Of a stretch of DNA of 46,648 bases, positions 1 through 46,648 are shown piece after piece (the stretch's first letter is position 1; each line of letters starts with the position of its first letter). A model generated the notes under the pieces. It ran no database searches. It saw only the letters and a list, made by a program, of their open reading frames with translations, and was not told the origin of the DNA. Made by a program: the position numbers and the translations under genes. The stretch is from Paracoccaceae bacterium (lineage in GTDB: Bacteria; Pseudomonadota; Alphaproteobacteria; Rhodobacterales; Rhodobacteraceae), in NCBI GenBank assembly GCA_029938175.1, contig JAPYON010000006.1, forward strand, positions 1 to 46,648. The letters run 5' to 3'.

Positions 1-65
1 GGGCGGGACTTGGTCTGGCCGTACTATTTTTGTCCTTCGCGACGCTTTGCGCCAGCCAGATGTGA
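1..65 (+). CDS. C-terminal tail of an unidentified membrane protein (partial)
   Basis: Reading from base 3 gives an open frame that ends at a TGA at 63-65. The 20 visible residues are mostly hydrophobic (AGLGLAVLFLSFATL and so on) and would form one transmembrane segment. The gene begins before the window, so its family cannot be told. Its stop overlaps the probable GTG start of the next gene in a GTGA arrangement, which suggests translational coupling. Confidence 0.45.
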   Translation, partial: AGLGLAVLFLSFATLCASQM

Positions 66-550
66 AAATATCGAATGCAAATATCCATGACGCCGAGGCT
101 ATTGCCGCGATCTGGAACCCATTAATACGTGATACGACGATCACTTTTAACAATGTAGAAAAGTCAGCAGAAAGCCTGCATGACATGATCATGGAACGAC
201 AGGCTGCCGGATATGCGTTTCTGTTGGCGCAGGAAGACGGTCAGTTGGTTGGGTTCGCAACATATGGCCAGTTTCGTGCAGGCGTTGGTTATGCACAAAC
301 GATGGAACACACGGTTGCTCTGAGCGATGCAGCGAAAGGCAGGGGTGTTGCGGCGGCATTGTTGGACGCGCTTGAGATACACGCAAAGGCACGCGGGGTG
401 CATTCTATGCTGGCAGGGATTTCGGCGGATAATATTGCCGCTGTGAAATTTCATGCGAAGGCCGGATATTCGCAGGTTGGCGTTATCCCGCAAGCGGGGC
501 GTAAGTTTGACCGATGGTTGGACTTGATATTGTTACAAAAAATTCTTTAA
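62..550 (+). CDS. GNAT-family N-acetyltransferase, phosphinothricin acetyltransferase-like
   Basis: This 162-residue protein has the length and layout of a single GNAT domain. The N-terminal DAEAIAAIWNPLIRDTT is typical of the Pat/phosphinothricin N-acetyltransferase subgroup. The acetyl-CoA pyrophosphate-binding loop is seen as AKGRGVAAALLDALEIHA near residues 97-114, followed by NIAAVKFHAKAGY in the usual motif B position. The expected reaction is acetyl transfer from acetyl-CoA to an amine; the substrate is unknown. I prefer the GTG at 62 over the TTG at 47 because it overlaps the upstream stop. The stop codon lies within a TTAA-N7-TTAA box in front of the next gene. Confidence 0.8.
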   Translation: MKISNANIHDAEAIAAIWNPLIRDTTITFNNVEKSAESLHDMIMERQAAGYAFLLAQEDGQLVGFATYGQFRAGVGYAQTMEHTVALSDAAKGRGVAAALLDALEIHAKARGVHSMLAGISADNIAAVKFHAKAGYSQVGVIPQAGRKFDRWLDLILLQKIL

Positions 551-561
551 CCGTTTGTTAA
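547..561. promoter_or_regulatory. TTAA-N7-TTAA box (CtrA-type) before the TerB/J-domain gene
   Basis: The sequence TTAA-CCGTTTG-TTAA matches the full consensus of the alphaproteobacterial cell-cycle regulator CtrA. It lies about 45 bases before the ATG at 606 and overlaps the preceding stop codon. Only the motif is seen; binding is inferred. Confidence 0.35.
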
Positions 562-605
562 CAACCTTCGGTTTCACATTCCTATTAATCTGTTAAGCTA
601 TATCT

Positions 606-1292
606 ATGTCAATCTGGACCCGCATCTCCGAAGCATTATCCGCGCTTGCAAAAGGCGAAGGGCTTTCTGCGATCTTCGAAAACCTGAAACGCCCGCCTGA
701 AAAGAGCGTGGCGTTTACCATCGCGGTCATCGCACTGGGCGCGAAAATGGCCAAGGCCGACGGCAAAGTGACCCGCGATGAGGTTATTGCCTTCCGGCAA
801 GTGTTCCAAATCCCGCCTGAAGACGAGGCCAATGCTGGCCGTCTGTTCGATCTCGCCCGCACTGACGTGGCCGGATATGAATTTTATGCCACCAAAATCG
901 GCAAGATGTTTGAGGGCGACAGCGCTATTCTACGCGATTTGGTTGAGGGGCTGTTTCATATCTCGATGGCGGACGGGCATTACCACCCTTCCGAGGACGC
1001 GTTTATCGAAGACGTTAGCCGGATCTTCGGGCTGCCGTCGCAGTTGTTCACCTGTTTGCGCTCGCGCTATGTACCGGGGGCGGCACCGGACCCCTACTCG
1101 GTGCTGGAAATCGAACATGACGCCGACCTTAGCGGGGCCCGCAAGGCGTGGAAGCGGCTGGTGCGTGAGGCACACCCCGATAACCTGATTGCGCGGGGAT
1201 TACCCTCGGAAGCGATTGCGCTAGCCAATACGCGGCTGATCACCATAAACAATGCCTGGGCCGAGATACAGCAGACCCACGAGGCCGCCTAA
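606..1292 (+). CDS. TerB-like/J-domain co-chaperone (DjlA-like)
   Basis: A 228-residue protein. Residues about 35-150 form a TerB-like helical domain with two acidic repeats, KADGKVTRDE (50-59) and ADGHYHPSED (122-131). The C-terminal part is a J domain that begins at DPYSVLEI and contains the HPD tripeptide at residues 190-192, the signature needed to stimulate DnaK ATPase. This is the DjlA domain order, but no clear N-terminal membrane anchor is visible, so it is probably soluble or only peripherally attached. The next gene begins two bases after the stop, so the pair is probably cotranscribed. Confidence 0.85.
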   Translation: MSIWTRISEALSALAKGEGLSAIFENLKRPPEKSVAFTIAVIALGAKMAKADGKVTRDEVIAFRQVFQIPPEDEANAGRLFDLARTDVAGYEFYATKIGKMFEGDSAILRDLVEGLFHISMADGHYHPSEDAFIEDVSRIFGLPSQLFTCLRSRYVPGAAPDPYSVLEIEHDADLSGARKAWKRLVREAHPDNLIARGLPSEAIALANTRLITINNAWAEIQQTHEAA

Positions 1293-1293
1293 C

Positions 1294-2325
1294 ATGCGGA
1301 TCGCCACGTATAATGTCGAGTGGTTCGATGAACTGTTCGACAAGGACAGTAATCTGCAAATGGATCAGGGCTGGTCACGGCGCTATGACGTTCGGCGGGT
1401 AGATCAGGCAACAGCGATTTCCGAAGTGATCCGGCAGGTCGATGCGGATTTGATCCTGATCGTCGAGGCCCCCAACACAGGGCAAACGCAGGACACCGTA
1501 AAAGCCTTGGAGGGGTTCGCACAGCATTTCGGACTGCGCCAGAGCTCGGTGGTCATGGGATTCGCCAATGAAACGCATCAAGAGCTGGCCGTGATGTACG
1601 ACCCTTACGTGGTGCGCGTTACGCATGATCCACAAGGCGCGATTTCGGATGGCAGTTCGGATGCCGTAGCCCCTCGGTTTGACGGAAAATTCCGGTATGA
1701 CGTTGATGTAGACGGCAAGGCAGAGATTTTCGAGTTTTCCAAGCCGCCTGTCGAGCTGTCTGTTGAGTATTTGGCAAAGAAGAGAAACCTGCGGATCATC
1801 GGGGTTCACACCAAGTCGAAATCGACTTACGGAGCAAAAGGTGCCGCAGACGCGTCGCGAATGTTGGTTGATAACCTTCGCAAGCAGTTGGCGCAGTGTA
1901 TTTGGATCCGGCAACGAGCAGAAACCCATCTGGCAGCGGGTGTGCCATTGGTGGTAATGGGGGATTTCAATGACGGGCCTGGAGTGAGCGACTTCGAGAC
2001 TTTGTTCACGAAATCCGGCGTCGAGATCGTGCTAGGCGATGCGGGCACGATGGAGATGGTCGAGCCACATGCCGCAATCATGCTGGACCCGCGGCAATCG
2101 TGGTCGCTGGCGACTTCTCGGTTCTATATCAGCAAATATAAGCGCTATCTTAACGCCTTGCTGGACTATGTAATGCTGTCACCCGATCTGGCGCAAACGG
2201 CGGCCCCATCTTGGCGGATATGGCACCCGTTTGATGATCCCGAGTGTTTTAAGGATGATAATTTGCGCGACGCGCTGCTTACGGCCTCGGACCATTTTCC
2301 AGTGAGCGTGGATTTATCGTTTTAA
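1294..2325 (+). CDS. Endonuclease/exonuclease/phosphatase family protein
   Basis: The 343-residue protein begins MRIATYNVEWFDELFD, the usual N-terminal strand of the EEP fold with its metal-binding Asn/Glu region. Later motifs are IGVHTKSKS, VVMGDFNDGPG (catalytic Asp and Asn) and the C-terminal ASDHFPVSVDLSF, which carries the general-base Asp-His. The family hydrolyses phosphodiesters in nucleic acids, lipids or nucleotides; this substrate is not evident. The ATG at 1294 is preferred to an in-frame ATG at 1252, because the latter lies inside the upstream gene and adds non-family residues. There is no signal peptide. Confidence 0.85.
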   Translation: MRIATYNVEWFDELFDKDSNLQMDQGWSRRYDVRRVDQATAISEVIRQVDADLILIVEAPNTGQTQDTVKALEGFAQHFGLRQSSVVMGFANETHQELAVMYDPYVVRVTHDPQGAISDGSSDAVAPRFDGKFRYDVDVDGKAEIFEFSKPPVELSVEYLAKKRNLRIIGVHTKSKSTYGAKGAADASRMLVDNLRKQLAQCIWIRQRAETHLAAGVPLVVMGDFNDGPGVSDFETLFTKSGVEIVLGDAGTMEMVEPHAAIMLDPRQSWSLATSRFYISKYKRYLNALLDYVMLSPDLAQTAAPSWRIWHPFDDPECFKDDNLRDALLTASDHFPVSVDLSF

Positions 2326-2384
2326 GGCTTTCGCCTCTGCTGTTGTCAGCTTATCAATATTGAAATGCTTTTCAGGAGACCATT

Positions 2385-4208
2385 ATGTTCAAACACACCG
2401 AAATTTTCAGAGACAACCGCGAAACTGCCGCCGATGGAAATATGGGCGACCTGCCCGAATGGGATTTGGACGATCTGTATTCTTCAACCGACGGGCCGGA
2501 AATTGCCGCTGATTTGAAGTGGTTGGGTGATGAAGGGCCAACTTTTGGCGCCGATTATCAAGGCAATCTGGATAAGCTGGACGCGGCCGCCATGCTGGAA
2601 TGTGTGCTGCGCTATGAACGCATCCAGCAGGTCGCAGGGCGCGTGATGTCTTATGCGGGGCTGCTGTATTACCAAAACACGACGGACGCGGATCGCGGCA
2701 AGTTCATGGCGGATATGCAGGCGCAAATTACCAATATGTCGGCCAATCTGGTGTTTTTCAGCCTAGAGGTGAACAGGATCGAAGACGACGATCTGGCGGG
2801 TTTGCTGGCAGAGAATTCTGATCTAAACCGCTACAAACCGGTGTTTGACAGTATCCGCAAGATGAAGCCGTACCAACTGTCCGACGAGTTGGAAAAGTTT
2901 CTGCACGACCAATCTGTTGTTGGGATATCTGCATGGAATCGTTTGTTTGATGAAACCATGGCAGCGCTGACTTTTGATGTGGACGGCGAGGAGCAAACGT
3001 TGGAGGCGACGTTGAACCTGCTGTCAGACACGGATCGTGCACGACGTGAAGTCGGCGTGCGGGCTTTGGTCAAAGTGTTCAGCGCGAATACGCCGCTGTT
3101 TGCACGCATTACCAACACGCTGGCCAAGGAGAAAGAGATCAAGGACAAGTGGCGCGAGCTGCCGACTCCGCAAATGTCGCGCCACCTTGCAAATGATGTC
3201 GAGCCCGAGGTGGTGCAAGCCTTGCGTGATGCGGTTGTTGCGGCCTACCCGAAGCTGTCGCATCGGTATTATGCCCTGAAGGCCAAGTGGCTGGGGCTGG
3301 ACAAGATGGAGGTCTGGGATCGCAATGCTCCCTTGCCCGGCGAGGACGATCTGGTTATCCCGTGGGATCAGGCGCGCAGCATGGTGATGGATGCATACGC
3401 AGACTTTGATCCGCGTATGGCCGAACTGGCGGCGCCGTTTTTCGACAAAGGCTGGATTGATGCCGAGGTTAAACCGGGGAAATCTTCGGGCGCATTCGCG
3501 CATCCGACAGTTACCAATGTCCATCCGTATGTGATGCTGAATTACCTTGGAAAACAGCGTGATGTGATGACTTTAGCGCATGAACTCGGCCACGGTGTGC
3601 ATCAGATTCTTGCCGCCGAGCAAGGCGAGTTGTTGGCGGATACGCCTTTGACTCTGGCGGAAACTGCGTCTGTATTCGGCGAGATGCTGACGTTTCGTAA
3701 ACTGTTGGATAATGCGAAAGATCCGGCTGCCCGCAAACGTCTGCTGGCGGGCAAGGTTGAGGATATGATTAACACCGTCGTCCGCCAAATTGCGTTCTAC
3801 GACTTTGAATGCCGCGTGCATGCCGCGCGTGCCGAAGGGGAACTGACACCAGACCAGATCAACGCGATCTGGATGGAAATCCAGCATGAAAGCCTTGGCG
3901 ACGGGTTCAACTTTATGGAGGGTTACGAGACATTCTGGACCTACATCCCGCATTTCATCCACTCACCGTTCTATGTCTACGCTTATGCATTCGGTGACGG
4001 TTTAGTGAACGCGCTTTATGCCGTTTATGAAGAAGGCGATCCGGATTTTCAGGAGAAGTATTTCGATTTACTGAAGGCGGGTGGTTCTAAACATCACAAG
4101 GAACTATTGGCGCCTTTCGGTCTGGATGCCAGCGACCCTACATTCTGGGACAAAGGCCTGTCACTGATTTCCTCAATGATTGACGAATTGGAAGCGATGG
4201 AGGGGTAA
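2385..4208 (+). CDS. pepF: Oligoendopeptidase F, M3 family zinc metallopeptidase
   Basis: The 607-residue protein has the expected length of M3B oligoendopeptidases. The zinc-binding HExxH motif is HELGH at residues 399-403, followed by LAETASVFGEML, which supplies the third zinc ligand (Glu). The N-terminal part (LPEWDLDDLYSS) is also typical. The enzyme is cytoplasmic and cleaves short peptides, probably in peptide turnover. It stands alone, with about 60 bases before it and convergent puuB after it. An AGGAGA ribosome-binding site lies just before the ATG. Confidence 0.93.
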   Translation: MFKHTEIFRDNRETAADGNMGDLPEWDLDDLYSSTDGPEIAADLKWLGDEGPTFGADYQGNLDKLDAAAMLECVLRYERIQQVAGRVMSYAGLLYYQNTTDADRGKFMADMQAQITNMSANLVFFSLEVNRIEDDDLAGLLAENSDLNRYKPVFDSIRKMKPYQLSDELEKFLHDQSVVGISAWNRLFDETMAALTFDVDGEEQTLEATLNLLSDTDRARREVGVRALVKVFSANTPLFARITNTLAKEKEIKDKWRELPTPQMSRHLANDVEPEVVQALRDAVVAAYPKLSHRYYALKAKWLGLDKMEVWDRNAPLPGEDDLVIPWDQARSMVMDAYADFDPRMAELAAPFFDKGWIDAEVKPGKSSGAFAHPTVTNVHPYVMLNYLGKQRDVMTLAHELGHGVHQILAAEQGELLADTPLTLAETASVFGEMLTFRKLLDNAKDPAARKRLLAGKVEDMINTVVRQIAFYDFECRVHAARAEGELTPDQINAIWMEIQHESLGDGFNFMEGYETFWTYIPHFIHSPFYVYAYAFGDGLVNALYAVYEEGDPDFQEKYFDLLKAGGSKHHKELLAPFGLDASDPTFWDKGLSLISSMIDELEAMEG

Positions 4209-4224
4209 AACCCACGACAAAGAA

Positions 4225-4246
4225 GGCGTTCGGGTAAACCCGCGCC
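4225..4246 (+). terminator. Hairpin downstream of pepF, possible terminator
   Basis: GGCG-TT-CGGG-TAAA-CCCG-CGCC folds into an eight-pair stem with a two-base bulge. It sits 17 bases after the pepF stop and is followed by a T-rich but interrupted run (TGATTTGTCTGATTT). The hairpin is clear, but the tail is poor for intrinsic termination. Confidence 0.45.
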
Positions 4247-4498
4247 TGATTTGTCTGATTTCGTAAATGGCCCTGCTGCAGGACCGATGTGGTCTGTCGG
4301 GTTAAATAGACCGAAGGCCAATCATGCACTAACATTCAAACTGGACCAATCAACGGGGGCCGATCAAGCCTTAAAGCGCTTTCAACATTAATGTGCATAT
4401 AATTTGTGAACGTCTGTGAAAGAATTTGAAATTCTACGTAAAACACTGGCAACTGTCCGCTACTTCCCCTACGTAAAGCGGAAAATACGGTAGTGCGA

Positions 4499-5800
4499 TC
4501 ACATCCGATCACGCAAACTGAACCAGAGCATCGCGAGACTCAACAGCGGCAGACGCAAATTTACCCCTCCAGGGAAACGTTTCGTCGGAACATTTGCCAT
4601 TATATCGAAACGTTCCGCCGTGCCTGAAATCGCCTCGGCCATCAATTTTCCTGCCAAGGTCGCCATGGCCACACCGTGCCCAGAATATCCCGATGCCGAC
4701 AGAATATTCGGACTTAGGCGGCGGAAATCCGGCATTCGGCTCACCGTAATTCCCAACGTCCCGCCCCACGCGTAATCAATTCGGGTGTCTGCGAGTTGCG
4801 GGTAAATTTCCAACATCGGTTTTCGGGCTATTTTGGTCAGGTTCTTTGGGAACTTATAACCATAGCTTTCCCCACCGCCGAAAAGCATGCGGTTGTCCTC
4901 GGACAGGCGGAAATAGTTAACGACGAATTTACTGTCAGCCACGGCCACGTCATCGCGGATCAGACTCCGCGCCATGTCCTCGCTCAACGGTTCGGTGGCG
5001 ACTATGAAATTGTTGACCGGCATCACGCGCGCCGCAACTTGTGGTTCCAGATTGCCAAGATATCCATTTGCGCCCAAAGCTACAAACTTGGCTTTGACCG
5101 AGCCGCCCTGCGTGTGCACCTCGGCCGGCTCTCCGCGGTTTATTTTCGCAACGCGAGACTCCTCGAATATCCGAACACCTGCCGCCTGACATGCCCGCGC
5201 TAACCCCAACGCGAAATTCAGAGGGTGCAAATGTCCAGCGCCCCAATCCATCGAACCGCCACAATACGCCTTGGTGCCCAAAGCAGACTCAACGGCGGAA
5301 CGATCCAGTATTTCAATCTGGCCATAGCCGTAATTTTTGCGCAGCTTTTCTACGTAATCATTTGTGTGACGAAGGTGCCCTGGCTTCAACTCTGTGTGCA
5401 TAACACCGGACTTATATCCGCACGCGATGCTGTACTTTCCGATCAACTCGCGAACTGTGGCTTTGGACTCTTCGCCCATTTTCCACAATGCACGGGCGTG
5501 ATCCTTGCCGACCATCTTTTCCAAATCATCCTGTTCTACCCGCTGGCCAGACCCGACCTGCCCTCCGTTTCGGCCCGATGCGCCAAAACCAAGACGTTGC
5601 GCCTCTAGCAAGATCACATCGTATCCGCGTTCCGCCAGATGCAACGCCGTGGACAACCCCGTATAACCCGCCCCGACAACGCACACATCACAGATTTCGC
5701 TGCCGTTAAGGGCGGGAAACGTGTCTAAAGGTTGCGCGGAGGCGGCGTAGTAAGACGCAGGATATTCGCCCGCACGATCGTTAACGGTAAGTAAATCCAT
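4499..5800 (-). CDS. puuB: Gamma-glutamylputrescine oxidase-like FAD oxidoreductase
   Basis: A 433-residue DAO-family flavoprotein. The N-terminal dinucleotide fold is visible as CDVCVVGAGYTGLSTALHLA, followed by LGFGASGRNGGQV, which is typical of PuuB/OrdL proteins. The C-terminal GYSGHGVAMATLAGKLMAEA closes the FAD site. The reaction expected from the family is oxidative deamination of gamma-glutamylputrescine to the aldehyde with release of ammonia and H2O2. The start is at 5800, where TGATG overlaps the puuA stop; the upstream in-frame ATG at 5833 lies within puuA. PuuC and PuuD partners are not in the window. Confidence 0.87.
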   Translation of the reverse strand: MDLLTVNDRAGEYPASYYAASAQPLDTFPALNGSEICDVCVVGAGYTGLSTALHLAERGYDVILLEAQRLGFGASGRNGGQVGSGQRVEQDDLEKMVGKDHARALWKMGEESKATVRELIGKYSIACGYKSGVMHTELKPGHLRHTNDYVEKLRKNYGYGQIEILDRSAVESALGTKAYCGGSMDWGAGHLHPLNFALGLARACQAAGVRIFEESRVAKINRGEPAEVHTQGGSVKAKFVALGANGYLGNLEPQVAARVMPVNNFIVATEPLSEDMARSLIRDDVAVADSKFVVNYFRLSEDNRMLFGGGESYGYKFPKNLTKIARKPMLEIYPQLADTRIDYAWGGTLGITVSRMPDFRRLSPNILSASGYSGHGVAMATLAGKLMAEAISGTAERFDIMANVPTKRFPGGVNLRLPLLSLAMLWFSLRDRM

Positions 5801-7167
5801 CAGACGTTCAGAAGCAAATGCTCCCGCTCCCACGGGCTGATGACTTCGAGGAATGCCTCGGCTTCGTGGCGCTTCACGGCTTTGTAGACGCGGCAGAACT
5901 CTTCGCCCAGAATTTTCGATAGTTCGAGCGCCCCGTCGAACAAATCAATCGCCCCAAGCAAGCTGCGCGGCAGGGCGCGGGGTTGCTCATATGCTTCACC
6001 GGTCTGAGCATCGCGAGGCTTCAGGCCTTGCTTCATACCCAGATACCCACACGCCAAAGATGCTGCGAGCGCCAGATACGGGTTCGCATCCATGCCCGAC
6101 ACCCGATTTTCCACGCGGCGAGCAGCAGCGCCAGAGATCGGAATTCGAATACCCGTGGTCCGGTTATCGGCGCCCCACTCCAGATTGATCGGGGCAGATC
6201 CAGACGCCACAAAACGGCGATAGGAATTCACGTAAGGCGCGAAAAAGCTGATCGCGTGGGGGATATATTTCTGCTGGCCAGCGATGAAATTATAAAATAG
6301 CTCTGTCTCTTTGCCGTCCTTGTCGCTAAAAATATTCTTTCCGGTTTCATCCAGTACAGATTGATGAATATGCATCGCACTGCCCGGTTCGTCCTGCATC
6401 GGCTTGGCCATGAAGGTTGCGAAACAATCGTTCCTTAGCGCCGCCTCGCGGATCAGTCGTTTGAACAGGAACACTTGGTCAGCCAGTTTAACCGGATCAC
6501 CATGCACCAGATTGATCTCGATCTGGCCCGCACCGCCCTCTTGAATAATCGTGTCGATTTCCAACCCGACCGCCTCGGAGAAATCATAAATATCGTCGAT
6601 CACAGCGCCATAGTCATCCACAGCCATCATCGAATACGCCTGACGGCTTACCACGCGACGACCGGTGCGACCCATTGGAGGTTCAATCGGTTTGGCGGGG
6701 TCAAGATTCGGCTTGGTCAGATAGAATTCGATTTCAGGGGCAACAACAGGCGCCCAACCTTCGGCCTTATACAACGCCAGAACCCGTTTCAGTACATTGC
6801 GCGGAACGACTTCGGCGGGATTACCTTCAAGGTCGTGAACATCGTGGATAACCTGAATGGCCACGTCATCGGACCACGGTACAGCTACAGCGGTGGAATA
6901 ATCCGGTGTTAAAATCATGTCGGATTCCGTCCACTGGTCGGAAATCTCCATGTCCACGTAATCACCGGATACCGTTTGATAGAAAATCGACAGCGGCATG
7001 AATGTATGGTCAGAGCGCGCAAACGTGTTTGACGGCATCGCTTTACCACGCGACATTCCCACTAGGTCACCGATGATGCATTCCACCTCTTCTACGCGAC
7101 GGCCATCCAGCCATTTCTGCGTCGCCTTGGGGAAGCGCGAGACGAATTCTTGTGATTTACGAGCCAT
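5800..7167 (-). CDS. puuA: Gamma-glutamylputrescine synthetase-like glutamine-synthetase family protein
   Basis: The 455-residue protein belongs to the glutamine synthetase superfamily: an N-terminal beta-grasp (IIGDLVGMSRGKAMPS), then catalytic motifs GAGQIEINLVHGDP, GSAMHIHQSVLDE and NRTTGIRIP. The RGKAMP segment marks the PuuA/GlnA3 branch rather than housekeeping GlnA. The likely reaction is ATP-dependent joining of glutamate to putrescine or a similar amine. It lies between the small usp gene (two-base gap) and puuB (one-base overlap), so the three are one transcription unit. AGAAG before the ATG serves as ribosome-binding site. A second, divergent paralog lies at 12601-13932. Confidence 0.88.
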   Translation of the reverse strand: MARKSQEFVSRFPKATQKWLDGRRVEEVECIIGDLVGMSRGKAMPSNTFARSDHTFMPLSIFYQTVSGDYVDMEISDQWTESDMILTPDYSTAVAVPWSDDVAIQVIHDVHDLEGNPAEVVPRNVLKRVLALYKAEGWAPVVAPEIEFYLTKPNLDPAKPIEPPMGRTGRRVVSRQAYSMMAVDDYGAVIDDIYDFSEAVGLEIDTIIQEGGAGQIEINLVHGDPVKLADQVFLFKRLIREAALRNDCFATFMAKPMQDEPGSAMHIHQSVLDETGKNIFSDKDGKETELFYNFIAGQQKYIPHAISFFAPYVNSYRRFVASGSAPINLEWGADNRTTGIRIPISGAAARRVENRVSGMDANPYLALAASLACGYLGMKQGLKPRDAQTGEAYEQPRALPRSLLGAIDLFDGALELSKILGEEFCRVYKAVKRHEAEAFLEVISPWEREHLLLNV

Positions 7168-7169
7168 GG

Positions 7170-7448
7170 TTATCTTCTTCGGATTTGGTTGGGGTATCGC
7201 ACACTTAAAACAGGAACTTTGGCATTAGTCATAATGTCCGCAGCCATTTTTTTCAAAATGTCTTTATTGCCACCAATAATATGCTCTGCAGCCGCGTACT
7301 GCAGCAGGCCTTTTGGCAAGTTTTGGCTTTTGAGCACGTATAGAACGCCTAATTCGGAATTCATTGCGCTCGCGATTGAAGCTGAATAATCAACAGTCTT
7401 CAGCGTGTGATCGGAGCCGCCAACGGCAACAAGGATAGTTTTAACCAT
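7170..7448 (-). CDS. Shortened universal stress protein (UspA family)
   Basis: Only 92 residues, against about 140-150 for a full Usp domain. The N-terminus (MVKTILVAVGGSDHTLKTVDYS, shortened here to its key features: KTILVAVGGSD) is a normal first Usp strand, and YAAAEHIIGG is common in alphaproteobacterial Usps. The C-terminal AKVPVLSVRYP resembles the last strand of the domain. The middle, including the GxxGx9GS ATP-binding loop, is absent. It is either a functional mini-Usp or an internally deleted gene; the intact frame, good GAGGGA ribosome-binding site and tight coupling to puuA favour expression. Confidence 0.7.
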   Translation of the reverse strand: MVKTILVAVGGSDHTLKTVDYSASIASAMNSELGVLYVLKSQNLPKGLLQYAAAEHIIGGNKDILKKMAADIMTNAKVPVLSVRYPNQIRRR

Positions 7449-7461
7449 TTATTAGTCCCTC

Positions 7462-7476
7462 TTAATATTTTGTTAA
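7462..7476. promoter_or_regulatory. TTAA-N7-TTAA box (CtrA-type) before usp-puuA-puuB
   Basis: TTAA-TATTTTG-TTAA lies 14-28 bases upstream of the usp start on the minus strand, in the only gap between speB and usp. It matches the full CtrA consensus. Its closeness to the start codon would suit a repressor site or a very short leader. No binding is shown. Confidence 0.35.
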
Positions 7477-7510
7477 TCTGCCGTTGCGATGGCATGTAAT
7501 TTATCTCTCT

Positions 7511-7532
7511 GAATAGAGGTTCACGACTATTC
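7511..7532 (-). repeat. Inverted repeat downstream of speB
   Basis: GAATAG and CTATTC form a six-pair stem around a ten-base loop, six bases after the speB stop. There is no T-run on the minus strand, so it is a weak termination or processing signal at most. Confidence 0.3.
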
Positions 7533-7537
7533 GCGCA

Positions 7538-8500
7538 CTAGAGGCGCCCGACTTCGATCCCTTTCGCACCCTTCTTCTGCGCAATCAGGCACAGCCAATC
7601 GTGTGCGACCGTCGCCGCCGCCAACGCGGTGATTTCGGCGTGGTCGTAGGGGGGTGATACCTCAACCACGTCCATGCCGATCAGATTTAGAGATCCAAGC
7701 CCGCGTATTAATTCCAGCGCTTGCCAACTGGCCAGACCGCCCATAACGGGGGTGCCAGTGCCCGGCGCGAATGCAGGGTCAAGTCCATCCACATCAAACG
7801 AAATATAGACCGGCGTGTCGCTTGCCCGTTCCTTGATGATTTTCAACGCTGCGTCGATGCCGTTACGATGTACCCAGGGCGCGGTCAGGATTTCGAAGCC
7901 GTGATCGCTGTCGTTATATGTGCGCAGCCCTATCTGGGTAGATTTGGTGACATCTATCACCCCTTCTGCTGCCGCACGGCCAAACATGGTGCCATGGTCC
8001 AGCCCGCCGTGATCTTCCCACGTATCGCAATGCGCGTCGAACTGGATTAGAGTGACGGGACCGTATTTCTCGGCGTGAGCTTTCAGCAGCGGGTAGGCGA
8101 CGAAATGGTCTCCTCCGAAGGTTAGCATTTTGGCACCGCTTTTGATGATCTCGGCGGCGTGCGCTTGGATGTCCACTGGAACCGTTTCGGGGTGGTGCGG
8201 GTCAACCATGCAATCCCCCCAGTCGATCACGGACAGGGTTTTGAACGGGTCGAAACCGAAGGGAAAAGCCTCCAGTTCCGCCAGTTGAACCGAAGCCTCG
8301 CGGATAGCACGCGGACCAAGGCGGCAGCCGGAACGATACGTGACGGAGCTGTCATACGGCACACCACTAACCACCACGTCCACGCCCTCGATATCGCGCG
8401 AATAGCGGCGGCGCAGAAAGCTGAGCGCCCCGCCATAGGTCATTTCCGCCCAACGCTCGTTGTTGCCTTTGGCGCGGAATGCTTGGTCACCAGTGCTCAT
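7538..8500 (-). CDS. speB: Agmatinase / ureohydrolase family
   Basis: A 320-residue arginase-family protein with all manganese-binding motifs: GGDHF (His132), DAHCD (155-159) and FDVDGLDPAFAPGTGTP (Asp236, Asp238). The N-terminal VVSGVPYDSSVTYRSG is typical of agmatinases. It should hydrolyse agmatine to putrescine and urea, although guanidinobutyrase or guanidinopropionase activity cannot be excluded from sequence alone. The ATG overlaps the potI stop as ATGA, so it is the last gene of the potFGHI operon. The context supports a polyamine substrate. Confidence 0.88.
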   Translation of the reverse strand: MSTGDQAFRAKGNNERWAEMTYGGALSFLRRRYSRDIEGVDVVVSGVPYDSSVTYRSGCRLGPRAIREASVQLAELEAFPFGFDPFKTLSVIDWGDCMVDPHHPETVPVDIQAHAAEIIKSGAKMLTFGGDHFVAYPLLKAHAEKYGPVTLIQFDAHCDTWEDHGGLDHGTMFGRAAAEGVIDVTKSTQIGLRTYNDSDHGFEILTAPWVHRNGIDAALKIIKERASDTPVYISFDVDGLDPAFAPGTGTPVMGGLASWQALELIRGLGSLNLIGMDVVEVSPPYDHAEITALAAATVAHDWLCLIAQKKGAKGIEVGRL

Positions 8501-9294
8501 GTTTTTACCTTTTTACGCATGAAGAACCACGAAATTGATATGCCTATGGCTACCACAACGACGATCAACGTGGCCAGCGCGTTGATTTCTGGAGTGACCC
8601 CAAGGCGAACCTTCGAGAAAATTACCATCGGCAAGGTGCTGGCCCCCGGGCCCGACACAAAACTGGCGATCACAAGATCGTCGAGCGACAGCGTGAAGGA
8701 CAATAACCAACCCGAAATCAGCGCAGGAGCGATCATCGGCAAAGTTATATCGAAAAACACCCGCATGGGTTGCGCGCCGAGGTCAGAGGCGGCTTCTTCG
8801 ATCGCATCATCCATATCCACCAGTCGGGATTGCACCACGACGGCGACGTAAGCCATGCAAAATGTAGTGTGGGCAATTATGATTGTTACCATGCCACGAC
8901 CGGCGGGCCAGCCGAACGCTGCCTCCATCGCGACGAACAATAGCAGCAGCGACAGACCGGTTATGACTTCGGGCATGACCAGCGGTGCGGTGACCATTCC
9001 GGTTAACAACCCGCGCCCGCGGACCTTGCCGAAACGGGTCAGGACCATGGCGGCGATTGTGCCTAGAACCGTGGCCAAACTTGCGCTTACCACGCCAATT
9101 TTCAGGCTAATCCATGCGGCGCCAAGGATTTGCGGGTCGTTCAGCAACTCGCCATACCATTTGGTGGACCAGCCGCCCCAAACCGTCACCAGCTTAGACT
9201 TGTTGAAGCTGAAGATCACAAGCGATACGATCGGGATGTAGAGGAACACGAACCCCAGAAAGGATACGATGGGCAGGAAGAGGCCACGTTTCAT
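8497..9294 (-). CDS. potI: Polyamine ABC transporter permease (PotI/PotC-like)
   Basis: The 265-residue integral membrane protein has about six hydrophobic helices. The binding-protein-dependent permease EAA loop is seen as EEAASDLGAQPMRVFFDITLP, near the last third. The start at 9294 (MKRGLFLPIV) overlaps the potH stop as ATGA; a longer in-frame extension to 9417 would run through potH and is rejected. It pairs with PotH to form the inner-membrane channel of the polyamine importer. Confidence 0.9.
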   Translation of the reverse strand: MKRGLFLPIVSFLGFVFLYIPIVSLVIFSFNKSKLVTVWGGWSTKWYGELLNDPQILGAAWISLKIGVVSASLATVLGTIAAMVLTRFGKVRGRGLLTGMVTAPLVMPEVITGLSLLLLFVAMEAAFGWPAGRGMVTIIIAHTTFCMAYVAVVVQSRLVDMDDAIEEAASDLGAQPMRVFFDITLPMIAPALISGWLLSFTLSLDDLVIASFVSGPGASTLPMVIFSKVRLGVTPEINALATLIVVVVAIGISISWFFMRKKVKT

Positions 9295-10214
9295 GTTTCG
9301 GCCCCCTTCGTTTGCGCCATGCGCAGCAGCATGATCGGTATGACCAGAAGTAACAGCATTGCAATGGCGACGGCGGAGGCAACGGGCCAGTCGCGGTTCG
9401 CGAAGAACTCGGTCCACAGGATCTTACCGATCATTAACGTATCGGGGCCTCCTAGCAGGGCGGGAATAACGAACTCGCCGATTGCGGGGATGAATACCAG
9501 CATCGAGCCCGCGACGATCCCCGGCAGGGACAGCGGGATGGTGATACGGAAGAACGTTGAAATCGGTCCTGCGCCGAGGTCGGCCGAGGCCTCCAGCAGC
9601 GCATCATCCAGCTTCACAAGATTGGCATAAAGCGGCAGGATCATGAATGGCAGGTAAGTGTAAACGATGCCGATGTAGACGGCGACATCGGTTTGCATGA
9701 TGATTAGCGGCTCATTAATCAGGCCGAATTTCATGAGCAACATGTTTAGGACACCCTTGGTTTTAAGGATGCCGATCCACGCGTAGACGCGCAAAAGGAA
9801 CGAGGTCCAGAATGGCAACACGATCAGCAGCAACAATAGCGAGCGTTTCGGCTCAGGGCTGCGCGCGATGTAGTAAGACATCGGATAGCCGATCAGCAGC
9901 GCCAGAACAGTCGAGAAGAACGCGATTTTGATCGAGGACCAGTAGGCGTTGATATAAAGACTGTCCTCCCACATATAGGCATAATTACCGATGGTAGCCT
10001 GTATCGAACCGTCCACGAATAGCGGTGAATAGGGTGGGCGGGCGATCATCGGATCTGCCACCGAGATTTTTAGCACCACTAAGAATGGTACGAGGAAAAA
10101 CACCAGCAGCCACAACATTGGAACGGCGATCACCAGCATTCGGCCAGTCAACCCGAACCGCGCCAGCAACGCAGCGGTTTTGCGCCAAGGGGAGGATGCT
10201 TGAAGGGTGGTCAT
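9291..10214 (-). CDS. potH: Polyamine ABC transporter permease (PotH/PotB-like)
   Basis: A 307-residue permease with an N-terminal helix (MLVIAVPMLWLLVFFLVPF) and about five further membrane segments. The EAA motif is LLEASADLGAGPISTFFRITIP. The stretch PFWTSFLLRVYAWIGIL is highly typical of PotH/PotB proteins. It overlaps potG upstream and potI downstream by four bases each (ATGA), which indicates tight translational coupling within one operon. Confidence 0.92.
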   Translation of the reverse strand: MTTLQASSPWRKTAALLARFGLTGRMLVIAVPMLWLLVFFLVPFLVVLKISVADPMIARPPYSPLFVDGSIQATIGNYAYMWEDSLYINAYWSSIKIAFFSTVLALLIGYPMSYYIARSPEPKRSLLLLLIVLPFWTSFLLRVYAWIGILKTKGVLNMLLMKFGLINEPLIIMQTDVAVYIGIVYTYLPFMILPLYANLVKLDDALLEASADLGAGPISTFFRITIPLSLPGIVAGSMLVFIPAIGEFVIPALLGGPDTLMIGKILWTEFFANRDWPVASAVAIAMLLLLVIPIMLLRMAQTKGAET

Positions 10215-11347
10215 GTGGTCAGGACAATGCCTGCGGCGTTGCTCCAGCTAAGAAAAACCTTCTCGTCCCATTTGATCGGTACATCGTCGTGCAGAAGGTT
10301 GGATTTAGTGACTTTAAGCGTTTTGCCGCTGGCCAGTTTGATGCAGTAGATCGACAGGTTCCCAAGATATGCAACCTCTTCGACCTCTCCCTCAACGATA
10401 TTCGCGGCCCCTTCGGGTTTGTGACGCGTGACTGCGATGCGCTCAGGGCGGATGGCCACGGAGACCGATTGGTTGACTTTCAACCCCTCGATTGGCTCCA
10501 CCAGCAGGTCAATACCTGCCTCGGGCGATTTGATCCGAAGCGTATCGGCGACAGCGACATCAACCGTACCCTCGAACATATTAACCGATCCGATAAAGTC
10601 GGCGACGTATTTAGAGTTCGGGTCCTCATAAATCTGCGGCGGCTCGCCCACTTGCACGATTTTGCCGTCTTTCATCACACCAATACGGGTGGAAAGCGTC
10701 ATCGCCTCCTCTTGATCATGCGTCACAACGATGAAGGTCACACCGAGGGATTCCTGAATGTGAATCAGCTCGAATTGCGTCTTTTCGCGCAACTTTTTGT
10801 CGAGCGCCCCAAGCGGCTCATCCAGCAACAAAAGCTTCGGTTGCTTGATTAGCGAGCGCGCCAACGCGACCCGTTGTTGCTGCCCGCCGGACAGTTGGAG
10901 CGGCTTGCGTTTGGCAAAATCTTGTAATTTCACGAGGCATAACATGTCCGCTACACGATCCATCGCTTCGGCCTTTGGAACGCCTTCTCGCAGCAATCCG
11001 TAGATGACGTTCTTTTCGACCGTCATATGCGGGAAAAGAGCGTATGACTGGAACATCATGTTGGTCGGACGGTCAAATGCGGCGATCTTTGCCACGTCCT
11101 GTCCGTCAATTTCAATTGTGCCGGAAGTTGGGGTTTCGAATCCAGCCAGCATTCGCAACAGCGTAGATTTACCGCAGCCCGAGCCGCCCAACAGGCAGAA
11201 CAGTTCGCCTTTGTAGATGTCGAGTGTGATGTCGTCGACGGCAGCGAAATCACCAAATTTTTTGGTGATATTTTTTATGCGTATGAATGGCGTCGCGGTG
11301 GCATCTTTCCACGGCTTAGCGTCGGCAGCTAGGGATGGCTCGGCCAT
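10211..11347 (-). CDS. potG: Polyamine ABC transporter ATP-binding protein (PotG/PotA-like)
   Basis: The 378-residue ATPase has Walker [10 protein letters not shown] at residues 54-62, the signature [12 protein letters not shown], Walker [13 protein letters not shown] and the switch histidine in VVTHDQEEA. The C-terminal 130 residues form the regulatory TOBE region found in spermidine/putrescine ATPases ([14 protein letters not shown]). It powers import through PotH and PotI. It follows potF after a 57-base gap that holds a strong stem-loop, which may lower its expression relative to the binding protein. Confidence 0.93.
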
Positions 11348-11371
11348 CGGACCTCCGGATATATTGGGGAA

Positions 11372-11395
11372 GCAGGGCGCGAAGACGCGCCCTGC
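11372..11395 (-). repeat. Perfect 10-bp stem-loop between potF and potG
   Basis: GCAGGGCGCG-AAGA-CGCGCCCTGC is a perfect inverted repeat with a four-base loop on either strand, ten bases after the potF stop. On the minus strand it is not followed by a T-run. Such structures between binding-protein and membrane-component genes commonly protect the upstream message or attenuate the downstream one. Confidence 0.7.
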
Positions 11396-11404
11396 GATAG
11401 GGCC

Positions 11405-12493
11405 TTATTGACCTGTTTTAACCTTGGTCCAAAGACGTGTCACGGTGCGGTCTGTACGCGCATCGTAAACTTTCGAGCTCCACAATTTCGCACTTGCGGC
11501 TTCTGTTGGGAAGATGCCCGTATTCGATGTGATTTCTTCATCAACCATCGGCATGGAGGCCGCGTTCCCGTTCGCATACCAAACATAGTTGGTGATGTCG
11601 GCGGTAATCTGCGCGTCCATGATGAAGTTGATGAACGTATGCGCGTTATCCGCATGCGGCGCATCCACCGGAATTGCCAGCATATCGAACCATTGCAATG
11701 CGCCCTCGTCGGGGATCACATAGCCGATTTCCACACCGTTTTCGGCTTCCTCGGCGCGGTATAGCGCTTGGAATACATCACCGGACCAACCAACGGAAAC
11801 ACAGATATCACCGTTCGCAAGATCGTTGATGTACTGCGAGGAATGGAAGTAGCGAATGCTTGGGCGAACGCTTTCAAGTAACGCTGCACCAGCCTCTAGG
11901 TCAGTCTTATCCGTCGAACGCGGATCCAGGCCAAGATAGTTCATCGCGGCCGGAATCATCTCGGTTGGTGCGTCCAGCAATGTTACTCCGCAATCAGCCA
12001 ACTTGCTGACAATTTCGGGGTTGAACACCAAATCCCAGCTGTTGACCTCATAGTCTTCACCAAGACGTTCAGCAATCGCGCCCACGTTGTATCCGATGCC
12101 CGTGGTGCCCCACATATAGATTACTGCATACTCGTTATCTGCATCATAAACCGCAGCGCCAGCCATCAAATCCGCATCCATGTTTACTAGGTTGGGCAGT
12201 TTCGATTTATCGAGCGGCTGATAAGCACCCGCTGCGACCTGACGCTGAAGGAAGTCCGAAGTCGGCACAACAACGTCGTAGCCAGAGCTACCTGTCAGCA
12301 TTTTTGCCTCTAGCACTTCGTTGGAATCGAACACGTCATAGACGACTTTAATGCCGGTCTCGGCCTCGAATTTTTCGAGCGTGTCTTCGGCGATATAATC
12401 GGACCAGTTGTAAACATTTACAACATTGTCCTGTGCGGCAACAGCACCAGCGGCAAAAGACACGGTCGTGGCCAAAAGTATTGAGCGTTTCAT
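11405..12493 (-). CDS. potF: Polyamine-binding periplasmic protein (PotF/PotD-like)
   Basis: A 362-residue binding protein with a clear signal peptide (MKRSILLATTVSFAAGAVAAQ, cleavage after AVAA; only 20 residues quoted matter, ending at the AxA site). The mature start VNVYNWSDYIAEDTLEKFE is the hallmark of the PotD/PotF family. Later segments AVIYMWGTTGIGYN and WSGDVFQALYRAEE belong to the ligand cleft. It delivers putrescine or spermidine to PotGHI; which is preferred cannot be read here. A good AGGGAG ribosome-binding site precedes the ATG. It is the first gene of a five-gene operon ending with speB. Confidence 0.92.
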   Translation of the reverse strand: MKRSILLATTVSFAAGAVAAQDNVVNVYNWSDYIAEDTLEKFEAETGIKVVYDVFDSNEVLEAKMLTGSSGYDVVVPTSDFLQRQVAAGAYQPLDKSKLPNLVNMDADLMAGAAVYDADNEYAVIYMWGTTGIGYNVGAIAERLGEDYEVNSWDLVFNPEIVSKLADCGVTLLDAPTEMIPAAMNYLGLDPRSTDKTDLEAGAALLESVRPSIRYFHSSQYINDLANGDICVSVGWSGDVFQALYRAEEAENGVEIGYVIPDEGALQWFDMLAIPVDAPHADNAHTFINFIMDAQITADITNYVWYANGNAASMPMVDEEITSNTGIFPTEAASAKLWSSKVYDARTDRTVTRLWTKVKTGQ

Positions 12494-12586
12494 TGTAGTC
12501 TCCCTAGATCATTTGGTATTCGCCACATATCGGGCGTAATGGTTGTATTCTGGCACCAAATCACGCAAACAAATCAAGCCCTTTTT

Positions 12587-12600
12587 GTGATTTAATTCAC
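12587..12600. promoter_or_regulatory. GTGA-N6-TCAC palindrome upstream of potF
   Basis: GTGATTTAATTCAC is palindromic except for one base pair on each side of the central TTAA. It lies about 95 bases before potF and immediately beyond the stop codon of the preceding glutamine-synthetase-like gene. It could be an operator for a dimeric regulator of the pot operon. A possible minus-strand -35 (TTGATT, 12577-12572) follows, but with a long 19-base spacer to a weak -10. Confidence 0.35.
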
Positions 12601-13932
12601 TTAGATAACCTCAAAGTAGCTGGCGATTTCAAAGTCCGTCATTCTGGCGGCAAATTGCGCCAGCTCCTGTCGCTTGGCCAAAGCATACACCTGCCGCATC
12701 AGCTTAGGATAAATCGCAGCGTTGGTATTACCGTTCTCGAAAAGAGTAATCGCCCGCCCCCAATCTGCCGGCAACTGTGGCAAATCCAGCGAATAGGCAT
12801 CGCCCTCGACAGGATCAACAGGCAGGTTTCCTGCCTCAATACCCTCAAGGGCAGCGCCAAGCACAGCGGCCAGTATCAAATACGGGTTGGCATCAGCCCC
12901 CGCCACACGATGTTCAATCCGGCGCGCCTTGGCAGACCCACCCGGAATACGGATCGCGGCGGTGCGGTTTTCATACCCCCAGCAAATCCCGGTCGGAGCA
13001 TGTGCCCCCGGGTCCATCCGGCGATACGAATTTAGATGCGGAGCAAAAATCAGGACAGATTCCGGCATCGCCTCGATCAAACCATTGACAGCGTGGAGCA
13101 TCACATCCGTGCCCTCATCTCCGCCATTGTCAAAAATGTTGCGCCCCTCGGTGTCCAGCACACTAAAATGCACATGCAGCCCGCTGCCCGCCAAATCCAG
13201 ATATGGTTTAGCCATGAACGAAGCCGCGAACCCGTGTTTTCGTGCGATTCCCTTTACAAACCGTTTAAAGAAAGTCGCATCATCGGCGGCTTTCATTGGA
13301 TCGGGACAATGCATCAGATTAACCTCGAACTGTCCTGTTCCATTCTCGGCAATCGCCGCATCCACTGCCACATCATGCTTCGCGCAAGCATCATAAACGT
13401 CTGCGAAAAACCCCTCAAAAGCATCAATTTCACTCATGGAAAGGATATCATCCCCCTCCAATCGCCGACCCGTCACAGGCGAGCGTGGAGGCATCGGCTG
13501 CCCCTCCGCCGGATCGGTCAAATAAAACTCCAGCTCCATTGCACATACCGCAGTCAAACCAGCCGCCTTGTAGCGCTCCAAAACCCGCGCCAAAACTTGC
13601 CTAGGGTCCACGGGCGAAGGTGTTCCATCCTCCTGCCACATCCAAAGCGGCACCATCGCGGTCGGGCGTTCCAGCCAATCCATCGGTATCAGCCCGCGCC
13701 CCGTAGGTCGCGCAAAGCCATCGGCATCGCCGGTATCAAATACCAGCGGATTGTCGTCCGTATCTGTGCCCCAAATATCTACCGTGCTGATGGATAGCGG
13801 CATTCGCGCGCCCTCGGATATCACCTTTTTCGTCTGTGCAACCGGCAACCGCTTCCCGCGCCACACTCCGTTTAGGTCGACAACCGCTGCCCGAATACTG
13901 CTTGCATCGGTATTGTCCTCAAGCCACGTCAT
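12601..13932 (-). CDS. Second glutamine-synthetase-like gamma-glutamyl-amine ligase (PuuA/GlnA3 branch)
   Basis: This 443-residue protein carries the same architecture as PuuA: N-terminal AVVDLNGVWRGKRLPV, then GTGQFEVNLMHCPDP, GSGLHVHFSVLDTEG and NRTAAIRIPGG. The start is placed at the ATG at 13932 (MTWLEDN), where the family homology begins. A longer frame reaches a TTG at 14028 but adds 32 residues without family features. It precedes the potFGHI-speB operon on the same strand, separated by 107 bases that hold a palindrome. The context suggests gamma-glutamylation of an imported amine; the substrate may differ from that of the other paralog. Confidence 0.85.
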   Translation of the reverse strand: MTWLEDNTDASSIRAAVVDLNGVWRGKRLPVAQTKKVISEGARMPLSISTVDIWGTDTDDNPLVFDTGDADGFARPTGRGLIPMDWLERPTAMVPLWMWQEDGTPSPVDPRQVLARVLERYKAAGLTAVCAMELEFYLTDPAEGQPMPPRSPVTGRRLEGDDILSMSEIDAFEGFFADVYDACAKHDVAVDAAIAENGTGQFEVNLMHCPDPMKAADDATFFKRFVKGIARKHGFAASFMAKPYLDLAGSGLHVHFSVLDTEGRNIFDNGGDEGTDVMLHAVNGLIEAMPESVLIFAPHLNSYRRMDPGAHAPTGICWGYENRTAAIRIPGGSAKARRIEHRVAGADANPYLILAAVLGAALEGIEAGNLPVDPVEGDAYSLDLPQLPADWGRAITLFENGNTNAAIYPKLMRQVYALAKRQELAQFAARMTDFEIASYFEVI

Positions 13933-14089
13933 ACCATTTGCCTTACTAATATCTGTCCGGTCACTATCCGAATGAAACCACGCGCGGCTGTCAACCGAAT
14001 TCGCTAATTTTCCTTTGTCGTTGGCCAAAGTAAAGTCTAGAATTCAGCAATCCTTCTTTTCATAAATACTCAAATTCCAAGGCCAACCC

Positions 14090-15091
14090 ATGAAAACCGC
14101 GTTAACCTTTCTAACACTGTCGCTGGCCTCCATCCTGACCCCGGCTGTCGCTCAGGACTCTCTGCAAATCGGGTATTTCGCTGAATGGCCCCTGCCCGCC
14201 CATTACGGCCAAATCTCGGGCGCATACGACGAATCTCTCGCCGCGCCCACGGTCTGGACATCTTTTAACAATAGCAACGCCATGTATGCAGCCCTTGAAA
14301 CCGGAGCCATCAAAATTGCCCTTTCCCAAGGTCTAGTGCCGTTCCTGCTGGTTGCCAACGACGCGTTGGATTTCAAAATTGTCGACATCGCCGTGTCCTA
14401 TCCTTCTGGCGAAAACTGCTGCGCGCATCCAGACTTGAAATATTCGCCCGACAGCCCTTTTACCCTAAGTAACACGACCGCCGCGCTTGCGGTTGGAACG
14501 CTCACGCATTTTAATCTGAAGCGGACGCTGGAAAACTTCGGCGCAGACCCCGACTCCATCGAAATGTTGAATATGCCACCAGCTCAGGCCGCTGCCGCAT
14601 TGAAACAGGGGAAAGTTGACATCGCCTGCGGGTGGGGCCCAGCCTTGCAAACGCTGGAGGGTTTCGCCACACCGCTCCTTTCCGAAGCCCAAAAACAGAG
14701 GCTCGAGATTTCGAATTACGACACAATCGTAATTCGTTCAAGTTTCGGCAGGGACAATCCCAAAGCCGTCGCGCGGTTTTTACAAGTTACTGCAAACCTG
14801 AACGCTAGTTTCAACGGCAGCCCAGTCCGTATGATCACCGATATTGCCACAGCGATGAACATGACTACCGTGGGCGTGACAACCTCGATGCAAGGATTCA
14901 GGTTTCCAAGCACGACGGCAAAGCTCGGGGATGAATGGCTAAACGGCGGGGTGCAAGACCACCTGAATTCGCTGGCAGAGTTCTTTGTCGCGCAAGGAAC
15001 TCTGAACGATGCACTTGATTCGTACGACGAATTTGTCGACGCCAGCTATCTTAAGGCGGCCTTGGAATTACCGCTTATCGACGCTGAATAA
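14090..15091 (+). CDS. TauA-like ABC transporter substrate-binding protein (orphan)
   Basis: A 333-residue periplasmic binding protein with a signal peptide ending in TPAVAQ. The body matches the taurine/nitrate/sulfonate family: LQIGYFAEWPLPAHYGQ, ALETGAIKIALSQGLVPF, a cysteine pair in SGENCCAHPDL, and AAAALKQGKVDIACGWGPAL. No cognate ATPase or permease lies in the window, so it is either an orphan component or served by a distant transporter. It precedes soeABC on the same strand, which suggests sulfonate uptake feeding sulfite oxidation. It is divergent from the glutamine-synthetase-like gene. Confidence 0.82.
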   Translation: MKTALTFLTLSLASILTPAVAQDSLQIGYFAEWPLPAHYGQISGAYDESLAAPTVWTSFNNSNAMYAALETGAIKIALSQGLVPFLLVANDALDFKIVDIAVSYPSGENCCAHPDLKYSPDSPFTLSNTTAALAVGTLTHFNLKRTLENFGADPDSIEMLNMPPAQAAAALKQGKVDIACGWGPALQTLEGFATPLLSEAQKQRLEISNYDTIVIRSSFGRDNPKAVARFLQVTANLNASFNGSPVRMITDIATAMNMTTVGVTTSMQGFRFPSTTAKLGDEWLNGGVQDHLNSLAEFFVAQGTLNDALDSYDEFVDASYLKAALELPLIDAE

Positions 15092-15094
15092 TGT

Positions 15095-15111
15095 CGCAAG
15101 CCGAACTTGCG
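15095..15111 (+). repeat. Hairpin after the TauA-like gene
   Basis: CGCAAG-CCGAA-CTTGCG is a perfect six-pair stem four bases after the stop codon. It lacks a T-run, so it may be a message end-protector or a weak terminator that separates tauA from soeABC. Confidence 0.35.
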
Positions 15112-15141
15112 GCGGATTTGCGTACTTGGCAAACGCGACTA

Positions 15142-15170
15142 TTGATTGCATAAATACGCATATATAAATA
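15142..15170 (+). promoter_or_regulatory. Candidate sigma-70-type promoter for soeABC
   Basis: TTGATT (15142-15147) and TAAATA (15165-15170) are separated by 17 bases in an AT-rich stretch; an overlapping TATAAA gives 15-base spacing. It lies about 50 bases before the soeA ATG. This placement also argues against the longer in-frame soeA start at 15146. Confidence 0.4.
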
Positions 15171-15217
15171 TAAGACCATCAAGGATCACTAAATCAAACG
15201 GGAGGGCGGTCACAAAA

Positions 15218-18055
15218 ATGAGCAAGCATCACCAGCCACAACTCAATACTTCGCCGCACATCAGCGACGAAATTCGCCACACCACATGCTACATGTGCGC
15301 GTGTCGCTGCGGAATTAACGTCCACCTTCGCGACGGCAAAGTTGCCTATATCGAGGGCAACAAAGATCATCCGGTTAACCAAGGCGTGCTTTGCGCCAAG
15401 GGTTCTGCGGGCATCATGCAGCACTACGCACCCTCGCGCCTAAAGGCACCGATGAAGCGCGTTGGCGAGCGTGGCGAAGGCAAGTTCGAGGAAATTTCGT
15501 GGGACGAAGCCTATGAGATCGCCGCTGGCTGGTTGAAACCTATCCGCGAAAAATCCCCTGAAAAGTTGGCATTTTTCACTGGCCGCGATCAATCGCAGTC
15601 CTTCACAAGCTGGTGGGCACAGGCCTTCGGTACGCCGAACTACGCCGCCCACGGCGGTTTCTGTTCCGTTAACATGGCGGCTGGCGGCATCTATACGATG
15701 GGCGGCGCGTTCTGGGAATTCGGAGCACCCGATTGGGAGCACACTAAGTTATTCATGATCTTTGGCGTCGCCGAGGATCACGACTCCAACCCGATCAAAA
15801 TCGGACTGGGCAAGCTAAAAAAACGCGGTGCGAAAGTTATCGGTGTTAACCCAATTCGCTCGGGCTATAACGCGATTGCGGATGAGTGGGTCGGCATTAC
15901 GCCGGGTACGGATGGCTTATTTATCCTGTCGATGATTCACGAATTGCTGAAGTCCGGCAACGTCGATCTCGACTATCTGATTCGCTACACCAACATGCCG
16001 TTCTTGGTTAATCAGGACAAGAATAGCGACGAGCACGGCCTAATCCTGCGCGACGCTGGCGGCAAACAACTGGTCTGGGACCGCGTAAAAGACGCCCCTG
16101 CTGCTTGGGACGCGAAAGGCGTTAAGCCTGCGATGAAGGGTTCGTATGAAGTTGACGGCGTGCCTTGCACACCTGCCTTCATGCTGTTGGCCGACAAGTA
16201 TCTGGCCGATGAGTATAAACCTGAAGCTGTCGCCGATCGTTGTGGCATCCCTGCCGACCGGATCAAATCCATCGCTGCCGAACTTGCAAAAGTCGCTTTT
16301 GGCGAGCAGATCGTTCTGGATCGTCCATGGACAGACTTCCGTGGCGAAAAGCACGAGCAGATGATTGGTCGCCCTGTGTCCTTCCACGCGATGCGCGGTA
16401 TTTCGGCGCACTCCAACGGTTTCCAGACCGCGCGGGCATTGCACACGTTGCAAATCATGCTGGGCTCGGTCGAGGTTCCGGGTGGTTTCCGCTTTAAGCC
16501 GTCCTATCCAAAACCCGTTTCGGCACACCCGAAACCGCACCATGATGTGACCCCCGGCAAGCCGCTGAACGGCCCGCATCTGGGGTATCCTCGTGGGCCT
16601 GAAGATCTTGCGATTGATGCGGACGGTAAGGCCAAACGTATTGATAAAGCGTTTACATGGGAGAACCCGCTATCGGCGCACGGCCTGATGCATATGGTTA
16701 TTTCCAATGCGCATGCTGGCGATCCGTACAAAATCGACACGCTGTTTATGTATATGGCGAACATGTCGTGGAATTCGTCGATGAACACCAGCGGTGTGAT
16801 GGACATGCTGACGGACAAAGATGAGAACGGCGATTATGTAATCCCGCACATCATCTACTCCGATGCGTATTCGTCTGAAATGGTAGCGTTCTCGGATCTG
16901 ATATTCCCTGACACGACATATCTTGAGCGTCACGACTGTATTTCGTTGCTGGACCGACCGATTTGCGAGCCGGACGCGATTGCAGACAGCATCCGATGGC
17001 CTGTGGTAGAACCTGACCGCGATGTTCGCGGCTTCCAGACAGCACTTGTGCAGCTTGGCGCAAAACTCGGCCTGCCGGGTTTTGTCAACGAGGATGGCAC
17101 CGACAAGTTCGAGGATTACGCAGATTACATCGTGTCCCACGAGCGTCGCCCCGGCGTTGGCCCGCTGGCCGGTTTTCGTGGCAAGGATGGCAAAGGCATG
17201 GGTCGTGGTGAACCAAACCCGAACCAGATCCAAGCCTATATTGACAACGGCGGCTTCTGGATTGACCATATCCCCGAGGAAGCCTCCTACTTCAAACCGT
17301 GGAACATGGATTACCAGAACTATGCGGTCGAGCGCGGTCTTTACGACGCCGTTCAGCCCTATGTTTTCGATGTCTACCAAGAAACCATACAAAAGTTCCG
17401 CCTCGCGGCCGAGGGCAAAGGCGACATTCAACCGCCCGAGCATCTGCGTGAACAAGTTCACGCAAGCATGGACCCGTTGCCAACATGGTGGGAACCGTTT
17501 GAGCAAGCGCAGGTTGATAACAACGAATACCCCCACCACGCACTGACACAACGCCCTATGGCGATGTATCACAGCTGGGGTTCACAGAACGCATGGTTGC
17601 GCCAAATTCACGGCCACAACCCAATGTATGTGCCAACCGATATCTGGGAAGCGAACAACTTCGAAGATGGCGATTGGGCGAAAATCACTTCGTATCATGG
17701 CTCTATCACGGCGCCTGTTGCCTTGATGGAAGCGTTGAATTCCAACACCATCTGGACATGGAACGCGATTGGTAAGCGTAAGGGTGCGTGGGCGTTGCAG
17801 GATAATGCATCGGAAACCACCAAGGGCTTCTTACTGAACCACCTGATCCACGAACTGTTGCCCTCCAAGGGGGACGGTCAGCGCTGGGCGAACTCCGATC
17901 CGGTCACGGGTCAGGCGGCTTGGTTCGACCTTCGCGTGAAGATCGAAAAAACCGAGACTCCGTCGAACCTGCAATCGCAACCAAACATCGCCTCGCAGGA
18001 ATCTCCTGTTAGTCTCGGTCCCAAAAACGTTGAATACGGGAAGGAGTGGAAATGA
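15218..18055 (+). CDS. soeA: Sulfite dehydrogenase SoeA, molybdopterin catalytic subunit
   Basis: A 945-residue DMSO-reductase-superfamily enzyme. The N-terminal [4Fe-4S] site is Cys24, Cys27, Cys31 and Cys59 (CYMCACRCG, then GVLCAKG). GGFCSVN places Cys149 at the likely molybdenum-ligand position. No twin-arginine signal is visible, so the complex should face the cytoplasm. Length, sequence style and the soeB-soeC neighbours fit SoeABC, which oxidises sulfite to sulfate and passes electrons to quinone. The ATG at 15218 follows a GGGAGG site; an in-frame ATG at 15146 lies in the promoter. Polysulfide or thiosulfate reductase-type function is the main alternative. Confidence 0.85.
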   Translation: MSKHHQPQLNTSPHISDEIRHTTCYMCACRCGINVHLRDGKVAYIEGNKDHPVNQGVLCAKGSAGIMQHYAPSRLKAPMKRVGERGEGKFEEISWDEAYEIAAGWLKPIREKSPEKLAFFTGRDQSQSFTSWWAQAFGTPNYAAHGGFCSVNMAAGGIYTMGGAFWEFGAPDWEHTKLFMIFGVAEDHDSNPIKIGLGKLKKRGAKVIGVNPIRSGYNAIADEWVGITPGTDGLFILSMIHELLKSGNVDLDYLIRYTNMPFLVNQDKNSDEHGLILRDAGGKQLVWDRVKDAPAAWDAKGVKPAMKGSYEVDGVPCTPAFMLLADKYLADEYKPEAVADRCGIPADRIKSIAAELAKVAFGEQIVLDRPWTDFRGEKHEQMIGRPVSFHAMRGISAHSNGFQTARALHTLQIMLGSVEVPGGFRFKPSYPKPVSAHPKPHHDVTPGKPLNGPHLGYPRGPEDLAIDADGKAKRIDKAFTWENPLSAHGLMHMVISNAHAGDPYKIDTLFMYMANMSWNSSMNTSGVMDMLTDKDENGDYVIPHIIYSDAYSSEMVAFSDLIFPDTTYLERHDCISLLDRPICEPDAIADSIRWPVVEPDRDVRGFQTALVQLGAKLGLPGFVNEDGTDKFEDYADYIVSHERRPGVGPLAGFRGKDGKGMGRGEPNPNQIQAYIDNGGFWIDHIPEEASYFKPWNMDYQNYAVERGLYDAVQPYVFDVYQETIQKFRLAAEGKGDIQPPEHLREQVHASMDPLPTWWEPFEQAQVDNNEYPHHALTQRPMAMYHSWGSQNAWLRQIHGHNPMYVPTDIWEANNFEDGDWAKITSYHGSITAPVALMEALNSNTIWTWNAIGKRKGAWALQDNASETTKGFLLNHLIHELLPSKGDGQRWANSDPVTGQAAWFDLRVKIEKTETPSNLQSQPNIASQESPVSLGPKNVEYGKEWK

Positions 18056-18798
18056 CAACTTTACCACAATCCACCGAGAAAAAGCTCGGCCTAGTCATTG
18101 ATCTGGACACCTGCGTCGGCTGCCATGCTTGTGTGATTTCCTGTAAGGAATGGAACACAAGCAACTATGGTGCGCCGCTTTCAGACATGGATGCATACGG
18201 TGCGGAACCCGTCGGAACTTTCCTGAACCGTGTACATACGTTCGAGGTTAAGCAGGAAAACAAGCCGGCACAGGTAACGCATTTCCCGAAATCCTGTCTG
18301 CATTGCGAAGACGCCCCTTGCGTCACCGTTTGCCCCACGGGTGCCAGCTATAAACGTGTCGAAGACGGCATCGTTCTGGTCAACGAAAGCGACTGCATCG
18401 GTTGTGGTCTGTGCGCATGGTCCTGCCCATACGGAGCGCGTGAAATGGACGCCGCCGAGGGTGTAATGAAGAAATGCACACTATGTGTTGACCGAATTTA
18501 CAACGAGAACATCCCCGAAGAAGACCGCGTGCCTTCCTGCGTTCGCACCTGCCCCGCAGGCGCACGTCACTTCGGTGATTTCGCAGACCCTGAAAGCAAC
18601 GTGTCGATCCTGACCGCCGCGCGCGAAGGCTTCGATCTGATGCCCGAACAAGGTACCAAGCCAGTTAACAAATACCTGCCACCGCGTCCAAAAACAGACG
18701 TCGAGCAGATCGACATCCTCGGCCCCCTTTTAGCCCGTCAACCCGAAGAAACCGGTGGATTCCTCGGTTGGCTTGACCGTACATTGGAGAAACTCTGA
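18052..18798 (+). CDS. soeB: Sulfite dehydrogenase SoeB, iron-sulfur subunit
   Basis: The 248-residue ferredoxin-like protein carries four cysteine groups able to hold four [4Fe-4S] clusters: CVGCHACVISC, CLHCEDAPCVTVCP, CIGCGLCAWSCP and CTLC paired with CVRTCP. It relays electrons from SoeA to the membrane subunit. The ATG at 18052 overlaps the soeA stop as ATGA and follows AAGGAG; a GTG six bases earlier is less likely. No export signal is present, which agrees with a cytoplasmic complex. Confidence 0.9.
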   Translation: MTTLPQSTEKKLGLVIDLDTCVGCHACVISCKEWNTSNYGAPLSDMDAYGAEPVGTFLNRVHTFEVKQENKPAQVTHFPKSCLHCEDAPCVTVCPTGASYKRVEDGIVLVNESDCIGCGLCAWSCPYGAREMDAAEGVMKKCTLCVDRIYNENIPEEDRVPSCVRTCPAGARHFGDFADPESNVSILTAAREGFDLMPEQGTKPVNKYLPPRPKTDVEQIDILGPLLARQPEETGGFLGWLDRTLEKL

Positions 18799-19673
18799 TG
18801 CATCCAGCAATTTCAGTAATCATCTTCACCGCACTTTCCGGCCTTGGTTTCGGCATGATGGTGTTCCTCGGGCTTGGCATGCTGGACGTGTCCGGCTGGG
18901 TAGCGTTCATCTTCGTGGCCATCGCATATGCGCTGGCCGGCGGCGGTTTGCTATCTTCGCTTTTCCACCTCGGCCACCCCGAGCGGTTCCTCAAAGCCTT
19001 CACCCAATGGCGCTCAAGCTGGCTGTCGCGCGAAGGCGTGCTGTCGATGGCGGCGATGGGCGTTTTTGGCATCTATGCACTGCTGTGGATTTTCATGGAT
19101 AACCGTATCGAGTGGCTTGGCTACATCGCGGCATTCTTGTCTGTGTTAACCATCTTCAGCACCTCGATGATCTATGCACAGATGAAATCGGTCCCGCGTT
19201 GGCACACCCCAATGACCTCCGTTATGTATCTGATGTACGGTCTTGCCGGCGGCGCATTGCTAACTTCGCAAGTTGTTCTGGCAGGTTGGTTGATGCTGGC
19301 CCTCGCCATCGTGCAGATCACAACATGGGTTCTCGGGGACGGCGCATTCGCCAAAACTGGTTCCGACACGGGCACAGCCACAGGCCTTGGTTTCTTGGGT
19401 AAAGTCCGCCTTTTAGAGAAACCGCACACCGGCACCAACTACCTGATGAGCGAGATGATCCACGTGATCGGTCGCAAGCACATCATGAAGTTGCGGATCA
19501 TCGGCTTGGGTCTAGGCTCGCTTATTCCAGCCGTGTTGCTGCTGGCCCTGCCTGCCAGCCACCTGATCGCACTGGTTGTGATACTGGTCCACATGGTTGG
19601 CCTGTTCGTCCAACGCTGGTTGTTCTTCGCAGAAGCAGAACACGTTGTCGGCTTGTATTACGGCCAACGTTAA
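18798..19673 (+). CDS. soeC: Sulfite dehydrogenase SoeC, membrane anchor
   Basis: A 291-residue hydrophobic protein with about eight transmembrane helices, of the DmsC anchor family. The segment SLFHLGHPERFLKAFTQW after the second helix is the conserved DmsC-type signature. It anchors SoeAB and passes electrons to the quinone pool. The ATG overlaps the soeB stop by one base (TGATG), completing a tightly coupled three-gene operon. A hairpin with a T-rich tail follows. Confidence 0.9.
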   Translation: MHPAISVIIFTALSGLGFGMMVFLGLGMLDVSGWVAFIFVAIAYALAGGGLLSSLFHLGHPERFLKAFTQWRSSWLSREGVLSMAAMGVFGIYALLWIFMDNRIEWLGYIAAFLSVLTIFSTSMIYAQMKSVPRWHTPMTSVMYLMYGLAGGALLTSQVVLAGWLMLALAIVQITTWVLGDGAFAKTGSDTGTATGLGFLGKVRLLEKPHTGTNYLMSEMIHVIGRKHIMKLRIIGLGLGSLIPAVLLLALPASHLIALVVILVHMVGLFVQRWLFFAEAEHVVGLYYGQR

Positions 19674-19689
19674 TCATTATCAAACTACC

Positions 19690-19722
19690 AAACCGCGCAG
19701 AGAGTAATCTTTGCGGGTTTTC
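19690..19722 (+). terminator. Imperfect hairpin with T-tail after soeC
   Basis: AAACCGCGCAGAG and CTTTGCGGGTTTT pair imperfectly around a short loop and run into TTTTCT. It lies 16 bases after the soeC stop and is a plausible intrinsic terminator for soeABC. Confidence 0.45.
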
Positions 19723-19744
19723 TATTGCCAGTGCCGGATGGGCA

Positions 19745-20158
19745 CTATTTCCACAGTAACAGTAGCAAGATGCCGAGGCTGACCAAGATGATCCTGCCGA
19801 CCTCGCGCCGGTTAGGACGTTCGCGGAAAATTAGGACGGACGCGGCGAAGGTGAACAACAGCTCGATCTGTCCGACGGCTTTGACGTATGCCGCATTTTG
19901 CAGCGTCATAGCGAAAAGCCAACCCAGCTAGGCAAGGCCGCCTGCTAATCCGACGAGCGCGGATACCCGCAAACTTTGCAGCACCGGCCTTCTCGATTTT
20001 ATACGTAGTTTCGGGATCAAACCGTTCGAGAACCCGACGCGGGCGCGCGCCGGATCGAACCTGCCAACTGCCTCCAGACTAGGGCGCATCGCAGCGACGA
20101 GAATGTCGGCCAGTGGCTCCCCGTCAGAAGGTGTCGCCTTACTGTACGCGCGTTCCAT
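19745..20158 (-). pseudogene. Relic of a DMT/EamA-family transporter (in-frame amber stop, truncated)
   Basis: The minus-strand frame reads through SALVGLAGGLA, then a TAG at 19930-19928, then LGWLFAMTLQNAAYVKAVGQ and LFTFAASVLIFRERPNRREV to a TAG at 19747-19745. The part after the internal stop is the characteristic last third of EamA/RhaT-type drug/metabolite exporters, including the VGQIE and FRERP motifs. Only about 137 codons remain, against roughly 290-300 in the family, so the N-terminal half is also lost. It ends three bases before the acyl-CoA ligase stop region and runs the same way. It is clearly non-functional as a full transporter. Confidence 0.8.
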
Positions 20159-20161
20159 TAA

Positions 20162-21778
20162 TTACAGGACCTTTGCAAGGGCCCGCAGCGGCACCTTCTG
20201 GATTTTGCCTGTAGAGGTCTTCGGCACCTCCATAAACACCACCGTTTTAGGCACTTTAAAACGCGCCATATGTTCGCGACAATGCACAACGATTTCGTCT
20301 TCTGTCGCAACCGAACCCGGCTTCAGTTCGACAAACGCACAAGGAGTTTCACCCCATTTGTCGTCAGGCCGCGCAACCACGGCACAAGCCAGAACCGACG
20401 GATGCGCATAAAGGCAGCTCTCGATTTCGATGGAAGAGATGTTCTCACCCCCCGAAATAATAATATCCTTGGCTCGATCCCGCAGTTGAAGATAACCGTC
20501 AGGATATACCACGCCCAAATCGCCGGAATGGAACCAGCCGCCCTTGAATGCCTCGTCCGTCGCAGCCGGATTGTCCAAATACCCTTTCATGGCGATGTTG
20601 CCACGCATCATCACTTCACCCATGGTTTCACCGTCGTGCGGAACCTCTATCATGGTTTCAGGGTCCAGCACCTTGGTGTCTTTCTGCACCACATAACCCA
20701 CCCCTTGACGCGCCTTCAAATTCGCCTGTTTGCCAATCGGCAGGTCATTCCATTCCTCATGCCATGCACAGGAAACGGCAGGGCCATAGGTCTCCGTTAA
20801 CCCGTAAGTGTGGGTCACATCGAACCCCTCTTCATTCATGGATTGCAGAATTTTTGCGGGCGGAGGCGCCGCCGCAGTCATCACCTTGCAAAGATGGTTA
20901 AAGGGGCGCTTTTCGTCCGTCGCGTTGACCATAAAGCTAAGCACAATCGGCGCGCCGCACAGGTGATCGACACCATGATCCACGATACCGTTATAAATAT
21001 TCGCCGCCGTCACTTTGCGGATGCAAACGTTCGTGCCAGCCTTTGCAGCAACCGTCCAAGGGAAACACCAACCGTTGCAATGGAACATCGGCAGCGTCCA
21101 CAGGTAAACCGGATGCGCCGCCATGTTCCATTCCAGCGTGTTGCCAAGCGCATTCAGATACGCGCCGCGGTAGTGATATACGACGCCCTTTGGATCGCCC
21201 GTCGTGCCGGAAGTATAGTTAATGCTGATCGTGTCCCACTCATCGGCTGGCCCTTCGTAGGAAAATTCAGGATCTCCGCCCGCGATGAACGCCTCGTAAT
21301 CCTGCGCACCTAGCAGTTCGCCACCCTCGGCATCGGGATCGTCAATATCAATTAAAATCGGCGAGCCATCCGCCATCGCAACAGCCGCTTTCACGATATT
21401 GGAAAACTCGCGATCCGTAACCAGTAACTTGATCTGCGCATGGTCGATAATATACGCAGTCGTCTTCGCATCGAGGCGATAATTCAGCGCGTTCAGTACC
21501 ATTCCGGCCATCGGAACGCCGAAATGCCCCTCGTAAAGCTCCGGCGTGTTCATCGCCATGAAGCCGACAACATCGCCTGCTTGCAGCCCCGATTTCGTCA
21601 ACGCCGAAGCCAGTTGACGACATCGCGCGTAGGTCTGCAACCAACTCCGGCGCGTCTCACCGTAGATTACTGCGGTATGATCAGGGAACGTCCGCGCCGC
21701 GCTGTTCATGAAGGATACAGGCGACAGCGGCACATAGTTCGCTGCAGCTTTAGGTAAGTTCATATGAGCGTGGGTCAT
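20162..21778 (-). CDS. AMP-dependent acyl-CoA synthetase
   Basis: A 538-residue ANL-superfamily ligase. Motifs are the P-loop YTSGTTGDPKGVVYH, the TYGLTETYGP core, GWFHSGDLGV and the C-terminal lysine region STGKIQK. It activates a carboxylic acid to its CoA thioester with ATP. The N-terminal NYVPLSPVSFMNSAA is the style of roseobacter short/medium-chain ligases, a group that includes the methylmercaptopropionate ligase DmdB. The exact substrate cannot be read from sequence. It is monocistronic or followed only by the DMT relic. The intact length shows it is active-looking, unlike its neighbours on both sides. Confidence 0.85.
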   Translation of the reverse strand: MTHAHMNLPKAAANYVPLSPVSFMNSAARTFPDHTAVIYGETRRSWLQTYARCRQLASALTKSGLQAGDVVGFMAMNTPELYEGHFGVPMAGMVLNALNYRLDAKTTAYIIDHAQIKLLVTDREFSNIVKAAVAMADGSPILIDIDDPDAEGGELLGAQDYEAFIAGGDPEFSYEGPADEWDTISINYTSGTTGDPKGVVYHYRGAYLNALGNTLEWNMAAHPVYLWTLPMFHCNGWCFPWTVAAKAGTNVCIRKVTAANIYNGIVDHGVDHLCGAPIVLSFMVNATDEKRPFNHLCKVMTAAAPPPAKILQSMNEEGFDVTHTYGLTETYGPAVSCAWHEEWNDLPIGKQANLKARQGVGYVVQKDTKVLDPETMIEVPHDGETMGEVMMRGNIAMKGYLDNPAATDEAFKGGWFHSGDLGVVYPDGYLQLRDRAKDIIISGGENISSIEIESCLYAHPSVLACAVVARPDDKWGETPCAFVELKPGSVATEDEIVVHCREHMARFKVPKTVVFMEVPKTSTGKIQKVPLRALAKVL

Positions 21779-21853
21779 GAATGCCTCCGTGGCTTCGAAT
21801 TTGCCACCAAGCTAACGCCGATGTCGCCGGCATTAAATAGGCTATTATTTAAC

Positions 21854-21859
21854 ATTATA
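21854..21859 (-). promoter_or_regulatory. TATAAT -10 element for the acyl-CoA synthetase gene
   Basis: The minus strand shows a perfect TATAAT about 75 bases upstream of the ATG at 21778. The matching -35 region is weak, so this is only a candidate promoter. Confidence 0.3.
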
Positions 21860-21879
21860 ATGAAATCACTACTCTTATG

Positions 21880-22326
21880 CTACTTGCCGAAAATTTCTTC
21901 ACGATGATAGCGCAAATATTCCGAGTGTGGATGGAATCTTGGGTTGTCCGGCAATAGCAAAAGCTGTTCAGGTGCAATCAATCGTGAAACCGTTTCCTGA
22001 GGCACTTTGTTATGCGAAATCAAGATTTTTTAATTTTCTGATACTGAGATCAATCCACGATCAAACATCCAGTAAAGGGTCCCTGAAAGGGCAAGACCGT
22101 TTCTGACCGTGTCAGGTCCTTCTTTCGCAACAGGACGAATGTGCGTAGCTTCGACCTCAGGTCGGCCTCCACCATTTCTTAACTCGAATCCTGAAATTGC
22201 GCACCGCCCCCTATATGCCGCCTTCACTTGCCGTGCAAATGACGGGTCACGATATTTTCTCGACATAAGTATATCGGGGCGAATTTTGGATAACGGAGCA
22301 TGTTCGAAAATCCGCGATGGCGGCAT
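21880..22326 (-). pseudogene. Relic of an HNH endonuclease (HNH_2 type), N-terminally truncated with in-frame TAA
   Basis: The frame gives ARQVKAAYRGRCAISG, VEATHIRPVAKEGPDTVRNG and LALSGTLYWMFDRGLISV, the C-terminal half of a restriction-type HNH_2 protein. A TAA at 22032-22030 interrupts it, and the same frame then continues as ISHNKVPQETVSRLIAPEQ and on to PHSEYLRYHREEIFGK before a TAG at 21882-21880. The final segment also fits the family, so the TAA is a nonsense change. The last core histidine (usually LHWMFD) is Tyr here. The N-terminal half, normally about 150 residues, is missing and is replaced by the end of an SDR relic. Confidence 0.75.
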
Positions 22327-22582
22327 TGTTCACCAATGCATCAATCCGCCCGAACTTTGCGTCAATCGCGGCAACACTTGCTGCGACCTGATCAGGCGCT
22401 GACACATCACACGTAACGGCCAGCGTATCATCCGACTGGCCAATATATGCAACCGCCGCGATCAACGTTTCGGCGTCTATATCCAGCATCGCAACCTGCT
22501 AACCTTTAGCCAAAAACTTTTGCGTAGTCGCCAACCCGATCCCTCGCGCAGCACCCGTCACCAAAACCAGTTTCTTGCTCAT
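22305..22582 (-). pseudogene. Relic of a short-chain dehydrogenase (N-terminal part, in-frame TAG)
   Basis: From the ATG at 22582 the frame reads MSKKLVLVTGAARGIGLA, the TGxxxGIG cofactor-binding turn of an SDR, and then meets a TAG at 22501-22499 where a TGG (Trp) would fit FLAKGWQVAMLD. It continues as MLDIDAETL, TCDVSAPDQVAAS and RIDALVNNAAIAD, the NNA motif. At about 22300-22310 homology stops and HNH sequence begins. The catalytic YxxxK part is gone. It starts four bases after the parC stop, so it was probably once cotranscribed with parC. Confidence 0.8.
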
Positions 22583-22585
22583 GCA

Positions 22586-24841
22586 TTAATCTTCCGTAAA
22601 TTTGTTATTCCGAGGGAACCCACGCGGTGCCATCCGGCCCGACGCCGCCCGTTTACCCATCCAGTCACCCAGATCGGACTCCGTCCGCGTACGCCCGGCG
22701 GGGTCTTTCCAACTTAGACCATCTGCCAGATTGAACGTCTTGGCATCCAACAACTCGCCCTCTTTATCCGCGTATTTCTGCAAGCGAACCCCCTTGCCAC
22801 GGCCCATTTCTGGCAGTTCCGACAGTGGAAAAATTAGCACTTTTCGGTTCAAACCAACACAAGCAACGTGATCACCATCAATCGGCTTACAGATCAACGC
22901 CCGCGCACCCGCCTTAACGTTCAACACCTGCCGCCCCGAGCGCGTTTGCGCGATCACGTCGTCTTCGGCCACCACGAAGCCATCCCCGGCCGAAGACGCC
23001 ATCAGCAATTTGCGCCCTGCCCTATGGATGAACAAATCGACCATATCGGACTCGTTCGGCATATCGATCATCAGGCGGATCGGCTCGCCCATGCCGCGCC
23101 CGCCGGGCAGGTTGGAACAAGCAATCGTGTAAAACCGCCCGTTGCTGGCAAACGCCACGATCTTGTCCGTGGTTTCCGCATGGAAAATAAACCGGCCCTC
23201 ATCGCCGTCCTTGAATTTTAAGTCCTGATCCAGCGCCACGTGCCCCTTCAGCGCCCTGATCCATCCCATGGACGAGCAGACAACCGTAATCGGCTCGCGT
23301 TCAATCATCGCCTCGATCGGCACTTCTTCAAAATCAGGCGCATCAGCCAGTTCGGTACGCCGCGCGCCGCCATCACTGTTCTTGCCGAACTTTTTACGAG
23401 TTTCGCGTAGCTGTTCGGATATCTTCGTCCATTGAAGGTCTTCGCTGTCCAGCAGGTCTTCGATCTCGGCACGCTCGATCTGCAGGGCATCCCGTTCTCT
23501 GCGCAACTCCATCTCTTCAAGTTTACGCAGCGAACGTAGTCGCATGTTCAAAATTGCTTCGGCCTGCACATCCGTCAGGTCAAACTCGGCGATTAGCGTA
23601 GGCTTAACCTCGTCCTCGTATCGAATGATCTCGATGACACGATCTAGGTTCAGGAAGGCAACGATGAACCCTTCTAAAACCTCAAGACGCGCATCAATCT
23701 TACCCAAGCGGAACTTCGAGCGGCGCAACAGCACCTCGCGACGATGGTCAATAAATGCCTTAAGAACCTCTTTCAATGTCGAGACTTTCGGCGTGCGTCC
23801 GTCGATCAACACGTTCATGTTCATGGAAAACCGAACCTCGAGGTCCGTCTGCCTAAACAAAGCCTCCATCAACACGGTCGGATCAACCGTTTTGGCGCGC
23901 GGCTCCAGCACCAGCCGGATATCTTCGGCAGACTCGTCACGCACATCGGCCAAAATCGGGATTTTCTTGGCGTTAATAACCTCGGCGACCTTCTCGATCA
24001 GCTTGGATTTCTGTACCTGATACGGAATTTCCGTGACAACCACCTGCCACATGCCGCGCCCGATATCCTCGATTTCGTATTTCGAGCGCAGCCGGAACGA
24101 CCCCCGCCCCGTTTTATATGCGTTCAGAATGTTTTCGCGCGGCTCCACCAACACACCACCCGTCGGAAAATCCGGCCCGGGGATCAAGTCAACCAACGTC
24201 TCGTCTCGCGCGTTCGGCGACTTGATCAGATGCAGCGCCGCAGCGCAAAGCTCGTCAACATTATGCGGTGGAATGTTCGTTGCCATGCCCACCGCGATAC
24301 CGGTGGAACCATTCGCCAAAAGCTGCGGAAAGGCGGCTGGAAGCACGGCTGGCTCCTGCTCGGAACCGTCATAATTGTCCTTGAAATCAACCGCATCCTC
24401 GGACAGGCCTTCCATCATCGCCACGGCAGCGTGGGTTAAGCGCGCCTCGGTATACCGCTGCGCCGCAGGGTTATCCCCGTCGATATTACCGAAGTTTCCC
24501 TGACCATCCACCAACGGATATCGCACCGAAAAATCCTGCGCCAGACGCGCCAGCGCATCGTAAATCGCTTGGTCGCCGTGGGGGTGATAGTTACCCATCA
24601 CCTCGCCGACAATCTTGGCACATTTTCGGTAACTGCCCATCGGATCCAACTTTAATCCGCGCATCGCGTACATGATCCGCCGATGCACCGGTTTCATCCC
24701 GTCACGCGCGTCCGGCAAGGCACGATGCATGATCGTGGACAGCGCATAGGTCAGATACCGATCCCCAAGCGCGCGGCGCAGCGGTTCGGACGTCATCGCG
24801 CCGCCATCGGGTATATCGGGGGTGTCAGTCTTTTTTGCCAT
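22586..24841 (-). CDS. parC: DNA topoisomerase IV subunit A
   Basis: A 751-residue type IIA topoisomerase A subunit. LPDARDGMKPVHRRIMYAM and NYHPHGDQAIYDAL mark the winged-helix domain, and the active-site tyrosine is Tyr130 in QRYTEARL. The C-terminal domain is shorter than in GyrA and lacks the GyrA-box, which indicates ParC. With ParE it decatenates daughter chromosomes. The start at 24841 (MAKKTDTPD) is chosen; an in-frame ATG at 24931 adds 30 residues without family features and overlaps the divergent promoter region. The positions equivalent to E. coli ParC Ser80 and Glu84 read Gln and Asp. Confidence 0.93.
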   Translation of the reverse strand: MAKKTDTPDIPDGGAMTSEPLRRALGDRYLTYALSTIMHRALPDARDGMKPVHRRIMYAMRGLKLDPMGSYRKCAKIVGEVMGNYHPHGDQAIYDALARLAQDFSVRYPLVDGQGNFGNIDGDNPAAQRYTEARLTHAAVAMMEGLSEDAVDFKDNYDGSEQEPAVLPAAFPQLLANGSTGIAVGMATNIPPHNVDELCAAALHLIKSPNARDETLVDLIPGPDFPTGGVLVEPRENILNAYKTGRGSFRLRSKYEIEDIGRGMWQVVVTEIPYQVQKSKLIEKVAEVINAKKIPILADVRDESAEDIRLVLEPRAKTVDPTVLMEALFRQTDLEVRFSMNMNVLIDGRTPKVSTLKEVLKAFIDHRREVLLRRSKFRLGKIDARLEVLEGFIVAFLNLDRVIEIIRYEDEVKPTLIAEFDLTDVQAEAILNMRLRSLRKLEEMELRRERDALQIERAEIEDLLDSEDLQWTKISEQLRETRKKFGKNSDGGARRTELADAPDFEEVPIEAMIEREPITVVCSSMGWIRALKGHVALDQDLKFKDGDEGRFIFHAETTDKIVAFASNGRFYTIACSNLPGGRGMGEPIRLMIDMPNESDMVDLFIHRAGRKLLMASSAGDGFVVAEDDVIAQTRSGRQVLNVKAGARALICKPIDGDHVACVGLNRKVLIFPLSELPEMGRGKGVRLQKYADKEGELLDAKTFNLADGLSWKDPAGRTRTESDLGDWMGKRAASGRMAPRGFPRNNKFTED

Positions 24842-24974
24842 ACATGTGGTGTATATCGGACCAATGAAGGGGTCCAGCGGGAAAACTACTTTACCCCGAA
24901 AACGATAGGTCAGGTTGACAGGCCGTTTCACCCAAAGCTAGCGTACTCGTCAGAAATCTAAATCGGGGGACCTC

Positions 24975-26051
24975 ATGCGAAGCCTAAAACCACTTGAAAC
25001 AACGACGCTAGGAGCCTTTCCAAAGCCAAGCTATGTACCCGTGCGCGACTGGTTCGACTATTCACGAGAAACTGGTGGCATGAACACCGCCCAAACGACA
25101 AAGGATTACACCGCCGAAATCGAGAAAAACAAAGATGCCTACGAGGCCCTGTTTATCCGCGCCGCCAAAGAGGTGATCGACACCCAGCTTCGCGCAGGTA
25201 TCTCCATCCCCACAGACGGAGAGGTGCGCCGCGAGAATTACATCCACTACCATTGCCGTCACCTTAAGGGATTCGATTTCAACAATCTGGAACACCGCGT
25301 TCTGCGCGACGGCGCCTATGAAACCGACCTGCCCGCGATCCGCAAAGCGATAACACACAGCAGTAAAGCCTATGGAACGCACGATTGGCGCGCCAGCCAG
25401 AACGTCAGCCCTGTGCCGGTGAAATTCACCCTGCCCGGCCCGTTAACCATTATGGACACCACGGCAGACTGTTTCTACGACGACCGCCCCAAGCTAAACG
25501 CAGCGTTGGCCCAAACCGTTAACAAGGAAATCCTTGCGCTGGTTGACGCTGGTTGCCAGTATATCCAAGTCGATGAACCACTGTTTGCCCGAAAGGTTAA
25601 CGACGCGTTAGCATTTGGTATGGAGGGGTTGGAACGATGCTTCCACGGCGTCCCAGAATCCGTCACCCGCATTGTCCACATGTGCTGTGGCTACCCCGAC
25701 CACCTCGACGATCACGATTACAAAAAAGCCGACCCCGAAAGCTACCACCAGCTAAGCGCCGCTATCGACGTCGCCGACTTTGACCAGATTTCCATTGAGG
25801 ACGCACATTGTTGCAACGACCTTATCCTATTGGAAAAACTGCAACATAAAACCGTCATTTTCGGCGCCGTCGCTATCGCCAGCAGCCGCATTGAAACGGT
25901 CGAAGAAATCGAGGCGCGCTTAAAGCACGCCCTCAGCCATATCGACCGCGACCGTCTGGTTGTTGCACCTGACTGCGGGCTTGGCTTACTAACGGCGGAA
26001 CTTGCCGAAGCCAAGCTGACTAATATGTGCAAAGCTACCGCTCTCGTATAA
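24975..26051 (+). CDS. Core MetE-like cobalamin-independent methyltransferase
   Basis: The 358-residue protein corresponds only to the C-terminal catalytic barrel of MetE, without the N-terminal half of the usual 750-residue enzyme. All four expected zinc ligands are visible: His235 and Cys237 (HMCCG), Glu275 (SIEDAHCC) and Cys334 (APDCGLG). The start of the barrel is seen in TTLGAFPKPSY, and TLPGPLTIMDT is also typical. It should transfer a methyl or alkyl group to a thiol such as homocysteine; the methyl donor is uncertain. It is divergent from parC and is followed after 12 bases by an SDR gene. Confidence 0.8.
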   Translation: MRSLKPLETTTLGAFPKPSYVPVRDWFDYSRETGGMNTAQTTKDYTAEIEKNKDAYEALFIRAAKEVIDTQLRAGISIPTDGEVRRENYIHYHCRHLKGFDFNNLEHRVLRDGAYETDLPAIRKAITHSSKAYGTHDWRASQNVSPVPVKFTLPGPLTIMDTTADCFYDDRPKLNAALAQTVNKEILALVDAGCQYIQVDEPLFARKVNDALAFGMEGLERCFHGVPESVTRIVHMCCGYPDHLDDHDYKKADPESYHQLSAAIDVADFDQISIEDAHCCNDLILLEKLQHKTVIFGAVAIASSRIETVEEIEARLKHALSHIDRDRLVVAPDCGLGLLTAELAEAKLTNMCKATALV

Positions 26052-26063
26052 CAAAGGTTAATT

Positions 26064-26894
26064 ATGTCTCAAAAATCTATTTTAATCACCGGATGCTCGT
26101 CCGGTATCGGGTACGATGCGGCCCACACATTAAACAAACACGGCTGGCGCGTTTTCGCGACATGCCGCGCCGATGCCGATTGCGAACGCCTGCGCGGCGA
26201 GGGTCTGGAAAGTTTCCGACTGGACTACCAAGATGAGTCCAGCATCGAATCCGCCGTTAACGAAGTATTAACCCGCACCGGCGGCACCCTCGACGCCCTG
26301 TTCAACAACGGCGCCTACGCCATCCCCGGCGCAATCGAGGACATGTCCCGTGACGCCATGCGGGACATCTTCGAGACCAACGTATTTGGCCAGATCGACT
26401 TGTCCAACCGCCTGATCCCGGTGATGCGCAAACAAGGCTTTGGGCGTGTGATTTTTAACTCGTCGGTCTTGGGTTTCATCTCGACCCCCTACCGTGGTTC
26501 ATATTGCGGAACTAAATTCGCCCTCGAAGCACTCGTAGACGCCCAGCGAATGGAGCATAAAGATAGCCCGTTGGAGTTCATACTGATCGAACCCGGCCCG
26601 ATCACGACAGAATTTGGAAACAACGCAATCAAGCAGTTTAAAAAATGGATTAATCGGGACGCAACGCATCACAACGGCGCTTACACGGCGATGCTCAACA
26701 AACGCAACGCATCAGCCGGCAAGAAAGACTTCTCGGAACTCCCGCCGTCCGCCGTCACCAAAAAGCTGACCCACGCGCTTGAATCCCGCCGCCCGAACCC
26801 GCGTTATTACGTTACTTGGGCCACCCATTTCGCTGGCATAATGCGTCGCATCTTACCTACAAGCCTGCTGGACAGCGTTTTATCGCGACAGTAG
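26064..26894 (+). CDS. Short-chain dehydrogenase/reductase
   Basis: A 276-residue classical SDR. The cofactor-binding turn is TGCSSGIG, the structural motif NNGAY replaces the usual NNAG, and the catalytic Tyr-x3-Lys is YCGTK preceded by a serine in NSSVLG. The lengthened C-terminus ends in a hydrophobic region with arginines, as in SDRs acting on lipid or retinol-like substrates. The substrate is unknown. It lies 12 bases after the MetE-like gene, so it is probably cotranscribed. Confidence 0.85.
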   Translation: MSQKSILITGCSSGIGYDAAHTLNKHGWRVFATCRADADCERLRGEGLESFRLDYQDESSIESAVNEVLTRTGGTLDALFNNGAYAIPGAIEDMSRDAMRDIFETNVFGQIDLSNRLIPVMRKQGFGRVIFNSSVLGFISTPYRGSYCGTKFALEALVDAQRMEHKDSPLEFILIEPGPITTEFGNNAIKQFKKWINRDATHHNGAYTAMLNKRNASAGKKDFSELPPSAVTKKLTHALESRRPNPRYYVTWATHFAGIMRRILPTSLLDSVLSRQ

Positions 26895-26948
26895 GGCCCT
26901 TGGCGCGGTCCACAAAATAGCCTAAAGCTGCGATAAAAGGAGTATATC

Positions 26949-27152
26949 ATGACCTCGGACCCCTTATTCTACCTAATCATCGTCGCCTGCATCTCGGTGT
27001 TTGCCGTCCTGATGCTGGGCGTTGGCAGCTTTGCCAAAAGCGGTAAATTCTACAAGAAATACGCCAACATTATCATGCGTTGGCGCATTGGATTACAATT
27101 TTTTGCCGTCCTGCTGATTGTGTTGTACGCATGGCTTCGCAACGGAGGATAA
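26949..27152 (+). CDS. Small twin-transmembrane protein, HIG1-domain-like
   Basis: A 67-residue protein with two hydrophobic helices (YLIIVACISVFAVLMLGVG and LQFFAVLLIVLYAWL) joined by a basic loop (KSGKFYKKYANIIMRWRIG). This is the layout of HIG1-domain proteins linked to respiratory complexes. A strong AAAGGAG site lies before the ATG. The next gene begins one base after the stop, and this small protein-adenosyltransferase pairing appears to be one operon. Confidence 0.75.
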   Translation: MTSDPLFYLIIVACISVFAVLMLGVGSFAKSGKFYKKYANIIMRWRIGLQFFAVLLIVLYAWLRNGG

Positions 27153-27153
27153 C

Positions 27154-27726
27154 ATGGTTACGCTAAGCAAAATCTATACCCGTACCGGCGACAAAGGCGA
27201 CACCGCCTTGGGCAATGGTGACCGAGTGGCGAAGCACTCGGCCCGCGTTAATGCATACGGAACGGTGGATGAAACCAACGCTACCGTCGGGTTGGCGCGA
27301 CTGCATGCAACAGGTGAAATAAACGTGGCCCTATCGCGCATACAGAACGACCTATTCGACCTTGGCGCAGACCTGTGCCGCCCTGAAATGAAGGCCGACG
27401 CAGAGGCTGAATACCCGCCACTTCGCGTAACCCAGCCACAAGTAAGCCGCCTGGAATCCGAGATCGACGCAATGAACAGCCAGCAGGAAACGCTGAAAAG
27501 TTTTGTTCTGCCCGGTGGAAGCGCTCTGTCTGCCCACTTACATCTGTGCCGAACCGTATCGCGCCGTGCCGAACGTCTGGCAGTGGAACTGGCCCAAACC
27601 GAAAGCGTTAACAATTCCGTAATAAAATATCTGAACCGCCTGTCTGACTGGTTTTTCGTAGCATCCCGCGCGGCCAATAATAATGGCGCCGAAGACGTTT
27701 TATGGGTCCCCGGCGCCAATCGTTAA
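27154..27726 (+). CDS. Cob(I)yrinic acid a,c-diamide adenosyltransferase, PduO type
   Basis: The 190-residue protein has the PduO N-terminal signature KIYTRTGDKGDTALGNGDRV, then VNAYGTVDETNA and the C-terminal CRTVSRRAERLAVEL helix that contributes to cob(I)alamin binding. It transfers adenosyl from ATP to reduced cobalamin to make adenosylcobalamin, the cofactor of methylmalonyl-CoA and ethylmalonyl-CoA mutases. The start at 27154 follows the stop of the HIG1-like gene by one base; an earlier ATG at 27118 lies within that gene. It precedes etfBA by about 830 bases, in keeping with acyl-CoA metabolism nearby. Confidence 0.92.
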   Translation: MVTLSKIYTRTGDKGDTALGNGDRVAKHSARVNAYGTVDETNATVGLARLHATGEINVALSRIQNDLFDLGADLCRPEMKADAEAEYPPLRVTQPQVSRLESEIDAMNSQQETLKSFVLPGGSALSAHLHLCRTVSRRAERLAVELAQTESVNNSVIKYLNRLSDWFFVASRAANNNGAEDVLWVPGANR

Positions 27727-27733
27727 TAGCGCG

Positions 27734-28219
27734 TTAAAAGATCGCGGCCCGAATTGCGTCGGCTAAAACCACCTCGCCAGCTGGTGTCAGATGCGTATTA
27801 GTCGCCCCTTGATGCCAAACCGTTCAGTCGCCCTGCGCAATGTGAGACGCTAGAATCAGATCACGCATATGGGCGTAGGTATCGACATATTCGACCCCTT
27901 CAGCCATTGCCGATGCCCTCTGCAATGACCGAACCGAGGCACGCGGGGTTTGTTCGGTATTAACCGTATCGCCACTAGTGTTAAAGTTTAGATAATCCGG
28001 ACCCACAACAAAAATCTGAGCAACGTCCTTTGCCTTAACTGCCTGAATCCAGCCGGAGATATTCCCGAAAGCATCCACCGCCAAAGCGTCTCCACCTATC
28101 GGAACAATGGTTAATGTCTCGTTAACAATTACCGAGCTTCCGCTTAAAGACACAATCATCCGCCGCTCGCTGTTAACCAGAATCCAGCCGCCAACGGCCA
28201 GTTTCCCGGCATCCGCCAC
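27734..28219 (-). pseudogene. Probable relic of an SGNH/GDSL-type hydrolase (in-frame TGA)
   Basis: A frame starting at the GTG at 28219 gives 131 residues, including DVAQIFVVGPDYLNF and YVDTYAHMRDLILASH, and ends at a TGA (27826-27824). The same frame continues for 29 codons as TVWHQGATNTHLTPAGEV and VLADAIRAAIF to a TAA at 27736-27734. That tail has the form of the last SGNH block (DxxH with HLTxxG), although the catalytic Asp position reads Asn. The continuity across the TGA suggests a nonsense mutation. No N-terminal GDS block is visible, so the gene is also truncated or quite divergent. The family call is tentative. Confidence 0.5.
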
Positions 28220-28237
28220 ATCAAATGCGGACGCGCA

Positions 28238-28252
28238 TTAATGTTTTGTTAA
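28238..28252. promoter_or_regulatory. TTAA-N7-TTAA box (CtrA-type)
   Basis: TTAA-TGTTTTG-TTAA matches the CtrA full-site consensus, about 20 bases upstream of the start of the minus-strand hydrolase relic and 308 bases before etfB. It may be a leftover control site of the relic. Confidence 0.3.
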
Positions 28253-28527
28253 TTCTTGGGATGTTGCAGATGGCAAGATGAACCAAAAGGTTAAGAATTC
28301 TATCTCGGCCTGACTGATTCAATTCTCACCGAAAACTGATGAATAATTGGTTAATATTACCAAGATTCGAAAGTGGCATTCGTTTTGTAGCAATGCGCAA
28401 AACTACTATTTCGCTTAAATTCACTCAAATCAGGAAATTCTGGAAGATTCTGACGTTAGGAGTCGTTTTTCGATTTCAAACATGACAATAAAATAGTACT
28501 CCTCATCAAATTGGCAATCCCTCGTTG

Positions 28528-28542
28528 TTAACGGGGCATTAA
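28528..28542. promoter_or_regulatory. TTAA-N7-TTAA box (CtrA-type) directly before etfB
   Basis: TTAA-CGGGGCA-TTAA ends 17 bases before the etfB ATG and abuts its CGGAG ribosome-binding site. The position is more compatible with repression or chance than with activation. Confidence 0.3.
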
Positions 28543-28559
28543 CTCGGAGTTACGCTATT

Positions 28560-29321
28560 ATGAAGGTACTTGTGCCTGTCAAACGTGTGATCGACTATAA
28601 CGTGAAAGTACGCGTCAAAGCGGATGGTAGCGGTGTTGATCTGGCAAACGTTAAAATGTCTATGAACCCTTTCGACGAAATCGCTGTAGAGCAGGCAATT
28701 CGTCTGAAAGAAGCCGGTAAAGTCGAAGAAATTGTCGTGGTTTCCATCGGCATAAAGCAATCGCAGGAAACTCTGCGAACCGCTTTGGCCATGGGTGCTG
28801 ACCGCGCGATCCTGATCATAGCGGCGGATGACGTCCACACCGACCTCGAGCCGTTGGCTGTTGCGAAACTTCTAAAGGCTGTGATCGACGAGGAACAACC
28901 CTCGCTGGTGCTGGCCGGAAAACAGGCCATCGACAACGATATGAACGCGACTGGCCAGATGCTTTCGGCATTGCTGGGTTGGTCCCAAGCGACGTACGCC
29001 TCCGAGCTGGAGATTGATGGCGACAGCGCCACCGTCACGCGCGAAGTGGACGGCGGACTGCAAACGATCAAGGTGAAAATGCCTGCAATTGTAACCGTTG
29101 ACCTTCGTTTGAACGAACCGCGCTATGCCTCCCTGCCAAACATCATGAAGGCAAAACGCAAGCCGATGGACGAGAAAACACCTGCAGATTACGGCGTTGA
29201 CGTTACACCGCGCCTGACGATCTTGGGCACTTTCGAGCCTGCCTCGCGTTCCGCAGGTGTTATGGTTGCCGACGTGGCCGAGCTGGTTGCAAAACTTAGA
29301 GACGAAGCGGGAGTTCTATAA
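28560..29321 (+). CDS. etfB: Electron transfer flavoprotein beta subunit
   Basis: The 253-residue protein starts [19 protein letters not shown] and carries [16 protein letters not shown], both highly conserved in Etf[21 protein letters not shown] forms part of the AMP-binding region. [20 protein letters not shown] near the end is the recognition loop for acyl-CoA dehydrogenases. With EtfA it shuttles electrons from acyl-CoA and other dehydrogenases to ETF-quinone oxidoreductase. Its stop overlaps the etfA ATG by one base. Confidence 0.95.
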
Positions 29322-30250
29322 TGGCTGTTCTACTTCTTGCCGAAATCAACGGCGCCGATCTTTCGGTTGACCAAACTGCCAAAGCTGTAACGGCTGCGGC
29401 CGCCCTTGGTGATGTAACGGTTCTTTGTGCCTCTACCGGATGCTCGGGTGCTGCCGAGGCGGCTGCTAAACTCGACGGAGTTGCTAAGGTTCTTTGTGCC
29501 GATGATGCCGCTTATGGCAACGGTCTGGCTGAGCCAATCGCCGATCTTATCGTATCGCTGGCTGGCGATTATGAACATATCGTTGCCCCAGCTACCGCGT
29601 CCGGCAAAAACATCCTGCCCCGCGTTGCGGCCCTGCTGGACGTCATGGTGATTTCCGATGTGACTGGCATCACCGATGCCAACATATTCGAGCGCCCGAC
29701 TTATGCCGGAAACGCCATGCAAACGGTTCAGTCATCAGATGCTACCAAAGTGTTAACAATCCGCACCGCCGGCTTTGATGCGGCTGGTTCCAACGGCTCG
29801 GCTGCGGTTGAAGACATTTCGGCGGCTGCCAATCCAGGTCTTTCCGAATGGGTAGAGGACAAGGTTCAAACCTCTGACCGTCCAGATCTGACATCCGCAG
29901 GGAGCGTAGTATCCGGCGGCCGCGGCGTTGGTTCCGAGGAAAACTTTGCAATTATCGAGAAGCTGGCTGACAAGCTGGGCGCCGCCGTTGGCGCTTCGCG
30001 TGCTGCTGTCGATTCAGGTTACGCGCCGAACGACTGGCAAGTTGGCCAGACGGGCAAAGTTGTGGCTCCGGATCTATATATCGCCATCGGTATTTCCGGT
30101 GCGATCCAGCACTTGGCCGGTATGAAAGATTCCAAGGTTATCGTTGCCATCAACAAAGACGAAGAAGCGCCTATTTTCCAGATTGCCGATTACGGTCTAG
30201 TTGCCGACCTTTTCGAGGCTGTCCCAGCGCTCCATGATGCCCTAGATTAA
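29321..30250 (+). CDS. etfA: Electron transfer flavoprotein alpha subunit
   Basis: A 309-residue subunit. The N-terminal domain contains [19 protein letters not shown], and the C-terminal FAD-binding domain contains [28 protein letters not shown] (ending at the FAD-contacting [12 protein letters not shown]) and [15 protein letters not shown]. These are standard EtfA motifs. It binds FAD and pairs with EtfB. It is followed by a strong intrinsic terminator, so etfBA is a closed two-gene operon. Confidence 0.95.
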
Positions 30251-30267
30251 TCTTTTATATCAATTTT

Positions 30268-30299
30268 TAAGGGCCCGTCGGATTAGGCGGGCCTTTTTT
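30268..30299 (+). terminator. Intrinsic terminator after etfA
   Basis: AAGGGCCCGTC and GGCGGGCCTTTTTT form a GC-rich stem around a short loop followed by six T residues. It lies about 18 bases after the etfA stop. The AAAAAAGG arm read on the opposite strand overlaps the end of the minus-strand orphan frame. Confidence 0.85.
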
Positions 30300-30652
30300 G
30301 TGTTTGACTAAGTTGTAATTCAGCCACCACTGTTGCCGCGATTTTGGAGTGCACAGCTCGCGTCATCCAACCGGTGCCCTTACCTAAACCCATTGATGAT
30401 TTCCCACCACCCTCGGGGATTTTTACCGGGACGGTTAAGGCACTATCAACATGTGTTTCCAAAACATTAACCATTGGCTGCGTCACTGACGGTTCCATAC
30501 CGACACCCCCCCTTCGGCTTTACCCACAATAGTACTTTAGCCGTTTCAATATCTGCTAACAGTTCCAACATTCGGGCCATCCAAAGGAGAAAAATGGGGG
30601 CTGACAACAGGGTGGATATTACTGCTAAGATGAGGATCCGGCTTTGGCCCAC
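30283..30652 (-). pseudogene. Orphan small membrane protein gene, frameshifted at a seven-G tract
   Basis: From a GTG at 30652 the frame gives a membrane helix (ILILAVISTLLSAPIFLLWM), then ARMLELLADIETAKVLLWVK. At a run of seven G residues (minus strand, about 30507-30513) coding character moves to another frame: MEPSVTQPMVNVLETHVDSA, then LTVPVKIPEGGGKSSMGLGK and AVHSKIAATVVAELQ, ending at 30283. One G fewer joins the two halves into a single 122-residue protein. It could be a decayed gene, a phase-variable gene, or a base-calling error. I do not recognise the family. Confidence 0.5.
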
Positions 30653-30737
30653 GGAACACTTTATTACTGCGCCCGAAACGGTACAAATCCACCCCCTCGA
30701 TGCTGTCGATTATGATGCCGTAAGCCATGCGCTCCAC
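30610..30737 (-). pseudogene. Possible N-terminal relic of a DUF6473-like gene
   Basis: The frame MAYGIIIDSIEGVDLYRFG followed by RSNKVFRGPKP resembles the start of DUF6473 proteins common in Rhodobacterales, which have a short MAY lead, an aromatic/Arg-Tyr-Gly stretch and FRGP. Resemblance ends near 30615 and the frame stops soon after at 30546. The match is short and from memory, so it is weak. Confidence 0.3.
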
Positions 30738-30875
30738 CCCGTACGAACTTGTTTCCCGCTACACTCGCATTGAAACCTTTACCGAAGGTTAACGGCGCGC
30801 ATAAACAGGTTGCCCGTCACCCGCACACCGCCTATGTTCACGGGGAAATCACAGCCAGAGAACAAAGGGTTTTCC

Positions 30876-31751
30876 ATGAATATCAAATCGGTCGGTGTCA
30901 TCGGCGCAGGTCAGATGGGTAACGGAATTGCTCATGTTTTTGCTTTGGCCGGGTACGAAGTTTATGTGAACGACGTCTCGCAAGATGCGCTAGATTCTTG
31001 CAAATCCCTGATAACCAAGAACATTGCCCGTCAGGTCGCCCGCGAGAAAATTACTGCGGAACAGATGGAAGCGGCACTGTCTAACATCCGTATGGAGTCG
31101 GATATTGCGGTTATCGGAAAAACCGATCTGATCATCGAAGCAGCGACCGAGCGCGAGGAAATAAAACACCAGATTTTTGCCAACCTTGCACCACATCTTG
31201 GCAAGGATACGATCCTGACATCGAACACCTCGTCGATCTCGATTACTCGGTTGGCGGCGGCTACGGATCGGCCTGGAAAGTTCATGGGGTTTCACTTTAT
31301 GAACCCCGTTCCGATCATGCAACTGGTTGAACTTATTCGCGGAATAGCAACCGACGACGGAACTTATCAATCTCTCAAGACCGTCGTAAAAAAGCTTGGA
31401 AAGACCTCGGCCAGTGCCGAAGATTTTCCGGCGTTCATCGTTAACCGTATCTTAATGCCGATGATCAACGAGGCCGTTTACACCCTTTATGAAGGGGTCG
31501 GTACGGTCGAGAGCATCGATACTTCGTTGAAGCTGGGTGCGAACCATCCTATGGGCCCGTTGGAGCTGGCGGATTTCATAGGGTTGGACACATGTCTGGC
31601 CATTATGAACGTGCTTTATAACGGTTTGGCGGACACGAAATACCGTCCCTGCCCACTGTTGGTAAAATATGTCGAGGCGGGTTGGCTGGGGCGCAAATCA
31701 GAACGCGGGTTCTATGATTATCGCGTCGATCCGCCGGCTCCCACGCGCTGA
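30876..31751 (+). CDS. 3-hydroxybutyryl-CoA dehydrogenase
   Basis: The 291-residue protein has the N-terminal NAD-binding turn VIGAGQMGNGIAHVFALAGY, the segment SNTSSISITRLAAATDRP and GFHFMNPVPIMQLVELIRG with the catalytic His-Glu pair region, and the C-terminal NHPMGPLELADFIGLDTCLA. It oxidises 3-hydroxyacyl-CoA to 3-oxoacyl-CoA or runs in reverse, in butanoate and polyhydroxybutyrate metabolism. The start at 30876 begins the Rossmann strand directly; an in-frame ATG at 30810 adds 22 unrelated residues. It stands alone after the orphan region and converges with accA. Confidence 0.93.
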   Translation: MNIKSVGVIGAGQMGNGIAHVFALAGYEVYVNDVSQDALDSCKSLITKNIARQVAREKITAEQMEAALSNIRMESDIAVIGKTDLIIEAATEREEIKHQIFANLAPHLGKDTILTSNTSSISITRLAAATDRPGKFMGFHFMNPVPIMQLVELIRGIATDDGTYQSLKTVVKKLGKTSASAEDFPAFIVNRILMPMINEAVYTLYEGVGTVESIDTSLKLGANHPMGPLELADFIGLDTCLAIMNVLYNGLADTKYRPCPLLVKYVEAGWLGRKSERGFYDYRVDPPAPTR

Positions 31752-31758
31752 CACGCGG

Positions 31759-31849
31759 GCGTTAACGTTTCGCCTAAATCGCGTGTTTTTCGTGTGCACA
31801 AACCGTACACAACGCGTGCATAACCCGTATGTACAATTTACGTTAACGC
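31759..31849. repeat. Paired 10-bp inverted repeats between convergent genes
   Basis: GCGTTAACGT (31759-31768) and ACGTTAACGC (31840-31849) are exact reverse complements, 71 bases apart. One lies just after the stop of the dehydrogenase gene and the other just after the accA stop. They could form a long-range stem or be two sites for one DNA-binding protein. No T-run accompanies them. Confidence 0.5.
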
Positions 31850-31850
31850 T

Positions 31851-32816
31851 TTAAGCAACCAACGCCTTGCTACCCATATCGAGGTATTTCCGGCGACGCG
31901 CCGAAACCCGCTTCTTGGGGTCGGCTTCCGCTAATTCTGCCAGCAATACCTCAATCATAGCGGCGACGGACTGAATCACGGCATCGGAATCTCGTTGTGC
32001 CCCTCCGACGGGCTCCGGAATTACATGATCGGCCACACCCAGCTTTTCCAGATCCTGCGCGGTCAGACGCAAAGCCTCGGCTGCTTCGCGCATCTTGGTC
32101 GCGTCTTTCCACAGGATCGAGGCGCATCCTTCGGGCGAAATCACCGAATATACGGAATGTTCCAGCATCACCAATTTGTCGGCCGCCGCAAATGCGACCG
32201 CACCACCCGAGCCACCCTCACCAATGATAACCGCAATCAGCGGAACATCAATTGAAAGGCATTTCTCGGTTGAACGTGCAATCGCTTCGGATTGTCCGCG
32301 CTCCTCGGCACCTTTGCCGGGGTACGCGCCAGTGGTATCAATCAGTGTGATAACCGGAAGACCAAAGCGATCCGCGAGGTCCATCAGGCGCACCGCTTTA
32401 CGATAACCTTCGGGACGCGCCATGCCGAAATTACGTTCAATACGGGATTTAGTGTCGTTACCTTTTTCGTGCCCGATCACCACAACCGGTTGGTCATTGA
32501 ACCGCGCCAAGCCCCCCATAATCGCATGGTCATCAGCGAAACTTCGATCTCCCGCCAGAGGCGTGTATTCGGTGAATAATGCGTCGATGTAATCGTTGCA
32601 ATGCGGACGGTCAGGGTGCCGCGCCACCTGACATTTCTGCCAAGGCGTTAATTTATTATACATATCTGCAAGCAAAGAGGCTGCTTTGTCGTCTAGCGCC
32701 GTGGCTTCTTTACTGACGTCCATTGCCTCGTTCTGTCGGGCGAGGGCGCGCAATTCCTCGGCTTTTCCTTCAATTTCAGCAAGCGGTTTTTCAAATTCAA
32801 GATAATTTTGCATCAT
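31851..32816 (-). CDS. accA: Acetyl-CoA carboxylase carboxyltransferase subunit alpha
   Basis: A 321-residue subunit of normal length. The N-terminal [20 protein letters not shown] is the standard AccA start. [38 protein letters not shown] and [20 protein letters not shown] hold the oxyanion-hole glycines and CoA-binding surface. With AccD it transfers carboxyl from biotin to acetyl-CoA, giving malonyl-CoA for fatty acid synthesis. Two adjacent ATG codons offer starts three bases apart. It is not linked to accB, accC or accD here. Confidence 0.95.
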
Positions 32817-32893
32817 GCCAGCCCTGATATAAACGTTAACAGATTATATGACGCCGGCACCTTTGGATTGCAAGTTAGAACCTCGATTTGTAC

Positions 32894-33853
32894 CTATCCG
32901 GTAATCATCTCGGCCTGTTTTACGATGACTTCGGCCTGCTTGATCGAGGCGATATCGATCAGGCGACCTTTGTAAACAGCGGCGCCCTGCCCTTCGGCGG
33001 TCGCTTGCGCCATAGCGGCAAGAATCTCGCGCGCCTCGTTGATCTGCTGTTTGGAGGGCGTGAACACCTCGTTGGCCAGCGTGATCTGCTTGGGGTGGAT
33101 CGCCCACTTGCCAACCATGCCCAGCGTGGCCGAACGGCGTGCTTGCGCCCTGAACCCTTCGTCATCCGAGAAGTCGCCGAACGGGCCGTCAACGGGCAGC
33201 AGGCCGTGAGTGCGGCACGCAGCAACAATGGCCACGGTCACGGAATGCCACGGGTTGCCCCAATGTTTTTCGCCGTTTGGCGTGTGCATATAGTAGTTTT
33301 CCTGCGTGCCGCCGATCCCCGTCGTCTGCATACCCATCGAGGCGGCGTAATCGGCCGCGCCAAGACTCATCGCGACCATGCGCGGGCTCGAGGCAGCGAT
33401 TTCTTCAATGTGGGACAGGCCTGCGGCGGTTTCGATGATTACTTCGAAGTTAACGGGTTTTGCGCGACCCTTTGCGGCCTCGACCGCCGTTGCTAATGCA
33501 TCCACGGCGTATATGTCCGCAGCACAGCCCACTTTGGGGATCATAAACTGGTCGATGCGATCGCCCGTCTGTTCGAGAATATCGACGATGTCACGGTACC
33601 AGTATTCCGTGTCGAGACCGTTGATGCGTACAGACAGAGTCTTGTTGCCCCAATCGATTTCGTTGATGGCTTTGATGACGTTTGCCCGAGCTTCGTCTTT
33701 GTCAGACGGGGCTACGGAATCTTCTAGGTCAAGATTTACGACATCCGCATCGCTGGCTGCCATTTTCTCGAATATCGCTGGACGCGAGCCTGGTCCAAAC
33801 AATTGGCAACGGTTCGGACGGGCGGGAGATGCAGGTTGAATCTTGAAGCTCAT
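32894..33853 (-). CDS. mcl1: L-malyl-CoA/beta-methylmalyl-CoA lyase
   Basis: The 319-residue CitE-like aldolase has the N-terminal FGPGSRPAIFEKMAASDADV, the metal-site NLDLEDSVAPSDKDEARANV, FEVIIETAAGLSHIEEIAAS and the C-terminal GKWAIHPKQI. Length and sequence fit Mcl1 of Rhodobacterales. It cleaves beta-methylmalyl-CoA to propionyl-CoA and glyoxylate, and interconverts L-malyl-CoA with acetyl-CoA plus glyoxylate, in the ethylmalonyl-CoA route of acetate assimilation. It lies 77 bases before accA on the same strand and after the MFS gene. Confidence 0.92.
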   Translation of the reverse strand: MSFKIQPASPARPNRCQLFGPGSRPAIFEKMAASDADVVNLDLEDSVAPSDKDEARANVIKAINEIDWGNKTLSVRINGLDTEYWYRDIVDILEQTGDRIDQFMIPKVGCAADIYAVDALATAVEAAKGRAKPVNFEVIIETAAGLSHIEEIAASSPRMVAMSLGAADYAASMGMQTTGIGGTQENYYMHTPNGEKHWGNPWHSVTVAIVAACRTHGLLPVDGPFGDFSDDEGFRAQARRSATLGMVGKWAIHPKQITLANEVFTPSKQQINEAREILAAMAQATAEGQGAAVYKGRLIDIASIKQAEVIVKQAEMITG

Positions 33854-33955
33854 AGCGGAATCCTTGCGGCAATGAAGTTACGTTTTCTTTGGGCTTTTCA
33901 TCACAATCTTGCGCGGTGGAGTCAATGGAAAAATGTTGCAGCTGCGAAATAGAAG

Positions 33956-35203
33956 CTACTTGGCAACGCCACGATGCCCAAGTTCCCCTGCTTTATTGGC
34001 TACGTACATCACGTATCCGGCGATCAGTACGGCCAAGACAGACGATCCGAGCATCATATACAGCAACGGGAATGCCCCCGTTTCCAGCGTCAGCATTGTG
34101 CCGGTGATCGCGGACAGCCCAGCGCCGCCGCCGATCATCACTGCACCGCCAAGGCCCGAGGCACTGCCGGCCAGATGCGGGCGCACGGACACAATACCGG
34201 CGTTGGCATTTGGCAACACCATACCGTTGCCGATGCCTACAAAGCCAATGCTTCCAAAGAACGGTATTGGATAGTCGTAGCCAACGTGAAACAGGACCAG
34301 CGCGACGACCATAGCCAGCACCGAAACCAAGCCGCCCGACAACATCATCCGGTTCATACCAACCACATTCGAAAACTTGCCTGACAGAAAGTTACCAAAC
34401 ATATATCCGATCGAGATAAAGGCGAAAAACATACCCATTCTGGCCGGATCTAGGCCCAGAATTTCGATTGCCACGAATGGCGCGCCGCCGAGAAATGCAA
34501 AGAATGCGCCCGACGCGAAGCCCGCCGTCAGGGCGTATCCCCAGAAGCGGCGCGAGCGGATCAGCTCGGGGTAGGCTTTGAACTGCGGCCTGAAGCTGGC
34601 GGATTTGTGCTGGTTGGTCTCGCCGAGATCAGCCCAAACCAGCCACAGGCCGAGCGCGCCGAACGCGAACACCAATGCGAAGGAGCTTTGCCAACCGAAT
34701 GTCTGATCCAGATACCCGCCTATCATCGGGGCTACCATCGGCACCAACGACATGCCCATGGTGATATAGCCGATCATGCTGGCTGCCTCCCGTGGCTCAA
34801 CCATGTCGCGCACGACTGCGCGAGACAGGACCATACCAGACGCGATGGCTGCTTGCGTAAACCTGAATGCAAGGAAGATGCCCGCGTTTGGCGACAAGAT
34901 GCAGCCTATAGTTGCCAACAGAAAAATGGCAATTGACCACAAAAGCACGGGTCTACGACCAAAGCGGTCAGACAGTGGCCCAATGACAAGTTGCAGAATC
35001 GCGGTGGTTCCGAGGTAAGCCGAAATCGCCAGTTGCATGACCCCGTATTCCACGCCGAAATAGACCGCCATACCCGGAAGGGATGGCAGGAATATATTCA
35101 TGCTCAGCGCCGGAATACTGGCTAGCATCACAAGCGTTATTATATGTGGCGAAGTCGTCCGGCTTAGCCAAACAGCGCCCTCGGACATTCTGGATTTACT
35201 CAT
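33956..35203 (-). CDS. MFS multidrug exporter, Bcr/CflA family
   Basis: A 415-residue transporter with about 12 membrane helices. The motif A loop is GPLSDRFGRRPVLLWS after the second helix, and SLPGMAVYFGVEYGVMQLAI near the start is typical of the Bcr/CflA drug-resistance group. It probably exports drugs or small metabolites by proton antiport. The ATG at 35203 is preferred to a TTG at 35209. It follows the PatB-type gene by 54 bases on the same strand, which hints at joint expression. Confidence 0.88.
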   Translation of the reverse strand: MSKSRMSEGAVWLSRTTSPHIITLVMLASIPALSMNIFLPSLPGMAVYFGVEYGVMQLAISAYLGTTAILQLVIGPLSDRFGRRPVLLWSIAIFLLATIGCILSPNAGIFLAFRFTQAAIASGMVLSRAVVRDMVEPREAASMIGYITMGMSLVPMVAPMIGGYLDQTFGWQSSFALVFAFGALGLWLVWADLGETNQHKSASFRPQFKAYPELIRSRRFWGYALTAGFASGAFFAFLGGAPFVAIEILGLDPARMGMFFAFISIGYMFGNFLSGKFSNVVGMNRMMLSGGLVSVLAMVVALVLFHVGYDYPIPFFGSIGFVGIGNGMVLPNANAGIVSVRPHLAGSASGLGGAVMIGGGAGLSAITGTMLTLETGAFPLLYMMLGSSVLAVLIAGYVMYVANKAGELGHRGVAK

Positions 35204-35257
35204 GCGCAACCGTAGGCCGATTTTTCAAATACGCAATCGGAAACGTCGCGCCGCGAG

Positions 35258-36430
35258 CTATTGCAAATCGGCGAAAGCGGCCGCGATCCGTTTTACGGCT
35301 TCGGTGACCAGTTCACGACGGGTGGCGATGTTGAAGCGGAGGAAGTTCTCGCCACCTGTGCCGAACGTATCCCCTGAATTAGGTGCAACTTTCGCGATTT
35401 TCACCACACGATCCGTGAACTCTTCCTTAGTCATACCAGTGTCGGCGAAATTCACCCATGCCAGATAGGTCGCTTCAAGGTTCATCGAGCGGAGACCAGG
35501 AATGGCGTTGATACCTTCGTCAAATATACGCTTGTTTTCCGCCATATATTTGCGCCAGTCGTCCAGCCATTCCTCGCCACCGTTATAGGCGGCCTCAGCC
35601 ATGTGATAGCCAAAACGATTGGCGGATACTTTGCCTGCGCTCATAGTTGCGATATATTTTTTGCGAAGTGTTTTGTCAGAAATGATCGCATTACCGATGT
35701 GCGCCCCTGCGATATTGAAGGTTTTGGTTGTTGCGCTCATAATTACAAGGCGGTTGCGCACTTCCGGTGCGGCCAGCGCCAATATTGTGTGCTTGTTGCC
35801 CGCATAAACCAGATCATGGTGGATTTCGTCCGAGACCAGTATCAGGTCATGCTTGATGCAGAACGCCGCGACGGCCTGTAGTTCCTCAAGCGACCAGACG
35901 CGTCCGCCCGGATTATGCGGCGAACAGAAAATCATCAGCTTTTCGTCGCCCTGAAGCTGGGCTTCCAATGCGTCGAGGTCCAACTCGTATCGGCCGTTGT
36001 TGTTGACCAATTCGCCTTCAACAATCCGGCGATTATTCGCATTCAGGAGCGAGGCGAAAGCATGATAAACAGGTGAGAACAGAATTACGCCGTCGTTTTC
36101 CTGTGTGTAAGCCTGCACAGCCAAGGCAATTCCGTTGTTCACACCGTTAACGCTTAGTATCCACTTGGGGTCAACTTTCCACCCATGACGGCGGTCCATC
36201 CAGTTGCAGATCGCTTCCAAGTAGCTGCGCTGGTCGCCGTAATATGTGTAAACACTGCCATCGACCAGTTCCAGAATCGCATCGGACACGCATTTCGGAG
36301 ACCGGAAATCCATATCTGCCACCCACATGGCGATGCCTTCATCGGCACTGATGCCGTAAACGCGCTCCATATTATCCCATTTATCCGAATGAGTGTTGCG
36401 GCGGTCGGTTTTTTCGTCAAAGTTGTTCAT
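35258..36430 (-). CDS. PatB/MalY-type cystathionine beta-lyase (C-S lyase)
   Basis: The 390-residue fold-type I PLP enzyme has WVADMDFRSPKCVSDAILE near the start, the PHNPGGRVWSLEEL stretch, VSDEIHHDLVYAG and the PLP-binding Lys236 in SATTKTFNIAGAHIG. These features mark the MalY/PatB branch rather than aspartate aminotransferases. It should split cysteine conjugates or cystathionine to a thiol, pyruvate and ammonia. A general aminotransferase role is possible but less likely. It is divergent from def. Confidence 0.88.
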   Translation of the reverse strand: MNNFDEKTDRRNTHSDKWDNMERVYGISADEGIAMWVADMDFRSPKCVSDAILELVDGSVYTYYGDQRSYLEAICNWMDRRHGWKVDPKWILSVNGVNNGIALAVQAYTQENDGVILFSPVYHAFASLLNANNRRIVEGELVNNNGRYELDLDALEAQLQGDEKLMIFCSPHNPGGRVWSLEELQAVAAFCIKHDLILVSDEIHHDLVYAGNKHTILALAAPEVRNRLVIMSATTKTFNIAGAHIGNAIISDKTLRKKYIATMSAGKVSANRFGYHMAEAAYNGGEEWLDDWRKYMAENKRIFDEGINAIPGLRSMNLEATYLAWVNFADTGMTKEEFTDRVVKIAKVAPNSGDTFGTGGENFLRFNIATRRELVTEAVKRIAAAFADLQ

Positions 36431-36517
36431 AACAGGCTCCGTTTGATTAAGCGCAAGCTACTCTTTTCGTCGCCGTGGGCAAGAGGAAACCTTGCACCAA
36501 TCCACAGCATCGCTTAA

Positions 36518-37045
36518 ATGCCCCGCATGACATTACGAAACATCCTGTTACACCCAGATCCACGCCTGAAAAAGGCGTGTGAACCTGTGGCTGAAGTAAA
36601 CGCGAAAATCCGCGATTTGGCGAACGATATGCTGGAAACGATGTACGACGCGCCCGGCGTTGGCTTGGCTGGTCCGCAGGTTGGTGTGCTGAAACGGATA
36701 TTCGTGATTGATTGCGCAGAAAAGGATGCCGCACCCGACCCAATGATCCTGATTAATCCCGAGATCACATGGGTTTCCGAGGAGCTGAACACTTACGACG
36801 AAGGATGTCTTTCCATTCCCGAAATTTACGAGCCTGTAACTCGCCCGGAAATGGTTCGGATGTCGTATCTTGATGCCGATGGCAAACTGCACGAAGACGA
36901 ATTCGAGGCGCTTCACGCCACCGCCGTTCAACACGAGCTGGACCATTTGGACGGCATCCTGTTCATCGACTATATTAGCAAGATGAAACGCGAGATGATC
37001 ACCAACAAGATGAAAAAGCTGAAGAAAGAACTTGCCCGTGGCTAG
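36518..37045 (+). CDS. def: Peptide deformylase
   Basis: The 175-residue protein has all three PDF motifs: GVGLAGPQVG, EGCLSIPE (zinc ligand Cys97) and HELDH (residues 139-143, with catalytic Glu140). It removes the formyl group from nascent N-terminal methionine. An alternative ATG nine bases later (36527) would shorten it by three residues. It heads the def – def-like – fmt cluster in which each gene overlaps the next, so formylation and deformylation are expressed together. Confidence 0.96.
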   Translation: MPRMTLRNILLHPDPRLKKACEPVAEVNAKIRDLANDMLETMYDAPGVGLAGPQVGVLKRIFVIDCAEKDAAPDPMILINPEITWVSEELNTYDEGCLSIPEIYEPVTRPEMVRMSYLDADGKLHEDEFEALHATAVQHELDHLDGILFIDYISKMKREMITNKMKKLKKELARG

Positions 37046-37541
37046 GCCTTTCCTGATGTATCCCGACAAGCGTCTGCGCACGGAGTGCGCGCCTGTCGAG
37101 ACGATTGACGACGGCGTTCGCGCGATTTGGGATGAAATGCTGGATGCGATGTATGGGATGCCGGGCGTTGGCTTGGCAGCCTCACAGATCGGAGTGATGC
37201 AACGGCTGGCAGTTGTGGATTGTTTCGGCACGCATAATGCGGCGATCCGCATGGCGAACCCTGAAGTCCTGCACGCCTCCGCCAAGATGAACGAGCATGA
37301 CGAGGCAAGCCCGAATCTGCCCGGTCTGTCCGGCAAAATAACTCGCCCGCGCGCAGTGACGATTCGATTCATGGACGAGAACGGCGAGATGGTCGAAAAG
37401 GACTTCGTGCATATGTGGGCAACTTCGGTGCAGCACCAAATTGATCATTTGAATGGCAGGCTGTTCATCACGCATCTAAGCCCTGTGAAGCGCAAGAGGC
37501 TGCTGGCCAAGCACGCCAAGAACATGAAACGGAGGGGCTGA
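37038..37541 (+). CDS. Peptide deformylase paralog lacking catalytic residues
   Basis: A 167-residue PDF-fold protein with motif 1 intact ([10 protein letters not shown]). Motif 2 reads EASPNLPG instead of EGCLS, so the zinc-ligand Cys is missing. Motif 3 reads HQIDH, with Gln134 in place of the catalytic Glu. The two zinc histidines remain. It should be inactive as a deformylase and may bind peptides or ribosomes, or form dimers with Def. The GTG at 37038 overlaps the def stop; an alternative TTG lies at 37032. The rest of the frame is undamaged, so this is a kept paralog rather than random decay. Confidence 0.85.
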
Positions 37542-38449
37542 TGCGTTTGATATTCATGGGCACGCCGGAATTCTCGGTCTCGGTTCTGAATCAACTTGTC
37601 AGCGTGGGGCACGAGATTGCCTGCGTCTATTCCCAACCGCCGCGCCCCGCTGGTCGCGGCAAGAAACCGCGGCCTTCTGCTGTGCAAAAAAGGGCCGAGG
37701 AGTTGGGGTTGGAGGTGCGCACTCCGCTGAATTTCAAAGATGCTGCCGAACTACGGGCGTTTATGGACATTAACGCCGATGCGGCGGTCGTTGTTGCGTA
37801 TGGTCTGATCTTGCCGCAACCGGTTCTAGATGCGCCTCGGCTTGGGTGCTTTAACATCCACGCCTCGCTTTTGCCGCGCTGGCGCGGGGCTGCACCTATT
37901 CAGCGGGCTATTATGGCGGGCGACGCAGAAACCGGCGTTTACATTATGCAGATGGAGGCAGGGCTGGATACTGGTCCGGTTTTGATGCGCGATGTGACGG
38001 CAATTGAGGCGGGTGATACGGCAGCAAGTCTACATGACCGTCTTGCCGATATGGGCTCGCACCTGATGGTTAACGCCTTGGCAGACCTTCCGAACCTGAC
38101 GCCCACGACTCAATCTCTGGAGGGTGTCACTTATGCCGCCAAGATAGACAAAGCCGAGGCCAAGATCGACTGGTCACAGCCCGCCGCGCAGGTTGACCGT
38201 TTGATCCGCGGCATCTCACCCTTCCCCGGCGCATGGTTTATGCTGGACGGACAGCGGGTGAAGGCGCTGTTATCGGAGTGCGTGGGCGGAAAAGGTCCGG
38301 CAGGCGTTGCGGTTAACGATACGTTAACCATTGCTTGTGGTGAAGGATCGATCCGGTTGCTTAAGATTCAAAAAGCTGGAAAAGGGCCACAAACGGCGGA
38401 TGTGTTCTTGACGGGAACCAAGGTTCCGGCGGGATCAATTCTGGAATAA
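37541..38449 (+). CDS. fmt: Methionyl-tRNA formyltransferase
   Basis: The 302-residue enzyme has [19 protein letters not shown] at the start, the formyl-folate site in [20 protein letters not shown] ([11 protein letters not shown]), and the C-terminal tRNA-binding domain. It formylates initiator Met-tRNA using 10-formyltetrahydrofolate. The ATG overlaps the def-like stop by one base (TGATG). The gene is intact, but the next operon downstream is entirely broken. Confidence 0.96.
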
Positions 38450-38478
38450 GAGATTGCCCGTTGGCGGTTGCGGATATA

Positions 38479-38497
38479 CCCTCGATGCAAACGAGGG
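38479..38497 (+). promoter_or_regulatory. Hairpin that includes the nthA ribosome-binding site
   Basis: CCCTCG-ATGCAAA-CGAGGG is a perfect six-pair stem. Its 3' arm carries the GAGGGG ribosome-binding site, seven bases before the nthA ATG at 38505. In the RNA this would hide the site and limit translation. Confidence 0.35.
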
Positions 38498-38504
38498 GAT
38501 AACC

Positions 38505-39114
38505 ATGCCACACGATCACCACGACCATGACCACGATCATTCGCACAGCCTGCTGCCATCAGACCCCGAGCTTCGAGTACGCGCACTGGAAAGCATACTA
38601 GTAAACAAAGGTCTGGTTGACCCCGAAACGCTCAACACCCTGATTGACACTTATGAAAACAAGGTCGGCCCCAAGAATGGCGCTCGAGTCGTGGGTGGAC
38701 GCCGATTTTCGTAACCGGTTGCTAGAGAACGCGCCCAAGGCCATCGCCGAATTGGATTATTCAGGGCGACAAGGCGAGCATATGGTGGCCGTCGAGAACA
38801 CGCCTGAACAACACAACATGGTCGTTTGTACCCTTTGCAGTTGCTATCCGTGGCCGGTTCTGGGCATCCCACCCGCCTGGTATAAATCTGACGCATATCG
38901 CAGCCGTGCGGTGCGCGAGCCGCGTAAAGTCTTGGCTGACTTTGGCGTGACTTTATTACCAGACCAAAACGTCCGCGTGTGGGATTCGACTGCCGAGGTT
39001 CGTTATCTGGTAATCCCAATGCGCCCCGAAGGCACTAGGGGTATGACCGAGGAACAACTGGCCGAGATCGTCAGCCGTGACAGCATGATCGGCACCGGCT
39101 TGGTGACGATATGA
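38505..39114 (+). pseudogene. nthA: Nitrile hydratase alpha subunit, frameshifted
   Basis: The first frame begins MPHDHHDHDHDHSHSLLP, a His/Asp-rich head, and runs through [14 protein letters not shown] before going out of frame at about 38681-38692 and stopping at 38714. Another frame then carries [19 protein letters not shown], the metal-binding CTLCSC at 38827-38844, and [10 protein letters not shown] to the end. The missing bases fit an 11-base deletion between two TCGTGG copies. CTLCSC with Thr marks the cobalt type. The product would have hydrated nitriles to amides. The metal site itself is intact, so the lesion is recent or is a sequencing error. Confidence 0.85.
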
Positions 39115-39800
39115 ACCGCGTACATGACATGGGTGGTCGTATAGGTGACGGTCCGGTTCCTGAAGTTGATGCGCAAGACATGTTCCACAGAGATTGGGAA
39201 AAGCGAGCGATGGCGATGACCCTTGCCACCGGAGCGCTGGGGAAATGGAATATCGACGCATCACGTCATGCCCGCGAATTGCTGGGGCCCGAGGATTACC
39301 GAAAGTTCAGTTATTACTAAAAATGGGTTTCTGCGTTAACCGATATTCTGGTGCAAACCGGACTTCTGGACGAGGTTGATCTGAAAAACGTGATTGCGTC
39401 GGACACACAACCCGTGCCTTTGAATGAAAAAGCGTTGCGCCCGCAAAACGTTCTGGCAGCGATGGGCGCACATGTGCCCTACACCCGCGAGGTTGGCCCG
39501 ACCGCCCTGTTCGCAATTGGCGACTATGTGCGGACGGCAAGTCAAAACACCAACCGTTTCGTAAAAGGCGGGCATTCCCGACTGCCCGAATACGCTATGG
39601 ATTGTGTTGGGCGCATCGTTGATCTGCATGGAACCCACGTGTTGCCTGACAGTAACGCGCACTTCAAAGGCGAAAATCCTGAACCGCTTTACGGCGTATA
39701 GTTCACCGCTGAAACCCTATGGGGCGTCACGACAGAGGGCGTTGGGGACACCATCGTCCTCGACCTTTGGCAAAGCTATCTAGAGGCGGAAGGCGAATGA
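39111..39800 (+). pseudogene. nthB: Nitrile hydratase beta subunit, two in-frame stops
   Basis: The start [16 protein letters not shown] is the standard beta-subunit opening, and its ATG overlaps the nthA stop as ATGA. A TAA at 39318-39320 interrupts after RKFSYY, where Glu is expected. The same frame continues with KWVSALTDILVQTGLLDEV to a TAG at 39699-39701 after PEPLYGV, where Gln is expected, then FTAETLWGV to the final TGA at 39798. Both changes are single-base substitutions. No frame change occurs along the whole 230 codons. The beta subunit is needed for the active heterodimer. Confidence 0.88.
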
Positions 39801-40125
39801 ATATTCTCACCACGCCGGCCAATTTCAAGGCCCCATGGCACGGGCAAGCCTTTGCGCTTGCGGTGACCTTAAACGAGGCGGGTGTGTTTGGTTGGCCGGA
39901 ATGGACACAGGCCTTTGGCGAAAGCCTCGACACAATGCGTAAGGACACGCCGCTGGACGGGTCGGATGATTATTATACCGCGTGGATCGCGACGCTGGAG
40001 CGGATTTTGTGTGATCGCGATGTTGTTGCTGCGGATGCACTGGCGCAGATGAAAAAAACTGGGCCGAGGCTTTTAACACCACTCCGCACGGCAACCCAGT
40101 GAAACCGAAGATGGCAGGCGAGTAG
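39797..40125 (+). pseudogene. Nitrile hydratase accessory protein (activator), 3'-frameshifted
   Basis: The ATG overlaps the nthB end (ATGA). APWHGQAFALAVTLNEAG, FGWPEWTQAFGESL and DYYTAWIATLERIL match the beta-like activator that loads cobalt into the alpha subunit. After ALAQMKK a run of seven A residues shifts the frame, and the gene stops early at 40102. One more A restores WAEAFNTTPHGNPVKPK to a TAG at 40125; TPHGxPV is the expected family ending. Loss of the tail may be tolerated, so this is the mildest of the three lesions. Confidence 0.7.
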
Positions 40126-40140
40126 TTTAGCGCTCCCTCT

Positions 40141-40160
40141 TATAATCACAACAACGTGAT
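40141..40160 (+). promoter_or_regulatory. TATAAT and adjacent inverted repeat before the YeaQ-like gene
   Basis: A perfect TATAAT (40141-40146) is followed directly by ATCAC-AACAAC-GTGAT (40145-40160). The arrangement resembles a -10 element with an overlapping operator. The -35 region is weak. Confidence 0.35.
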
Positions 40161-40195
40161 TCTATGTTAATCCCATTAACAAACCGGAGGGAATC

Positions 40196-40435
40196 GTGAA
40201 TTTAGTATTTATTGTTATTGTTGGAACGGCGGCAGGATTTATCGTCACGCGCATGTTCAAACTTGATATTGGCGTGCTGCCAACTGTCGCTATTGGCGTT
40301 CTTGGCGCCCTAATTGGTGGCCTTGTGTTGCGTCTGTTGCTGGCCGCACCAGGTATTTTCGCTGGCCTTCTGGGCGCAATTTTGGGCGCGGCGCTGCTAA
40401 TCTGGCTGTATCAGTACTATTTCGGCAAAACGTAG
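40196..40435 (+). CDS. Small membrane protein, transglycosylase-associated (GlsB/YeaQ/YmgE) family
   Basis: A 79-residue hydrophobic protein with three membrane helices and glycine-rich spacing (VGTAAGFIVTRMF, GVLGALIGGLVLRLLL, LLGAILGAALLIWLYQYY), the YeaQ/GlsB pattern. It starts at a GTG, chosen because a strong CGGAGG lies five bases before it. Its function is not known, although members are often stress-induced. It converges with rnhA, nine bases apart. Confidence 0.7.
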   Translation: MNLVFIVIVGTAAGFIVTRMFKLDIGVLPTVAIGVLGALIGGLVLRLLLAAPGIFAGLLGAILGAALLIWLYQYYFGKT

Positions 40436-40444
40436 GCCGTCGAA

Positions 40445-40909
40445 CTACTTGCGACGCTTCCCTTTGAACGGAGCCATCCCTTCGTTCGCAAGCTCATCTG
40501 CGCGCTCATTACCCGCATGGCCTGCGTGACCCTTGATCCATTCCCAATTGATCGAGTGCGGCGCTTGTGCTTCGTCCAACAACTTCCATAAGTCTACGTT
40601 TTTGACGGGCTTGCGGGCGCTGGTTTTCCAGCCGTTCTTTTTCCAGCCAAACATCCAGCCAGTGATCCCGCCTTTGACATAGGCACTGTCGGTAATCAGC
40701 GTCACGGTTGACGCGCAGCTAAGAGCGTTTAGCGCCTCGATTGCTGCCATCAATTCCATGCGGTTATTCGTGGTATCCACTGCACCGCCCGAAAGTGTGC
40801 GTTCTTTGACAACCTTGCCGCTTTCGGTTGCGATCAGCAACGCGCCCCAGCCACCGGGGCCGGGGTTTCCCGAACAGGCCCCGTCTGTGTAAATAGTTAA
40901 TTCAGCCAA
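40445..40909 (-). CDS. rnhA: Ribonuclease HI
   Basis: The 154-residue enzyme has the four catalytic carboxylates in their usual settings: [43 protein letters not shown] and NERADELAN. The basic helix WKKNGWKT is also present. It degrades RNA in RNA-DNA hybrids. It overlaps the end of the upstream methyltransferase gene by eight bases, as the last member of the ispH operon. Confidence 0.96.
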
Positions 40910-41501
40910 GTTTTTGTGCCACCATAGTCATGCCGATAAACGGCGTTCCATCATATCCCGTGCTATCCGCAAATGTGACCTGTCGGACCTGAATGTCCAG
41001 CGCTTTTAACGCCGTAGTCAAATCAGCCTCGGTGTGGTGGCAATAAAGACGCCCAAGGTTATCCCGGCGCGTCTCGGTTCCCTTGTGAATACCGATCAAA
41101 AGCCAGCCGTCAGGTCCTAATGCTTTGCTGATCCGCGCCAGAGCATCGGGCAAATTGTCCCTTGGAACATGCTGCAAACAGAAATTCGCCCAAATCGCGT
41201 TGAATTCGGCGTCAAAATCCAGCCCGTCGAAGTCGGAGCAAATGGTGGTGATCCCTTCGACCTTGCGAAGTTCCTCCAACATGCCCTGCGATCCGTCAAA
41301 GGCCGTGACGTTAAACCCAAGTGCATGAAAAGCGCGGGCGGCATTTCCTGCACCGCAGCCGAGATCAAGCACAGCACCACCCGCAACAATACGGTTAGCG
41401 AAATTCTTGAACCGCTCGGACTTGCCGGCTTCGGGGTAACATTTGGCGTAGGTCAGGGCTTCTTTGTTGTAGAATGCGATGGTCTCGGGATCTTGCGTCA
41501 T
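40902..41501 (-). CDS. SAM-dependent methyltransferase
   Basis: The 199-residue class I methyltransferase has motif [16 protein letters not shown], the acidic [14 protein letters not shown] and the post-motif [20 protein letters not shown]. The substrate is not known; the family acts on small molecules. The ATG overlaps the ispH stop as ATGA and the gene overlaps rnhA at its end, so it sits in an ispH – methyltransferase – rnhA operon. Confidence 0.82.
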
Positions 41502-42439
41502 GCTCGCAGCACTCGTGGCACTTTGAATTCGACGTTCTCTTGTGCAGTCTCGATGATCTCGACCGTAACTTCAAAGCGATCTTTAAAGGCATCAACGACT
41601 TCGTTAATCAATTCTTCGGGGGCCGAGGCGCCCGCCGTTACGCCGACCGAGGAAATGTCTCCCAACGCGTTCCAATCGATATTCTTGGCCCGCTGCACCA
41701 GTTGCGAATAATCACAACCAGCCTTTTGCCCAACCTCAACCAGACGGCGCGAGTTCGAGGAATTCTGGGCACCGATCACCAACAAGGTATCGGTTTTCCC
41801 GGCAATCGCTTTCACCGCCTCTTGACGGTTGGTGGTCGCGTAACAAATGTCCTCTTTGTGCGGCCCGACGATTTTGGGAAAACGTTCGGTCAACGCCGAA
41901 ACGATTTCTATCGTGTCGTCCACTGATAGCGTAGTTTGTGTAATAAACGCCAACTTCGCAGAGTCACGCGGCGTGATAGTAGAAACATCAGCAGCGGTTT
42001 CAACCAGCAAGACTTCACCCTCGGGCAGTTGACCCATTGTTCCGACGGTTTCGGGGTGACCAGCGTGGCCGATCATCACCATCTGCAAGCCGTTACCGGA
42101 ATGACGATCAGCCTCGTTATGGACCTTGGTCACCAGCGGGCAAGTTGCGTCGACATAGATCATCTGGCGGGTTTCCGCCTCGGCTGGCACGGATTTAGGC
42201 ACGCCGTGGGCAGAGAAAATTACCGGGCGGTCTGTTGGACACTCGTCCAGTTCCTCGACAAATATTGCGCCTTTTGCCCGCAGACCATCAACAACAAACT
42301 TGTTGTGAACGATCTCGTGGCGAACATAAACGGGTGCACCCCATTTCTCGATCGCCATTTCAACGATCTTGATGGCACGATCAACGCCAGCACAAAACCC
42401 GCGCGGGGCGGCCAGATATAATGTCAGAGGTTTGGACAT
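41498..42439 (-). CDS. ispH: 4-hydroxy-3-methylbut-2-enyl diphosphate reductase
   Basis: The 313-residue [4Fe-4S] enzyme has its three cluster cysteines in [12 protein letters not shown] (Cys16), [13 protein letters not shown] and [22 protein letters not shown] and [16 protein letters not shown] hold the substrate histidines. It makes isopentenyl and dimethylallyl diphosphate, the last step of the MEP pathway of isoprenoid synthesis. It is the first gene of the operon that continues with a methyltransferase and rnhA. Confidence 0.96.
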
Positions 42440-42499
42440 AGATTACTCCACTTGTTCATTCCTGAACTTAATAGCGGAGCAATGACTTGAATTACAGCC

Positions 42500-43063
42500 C
42501 TAGTCTTCTTCGGAACTGACATGCGTGTCGTCGGCGCGCACAGGGCGGCCAATCACGTCACGTAGTTCATCCAGCTCTATAAAGTTATCACATTGGCGAC
42601 GCAGCTCGTCGGCAATCATTGGTGGTTGTGAGCGGATTGTGGAAACAACAGAAACCCTAACCCCTTTGCGTTGCAACGATTCGACCAATGGGCGGAAATC
42701 ACCGTCGCCCGAAAAGATCACGATATGTTCCAGATGCTCGGCCAAATCGAGCGCGTCAACGGCCAGTTCGATATCCATGTTACCTTTGATCTTGCGACGC
42801 CCCATAGAGTCAGTGAACTCTTTGGCGGGTTTGGTAACCATCGTATAGCCATTGTAATTCAACCAATCGACCAGCGGACGAATGGGGGAATACTCTTCAT
42901 TTTCGAGTAAGGCGGTGTAATACATGGCGCGTAGCAATTTTCCACGGCGCATAAACTCGGTACGTAACAATTTATAGTCAATGTCAAAACCCAATGCCTT
43001 GGCGGCGGCGTAAAGGTTCGAACCGTCAATAAAAATTGCTAAACGCTCATCACGATAAAACAT
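42500..43063 (-). CDS. NYN-domain (LabA/DUF88) putative ribonuclease
   Basis: A 187-residue PIN-like protein. It begins MFYRDERLAIFIDGSNLYAA with the first acidic site, continues with GNMDIELAVDALDLAEHLEH and ends the active site at IVIFSGDGDFRPLVESLQRKG. The three Asp groups are those of the NYN metal-dependent nuclease fold, so RNA cleavage is likely. The start at 43063 follows GGAG; an earlier in-frame ATG at 43126 adds unrelated residues. It is divergent from folK. Confidence 0.85.
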   Translation of the reverse strand: MFYRDERLAIFIDGSNLYAAAKALGFDIDYKLLRTEFMRRGKLLRAMYYTALLENEEYSPIRPLVDWLNYNGYTMVTKPAKEFTDSMGRRKIKGNMDIELAVDALDLAEHLEHIVIFSGDGDFRPLVESLQRKGVRVSVVSTIRSQPPMIADELRRQCDNFIELDELRDVIGRPVRADDTHVSSEED

Positions 43064-43157
43064 ACTATCTCCAAAGAAAATGCTGGAAAGTCCCTGAGAA
43101 TACAGTGAAATGGTCCAGCTGCACATTACGTAACGTTAAGGATAGGTGGAATAGTTC

Positions 43158-43751
43158 ATGATGAAAACCGTAAAACACCGCAATACGACCCATTATTGCC
43201 TGATTTCTCTAGGTGCGAACCTGCCGTCCGCCACTGGAACGGCGCTTGAAACACTAGAGAAGTCGCTAGGGTTGTTTCCGTCGGAATCGTTTCAGATTGA
43301 CCGAATCAGTAAATGGTTTTCCACACCAGCCTTTCCAAAAGGTTCAGGACCGGACTTCGTTAACGGTGCAATTAGAATTCAGACGACGCTAGAGCCGGGC
43401 GGAGTGATGTCCGCCCTACACCGGATCGAGGCCCAACTGGGCCGCACCCGTGAAAACCGTTGGGAACCCCGCCTGTGCGACCTTGATCTGATCGCATACG
43501 ACAATCAGATCTTGCCCGATCTGGCCACATTCCAACGCTGGAATGCCCTTGATCCGGCTAAGCAGAAAACAGAAACACCCGATCAACTGATCCTGCCGCA
43601 TCCGCGCTTGCAAGACCGGTCGTTCGTGCTGGTCCCGCTGCACGACATCGCGCCCGACTGGCGGCATCCGATCACGGGAATCACCGTTTCCGAAATGCTG
43701 GGGGCCATTTCGCCCGAAAAATTGGCCGAAATAACCGAAATAAGCGCCTAG
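43158..43751 (+). CDS. folK: 2-amino-4-hydroxy-6-hydroxymethyldihydropteridine diphosphokinase
   Basis: The 197-residue HPPK has SLGANLPSATGTALETLEKS at the start, the ATP/metal motif RENRWEPRLCDLDLIAYD and the later LPHPRLQDRSFVLVPLHDI. It pyrophosphorylates hydroxymethyldihydropterin in folate synthesis. Several ATG codons lie at the start (43158, 43161), and the family homology begins about 14 residues in, so the exact start is uncertain. It precedes rpoZ by 87 bases. Confidence 0.93.
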   Translation: MMKTVKHRNTTHYCLISLGANLPSATGTALETLEKSLGLFPSESFQIDRISKWFSTPAFPKGSGPDFVNGAIRIQTTLEPGGVMSALHRIEAQLGRTRENRWEPRLCDLDLIAYDNQILPDLATFQRWNALDPAKQKTETPDQLILPHPRLQDRSFVLVPLHDIAPDWRHPITGITVSEMLGAISPEKLAEITEISA

Positions 43752-43778
43752 GACTGGCGTTACGGCCTTGCTTTTCCT

Positions 43779-43784
43779 TATAAT
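43779..43784 (+). promoter_or_regulatory. TATAAT -10 element upstream of rpoZ
   Basis: A perfect TATAAT lies 55 bases before the rpoZ ATG in the folK-rpoZ gap. The -35 region at the right distance (TGGCGT) is a poor match. It suggests that rpoZ-rsh has its own promoter. Confidence 0.4.
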
Positions 43785-43838
43785 CGGGCTTAGATGTGCG
43801 GTCTTCCAATACGCCCCCTATCTCATGGAGCATGACGC

Positions 43839-44192
43839 ATGGCACGAGTAACCGTTGAAGACTGCATCGACAAAGTCCCTAACCGCTTTGAACTGGTAAT
43901 GCTTGCCGCACATCGTGCGCGCGAACTGTCGTTGGGTGCAGAACTGACCGTCGAACGTGACAACGACAAAAACCCTGTTATTTCGCTTCGCGAAATTGCC
44001 GAAGAAACGCTGACCGCCGAGCATCTGCGTGAAACAGCAATCGAATCGCACCAGACCCAGATCGAGGTTGATGAAGCTGAAGAAGATCAGATGACTCTGC
44101 TGATGGGCGCCGAAGAAGGCGACAGCGCCGAAAACGATATGTCCGAGGAAAATCTGCTTCGTGCCTTGATGGAAGCACAAGAAGCCAAGTAA
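43839..44192 (+). CDS. rpoZ: RNA polymerase omega subunit
   Basis: The 117-residue protein starts [20 protein letters not shown] and continues [20 protein letters not shown], the conserved omega core. The acidic C-terminus ([14 protein letters not shown] and on) is usual in this order. It helps assemble RNA polymerase and forms part of a ppGpp site in many proteobacteria. It is followed by rsh after 40 bases, so the alarmone synthase is made together with a polymerase subunit. Confidence 0.96.
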
Positions 44193-44232
44193 GCTACGGC
44201 ACGGGGGACACTCCCCCAACGGAGCCTGCCAG

Positions 44233-46356
44233 ATGATTGATGTCGACGATCTGCTTGATCTCGTCCGAGCTTATAATCCGCAAACCGACGCTGATTTGAT
44301 CCGCGAGGCGTATTCCTTTGGCTTGGCCGCGCATAAAGGACAGTTTCGAAAGTCGGGCGAGCCATATTTCAGCCATCCCATTGAAGTCGCGGCCCTACTG
44401 GCCGAGGTCAAGCTTGATGACGCCACTATCATCACTGCCCTTCTGCACGACACGATCGAGGATACAGGCGCAACCTATAAAGAAATTGATACGAAGTTCG
44501 GCGATGAAATAGCGCAACTTGTAGACGGCGTTACCAAGCTGACCAATCTTGAGCTGTCCTCAGTTGAAACCGCGCAGGCCGAGAATTTCCGGAAGCTGCT
44601 GCTGGCCATGTCCAAAGACGTGCGCGTTCTGCTCGTTAAGCTCGCCGACCGTCTGCACAACATGCGGACCATCAAGTCGATGCCGGGTGACAAGCAACGC
44701 AAAAAAGCGCACGAAACAATGGAGATTTACGCGCCGCTGGCTGGCCGCGTGGGTATGCAGTATATCCGCGACGAACTGGAGGACCTGTGTTTCGCGGTTC
44801 TCAACCCTGACGCGCGCAACTCGATCATGCGACGGTTTATTACGCTACGTGCAGAAACCGGCAATCTTATTCCGGTAATTATCGAAGATATTGGAAAAGC
44901 GCTGGCCCGCCATGACGTCCTAGCGCAAGTGACAGGTCGCGAGAAACGCCCCTATTCGATCTGGCGCAAGATGGAAGAAACCGGCCAAGGTTTTCATCGT
45001 CTGTCCGACATATACGGCTTTCGCATCATCACTAAAAACGAGCGCGACGCGTATATCGCGCTAGGGGCTGTGCACCAGCGTTGGAAGGCGATTCCGGGGC
45101 GGTTCAAAGATTACATCAGCCAACCCAAAACCAACGGGTACCGCTCGATCCAGACCACGGTGTCGGGGCGCGATGCCAAGCGGGTCGAGGTGCAAATCCG
45201 CACCCACGAGATGCACATCGTGGCAGAATCCGGCGTTGCGGCCCACTGGGCATATCGTGACGGCGAGCGCTTCAAGAACCCGTTTGCTGTGGACCCTTTC
45301 CACTGGCTGCGCGGCTTGATTGACGGCTTTGAAAACGCCGAGAACCCCAATGAATACCTTGAGCACGTGAAACTGGAAATGTTTCAGGATCAGGTTTTCT
45401 GCTTCACGCCTAAAGGCGCGGTTATCAACCTTCCGCGCGGGGCTACCCCGATTGATTTTGCTTATGCCATCCACACTCGCATTGGCGACAGTTGTGTAGG
45501 CGCAAAGATTGACGGTAAACGTGTGCCGCTTTGGACACGTTTACGTAATGGTCAGTCGGTCGAAATCATTCGCGCCGACAGCCAACGTCCACAACCAAGC
45601 TGGGAAGACATGGTCGTAACTGGCCGCGCAAAATCCGCCATTCGGCGTTCGCTACGCGACGAGCACAAAGCAGGGCACATCCGTCTCGGTGCCGAAATCG
45701 CACGGGTTGCATTGGGAAAAATCGGCAAGAAAGCAACCGACAAGGCTTTGTCCACCGCAGCCAAGAATATGGGGTTAGGATCGAAAGATGATCTTTTGGC
45801 GCAGATTGGCACGACACAGGTCACAGGCAATGATCTGGCCATGGCCCTATACCCTGAACTGTTGAAAAAATCCGAGGTTAAAGGCGAGAAGCCTGCCGCC
45901 GAGGTGGTTGGCCTTAAAGAAGGTCAGAGCCACATTCCGGCGAAATGCTGTAAACCGCTGCCCGGCGAACGCATTGTAGGTATAATCGCACGCGGGCGCG
46001 GGGTCGTCGTGCATACGATCGATTGCGACGCGCTGGAAGCATACGAGGGCGAGCCGGACAACTGGATCGACCTGCGTTGGACCGAGGGTATGTCGACGGC
46101 CACGCACAACACCACAATCGAGATCATTATGGCCAATGACGCAGGCGTGCTTGGCCGCATATGCACTTTGATCGGCGAGCATAATGCCAACATCGCGGAT
46201 ATCCATTTCACCGATCGTAAGCCCGACTTTTACCGTATCATGGTGGATATGCAGGTTCGCAACGCTACGCACATGATGCACATACGCACCGCAATCGAGG
46301 CGGACGCTGACATTGCCTCGGTGATAAGATACAGAAATCCCAAAAATAATAGATGA
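44233..46356 (+). CDS. rsh: Bifunctional (p)ppGpp synthetase/hydrolase Rsh
   Basis: The 707-residue RelA/SpoT protein has an HD hydrolase domain (SHPIEVAALLAEV, ALLHDTIEDTGATY), a synthetase domain (KRPYSIWRKM, then RFKD at residues 290-293 in PGRFKDYISQPKTNGYRSI), a TGS domain near PRGATPIDFAYAIHTRIGDS and a C-terminal ACT domain. The RxKD motif and intact HD pair indicate that it can both make and degrade the alarmone. It is the single stringent-response enzyme expected in this order. Confidence 0.95.
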   Translation: MIDVDDLLDLVRAYNPQTDADLIREAYSFGLAAHKGQFRKSGEPYFSHPIEVAALLAEVKLDDATIITALLHDTIEDTGATYKEIDTKFGDEIAQLVDGVTKLTNLELSSVETAQAENFRKLLLAMSKDVRVLLVKLADRLHNMRTIKSMPGDKQRKKAHETMEIYAPLAGRVGMQYIRDELEDLCFAVLNPDARNSIMRRFITLRAETGNLIPVIIEDIGKALARHDVLAQVTGREKRPYSIWRKMEETGQGFHRLSDIYGFRIITKNERDAYIALGAVHQRWKAIPGRFKDYISQPKTNGYRSIQTTVSGRDAKRVEVQIRTHEMHIVAESGVAAHWAYRDGERFKNPFAVDPFHWLRGLIDGFENAENPNEYLEHVKLEMFQDQVFCFTPKGAVINLPRGATPIDFAYAIHTRIGDSCVGAKIDGKRVPLWTRLRNGQSVEIIRADSQRPQPSWEDMVVTGRAKSAIRRSLRDEHKAGHIRLGAEIARVALGKIGKKATDKALSTAAKNMGLGSKDDLLAQIGTTQVTGNDLAMALYPELLKKSEVKGEKPAAEVVGLKEGQSHIPAKCCKPLPGERIVGIIARGRGVVVHTIDCDALEAYEGEPDNWIDLRWTEGMSTATHNTTIEIIMANDAGVLGRICTLIGEHNANIADIHFTDRKPDFYRIMVDMQVRNATHMMHIRTAIEADADIASVIRYRNPKNNR

Positions 46357-46424
46357 TGTTGCTGGTATTCGGCAATTTATTGGCTCATAACTTTGCTAGA
46401 TACTTCGCCTAAGGACTCGGAAAA

Positions 46425-46648
46425 ATGATATTAAAAAGACGGGATAAACAATCGCTGTTTCAGCGTTTGCGTGCCCTGCTTTTTCCCGGAAAGGGCTGGA
46501 ACCGCAGTCTTAAATACGTCGGCCATCGTATAAAGCGCCTACCGGACACCTCGCATAAAATTGCACTCGGGGCAGCCATCGGAACATTCGTCTGTTTCTC
46601 GCCTATCCTTGGCGTACACATGGCGATGGCCTTGATTCTGGTCTATAT
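46425..46648 (+). CDS. DUF2062-domain membrane protein (partial, runs off the window)
   Basis: From the ATG at 46425, 74 codons remain open to the window end. The basic start MILKRRDKQSLFQRLRALLF is followed by RIKRLPDTSHKIALGAAIGT and FVCFSPILGVHMAMALIL. The GxxxGxFxxFSPxxGxH pattern is the DUF2062 signature, a small membrane domain of unknown function. The gene order rpoZ-rsh-DUF2062 is common in Rhodobacterales, where pdxJ and acpS usually follow. Confidence 0.85.
   Translation, partial: MILKRRDKQSLFQRLRALLFPGKGWNRSLKYVGHRIKRLPDTSHKIALGAAIGTFVCFSPILGVHMAMALILVY

Follow-up and report, generated by a model that had tools for sequence, protein, structure and literature searches.

The window, a stretch of 46,648 nucleotides from the genome of a Paracoccaceae bacterium, carries at positions 38505-40125 the alpha, beta and activator genes of nitrile hydratase, in that order. 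To judge from its sequence, the locus is by origin a cobalt-type nitrile hydratase operon. Its lesions were called by alignment to two intact operons, those of G011 (same genus, same site) and G009 (operon at another site, with fmt of that genome on another contig). The features of the locus are as follows.

37541-38449, + strand: fmt (presumably methionyl-tRNA formyltransferase), intact upstream flank; 302 aa, with 79% identity to fmt of G011, and open in all aligned members of the genus
38450-38504, + strand: spacer from fmt to alpha, without mp1; like the fmt-mp1 leader of relatives
38505-38714, + strand: 5' part of alpha, 69 codons, now stopping at TAA 38712-38714 (NHase_alpha, E 6.5e-10)
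38644-39114, + strand: 3' part of alpha, a 156-codon open frame from TTG (Pfam NHase_alpha, E 1.6e-72)
~38688-38691, + strand: lesion 1, frameshift in alpha at the junction where 11 nt were deleted (alignment with G011 and G009)
38827-38844, + strand: CTLCSC metal-site codons, intact in translation
39111-39800, + strand: beta gene, interrupted (TIGR03888 match with one TAG and one TAA)
39318-39320, + strand: lesion 2, TAA in beta (alignment; profile search)
39699-39701, + strand: lesion 3, TAG in beta (alignment; profile search)
39797-40102, + strand: activator as now read (TIGR03889); the pre-lesion frame would stop at 40123-40125
40052-40058, + strand: lesion 4, A7 run in the activator, one nt shorter than the frame of relatives (alignment)
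40196-40435, + strand: mp2, small membrane gene, intact downstream flank; 75.6% identical to G011, and just below the Transgly_assoc cut-off (24.9 of 25.3 bits)

Identity and lesions of the operon

Every piece of the operon is recognised by Pfam and NCBIfam. The alpha remnant scores 241.5 bits, short of the 249.85 required by TIGR01323. It matches the sequences of 35 distinct solved structures; 1v29_A is the best of them, and chains named Co-type are among the best. The two beta pieces match NHase_beta_N (E 1.6e-25) and NHase_beta_C (E 2.1e-14) in Pfam, the beta gene reaches 206.9 bits against TIGR03888 (cut-off 152.2) and the activator 86.2 bits against TIGR03889 (cut-off 46). The CTLCSC motif of the alpha remnant, which we take to be the cobalt-type metal site, is unbroken. 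Both ATGA overlaps are kept, at 39111-39114 (alpha/beta) and 39797-39800 (beta/activator), and the alpha/beta overlap is also present in the intact operons of relatives. The original prediction of three recognisable genes with ATGA couplings and an intact CTLCSC site is borne out by these matches. In gene order, ATGA overlaps, CTLCSC motif and family scores the locus is like the cobalt-type nthA-nthB-activator operon (EC 4.2.1.84) of Rhodobacteraceae, but it differs in that each gene in the window carries at least one frameshift or stop. Identity to G011 is 75% for the main piece of alpha and 62.6% for beta, compared with 79% for fmt.

Alpha is 11 nt shorter than in G011 and G009, as had been predicted; its first part ends at the TAA at 38712 and the remainder is open in another frame. 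The two beta stops, TAA at 39318 and TAG at 39699 (codons 70 and 197 of 229), stand where both G011 and G009 have a Glu codon. They were recovered independently of the alignment by a genome-wide profile search, whose beta match contains one stop of each kind. In the activator, the A7 run is one nt shorter than in G011 and G009, and the gene now ends at TGA 40100-40102. Since this lesion is confined to about the last 22 of 108 codons (the last fifth, with ~86 of the 108 unchanged), it alone may not abolish function, and by itself might be mild. Uninterrupted alpha and beta frames are absent, owing to the frameshift in the one and the two stops in the other, and the disabling lesions are lacking in the orthologous copy, the operon of G011 being intact at the same site. 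The lesion coordinates first given were correct. The view that the operon is dead, with separate hits on every gene and several events rather than one, agrees with four lesions across three genes. The checks proposed with it, alignment with intact relatives and a search of sister genomes, returned the intact same-site operon of G011 and confirmed the lesions.

The alpha deletion had also been placed between two copies of TCGTGG; this is not demonstrable, and only one copy exists today. Among 83 intact relatives the longest repeat at the 11-nt spacing measures 1-3 bases in 72, 4 bases in 6 and 5 bases in 5. The direct-repeat mechanism amounts to a guess about an ancestral sequence.

Genomic neighbourhood and distribution of the hydratase

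The window is collinear with G011 over 30.2-46.6 kb. Four lesions lie in approximately 540 operon codons, while 15 flanking genes, with 4,161 codons in all, are free of internal stops. These 15 had been picked as open frames, and agreement in length is therefore the better evidence: 12 are within 4 residues of the G011 length. Among the remaining three, the G011 copies of ispH and a methyltransferase were pieced together across a masked stretch, and that of spoT has 637 residues against 707 here. The gene at 43158-43751 (197 residues; 126 in G011) was excluded from the 15. When 30 window proteins were compared with NCBIfam, 28 matched some family and two matched none.

Two adjacent genes before fmt (36518-37541), about 40% alike and both conserved in G011, look like what we take to be two peptide deformylases. 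A molybdopterin oxidoreductase-like trio at 15146-19673 comprises a 969-aa protein with weak scores to named subunits only, an iron-sulfur subunit and a 291-aa protein without an NCBIfam match. The assembly consists of 216 contigs and is 98.4% complete and 0.65% contaminated. At 2.13 Mb the genome is the smallest of the eight in the genus that pass the completeness and contamination filter, and the G+C content of the window is 53.9%. Streamlined roseobacter clusters are described in a passage of one paper as having a G+C content under 40% (PMC12661815). Classical streamlining was rejected here on that G+C content, despite the small genome.

PF02979 matches seven of the 13 genomes of the genus; five of these are without stops and two, the window genome and G003, are broken. 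Two of the six genomes without a match are less than 90% complete. In the window genome PF02979 matches only the two pieces of the broken alpha. No second hydratase was found in this 98.4% complete genome, which suggests that the cell would most likely make no nitrile hydratase. Stops in beta are seen in no other genome of the genus with a full operon.

A second hydratase type adjoins murA in G008 and G012 and is broken in G003; none was found in the 1.5 kb beside murA in the window genome, G007 and G009, or in 0.8 kb in G011. The broken copy of G003 (L122, G003:C19, 3745-4527) has three TGA and one TAG inside the alpha match, together with frame breaks; its beta match breaks off after about 57 residues, and no activator turned up. 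Like the locus described here it is a broken hydratase operon, but most of beta and the activator are gone there, whereas here all three genes are almost full length. On sequence grounds the G003 loss is an independent one, of another hydratase type, at another locus and by another route. Amidase-signature genes are present in all 13 genomes, including the window genome, and are uninformative. PF13816, a family for a nitrile source, matched none of the 13 and none of the controls either, so that its absence carries no weight. Neither result speaks for or against the loss of nitrile use first proposed.

When named genomes were scanned with alpha as query, at least 517 related places were confirmed, and the best 80 of these, with 11 from the genome search, form a survey set of 91 loci. 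Among these 91 (the best 80 of at least 517, plus 11) alpha is interrupted in none, and in eight the match to beta or to the activator continues beyond the stop codon of a frame of normal length. Three of the loci are cut at contig ends. Because the loci were chosen by their alpha match, the survey leans to intact operons. At one of them, L087 of Bradyrhizobium, the activator lies ~800 bases beyond beta and not close by.

In G011 the operon sits between mp1 and mp2, two small membrane genes. The order fmt-mp1-mp2 without an intervening hydratase was found in G003, G004, G006, G008 and G012 of the genus and in G013, G014, G017 and G021 of the family. G007, G009 and G010 showed mp1 alone, G015 mp2 alone, and G018 neither; the contig of G001 ends too early to show them. 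The mp1 gene adjoins fmt in 13 of the 17 genomes compared and is missing in the window genome, where the spacer resembling the fmt-mp1 leader of relatives now stands directly before the dead alpha. A search for mp1 elsewhere in the window genome, with no positive control of its own, gave no match. If mp1 was deleted, the events would number five. The fmt tree pairs the window genome with G011, with modest support (82/85), and a single insertion of the operon in their common ancestor would be the simplest reading.

Selection and timing of the decay

Residues common to at least 97% of the intact relatives (83 relatives in the case of alpha and beta, and 60 in that of the activator) were regarded as near-invariant. 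Outside the lesions, 3 of 140 such residues are changed in the window (alpha 1/78, beta 2/39, activator 0/23), and G011 shows changes at 1/81, 0/39 and 0/23, respectively. The test is weak evidence of little loss, because the other intact relatives tested themselves change 0-6 of ~80 in alpha and 0-3 in beta.

A branch codon model (518 codons, 5 sequences) put dN/dS at 0.092 for the window branch and at 0.074 for the other branches, a difference that is not significant (twice the log-likelihood difference, 0.27). A dN/dS of 1 on the window branch was rejected (14.0). With G011 as the marked branch the values were 0.053 and 0.090 (2.0). Taken gene by gene, a dN/dS of 1 on the window branch was rejected by alpha (24.3) and by beta (9.0, where the estimates of 0.002-0.003 are degenerate), but not by the activator (0.19). 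It may be that the operon was lost too recently for dN/dS to be visibly raised.

When a final neutral stretch was allowed on the window branch, its best length was zero, and lengths above ~0.15 substitutions per codon were disfavoured, beside a constrained part of ~0.8-1.2 substitutions per codon; these values are bounds and not dates, because synonymous sites are saturated. The bound for the G011 branch, used as a control, was tighter (~0.06-0.08). A neutral tail of 0.15 corresponds to ~80 substitutions, of which 2.7 would be expected to create a stop (3.4% of random substitutions do so), and the two stops seen fit this figure. Selection therefore held over most of the branch, and any relaxation came late. 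The relaxed selection originally proposed can thus describe no more than a late, short phase; for the branch as a whole dN/dS is 0.092, a value of 1 is rejected and the neutral tail is bounded at ~0.15. The decay of the operon looks recent.

Counted against G009 as the outgroup, alpha has 12 changes in the window and 11 in G011, beta 23 and 23, and the activator 9 and 5. Faster evolution of the lineage was rejected: in the 15 flanking genes the window has 267 changes and G011 has 277 (p 0.70, outgroup G012). Single flanking genes differ, with fmt (29 vs 8) and ispH (15 vs 5) faster here and spoT (30 vs 45) slower. The PatB-family gene at 35258-36430 reverses by outgroup, with 24 vs 68 changes when G012 is used and 70 vs 40 with G003; it may therefore have a mixed history, and the reversal suggests recombination or a paralogue in one genome.

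Fate of the operon and its significance

The following account is very probable as a whole. A cobalt-type operon would have been inserted between two small membrane-protein genes in the common ancestor with G011. Within the limits set by saturated synonymous sites, purifying selection then kept it for the greater part of the period after the two diverged. Recently it was inactivated by at least four separate mutations over its three genes; the neighbouring mp1 is missing as well, probably through deletion, and most likely no hydratase is made. In this genus, where the enzyme is patchy, independent losses number at least two, this one included. The account is supported because the lesions are set against an intact same-site copy and because the flanks are open and collinear with G011. 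The operon is a case of ordinary pseudogenisation of a patchily distributed enzyme.

That some or all of the lesions are sequencing, assembly or binning errors, with the operon intact in the living cell, is very unlikely. The assembly is fragmented and one lesion sits in a homopolymer run, but four lesions of three kinds crowd into the operon with none in the 15 flanks, the genome is nearly complete with little contamination, and a second A7 run, at 15817, lies within an open gene. It is highly improbable that the lesions are real and the operon is still partly working, the activator being restored by slippage at A7 or alpha being made as two overlapping pieces. Such a product would draw on an alpha remnant that keeps its metal site in an open frame with a possible TTG start, and on an activator that keeps its family score; against this, beta is stopped at two places, no other alpha gene was found to pair with, and no other full-operon genome of the genus has stops in beta.

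A long-dead relic, drifting through the greater part of its separate history from G011, is hardly credible. The number of lesions, the loss of mp1 and the low identity of beta to G011 relative to that of fmt would suit great age, but a dN/dS of 1 is rejected, the fit worsens by 5.6 log units when the neutral tail is set to 0.3 substitutions per codon, and with G009 as outgroup the changes are equal on both sides. It is also conceivable, though unlikely, that the species is still polymorphic, with working and dead alleles coexisting and the dead one favoured since the shareable products of a costly cobalt enzyme come from neighbours. If so, the decay described here and the parallel decay in G003 would reflect ongoing selection for loss and not drift. 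Recent, ordinary pseudogenisation is the reading preferred here.

Among the titles listed by searches of the nitrile hydratase literature, none concerned the decay of this operon. A truncated beta is mentioned in passing, in a passage of one paper, for Roseobacter sp. CCS2 (PMC3323583), a roseobacter hydratase with a damaged beta that is alike by that mention and not by sequence. According to a passage of another study, two of the species it compares, both of Thalassobius, lack nitrile hydratase (PMC5770400). The present case leaves existing knowledge of gene decay unchanged, and offers a clean example of the patchy loss of a metalloenzyme, with a relative that has the operon intact at the same site, and with another, independent loss within the genus. 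Passages in roseobacter papers tie the enzyme to auxin synthesis from indole-3-acetonitrile (PMC3230580, PMC12114110), and a table extract lists a beta-gene transposon mutant of Phaeobacter inhibens beside indoleacetamide hydrolase mutants (PMC5148602). Given this link to the auxin route, such losses may bear on which marine bacteria keep it.
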